Assembly (NCBI GenBank): GCA_913040765.1
Contig: CAJWIA010000017.1
Coordinates: forward strand, 1-13,628
Direction of reading: 5' to 3'
Origin: an uncultured Anaerolineales bacterium
GTDB lineage: Bacteria > Chloroflexota > Anaerolineae > Anaerolineales > UBA11657
DNA length: 13,628 nt
Of the stretch, positions 1 to 13,628 are shown piece after piece; positions within the stretch are counted from its first letter, which is position 1; every line of letters starts with the position of its first letter. The notes under the pieces are model-generated. The model ran no database searches. It was not told the origin of the DNA and saw nothing but the letters and a program-made list of their open reading frames with translations. Position numbers and translations under genes: made by a program.

Positions 1-686
1 GTCAGATCCCAAGGTTCTAGTGAAGAAAGACGCAGTCGTTTAACGTCAGTCTCCTTAAGAACAGACAACACCATATCTTCCAAACTAACATTTGCTCCAA
101 TATCATACCCATAAGCTCCGAGATGTACTCCACACAACACCACTTCACAATAACCAAACTCTACAAGGTCGTTTATTTCTTGAATAATCTGGCCTATCTT
201 TTTACTCCGTCCAGCACCTCTGGCAATAGTAACAACGCAAAAAGTGCATTTGTTTTCACAACCATCTTGCACTTTCAGAAATGCTCGAGTACGTCCCGAG
301 GAACTACTAGAATATGCAATGTCAGTAGCAATATGATCGCAGTCATGCAACAAGCCAGACTCAGTTAATATCTGCGGAATATCATCTTTATATTGTGTGC
401 CCACCAACATATCAGCGCCTACATCACGGGCAATCTGTATGTCAATTTCCGCATAGCATCCAGTAATCACTAATGTTGCATAAGGATTCGCACGACGCAA
501 TTTACGTATAATCTTACGAGACTCTGAACCTGCCGAACTAGTTACCGCACAGCTATTAAAAATCACTATATCAGCATCGGAACCGGCAGGCACTATTGAA
601 TGTCCAAGTGCGATAAACTGCCGCGCAAGAGAATCAATTTCAGCAGTATTTAAGCGACATCCAATTGCATGAAGATGAATCCGCAT
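1..686 (-). CDS. mtaB: tRNA t6A37 methylthiotransferase MtaB (MiaB family radical SAM), 3' end cut by window
   Basis: The minus-strand frame stays open from an ATG at 686 to the window edge, giving 228 residues of the N-terminal part. The methylthiotransferase N-domain is visible, with its three cluster cysteines in GCRLNTAEID (C10), FNSCAVT (C46) and TGCYAE (C77). It is followed by the radical-SAM motif C143-x3-C147-x2-C150 in QDGCENKCTFC. The later motifs EVVLCGVHLGAYG and RLRLSSLEPWD are more typical of MtaB than of MiaB or RimO. MtaB enzymes use two [4Fe-4S] clusters and SAM to add a methylthio group to t6A37 of tRNAs reading ANN codons, in the cytoplasm. The C-terminal TRAM region lies outside the window. 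The gene diverges from the MscS channel gene. No SD precedes the ATG, but a -10-like TATACT ends 7 nt upstream, so a leaderless mRNA is plausible. MiaB or RimO is the alternative but less likely. Confidence 0.9.
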   Translation of the reverse strand, partial: MRIHLHAIGCRLNTAEIDSLARQFIALGHSIVPAGSDADIVIFNSCAVTSSAGSESRKIIRKLRRANPYATLVITGCYAEIDIQIARDVGADMLVGTQYKDDIPQILTESGLLHDCDHIATDIAYSSSSSGRTRAFLKVQDGCENKCTFCVVTIARGAGRSKKIGQIIQEINDLVEFGYCEVVLCGVHLGAYGYDIGANVSLEDMVLSVLKETDVKRLRLSSLEPWDL

Positions 687-693
687 GTCAAAT

Positions 694-699
694 AGTATA
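694..699 (-). promoter_or_regulatory. Candidate leaderless -10 box of mtaB
   Basis: On the minus strand the hexamer TATACT (5 of 6 to the sigma70 -10 consensus) ends 7 nt before the mtaB ATG. Initiation at the usual distance would fall on or next to the start codon. No convincing -35 box is seen at 16-18 nt spacing, so this rests on the -10 and on the missing SD. Confidence 0.4.
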
Positions 700-758
700 G
701 TCGACAGAAAGAACTTATACGTCAGCAAACCAATGGTTTAATTTTTAAAACAGTCAAG

Positions 759-764
759 TATAAT
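759..764 (+). promoter_or_regulatory. Candidate -10 box of the mscS-like gene
   Basis: A perfect TATAAT lies 37 nt before the ATG at 802. Initiation near 771 would leave a leader of about 30 nt carrying an AAGGA SD at 793-797. The -35 region (about 736-741) is a poor match to TTGACA, so the call rests mainly on the -10. Confidence 0.4.
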
Positions 765-801
765 AGAGTGTGGGTATTGTATAGGTTGCGCTAAGGAAAC
801 A

Positions 802-1857
802 ATGGAAATTCTATCTATAGAATGGTTTGGAAACTCATTAAGGAATTATTTGATTGCGTTAATTGTAGTGATTGCTTCAGTCACTATAATGCGAGTTTTA
901 CGCAACATGCTCCTAGTCAGACTACGCTCTGTTGCCGATATTACAACCACCAAACTGGATGATTTAGCTGCTAATCTGGTTCAATCTACTCGTTCTTGGT
1001 TCATACTTGGAATATCATTCTTTATCGGCATAAAATCTTTGCAACTGCCACAAACAGCTAATGAAGGGGTTAGAATATTTGTGCTCTTCATTAGTCTCTT
1101 GCAGACAGCAACATGGTCCAACCAGTTGATAAACCACATATTACATCAATACACACAAAATGCGGTCGAAGATGAAGGCAACCGGAAAAACACTGTTGCT
1201 ATCTTGGGTTTAGCTAGTAGGATTATTCTGTGGGCTATTTTGTTGCTGCTCGCCCTTGATAACCTTGGCATAGAAATTACTGGACTAATCACTGGATTAG
1301 GAATAGGTGGCATTGCAATAGCTCTTGCAATCCAAAACATTCTCAGCGACTTGCTCGCATATGTTTCTATTATGATGGACAGACCCTTTGCAATTGGTGA
1401 TTTTATAGTTGTAGATGAATTTACTGGAGTCGTAGAACGTATTGGACTAAAAACTACTCGTCTGCGCAGTCTGAGTGGAGAGTTACTAATTTTTTCCAAC
1501 AATGATCTACTCAGTAGTAGGATGCGCAACTATAAAGATAGAGAGCAGCGTAGAGTACTATTTAGCATAGGAGTCACATATGATACACCCGCAGATTCGT
1601 TGGCATCTATCCCAGGCATAATTAGAGATATATTGGAGACACAAGAACATGTGCAGTTTGACAGAGCTCATTTAAAATCGTTTGGTTCATTTTCAATAGA
1701 CTTTGAAATAGTTTATTACGTCACTACAGCAGATTACCTTATATACATGGATGTACAACAAAATGTTAATCTGGAAATTGTACGGGCCTTTGAAAAATCA
1801 GGAATAGAATTCGCTTTCCCAACTCAGACCGTCTTTCTTAACACTAATTCATCATAA
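802..1857 (+). CDS. MscS-family small-conductance mechanosensitive ion channel
   Basis: A 351-residue membrane protein. Hydrophobic segments lie at about 15-38, 66-82, 90-110 and 131-152. A Gly/Ala-rich pore helix at about 161-191 (GLITGLGIGGIAIALAIQN) is the hallmark of MscS TM3. The conserved start of the beta domain follows (DRPFAIGDFIVV, 193-204), with TTRLRSLSGELLIFSNNDL and the C-terminal EFAFPTQTVFL. The family releases solutes through the cytoplasmic membrane during hypo-osmotic shock. With five predicted segments it is larger than the three-TM E. coli MscS. The ATG is supported by AAGGA at 793-797, four bases upstream. It diverges from mtaB and shows no operon partner. The family assignment is firm; the exact subfamily and any ion preference cannot be read from the sequence. 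Confidence 0.93.
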   Translation: MEILSIEWFGNSLRNYLIALIVVIASVTIMRVLRNMLLVRLRSVADITTTKLDDLAANLVQSTRSWFILGISFFIGIKSLQLPQTANEGVRIFVLFISLLQTATWSNQLINHILHQYTQNAVEDEGNRKNTVAILGLASRIILWAILLLLALDNLGIEITGLITGLGIGGIAIALAIQNILSDLLAYVSIMMDRPFAIGDFIVVDEFTGVVERIGLKTTRLRSLSGELLIFSNNDLLSSRMRNYKDREQRRVLFSIGVTYDTPADSLASIPGIIRDILETQEHVQFDRAHLKSFGSFSIDFEIVYYVTTADYLIYMDVQQNVNLEIVRAFEKSGIEFAFPTQTVFLNTNSS

Positions 1858-1924
1858 ATCTAAAATTTCATACGTACTACATTAAATACAATCATTCATG
1901 CTTAATATAGTAAATTGAATCATA

Positions 1925-1953
1925 TTGAAGTTAAAGTGTAAAAGTAGTAAACT
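1925..1953 (+). promoter_or_regulatory. Candidate promoter of the SelW-like/trpS unit
   Basis: TTGAAG (1925-1930) and TAAACT (1948-1953) are separated by 17 nt, each 4 of 6 to the sigma70 consensus. Transcription would start near 1960, about 29 nt before the ATG at 1989. The surrounding 1858-1988 spacer is very AT-rich, so chance matches are easy. Confidence 0.3.
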
Positions 1954-1988
1954 AGCTATTGGTCAAAAAATAAATACGGGTATTGCTT

Positions 1989-2231
1989 ATGAAAATGAAT
2001 ATTGAAATTATCTATTGCTCATCTTGAAACTATGCTCCGAGAGCCACCAGTCTGGTGGCCGACATTTTAGATGAGTTTCAGACAGTAGTTGAATCCATTA
2101 GACTTGTGCCTTCAACCGGTGGAGTATTTGAGGTAAGTGTAGATGATGAGATAATTTTCTCTAAGAAAAAACTCGAACGACATGCTGAACCTGGCGAGGT
2201 CATTGATATATTTCGCAACATCATTGCATAA
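1989..2231 (+). CDS. SelW-like Rdx-family selenoprotein with in-frame TGA (Sec13)
   Basis: Reading from the ATG at 1989 with the TGA at 2025-2027 taken as selenocysteine gives an 80-residue protein ending at a TAA (2229-2231). Its start, IEIIYCSSU-NYAPRA, places Sec13 at the second position of the CxxC/CxxU redox motif (Cys10) of the SelT/SelW/SelH (Rdx) thioredoxin-like family. The rest also fits that family: LVADILDEF, then VPSTGGVFEVSVDDEIIFSK (41-59 region), then a Glu/Gly-containing tail AEPGEV and a short last helix. Small cytoplasmic Rdx proteins are thought to be thiol or selenol oxidoreductases; the substrate is unknown. A hairpin that fits a bacterial SECIS lies at 2043-2059. An alternative start is ATG 1995. 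No clear SD is seen. The gene ends 27 bp before trpS and may share its transcript. TGA is a normal stop elsewhere in the window, so this is recoding rather than a different code. A Cys-to-TGA nonsense mutation is the main alternative, but the hairpin and intact downstream frame argue against it. Confidence 0.88.
2043..2059 (+). promoter_or_regulatory. Bacterial SECIS-like hairpin downstream of the Sec TGA
   Basis: GCCACCA (2043-2049) pairs perfectly with TGGTGGC (2053-2059), leaving the loop GTC (2050-2052). The loop begins 22 nt after the TGA ends. Bacterial SECIS elements lie inside the coding region just after the UGA, with an apical loop about 16-37 nt downstream and a G among the first two loop bases; this hairpin meets all of these. 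It is also one of the few GC-rich stems in an AT-rich region. In the known mechanism SelB binds such a loop and delivers Sec-tRNA to the ribosome. No selA, selB, selC or selD gene is in the window. Confidence 0.8.
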
Positions 2232-2258
2232 TCAAGAAAATTATCTAAGAAACAATAA

Positions 2259-3245
2259 ATGAGTGAGAAAGGTAGAGTATTTTCTGGGGCTCGGCCAACC
2301 GGCAGGCAGCATCTGGGCAATTATCTGGGTGCAATAAGAAACTACGTTGATCTGCAAGAAGACTACGACTGTATATACTGCATCGTAGACCTTCATGCTA
2401 TGACTACACTTGAAGAACTGCAGAACATAAAGCCAAACACTGCAGAAATGGCGCTTGACTGGCTAGCTGCAGGACTACGACCGGAAGATACCATTCTATT
2501 TGCTCAAAGCCATGTGCCCCAGGTTACAGAGCTACATACTATTCTCAGTATGTTTACTCAACTTGGCAAGTTGACTGATCTACCTACCTTTAAGGACAAG
2601 GTACGCTTACAACCACATAACGTCAACTATGGACTGGTAGGATACCCAGTACTTATGACAGCAGACATCACTCTGTATAAGGCTGATATTGTTCCGGTAG
2701 GTGTTGATCAACAATCTCACATCGAATTTGCAAGAGAAATAGTACGCACCTTTAACTATCGCACCAAACGCCAGGTGCTTATCGAACCACAAATGAAAAA
2801 TACAGACTTTCCAAAGGTACTAGGTACAGATGGAAAGAAAAAAATGGGTAAAAGTGAAAGTAATCACATCGAGTTAGCTCTCACACCCGAAGAAACCAAT
2901 AAAGTAGTGAGCACCATGGTGACTGATCCACAACGTGTGCGGCGCACAGATCCTGGCAACCCAGAAGTATGCAACGTATTTACATTACACAAATATTTCT
3001 CTAATGCTGATAAAGTGTCGACTATCGATGCTGAATGTCGCAATGCTGACATAGGTTGCGTAGATTGCAAACGAATGCTGTCAGACGAACTAAATGAACA
3101 TCTGGGACCTTTTCGAGAAAGGCGCGCTGAACTAGCTAGAAATCCGCAATATATTTGGGATATTCTGCATGACGGAGCAGATCGCGCTCGGACAATTGCT
3201 AGCAAAACTATAGCAGAAGTTAAGTCGGCTACTGGCATAGCATAG
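2259..3245 (+). CDS. trpS: Tryptophanyl-tRNA synthetase, probable [4Fe-4S] type
   Basis: A 328-residue class Ic synthetase that charges tRNA-Trp with tryptophan using ATP, in the cytoplasm; the length is normal for bacterial TrpRS. The HIGH-like motif is in PTGRQHLGNYLGA (13-25), PVGVDQQSHIEFAREI lies at 146-161, and the KMSKS-like motif is KMGKS (195-199). In the C-terminal anticodon-binding region the cysteines C238, C260, C267 and C270 form C-x21-C-x6-C-x2-C. That is nearly the spacing of the [4Fe-4S]-binding TrpRS described from Thermotoga maritima, so an iron-sulfur cluster near the anticodon site is likely. No good SD precedes the ATG. The gene starts 27 bp after the SelW-like gene, and dtd follows at 75 bp, so the three may form a loose unit. 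Confidence 0.96.
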   Translation: MSEKGRVFSGARPTGRQHLGNYLGAIRNYVDLQEDYDCIYCIVDLHAMTTLEELQNIKPNTAEMALDWLAAGLRPEDTILFAQSHVPQVTELHTILSMFTQLGKLTDLPTFKDKVRLQPHNVNYGLVGYPVLMTADITLYKADIVPVGVDQQSHIEFAREIVRTFNYRTKRQVLIEPQMKNTDFPKVLGTDGKKKMGKSESNHIELALTPEETNKVVSTMVTDPQRVRRTDPGNPEVCNVFTLHKYFSNADKVSTIDAECRNADIGCVDCKRMLSDELNEHLGPFRERRAELARNPQYIWDILHDGADRARTIASKTIAEVKSATGIA

Positions 3246-3320
3246 TCACGCTTCAACTTAGATGTTTCTATATTTCGGAAATATCAATAATCGAATACGT
3301 GCGAATTCATAAGTACAACC

Positions 3321-3782
3321 ATGCGACTTCTTATACAACGCGTAAGTAAAGCTAGCGTATCTGTAGCAGATACAATTGTCGGAAAAATTGACAAGGGATT
3401 ACTTGTTTTAGTTGGTGTTGGACAAAAAGACAGTAAGTCTGAAGCAGAGTGGTTAGCTCGAAAAACAGCGCAACTAAGAATATTTGCTGATGCAAATGGA
3501 AAAACGAATCTGTCTCTATCGGAGGTGTCCGGCGCTGCGCTAGTAGTGTCGCAGTTCACACTTTATGCTGACACACGCAAAGGACGTCGTCCATCATTTA
3601 TTAATGCTGCAACTAGTGATATAGCAGAACCTTTGATCGAATACTTCGCCAAGCAACTTGAGGGATATGGCATACCAGTAAAACTCGGTAAATTCGGTGC
3701 AGACATGCAAGTTGCACTAGTAAATGATGGGCCAGTTACTATCTGGATGGAACATAATAGTAAGTCAAAGTCAGTCAAATAA
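3321..3782 (+). CDS. dtd: D-aminoacyl-tRNA deacylase (DTD)
   Basis: A 153-residue protein, the usual length of the homodimeric DTD family. It begins with the typical [15 protein letters not shown] and carries the catalytic-site motif SQFTLYAD (77-84), GRRPSF, GKFGADM (123-129) and the second signature NDGPVT (135-140), which contains the Gly-cisPro pair that excludes L-amino acids. DTD hydrolyses D-aminoacyl-tRNAs, and Gly-tRNA mischarged on tRNA-Ala, to protect translation, in the cytoplasm. It follows trpS by 75 bp on the same strand, a sensible neighbour functionally. No SD is visible before the ATG. Confidence 0.95.
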
Positions 3783-3830
3783 TTCCACGTAGCTTTTACG
3801 TACACTATTCTCCACAATTCACTAGCCTAC

Positions 3831-3860
3831 TTGACAGACACTATAGCACTCTAGTATTAT
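3831..3860 (+). promoter_or_regulatory. Sigma70-type promoter of the glycoside hydrolase gene
   Basis: A perfect -35 TTGACA (3831-3836) is followed after 18 nt by TATTAT (3855-3860, 5 of 6). The predicted start near 3867 leaves a leader of about 50 nt before the ATG at 3918. It is the best two-box promoter in the window and separates this gene from the upstream translation genes. Confidence 0.6.
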
Positions 3861-3917
3861 CGCGCCGGTTGCTTGTAAGATTATAATAATCAGATATATC
3901 TTTACAACAATAAATCT

Positions 3918-5534
3918 ATGCTGAAACTCCGCACACATATTTTTGTATTAGCGTTAGCAGGTCTATTGTCTATATCAACAGCCTGCGATGCTCTATCTGA
4001 ACTTGCTATACAAACATCTGATGACCCAGCACAGGAAATAGAGAAAAGTTTAGCAACTCAAGATGCTAACGGCAACGTATTTTGGACTCTTTATGCTACA
4101 GTACTCAATGAAGACGTATATGCACGAAAGACTCCAAACACAAACTCTGAAGAGGTGTTAAGACTTGCCAAAGATGTACACTACACAGCTATTGGGCGGT
4201 CTGAGGATAAACTCTGGATACAAATTCTAGTTCCTGAAGACAATACTGAGCTATGGTTACCCAAAAGTTCGGTTAGCTTGAGTGGTGAGATCGAAAAACT
4301 AGCTTCTGTTTCTGACAAAATATTACCCAAAACAGCGTCGACAGCCACTAGTACAATAGAGTCGAGTCCCACTTCTATTCCAAGTAACACCTCAACGTCA
4401 ACAGCGACTATAACAATGACGAACACTGCAATTCCAACCACCCTAGTGCCAGCTACTTTTACACCGCAACCGACGGCTACAAACACACTTCCGCCAACTG
4501 CCACACTGGAACCAACTTCTACATACACACCGGCTCCTACTGCTACTGCAATACCACCTACTACTGCTCCTGTGCCCACAACGGCGCCAGTCCTTACAAC
4601 GGGCAACTTTGAATTGGGTGGTCAAGTTTCCGATTTTCGTGCTCCCGATACAATGAAAAGTGCCGGTATGACATGGGTGAAACGCCAAGTCAAATGGCAT
4701 CCAGGTGAGGCTGCCAGCGGTCACTTCGGAGCAATTACTGATGCTCATGGCAAAGGATTTAAAATCCTACTGAGTGTACTAGGATCACCTGATCAATCTT
4801 ATCCACACAATTTTGACGAATATGCTCGTTTCGCAGGAGAACTTGCCGGTGCAGGAGCTGACGCAATTGAGGTATGGAATGAGATGAACATTGATCGCGA
4901 ATGGGCAAGTGGTAGCATAAGTCCAAGTAGCTATACTAATCTGCTCCAGAAAGCTCACACATCGATCAAAACATATAATAGCGGAACAATGGTCATATCA
5001 GGTGCACCTGCTCCTACTGGTTATTTTGGCGGATGTCACCCCCATGGTTGTGACGATGCCCCCTATATATCTGGTATGGTAGCTGCTGGGGGACTGAATT
5101 ACCTAGACTGTGTAGGTATACACTACAATGAAGGCATAATGCCACCGTCTGCTACTTCTGGCGATCCACGCGGAGCTTCAGGTCATTACACTCGCTATTA
5201 CCAATCAATGGTGGATACTTACTATAATGCCATCGGTGGAGCAAGACCGCTCTGCTTCACAGAAATTGGATATCTTAGCGGTGAGGAATGGGGTACACTA
5301 CCGCCTGCATTTCTCTGGCAACCACCATACAACCTCACTACAGCGCAACATGCTCAGTACTTAGCTGATGCGGTGCGAATCTCACGTGTGCAGGGAAAAG
5401 TACGCCTATTCATTATATTCAATGTGGACTTTACCCATTGGAGCGATGATCCTCAAGCTGGATTTGCTATGATACGACCAGGCGGCAATTGTCCTTCCTG
5501 TGGCCCGCTCCAGGCAGCTATGTCTGGAAATTAG
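3918..5534 (+). CDS. Secreted lipoprotein: SH3-like domain, Thr/Pro linker, clan-A-like glycoside hydrolase
   Basis: A 538-residue exported protein. A basic, hydrophobic signal peptide (about 1-22) ends at STAC, with Cys23 as the probable lipidated residue; Ser rather than Leu at -3 makes the lipobox imperfect. An SH3b-like region spans about 52-125 (TVLNEDVYARKTPN ... LWIQILVPEDNTELWLP). A low-complexity Thr/Pro/Ala/Ser linker at about 138-228 resembles the 'PTAT' spacers of Chloroflexota surface proteins. From about 229 to the end lies a TIM-barrel-like domain with WNEMN (320-324, probable acid/base Glu322) and FTEIGY (447-452, probable nucleophile Glu449). This Glu pair on strands 4 and 7 is typical of GH clan A families such as GH5 and GH39. 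The substrate cannot be read; attack on polysaccharide at the cell surface is inferred. The gene has its own promoter and is followed by proB on the same strand. Confidence 0.85.
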   Translation: MLKLRTHIFVLALAGLLSISTACDALSELAIQTSDDPAQEIEKSLATQDANGNVFWTLYATVLNEDVYARKTPNTNSEEVLRLAKDVHYTAIGRSEDKLWIQILVPEDNTELWLPKSSVSLSGEIEKLASVSDKILPKTASTATSTIESSPTSIPSNTSTSTATITMTNTAIPTTLVPATFTPQPTATNTLPPTATLEPTSTYTPAPTATAIPPTTAPVPTTAPVLTTGNFELGGQVSDFRAPDTMKSAGMTWVKRQVKWHPGEAASGHFGAITDAHGKGFKILLSVLGSPDQSYPHNFDEYARFAGELAGAGADAIEVWNEMNIDREWASGSISPSSYTNLLQKAHTSIKTYNSGTMVISGAPAPTGYFGGCHPHGCDDAPYISGMVAAGGLNYLDCVGIHYNEGIMPPSATSGDPRGASGHYTRYYQSMVDTYYNAIGGARPLCFTEIGYLSGEEWGTLPPAFLWQPPYNLTTAQHAQYLADAVRISRVQGKVRLFIIFNVDFTHWSDDPQAGFAMIRPGGNCPSCGPLQAAMSGN

Positions 5535-5568
5535 ACCTTTAGCACAGTATATAGAAAAATACTTTTAG

Positions 5569-5600
5569 TATGTGGTTCAGTACGAGTTTCGTGCTAGAAT
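5569..5600 (+). promoter_or_regulatory. Candidate proBA promoter, extended -10 TGCTAGAAT with a dyad in the spacer
   Basis: TGC TAGAAT (5592-5600) is an extended -10. TATGTGGTT (5569-5577) occupies the -35 zone and recurs with the same -10 before the gene at 11599. Between the boxes lies an imperfect dyad, AGTACGA-GTT-TCGTGCT (5579-5595, one G:T mismatch), which reaches the first base of the -10 and could be an operator. The start would be near 5607, with a leader of about 54 nt to proB. Confidence 0.45.
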
Positions 5601-5660
5601 GACTGTTTACTATAGAACTAATTGCTTTTCACAATATCTGCTTAAGAGCGGGAAAACAAT

Positions 5661-6788
5661 ATGACTGTATACAAGTATCAACGCTTAGTAGTGAAACTTG
5701 GCACATCAACATTGACTGCAGGTACTCCTCACCTTTCAGAGGACACTTTGGCCAATTTAGTTTCTCAAATTGCCGCACTCTGTGACAGTAGATGTGAAGT
5801 AATACTTGTATCATCTGGCGCAATGGCAGCGGGACGCGAAGCGCTTTCATTTCCGAAACTGCCTAAGGAGATTCCTGCCAAGCAGATGCTATCCGCAGTG
5901 GGACAGCCAAGGTTAATGGCTATATATGAAAAGCTGTTTGCACATCACAATCGCACAGTTGCACAAGTGCTATTGACTCGACAGGACCTTACTCAGAGAC
6001 GCAGTTACCTTAATTCTCGTAACACTCTGCTAGCACTGCTTAATCAAAAAGTCTTACCTATAGTAAATGAAAATGATGCAGTCACTACTGAAGAGATTCG
6101 AGTGGGCGACAACGACAACCTGTCTGCCTTGGTAGCAAATCTCGTAGATGCTGACTTATTGTTAATGCTCACTGATCAGCCCGGTGTGTTCACAGCAGAT
6201 CCTCGAACTGATCCTAATGCTAAGTTATTGACTAAAATTACTAACAGTGAGATACCAGAAGAATTGTGGAAATCTGCAAGTGCTTCCAAGGACGAACTAG
6301 GTACAGGCGGTATGATTACCAAACTACAAGCTGCCGATTTAGCACGGCGTTCTGGTACAAACGTAGTGATAGCCAGCGGTACTGAAACTGATGCAATTCT
6401 GAGAACTGCGAAAGGCGAGTCCATAGGCACACATTTTAAAGCAACTGTATCAACTCTAGAGAGTCGAAAACGGTTCATTCTTTCGGGAACAGTTTCTACT
6501 GGCAAAATACAAATAGATGATGGCGCTACTAATGCACTACAAAATGGTAGCAGTTTGTTGCCTGTGGGTGTTGCATCAATATTGGGAGAATTTGACCGCG
6601 GAGACACAGTAACTGTAATTGATGTCAACAGCAATGAAATCGCACGTGGACTAACAAATTATCATTCCGCTGAACTATCTAAAATAGCAGGTCGCCAGTC
6701 AAAAGATATTGAATCAATTCTAGGGTATTATTATGGTGAGGAAGTTATACACCGAGATCAGTTGGTGCTTATACATGCTCCAAACTAG
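5661..6788 (+). CDS. proB: Glutamate 5-kinase with PUA domain
   Basis: A 375-residue cytoplasmic enzyme of the usual length for ProB. It phosphorylates glutamate to gamma-glutamyl phosphate, the first step of proline synthesis. The amino-acid kinase fold is seen in VVKLGTSTLTAG (10-21), VSSGAMAAGREAL (50-62), LSAVGQPRLM, VNENDAVTTEEIRVGDND (135-152), TDQPGVFTADPR (171-182) and GTGGMITKLQAA (214-225). The C-terminal PUA domain (about 270-360) begins RFILSGTVSTGKIQIDDGA. The ATG is preceded by a weak purine-rich GCGGGAAAA. proA follows after 9 bp. Feedback inhibition by proline is usual in the family but cannot be judged here. Confidence 0.97.
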   Translation: MTVYKYQRLVVKLGTSTLTAGTPHLSEDTLANLVSQIAALCDSRCEVILVSSGAMAAGREALSFPKLPKEIPAKQMLSAVGQPRLMAIYEKLFAHHNRTVAQVLLTRQDLTQRRSYLNSRNTLLALLNQKVLPIVNENDAVTTEEIRVGDNDNLSALVANLVDADLLLMLTDQPGVFTADPRTDPNAKLLTKITNSEIPEELWKSASASKDELGTGGMITKLQAADLARRSGTNVVIASGTETDAILRTAKGESIGTHFKATVSTLESRKRFILSGTVSTGKIQIDDGATNALQNGSSLLPVGVASILGEFDRGDTVTVIDVNSNEIARGLTNYHSAELSKIAGRQSKDIESILGYYYGEEVIHRDQLVLIHAPN

Positions 6789-6791
6789 GAG
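6787..6791 (+). promoter_or_regulatory. Strong SD of proA overlapping the proB stop
   Basis: AGGAG at 6787-6791 overlaps the last two bases of the proB TAG stop and lies 6 nt before the proA ATG. It is the best SD in the window and suggests translational coupling of proA to proB. Confidence 0.75.
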
Positions 6792-6797
6792 AAATCT

Positions 6798-8072
6798 ATG
6801 ATTGATCTTACAGTCATGGCAGCTGCAGCCAAAAACGCCACGCGCCAGATGGCACATGCAAGCACAGAAGCCAAGAACATAGCATTAAAAGCTATCGCCA
6901 ACAACCTGGAACAGTCCCAAAACGATATATTGTCTGCTAACGAAAGGGACATCAATGAAGGTCATAACAATGGCTTGAACTCCGCGTTAATTGACCGTTT
7001 AACACTCACACCCGAAAGACTTGATGCTATGGCTGCTGATGTGATAAATATCGCTTCACTCCCAGACCCCATCGGTGAACGTTTTGACAGCCAAGTACTC
7101 GAGAATGGATTGCAGATTGAACGACAACGTGTTCCTATTGGTGTATTAGGTGTGATTTACGAGTCTCGACCCAATGTCACAATAGATGTGACTGCCCTAG
7201 CAATCAAGACCGGCAACGTGGTGTTACTGCGTGGAGGAAGTGAAACCATGCATTCAAATAGAGTGCTAGTAAATTTAGTGCAACAGGCTCTGTGCGACGC
7301 CGATCTCCCAGAATCTTCTGTACAGTTCATCGACAATAGGGATCGTAAATATGTAGCCGAGCTTTTAAAATTACATGAATATGTAGAAATGATTATTCCA
7401 AGAGGTTCCAATACACTACATACATTCTGCCGTGAGAATAGCACTATACCAGTTATAACTGGTGGAATAGGAATATGTCATTTGTATGTCGATGAAAGTG
7501 CAGATATTAATTTGACGTTACCAGTTATAGAAAATGCCAAGGTGCAAAGACCATCTGTGTGTAATGCGCTTGACACTCTCTTGGTACACGAAGCAATCGC
7601 TGCTGATCTTATACCCAGAATAGTTGAACAACTTGGAGAATCGGGGGTGACATTTAGAGCAGACAATCAGGTACTATCTATACTAGAGAAAGCAGGTCTG
7701 AGCAGCGATTCGGCAAAAGTACAATTAGCAGGACCTGATGATTTCGATATCGAATGGCTTTCTCTTGTGCTTGGCATCAAAATAGTGAAAAACCTGGATG
7801 AGGCAATTGAGCATATACATAAACATAGCACTAATCATTCTGATGGTATCTTGACTGAAACAGATAAACATGCCGAACGATTTGTAACAGAAATAGATTC
7901 AGCAGCTGTCTATGTCAATAGTAGCACCCGCTTTACTGATGGAGGACAATTAGGTCTAGGTGCCGAAGTTGCTGTAAGTACTCAAAGATTACATGCCCGT
8001 GGACCAATGGGATTGCCTGAGCTTTCTACATACAAATGGGTGGTAAGAGGATCCTATACCTCAAGATCCTAA
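6798..8072 (+). CDS. proA: Glutamate-5-semialdehyde dehydrogenase (gamma-glutamyl phosphate reductase)
   Basis: A 424-residue aldehyde-dehydrogenase-superfamily enzyme of normal ProA length. It reduces the product of ProB to glutamate-5-semialdehyde with NADPH; the semialdehyde cyclises to the proline precursor P5C. Motifs include RVPIGVLGVIYESRPNVT (111-128), RGGSET (145-150), PRGSN, the catalytic cysteine C255 in RPSVCNALDTLLVH, and the C-terminal signature DGGQLGLGAEVAVSTQRLHA (381-400) followed by RGPMGLPELSTYKWVV. It forms an operon with proB at a 9-bp gap and ends 34 bp before the convergent ABC ATPase gene. The third gene, proC, is not in the window. Confidence 0.98.
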   Translation: MIDLTVMAAAAKNATRQMAHASTEAKNIALKAIANNLEQSQNDILSANERDINEGHNNGLNSALIDRLTLTPERLDAMAADVINIASLPDPIGERFDSQVLENGLQIERQRVPIGVLGVIYESRPNVTIDVTALAIKTGNVVLLRGGSETMHSNRVLVNLVQQALCDADLPESSVQFIDNRDRKYVAELLKLHEYVEMIIPRGSNTLHTFCRENSTIPVITGGIGICHLYVDESADINLTLPVIENAKVQRPSVCNALDTLLVHEAIAADLIPRIVEQLGESGVTFRADNQVLSILEKAGLSSDSAKVQLAGPDDFDIEWLSLVLGIKIVKNLDEAIEHIHKHSTNHSDGILTETDKHAERFVTEIDSAAVYVNSSTRFTDGGQLGLGAEVAVSTQRLHARGPMGLPELSTYKWVVRGSYTSRS

Positions 8073-8106
8073 TGCAGTAATATTGTCGATATAAATCAAA
8101 AGAGTA

Positions 8107-8931
8107 TCAACTTTTTCTTAGCAAGTCTTTCAAAGTTTGCTCTAAGTCAGCCATATTATCAGGAACTTGTCCGCCTTCTAAAATTGCCTGCCCAAGGCCA
8201 GATTGCCTAAATTCCATCAAATCACGGTCAAAACCATCTTGCGGTATAGTGTCTGAAACAATTGTTCCATCTCGCATAGTAACAACTCTACGCATCATAT
8301 TGGCGCATTGAATATTATGTGTCACAACTATAAGGGTGGTACCTTGTGTCTGATTAAGTTCAGACATCAATTCCATAATATCTGTAGTAGTCTTTGAATC
8401 TAGATTCCCAGTAGGTTCGTCTGCCAAAACTATTTTGGGATCGTTAGCAAGTGCACGTGCAATCGCGACTCGCTGACGTTCGCCACCTGATAGTTGGCTC
8501 GGCAGAGATTTCAATCGATGCTCTAGACCGACCAGAACAAGTAATTCGTTTGCACGGCCACGCCTCGCCAATTTACTCATACTAGATTCATGTAAGGGTA
8601 CAATCACATTTTCCAGTGCGGTTAACGTAGGGATAAGATTATGCATCTGAAATACAAATCCTACGGTTTTACTGCGGAAACTATCTATATTTTGCACTGA
8701 GTTCAGTGAAACTCCATCTATTAGAACCTCACCAGAACTAGCATCATCTAAACCACCTATCATATTTAACAAGGTGGATTTTCCAGACCCGGAAGGACCT
8801 ACTATAGCCACAAAATCGCCAGCATTAATTTTGAGGTCGACACCATCCAATGCTCGCACAGGTTCCACTAATCCAAATACTTTTGTCAGCTGTCTAGTTT
8901 CTACCACTATCGTACTTTCAAGCGACATCAT
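8107..8931 (-). CDS. ABC transporter ATP-binding protein, LolD/MacB type
   Basis: A 274-residue ATPase with Walker A GPSGSGKST (45-53), Q-loop in GFVFQMHNL (Q95), signature LSGGERQRVAIARAL (147-161), Walker B IVLADEP (167-173) with TGNLD, and the switch histidine in VVTHN (H205). The TGNLD after Walker B and the ENVIVPL region are typical of the MacB/LolD/FtsE group, which drives mechanotransmission rather than ordinary substrate channelling. A C-terminal extension of about 40 residues (DGFDRDLMEFRQ...) follows the usual end. Two consecutive ATG codons begin the frame, so residue 1 could be either. It lies 57 bp after the matching permease on the same strand, so the two almost certainly form one transporter. 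The substrate is unknown; no MacA-like adaptor is in the window. Confidence 0.93.
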   Translation of the reverse strand: MMSLESTIVVETRQLTKVFGLVEPVRALDGVDLKINAGDFVAIVGPSGSGKSTLLNMIGGLDDASSGEVLIDGVSLNSVQNIDSFRSKTVGFVFQMHNLIPTLTALENVIVPLHESSMSKLARRGRANELLVLVGLEHRLKSLPSQLSGGERQRVAIARALANDPKIVLADEPTGNLDSKTTTDIMELMSELNQTQGTTLIVVTHNIQCANMMRRVVTMRDGTIVSDTIPQDGFDRDLMEFRQSGLGQAILEGGQVPDNMADLEQTLKDLLRKS

Positions 8932-8988
8932 ATTACCATTTAGGATTCAAGTCTAGATACTGCAGGACACATATAACAATGAATATTA

Positions 8989-11238
8989 TCATTCATAGCG
9001 TAATGCTTCTATTGGCTTCAAGCTGGCAGCTTTCCAGGCTGGGTATATAGATCCCACAACCCCCAGAACTAATACTAGCACACCGATTTGCAAAAATGTT
9101 GGACCTTCATATATTGGGTTGAAGAAAGATCCATAAAGAGGTATCAAACCCAAGATACTATTTAAGCCTATACCAATACCAACGCCAGCTACACCACTGA
9201 ACAAGCTTAATGCTAAACCTTCTATCACTATCATACCGACTACACGTTTTCTCTTCCAACCTACAGCGCGAAGCAAGCCAATTTCCTGTGTTCGTTCAAA
9301 AACACTCATTAACATAGCATTCATCATTACAATACCACCCACCAGCATAGTTAATCCACTCATAGCATTCATCATTGATTCCATCGTCTTAAAATCCTGC
9401 ATTTTTTCGGTAAACGTACTAGTAGTACCTACCATTACATCGGCAAACTGTTGTTCTAACATATTAGCGACATCGACTGCTCTCTTTTGATCATGCAAAG
9501 CTACCCCAAGAAACGAAACTTCGCCCTTCTTGTCAAACAGATTCTGTGCATCCCGTAGCGATATCGCTGCTCCTGTATCTTCAAAACTAACGCCATTTTC
9601 ATATATACCCACAATAGTAAAACGTGCGCCTGCAATACGCATTTTGTCGTCCAGGTCTTTCTTTAGGCTATTGGCTGCGAGTCGACCCAGTATAACCTCC
9701 CCAGAGCGCTGAAGCGTCCTTCCCTCACGAACATTGTAGTCATTTATCTTGGATTCTCGCGGATCAAGACCATTAACCATAAAAAATGGTAGTCCAGGAG
9801 CAGTAGTTATTCCCCACACAATCCTAGAAACCGATCTGACTTCCGGGTGTGCGCGAATACTGTTTGCGGTACGCTCTGAAATAACAGAAAGTGACGCATC
9901 TGCCGCATCTTTCTCCTCTACCATTAGATCAGAATCACCTGAACTCATATAATTTGTAAACATAGATTCCATACCACTAGTCATACCCATCAAAGCAAAT
10001 GTAAATCCAACACCTAGGCCAATACTTATAAGAGTTACGAAGGTGCGTGTAGGTCGCCTCCACAAGTTCCGTAGTGCCGAGTTAGACAATATCCGACTAA
10101 TCAATTCCATGCTAGATGTAGATACTGGCAAATTAGTAGCAGCTCGCATAGCCTCGGCAGGCAATAGTTTGGATGCACGCCAGGCTGGATACAATCCGCT
10201 TAGAATACCAAGACCAATTGACAAACCTAAGGCCCGAACGAATATATCTATCGTGTATGCACCTGACAACATAGAACTCACTGCTGGGGACAATTTGATT
10301 GCTTCAGTTAGACCATATCCCACACCAACTCCAACCACTCCTCCCAAGAGAGCGACAATCAGAGACTCTCCTAATATCATCACGATGACTCTTCGTCTTC
10401 GCCAACCTATGGCCCGCAACACGCCTATTTCGCGTGTTCGCTCAAAAACACTCATTAAAGTACTATTCATCATCCCAAGACCACCCACGAGCACAGCAAA
10501 TATTCCCATATAAAAACCAAACGAACGATACATTCCAAGCATTTCAGTTTGGCGAGTCTGTTCACCAGAGCGAGTAGCTGCTAATTTAGGCCAACGATTC
10601 TCTATTTCATTCCTAATCGCATCTATACGAGTTTTGTCATTCACACGCAAATTGAAATAGCTCACCTGATACCGTTGATCGAAGAGACGTTGCGCATCGG
10701 ACAAACTCATCACTGCCCCACCATCTTCAAAACTGGTACCAGTCTCATATATTCCAGCTACCCGATATGTCGAACCTTCTAAACGAAAGGCTTCCCCAAC
10801 GTCTTTATCGAATGATTCTGCAGCAAGTTTCCCGATGAGGATTTGCTTGCGCTGTAATATTGGACCTCCAGCAATAATACGATAATGGGCCATACCAAAA
10901 CCGCGAGTATCTTCACCAGTGACAATAAAATATGGAACAGTGTCCATCTGTACTATATTTATAACCGTACCAGTAACCTCAACCACACCGGGAATACGCT
11001 CAATATCAGCAGCAATACTCTCATCCACTTTACTAAATAGCACCATCATTGCATCTTTCTGCGCAACCATGAGATCTGCATCTGAAGAAGTAAAAATCTC
11101 CTCCATACCACTGGCCATACCCTCACCTAGTGCCGATAGAGATACAACCGCTGCTACACCCATGGCTATACCAAGAATTGTTAAAACAGTACGGGTTTTC
11201 CGATTCCACAGATTGCTAATGATCAAGTTGTCAGCCAC
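8989..11238 (-). CDS. Tandem-duplicated MacB/FtsX-type ABC transporter permease
   Basis: A single polypeptide made of two complete permease units. Each unit has an N-terminal TM after an RTxL/RTF-type basic turn, an extracytoplasmic MacB_PCD-like domain of about 200 residues, and three FtsX TMs. Counted from the upstream GTG at 11268, matching motifs are GIYETGTSFEDGG (172) and GIYENGVSFEDTG (554), FERTREIGVLRAIGWR (275) and FERTQEIGLLRAVGWK (657), LYPAWRASKL (359) and IYPAWKAASL (741). The offset is 382 residues each time, so an ancestral gene was duplicated and fused and the protein can supply both TM halves. I chose the GTG at 11238, which overlaps the upstream stop by 8 bp and gives a start of the usual kind (VADNLIISNLWNRKTRTVL). 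The longer frame from GTG 11268 adds ten residues (MLCCALLSLQ). Neither start has an SD. Its ATPase partner is the next gene. Confidence 0.9.
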   Translation of the reverse strand: MADNLIISNLWNRKTRTVLTILGIAMGVAAVVSLSALGEGMASGMEEIFTSSDADLMVAQKDAMMVLFSKVDESIAADIERIPGVVEVTGTVINIVQMDTVPYFIVTGEDTRGFGMAHYRIIAGGPILQRKQILIGKLAAESFDKDVGEAFRLEGSTYRVAGIYETGTSFEDGGAVMSLSDAQRLFDQRYQVSYFNLRVNDKTRIDAIRNEIENRWPKLAATRSGEQTRQTEMLGMYRSFGFYMGIFAVLVGGLGMMNSTLMSVFERTREIGVLRAIGWRRRRVIVMILGESLIVALLGGVVGVGVGYGLTEAIKLSPAVSSMLSGAYTIDIFVRALGLSIGLGILSGLYPAWRASKLLPAEAMRAATNLPVSTSSMELISRILSNSALRNLWRRPTRTFVTLISIGLGVGFTFALMGMTSGMESMFTNYMSSGDSDLMVEEKDAADASLSVISERTANSIRAHPEVRSVSRIVWGITTAPGLPFFMVNGLDPRESKINDYNVREGRTLQRSGEVILGRLAANSLKKDLDDKMRIAGARFTIVGIYENGVSFEDTGAAISLRDAQNLFDKKGEVSFLGVALHDQKRAVDVANMLEQQFADVMVGTTSTFTEKMQDFKTMESMMNAMSGLTMLVGGIVMMNAMLMSVFERTQEIGLLRAVGWKRKRVVGMIVIEGLALSLFSGVAGVGIGIGLNSILGLIPLYGSFFNPIYEGPTFLQIGVLVLVLGVVGSIYPAWKAASLKPIEALRYE

Positions 11239-11599
11239 CTGCAGTGATAGTAGCGCGCAACACAACACCTGACAAAAACAATAATGTTAATCCGTAGAAA
11301 AGTGCTTCGCGATATGTGCTACGACCACGAGTGAAAGCGAACACTGCTGGTAGAGTGATAACTCCTAGTGCTCCATACAGATAATGTACGCCGCGAATAG
11401 CAATGCGACCTTGAAATAGCATTACCACTCCAATAGCGGCCTGTAGAACAAATATTAAGGCAACAATAGCAAGCGCACCCCAGTATTGAGGCGTCAAATC
11501 ACGTCGCCGTATATATATCCAAAAACTCCAGGCTGCCACAATCAACGAGTAAATCAGTATTGTATTTGCTAATCCATCATGTAGTCTTGTAGTTATCAT
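11231..11599 (-). CDS. Unrecognised small four-TM membrane protein, first gene of the ABC operon
   Basis: A 122-residue, strongly hydrophobic protein with segments at about 12-29, 42-62, 71-89 and 99-117, joined by basic loops (IRRRD, RGRSTYRE). Histidines H7 (RLHDGL) and H72 (RGVHYLYG) sit at the start of the first and third segments. This loosely recalls the heme-ligand layout of four-helix cytochrome or heme-A-synthase-like proteins, but no family is recognised with certainty. Its TGA stop overlaps the preferred GTG start of the permease by 8 bp, so the two are probably translationally coupled. A TGCTAGAAT box ends 6 nt before the ATG. It is a real gene by its codon frame, its TM pattern and its coupling; the function is unknown, and a role in the assembly or control of the transporter is only a guess. 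Confidence 0.7.
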   Translation of the reverse strand: MITTRLHDGLANTILIYSLIVAAWSFWIYIRRRDLTPQYWGALAIVALIFVLQAAIGVVMLFQGRIAIRGVHYLYGALGVITLPAVFAFTRGRSTYREALFYGLTLLFLSGVVLRATITAGG

Positions 11600-11605
11600 A
11601 AAGAT

Positions 11606-11636
11606 ATTCTAGCATAACTGTACAGCAAACCACATA
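11606..11636 (-). promoter_or_regulatory. Candidate leaderless promoter of the 4-TM/ABC operon, same layout as the proB promoter
   Basis: On the minus strand TGCTAGAAT (11614 down to 11606) is an extended -10 that ends 6 nt before the ATG at 11599, so the transcript could start at or next to the start codon. TATGTGGTT (11636 down to 11628) lies 13 nt before the TGC. The proB promoter has the same two 9-mers 14 nt apart. The 8-bp palindrome CTGTACAG (11618-11625) lies between the boxes. Confidence 0.5.
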
Positions 11637-11648
11637 TCCCATACAGCA

Positions 11649-11657
11649 TGCTAAAAT
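11649..11657 (+). promoter_or_regulatory. Candidate extended -10 (TGCTAAAAT) of the D-2-hydroxyacid dehydrogenase gene
   Basis: TGC TAAAAT at 11649-11657 is a TGn-extended -10 that would start transcription near 11664, leaving about 15 nt before the ATG at 11679. The palindrome AGCATGCT (11645-11652) overlaps it. The -35 position (ACCACA) is weak. It faces away from the minus-strand promoter 40 bp to its left. Confidence 0.4.
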
Positions 11658-11678
11658 GAGTTTCAGTGGATTAATATT

Positions 11679-12695
11679 ATGTCAAGCAGTGAACTGATAC
11701 GAGTACTTGTTACACAACCATTTGCCCCTAAATTGATTCAAAGTATTCAATCAATATCATCGCGGTTAAAAATCAAACATATTCCTACAAAAAATCCGGA
11801 GGATCTGAAAAAATACTGGGCTACAGTGGAAGTGCTATATACTGCCAAACTTGTTCCAAAACCCGAACAAGCACCGCGCTTGTCCTGGATACAAGCTCAC
11901 TTCGCTGGAATTGAACATCTACTTAAACACCCAATCACGAATCAAGTACATCTTACAACTGCAAGCGGAGTCGGAGCAAAATCTATAGCAGAATATGTAA
12001 TAGGCGGACTACTATCCCTTAATCACCATATACCTGGTTTTCTTGAACACCAATCAAAAAAAATATGGTCCCCGAAACGCTTACAGATTTTCGTGCCTAG
12101 TGAGCTCCAAAATACTACATTGGGAATAATAGGCTATGGAGGAATCGGGCAAGAAATAGCACACTTGGCTAATGCATTTGGTATGAAAATATTAGTAACC
12201 AAACGTGATATATCAGAACCAAGTATAAACAGCTGGCAATTTCCCAATCCCTCGAAAATACAGCAAGACTTGGTGGCAAAACTATACCTGCCTGAGCATC
12301 TACATATAATGCTAAAACACTGTGATTATGTAGTAGCAGCAGTTCCATTGACTGAAAAAACAAAACACATGATAAGCTCATCCGAATTCAGTGCGATGAA
12401 GAAAGGGACTGTATTGGTCAATATATCGCGCGGAAAAGTTGTAGATGAATTAGCATTAATTAACGCATTACAGACTGGTCATCTAAGAGGTGCCATACTG
12501 GATGTATTTGAAACAGAACCACTAGATGTAAAAAGTCCCCTATGGACACTGCCAAATGTAATTCTAAGCCCACATGTTTCGGGATTAACCCCCAATTACG
12601 ATCAACGTGCTGTAGAACTATTTGCAAACAATTTGGAAAAATACTTATCTGGACAACCGTTACTTAATGAAGTGAATATAATACGAGGATATTGA
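11679..12695 (+). CDS. NAD(P)-dependent D-2-hydroxyacid dehydrogenase
   Basis: A 338-residue cytoplasmic oxidoreductase that interconverts D-2-hydroxyacids and 2-oxoacids. A short N-terminal substrate domain is followed by the Rossmann motif TLGIIGYGGIGQEIA (147-161; G152, G154, G157). The usual C-terminal signature comes next: YVVAAVPLTEKTKHMI, VLVNISRGKVVDE (substrate Arg251), GAILDVFETEPL (catalytic Glu at 278-280) and ILSPHVSG (catalytic His299). The cofactor-binding domain carries an insert at about 183-205 ending LYLPEHLH, seen in glyoxylate/hydroxypyruvate reductase-like members. The exact substrate cannot be assigned, and SerA is unlikely because there is no ACT domain. It is divergent from the ABC operon and convergent with mce, so it is probably transcribed alone. 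Confidence 0.9.
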   Translation: MSSSELIRVLVTQPFAPKLIQSIQSISSRLKIKHIPTKNPEDLKKYWATVEVLYTAKLVPKPEQAPRLSWIQAHFAGIEHLLKHPITNQVHLTTASGVGAKSIAEYVIGGLLSLNHHIPGFLEHQSKKIWSPKRLQIFVPSELQNTTLGIIGYGGIGQEIAHLANAFGMKILVTKRDISEPSINSWQFPNPSKIQQDLVAKLYLPEHLHIMLKHCDYVVAAVPLTEKTKHMISSSEFSAMKKGTVLVNISRGKVVDELALINALQTGHLRGAILDVFETEPLDVKSPLWTLPNVILSPHVSGLTPNYDQRAVELFANNLEKYLSGQPLLNEVNIIRGY

Positions 12696-12698
12696 ATC

Positions 12699-12715
12699 CA
12701 CAATACTTAATTGTG
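12699..12715. terminator. Weak hairpin between convergent genes
   Basis: CACAAT (12699-12704) and ATTGTG (12710-12715) form a 6-bp stem with a 5-nt loop in the 43-bp gap between the dehydrogenase stop and the mce stop. The site suits a shared terminator, but the stem is AT-rich and no T-tract follows on either strand, so the call is tentative. Confidence 0.25.
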
Positions 12716-12738
12716 AGCAACTAACCTGTGAAACTGAA

Positions 12739-13146
12739 TTAATGAGAGATTGATTCGTATAGTTCCAGCAAGACTCCTCCAGTACTACTTGGATGGATGA
12801 AAATAGCTCGTTTACCTGCAGCACCATCTATTGGAACATCATTCAGCAAATGAAGTCCTTTGGACTTGAGATCTATAATCATAGAAGACAAATCTTCCAC
12901 TTCTAGCGCAATATGATGCATTGATGGTCCTTGCTTCTGAACAAAACGAGCTATACCACTATCTTCAGTGGTAGGTTCTACCAATTCAATTTTACTGGCA
13001 CCTATCTCAAAAAATGCTGTATCAACTTGTTGTGATGACACTTCTTCACGATGCATCACTTTTAGCCCTAAAGTATCACGCCAAAAACTAAGAGCTTCTT
13101 CCAAGTCAGAAACTGCTATGGCGATGTGGTCTATATTTTTTATCAT
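12739..13146 (-). CDS. mce: Methylmalonyl-CoA epimerase
   Basis: A 135-residue VOC-fold protein of normal epimerase length; it interconverts (2S)- and (2R)-methylmalonyl-CoA and so feeds the mutase next door. The two betaalphabetabetabeta units are visible. The four metal-ligand positions match the family: H7 in IDHIAIAVSD, E54 in KIELVEP, H78 in GPSMHHIALEV and E128 in GVLLELYE. E54 occupies the place where some epimerases have Gln. The SGIARFVQKQGPSMHHIA block and DGAAGKRAIFIHPSSTGG are typical. I prefer the ATG at 13146 (MIKNIDHIAIAV); a TTG at 13155 would add three residues with no family support. It lies 20 bp after the mutase gene on the same strand. A TATATT ends 7 nt before the ATG, so it may also be transcribed from its own leaderless promoter. 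Confidence 0.93.
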   Translation of the reverse strand: MIKNIDHIAIAVSDLEEALSFWRDTLGLKVMHREEVSSQQVDTAFFEIGASKIELVEPTTEDSGIARFVQKQGPSMHHIALEVEDLSSMIIDLKSKGLHLLNDVPIDGAAGKRAIFIHPSSTGGVLLELYESISH

Positions 13147-13153
13147 TATTATC

Positions 13154-13159
13154 AATATA
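13154..13159 (-). promoter_or_regulatory. Possible leaderless -10 box of mce
   Basis: The minus-strand hexamer TATATT ends 7 nt before the mce ATG, the same geometry as at mtaB. It lies in the 20-bp gap after the mutase stop. The region is AT-rich and mce could simply be co-transcribed with the mutase. Confidence 0.25.
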
Positions 13160-13166
13160 CAATCTA

Positions 13167-13628
13167 CTATATTCGAGACCTATACTCACCCCATACATTG
13201 CGAAGGATATTACAAATTTCACCTAAGGTAACATTATGCTCTACGCATTCAATAAAAAGTGGTATTAGGTTGTCTGTACCTCGTGCAGCGTTAGACAATT
13301 GGTCAAGAAGTGTGCTTGTCTTTTCTGAATCACGCTGTTGACGAATAGCACGTACCCGTTGACACTGCTGCTCTTCAGTTTTCTTATCTACAATCAATCT
13401 CTCTATCTCTAATTTTTTGTCATCAGCAAAATTGTTTACGCCTACTACAACCTGATCACCCTGTTCTATGTTTTTCTGATAAGTATATGCAGCATCATGA
13501 ATTTCTCCTTGCATATAGCCAGACTCAATTGCTGCGAGTGATCCGCCAATGTCATCAATATATCTGATATATTGTTCTGCGCGAGATTGTATCTCGTCGG
13601 TCAATGATTCTATTGCATATCCACCACC
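13167..13628 (-). CDS. Methylmalonyl-CoA mutase catalytic subunit, C-terminal part (5' end outside window)
   Basis: The frame is open to the right edge (153 codons seen) and begins mid-protein with GGGYAIESLTDEI. It continues with YIDDIGGSLAAIESGYMQGEI, DAAYTYQKNIEQGDQVVVGVNNF (split by the usual short turn) and ends LGEICNILRNVWGEYRSRI. This matches the end of the acyl-CoA mutase catalytic (TIM-barrel) domain. The protein stops directly after that domain, so the cobalamin-binding domain must be encoded separately, as in the two-component mutases of Chloroflexota and archaea. With adenosylcobalamin, the enzyme isomerises (R)-methylmalonyl-CoA to succinyl-CoA in propionate, odd-chain and branched-chain catabolism. 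mce follows 20 bp downstream, which supports the methylmalonyl substrate over isobutyryl- or ethylmalonyl-CoA mutase. An internal TTG at 13604 is not the start. Confidence 0.9.
   Translation of the reverse strand, partial: GGGYAIESLTDEIQSRAEQYIRYIDDIGGSLAAIESGYMQGEIHDAAYTYQKNIEQGDQVVVGVNNFADDKKLEIERLIVDKKTEEQQCQRVRAIRQQRDSEKTSTLLDQLSNAARGTDNLIPLFIECVEHNVTLGEICNILRNVWGEYRSRI

What the first reader, a model, noticed from the sequence alone, without database searches (positions are those of the whole stretch)
1989..2231. Overlooked SelW-like selenoprotein gene with UGA read as selenocysteine
Seen: an 80-codon frame with one internal TGA exactly at the second Cys position of the CxxC redox motif (C10-S-S-U13), with intact family sequence on both sides (GGVFEV ... 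IFSKKK) and a TAA stop 27 bp before trpS. Standard gene calling breaks it and instead proposes a spurious antisense ORF. Known: Rdx proteins (SelW, SelT, SelH) often use Sec at this position, and bacterial members are known from marine metagenomes. Inferred: the host decodes Sec and so must carry selA/selB/selC/selD elsewhere.
Basis: partly seen in the sequence, partly recalled or inferred. Interest (0 to 1): 0.85.

Follow-up and report, generated by a model that had tools for sequence, protein, structure and literature searches.

The report
Selenocysteine-containing SelW protein gene
A small redox protein gene that gene callers tend to cut short is very probably a genuine selenoprotein gene, in which a stop codon is read as selenocysteine; the protein family is already known, but the gene is common in one bacterial order, where it sits directly in front of a tRNA synthetase gene.

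Summary
Window 1989-2231 is an 80-codon Rdx/SelW gene (Pfam PF10262) with one in-frame TGA at codon 13, the fourth position of CxxU. It is not an error or a decayed gene: 5 of 5 genomes of the genus carry the TGA, as do 143 of the 150 best Rdx matches listed from 400 genomes of the order. The window's own genome has SelA, a full-length SelB and a SelD that itself contains an in-frame TGA. Its tRNA-Sec was not found; in 3 of 5 congeners it sits beside tRNA-Phe and tRNA-Cys, a cluster with no match in this 77%-complete assembly. A hairpin with an NGU pentaloop follows the TGA in 81 of 86 homologues, against a mean of 13 (maximum 22) under synonymous recoding and 0 of 7 Cys forms. Bacterial SelW selenoproteins are in print since 2005, so this is a new member of a known kind. 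Not met in my paper searches: selW directly precedes trpS in 32 of 32 long-flank loci, and three congeners carry a SelW paralogue with a lone UGA.

The parts
1989..2231 (+). selW: 80-codon Rdx/SelW selenoprotein gene, ATG to TAA
   Evidence: TGA form in 5 of 5 congeneric genomes
2025..2027 (+). in-frame TGA read as selenocysteine (U13 of C10-S-S-U13)
   Evidence: an in-frame TGA in 143 of the 150 order-level matches listed
2043..2059 (+). bSECIS-like hairpin: stem GCCACC/GGUGGC (2043-2048 with 2054-2059), pentaloop AGUCU (2049-2053); the minimum-energy fold also pairs 2049 with 2053
   Evidence: hairpin with NGU loop in 81 of 86 homologues
2055..2231 (+). 58-codon sense fragment (GTG start inside the hairpin) of the kind held in the protein database
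   Evidence: P0014, P0021
2259..3245 (+). trpS, conserved downstream partner of selW
   Evidence: TrpS motif downstream in 32 of 32 long-flank loci of the order

Best explanation
1989-2231 encodes a small thioredoxin-fold SelW/Rdx oxidoreductase. SelB, bound to Sec-tRNA-Sec and to the hairpin just after the UGA, delivers selenocysteine at codon 13, giving a C10-x-x-U13 redox site. Shown by calls: the frame, the conserved TGA, the family match, the hairpin conservation, and the selA, selB and selD genes. Inferred: actual Sec insertion, and thiol/selenol redox function with a small-thiol or thioredoxin-type partner (family knowledge). It lies directly upstream of trpS and is probably co-transcribed with it (inferred from gene order).
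For: Rdx match. TGA in 5 of 5 congeners and 143 of 150 listed order matches. Purifying selection: window versus L003 dN 0.042, dS 0.32; codons 1-12 alone give 3 synonymous and 1 non-synonymous change. SelA 5 of 5, SelD with in-frame TGA 5 of 5, SelB over cut-off in 4 of 5 including own genome. In 400 order genomes Rdx and SelA co-occur: both 228, Rdx only 11, SelA only 107, neither 54. In 11 hand-picked assemblies of 1-2 contigs, tRNA-Sec(tca) is present in 7 of 7 with SelW (6 TGA forms, 1 Cys form), while in 4 of 4 without SelA and Rdx the best Rfam match is a tRNA-Ser. Hairpin with NGU pentaloop in 81 of 86 TGA homologues; synonymous-recoding null mean 13.1, maximum 22 in 500 replicates; 0 of 7 Cys homologues. 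Codon +8 after the UGA is NGY in 86 of 86 although the residue varies (Ser, Gly, Arg) and Ser elsewhere in these genes is TCN in 220 of 281.
Against: tRNA-Sec not found in the window's own genome or in G001. RNAalifold over all 86 sequences gave only a 3-bp stem, which I put down to two mixed hairpin registers; I defined the registers and the criterion after seeing the data. Same-amino-acid column shuffles average 62 of 86 (maximum 72), so only part of the signal is covariation between columns. The window hairpin alone is modest (z -1.88, 8 of 200 shuffles as good). 11 Rdx-positive genomes had no SelA match: 8 are under 90% complete, but G006 (which has the TGA form), G264 and G376 are 93-95%. 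A TGA form was not seen in the one further selenoprotein family checked (Prx). No expression or protein data.
Confidence: 0.96

Rival explanations
1. The TGA is an assembly or sequencing error, or the gene is a decaying pseudogene.
For: One TGA in an otherwise intact frame in a fragmented assembly of 259 contigs, 77% complete.
Against: TGA form in 5 of 5 congeners and 143 of 150 listed order matches; dN/dS about 0.13 between window and L003.
Confidence: 0.01
2. UGA is read as tryptophan throughout the genome (code 4/25 type reassignment).
For: 12 database clusters carry W at codon 13.
Against: 4 of the 11 complete window genes checked end in TGA and their frames are open under table 11; the Cys homologues have Cys, not Trp, at this site; SelA, SelB and SelD are present.
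Confidence: 0.01
3. UGA is read through, but Cys or another residue is inserted in much of the protein, for example when selenium is short.
For: 7 Cys homologues exist, so Cys is tolerated in this fold.
Against: The hairpin is kept in 81 of 86 TGA forms and met the criterion in 0 of 7 Cys forms; Sec synthesis and decoding genes are present. Partial misinsertion is not excluded.
Confidence: 0.02
4. Only the 58-aa downstream ORF (GTG at 2055) is translated.
For: Such fragments are in the protein database.
Against: It lacks the first strand and the motif. The [YF]C-x-x-[UC] motif was found in 94 of 97 loci read, and many homologues have no start codon at that place (for example GCG in L061, ACG in L066).
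Confidence: 0.01

Closest known systems
Bacterial SelW-like selenoproteins (CxxU) of the Sargasso Sea and GOS surveys (PMC1088965, PMC2398784; passages read)
   Same: Family, CxxU motif, in-frame UGA, and (Sargasso paper) bacterial SECIS with a G in a small apical loop
   Different: The passages read do not assign those reads to this lineage; here host genomes, Sec genes and the trpS neighbourhood are seen. No difference in kind. I did not compare the sequences themselves.
Solved bacterial SelW-related proteins (PDB 3dex, 2fa8, 2p0g, 2oka, 2obk, 2ojl)
   Same: Sequence family
   Different: The window protein has Sec at the second motif position; that the solved ones have Cys there is recalled, not checked
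E. coli fdhF bSECIS (recalled, from no call)
   Same: Short stem and small loop; 14 homologues here have loop GGUCU, which I recall as the fdhF loop
   Different: Window loop is AGUCU; 26 relatives fit only a register 4 nt nearer the UGA

Membership tests
Rdx/SelW family (PF10262) | Profile match over the curated cut-off along the whole domain | tested here: met
   62.8 and 70.8 bits versus 22.6, positions 1-73 of 74
Rdx/SelW family (PF10262) | CxxC or CxxU redox motif after the first strand | tested here: met
   C10-S-S-U13
Bacterial selenoprotein | In-frame TGA aligned with Cys or Sec of homologues, frame conserved on both sides | tested here: met
Bacterial selenoprotein | bSECIS hairpin directly after the UGA | tested here: met
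   81 of 86 homologues; window 6 of 6 pairs, loop AGUCU. Criterion set after seeing the data; bSECISearch not available
Sec-decoding organism | selA, selB, selD in the same genome | tested here: met
   selB 633 aa
Sec-decoding organism | tRNA-Sec gene in the same genome | tested here: inconclusive
   Not found in own 77%-complete assembly; present in G002, G003, G004 by Rfam and ARAGORN; the neighbouring tRNA-Phe and tRNA-Cys also gave no match in G000
Bacterial selenoprotein | Selenium in the purified protein | not testable with these tools
   needs 75Se labelling or mass spectrometry

The most novel reading that the evidence does not exclude
selW is more than a neighbour of trpS: because the two genes are usually contiguous or overlapping in this order (62 of 73 loci within 30 nt, 27 of 73 overlapping or abutting), translation of tryptophanyl-tRNA synthetase is coupled to successful UGA decoding in selW, so that TrpRS output follows selenium status.
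Probability: 0.06. Interest if true: 0.75.

Novelty: new member of a known kind. Interest (0 to 1): 0.35.

Why it matters
It gives host genomes for SelW selenoproteins of the kind that marine surveys found most abundant, shows that this gene is easily truncated in annotation across one bacterial order, and offers a natural series (Sec forms with two hairpin registers, Cys forms without the hairpin, a lone-Sec paralogue) for testing what a bacterial SECIS needs. The selW-trpS pairing is a functional lead for a family whose role is unclear.

Tried and rejected
RNAalifold on all 86 downstream regions together gave only a 3-bp stem; separating two registers explained this. A contig of G000 (C178) that matched a flank of the tRNA-Sec cluster held no tRNA by ARAGORN, so the gap in G000 could not be placed. 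Peroxiredoxin (PF00578) was checked as a further selenoprotein family: no TGA copy among 24 listed matches in 5 genomes. The viral collection gave no relative of the paralogue. In one search the Rfam tRNA-Sec cut-off was passed by tRNA-Ser in 3 genomes (G063, G086, G026), so the best-match loci were checked with ARAGORN. A whole-genome selenoproteome survey was not done. In one search loci L008 and L009 were first read on the wrong strand (corrected); locus L105 was cut out of frame (re-framed, left out of the codon pools and). L006, a distant type, was left out of the 86-sequence hairpin counts. Papers looked into by word search without a mention of SelW: PMC5029168 and PMC12013277.

Full report
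WHAT IS THERE. Window 1989-2231 (+) is an 80-codon frame from ATG to TAA with a single internal TGA at 2025-2027, codon 13. With TGA read through, the product matches Pfam Rdx (PF10262) over positions 1-73 of 74 with 62.8 bits (genome search) or 70.8 bits (protein scan); the cut-off is 22.6. It is the only Rdx match in this genome at E <= 0.001. The motif is C10-S-S-U13. Six solved bacterial relatives were found by sequence, among them 3dex, 2fa8 and 2p0g. The gene lies between an MscS-type channel gene (802-1857) and trpS (2259-3245).

THE TGA IS CONSERVED. All 5 genomes of the genus have a TGA-form copy. In 400 genomes of the same order, 239 have an Rdx match; of the 150 best matches listed, 143 have an in-frame TGA (one also a TAA) and 7 have no stop (further matches were not shown). 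I read 97 loci (9 from the genus, the 30 best of the order, and 58 picked by hand, with all 7 listed forms without a stop included): 87 have C-x-x-U, 7 have C-x-x-C, 3 are a paralogue. Between the window and L003, dN is 0.042 and dS 0.32. Database proteins are often broken here: of 59 clusters, 12 are 58-61-aa sense fragments (the two read begin after the TGA) and 12 are full length with W at the site; I read 23 of the 59. UGA is not a general Trp codon: 4 of the 11 complete window genes checked end in TGA.

THE MACHINERY. SelA: 5 of 5 congeners. SelD: 5 of 5, each with one in-frame TGA; in the window's genome the context reads SCAGUAGKLGPQ, so SelD is itself a predicted selenoprotein. SelB: over the curated cut-off in 4 of 5, and a full 633-aa frame in the window's genome; G001 gave only partial matches below the cut-off. 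tRNA-Sec: over the Rfam cut-off and called by ARAGORN with anticodon tca in G002, G003 and G004, not found in the window's genome (77% complete) or G001. In the three genomes it sits beside tRNA-Phe, tRNA-Gly and tRNA-Cys; a 701-base query covering that cluster found no match to the Phe or Cys parts in G000, so the cluster is probably missing from the assembly. This is an inference, not proof. In 11 hand-picked assemblies of 1-2 contigs from the order, tRNA-Sec was present in 7 of 7 that have SelW (6 TGA, 1 Cys); in the 4 without SelA and Rdx the best Rfam match was a tRNA-Ser. Across 400 genomes, Rdx and SelA: both 228, Rdx only 11, SelA only 107, neither 54; leaving out 8 weak SelA matches the numbers are 226, 13, 101, 60. 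Three Rdx-only genomes (G006, G264, G376) are 93-95% complete.

THE HAIRPIN. After the TGA the window RNA folds GCCACC-AGUCU-GGUGGC (2043-2059). Of 86 TGA homologues (L006 left out as a distant type), 45 have this register A only, 26 have only a register B shifted 4 nt towards the UGA, 10 fit both and 5 fit neither, under the criterion of at least 5 of 6 pairs and a pentaloop with GU at positions 2-3: 81 of 86 in all. Random synonymous recoding from the same genes' codon pool gave a mean of 13.1 and a maximum of 22 in 500 replicates; shuffling codons within columns and amino acids gave a mean of 62 and a maximum of 72. The 7 Cys homologues gave 0. L006, tested apart, has 6 of 6 pairs but loop AGGGU and fails the criterion. 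The codon 8 places after the UGA is NGY in 86 of 86 (AGT 40, GGT 22, AGC 13, GGC 9, CGC 1, CGT 1), although Ser elsewhere in these genes is TCN in 220 of 281 cases. The registers and criterion were set after looking at these sequences; RNAalifold on the pooled set found only a 3-bp stem, and the window hairpin alone is modest (z -1.88).

GENE ORDER. In 32 of 32 loci of the order with long flanks, a TrpS N-terminal motif follows selW, including three Cys forms; a dtd-like start follows in 24 of 32 within about 1.5 kb; an MscS motif was seen upstream in 3 of 32. With short flanks counted in, the TrpS motif was within reach in 74 of 93 loci; the 19 misses had 82-132 nt downstream. In 12 loci from other groups it followed in 0. 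Over 73 loci the distance from selW stop to trpS start has a median of 5 nt; 27 overlap or abut (15 at -4) and 62 are within 30 nt; the window has 27 nt. The script took the most upstream in-frame start within 16 codons of the motif, so gaps may be underestimated. Paper searches: SelW with trpS and selenoprotein, 0 papers; selenoprotein W with tryptophanyl-tRNA synthetase, 1 review, seen in the listing only.

A LONE-SEC PARALOGUE. G003, G004 and G001 carry a second, diverged SelW (L007, L008, L009): [MV]-K-[PF]-T-[IV]-[QE]-[IL]-L-F-U-N-...-KATSLVA[DE]IL. The CxxU loop is collapsed to a single UGA. The Gly-Gly segment has become TAC or PAC followed by [ND][RK]EFEV, so a Cys appears in a loop that I would expect near the active site (inference; distances could not be measured). 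dN is 0.079 and dS 0.477 between L007 and L008, but those two do not differ before the UGA, so that part is informed only by L009. The hairpin is kept, with 5, 5 and 6 of 6 pairs and loop AGUUU. Sixteen metagenome clusters are related; one is full length with W at the UGA, and the Cys is present in 15 of 16. The flanking genes are shared between G003 and G001. The model of L007's protein, with Cys for Sec, folds as Rdx (pLDDT 90.7, pTM 0.81; the best PDB matches include SelW-related proteins at TM 0.83). Whether the U corresponds to C10 or U13 of SelW is open: MAFFT aligns it with C10, the following Asn and the hairpin favour U13. A 2026 review (PMC13188914, passages seen) lists the SELENOW-like family with CxxU.

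KNOWN OR NEW. SelW-like selenoproteins with CxxU were reported from the Sargasso Sea (48 sequences) and GOS (427 sequences, most widespread together with SelD) (PMC1088965, PMC2398784; passages). A 2006 survey lists 3 selenoproteins in Chloroflexi (PMC1794560; passages). The search for SAR202 with selenoprotein found 0 papers, and Anaerolineae with selenoprotein 6, none naming SelW in its title (listing only). These searches cover only the open-licence library.

Noticed in passing
L007 1462-1701; L008 and L009 (minus strand): SelW paralogue in 3 of 5 congeners with one conserved UGA but no CxxU, a kept hairpin, and a Cys in the former Gly-Gly loop; 16 related metagenome clusters.
   Followed up: partly
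window 1989-3782 and 32 long-flank loci of the order: selW is followed directly by trpS in 32 of 32 long-flank loci, often overlapping, and a dtd-like start follows in 24 of 32.
   Followed up: partly
L037 (own genome, selD): SelD has an in-frame TGA in 5 of 5 congeners, so it is a predicted selenoprotein too.
   Followed up: yes
L059, L062, L068, L091, L092, L093: Order members with Cys in place of Sec fail the hairpin criterion although their genomes still have a SelA match.
   Followed up: partly
L006 1501-1707 (G001): A third SelW type (C-E-K-U) in one congener, with a 6-bp hairpin but loop AGGGU.
   Followed up: no
26 loci, e.g. L144, L116: The SECIS-like hairpin lies 4 nt nearer the UGA while keeping an NGU pentaloop.
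   Followed up: partly
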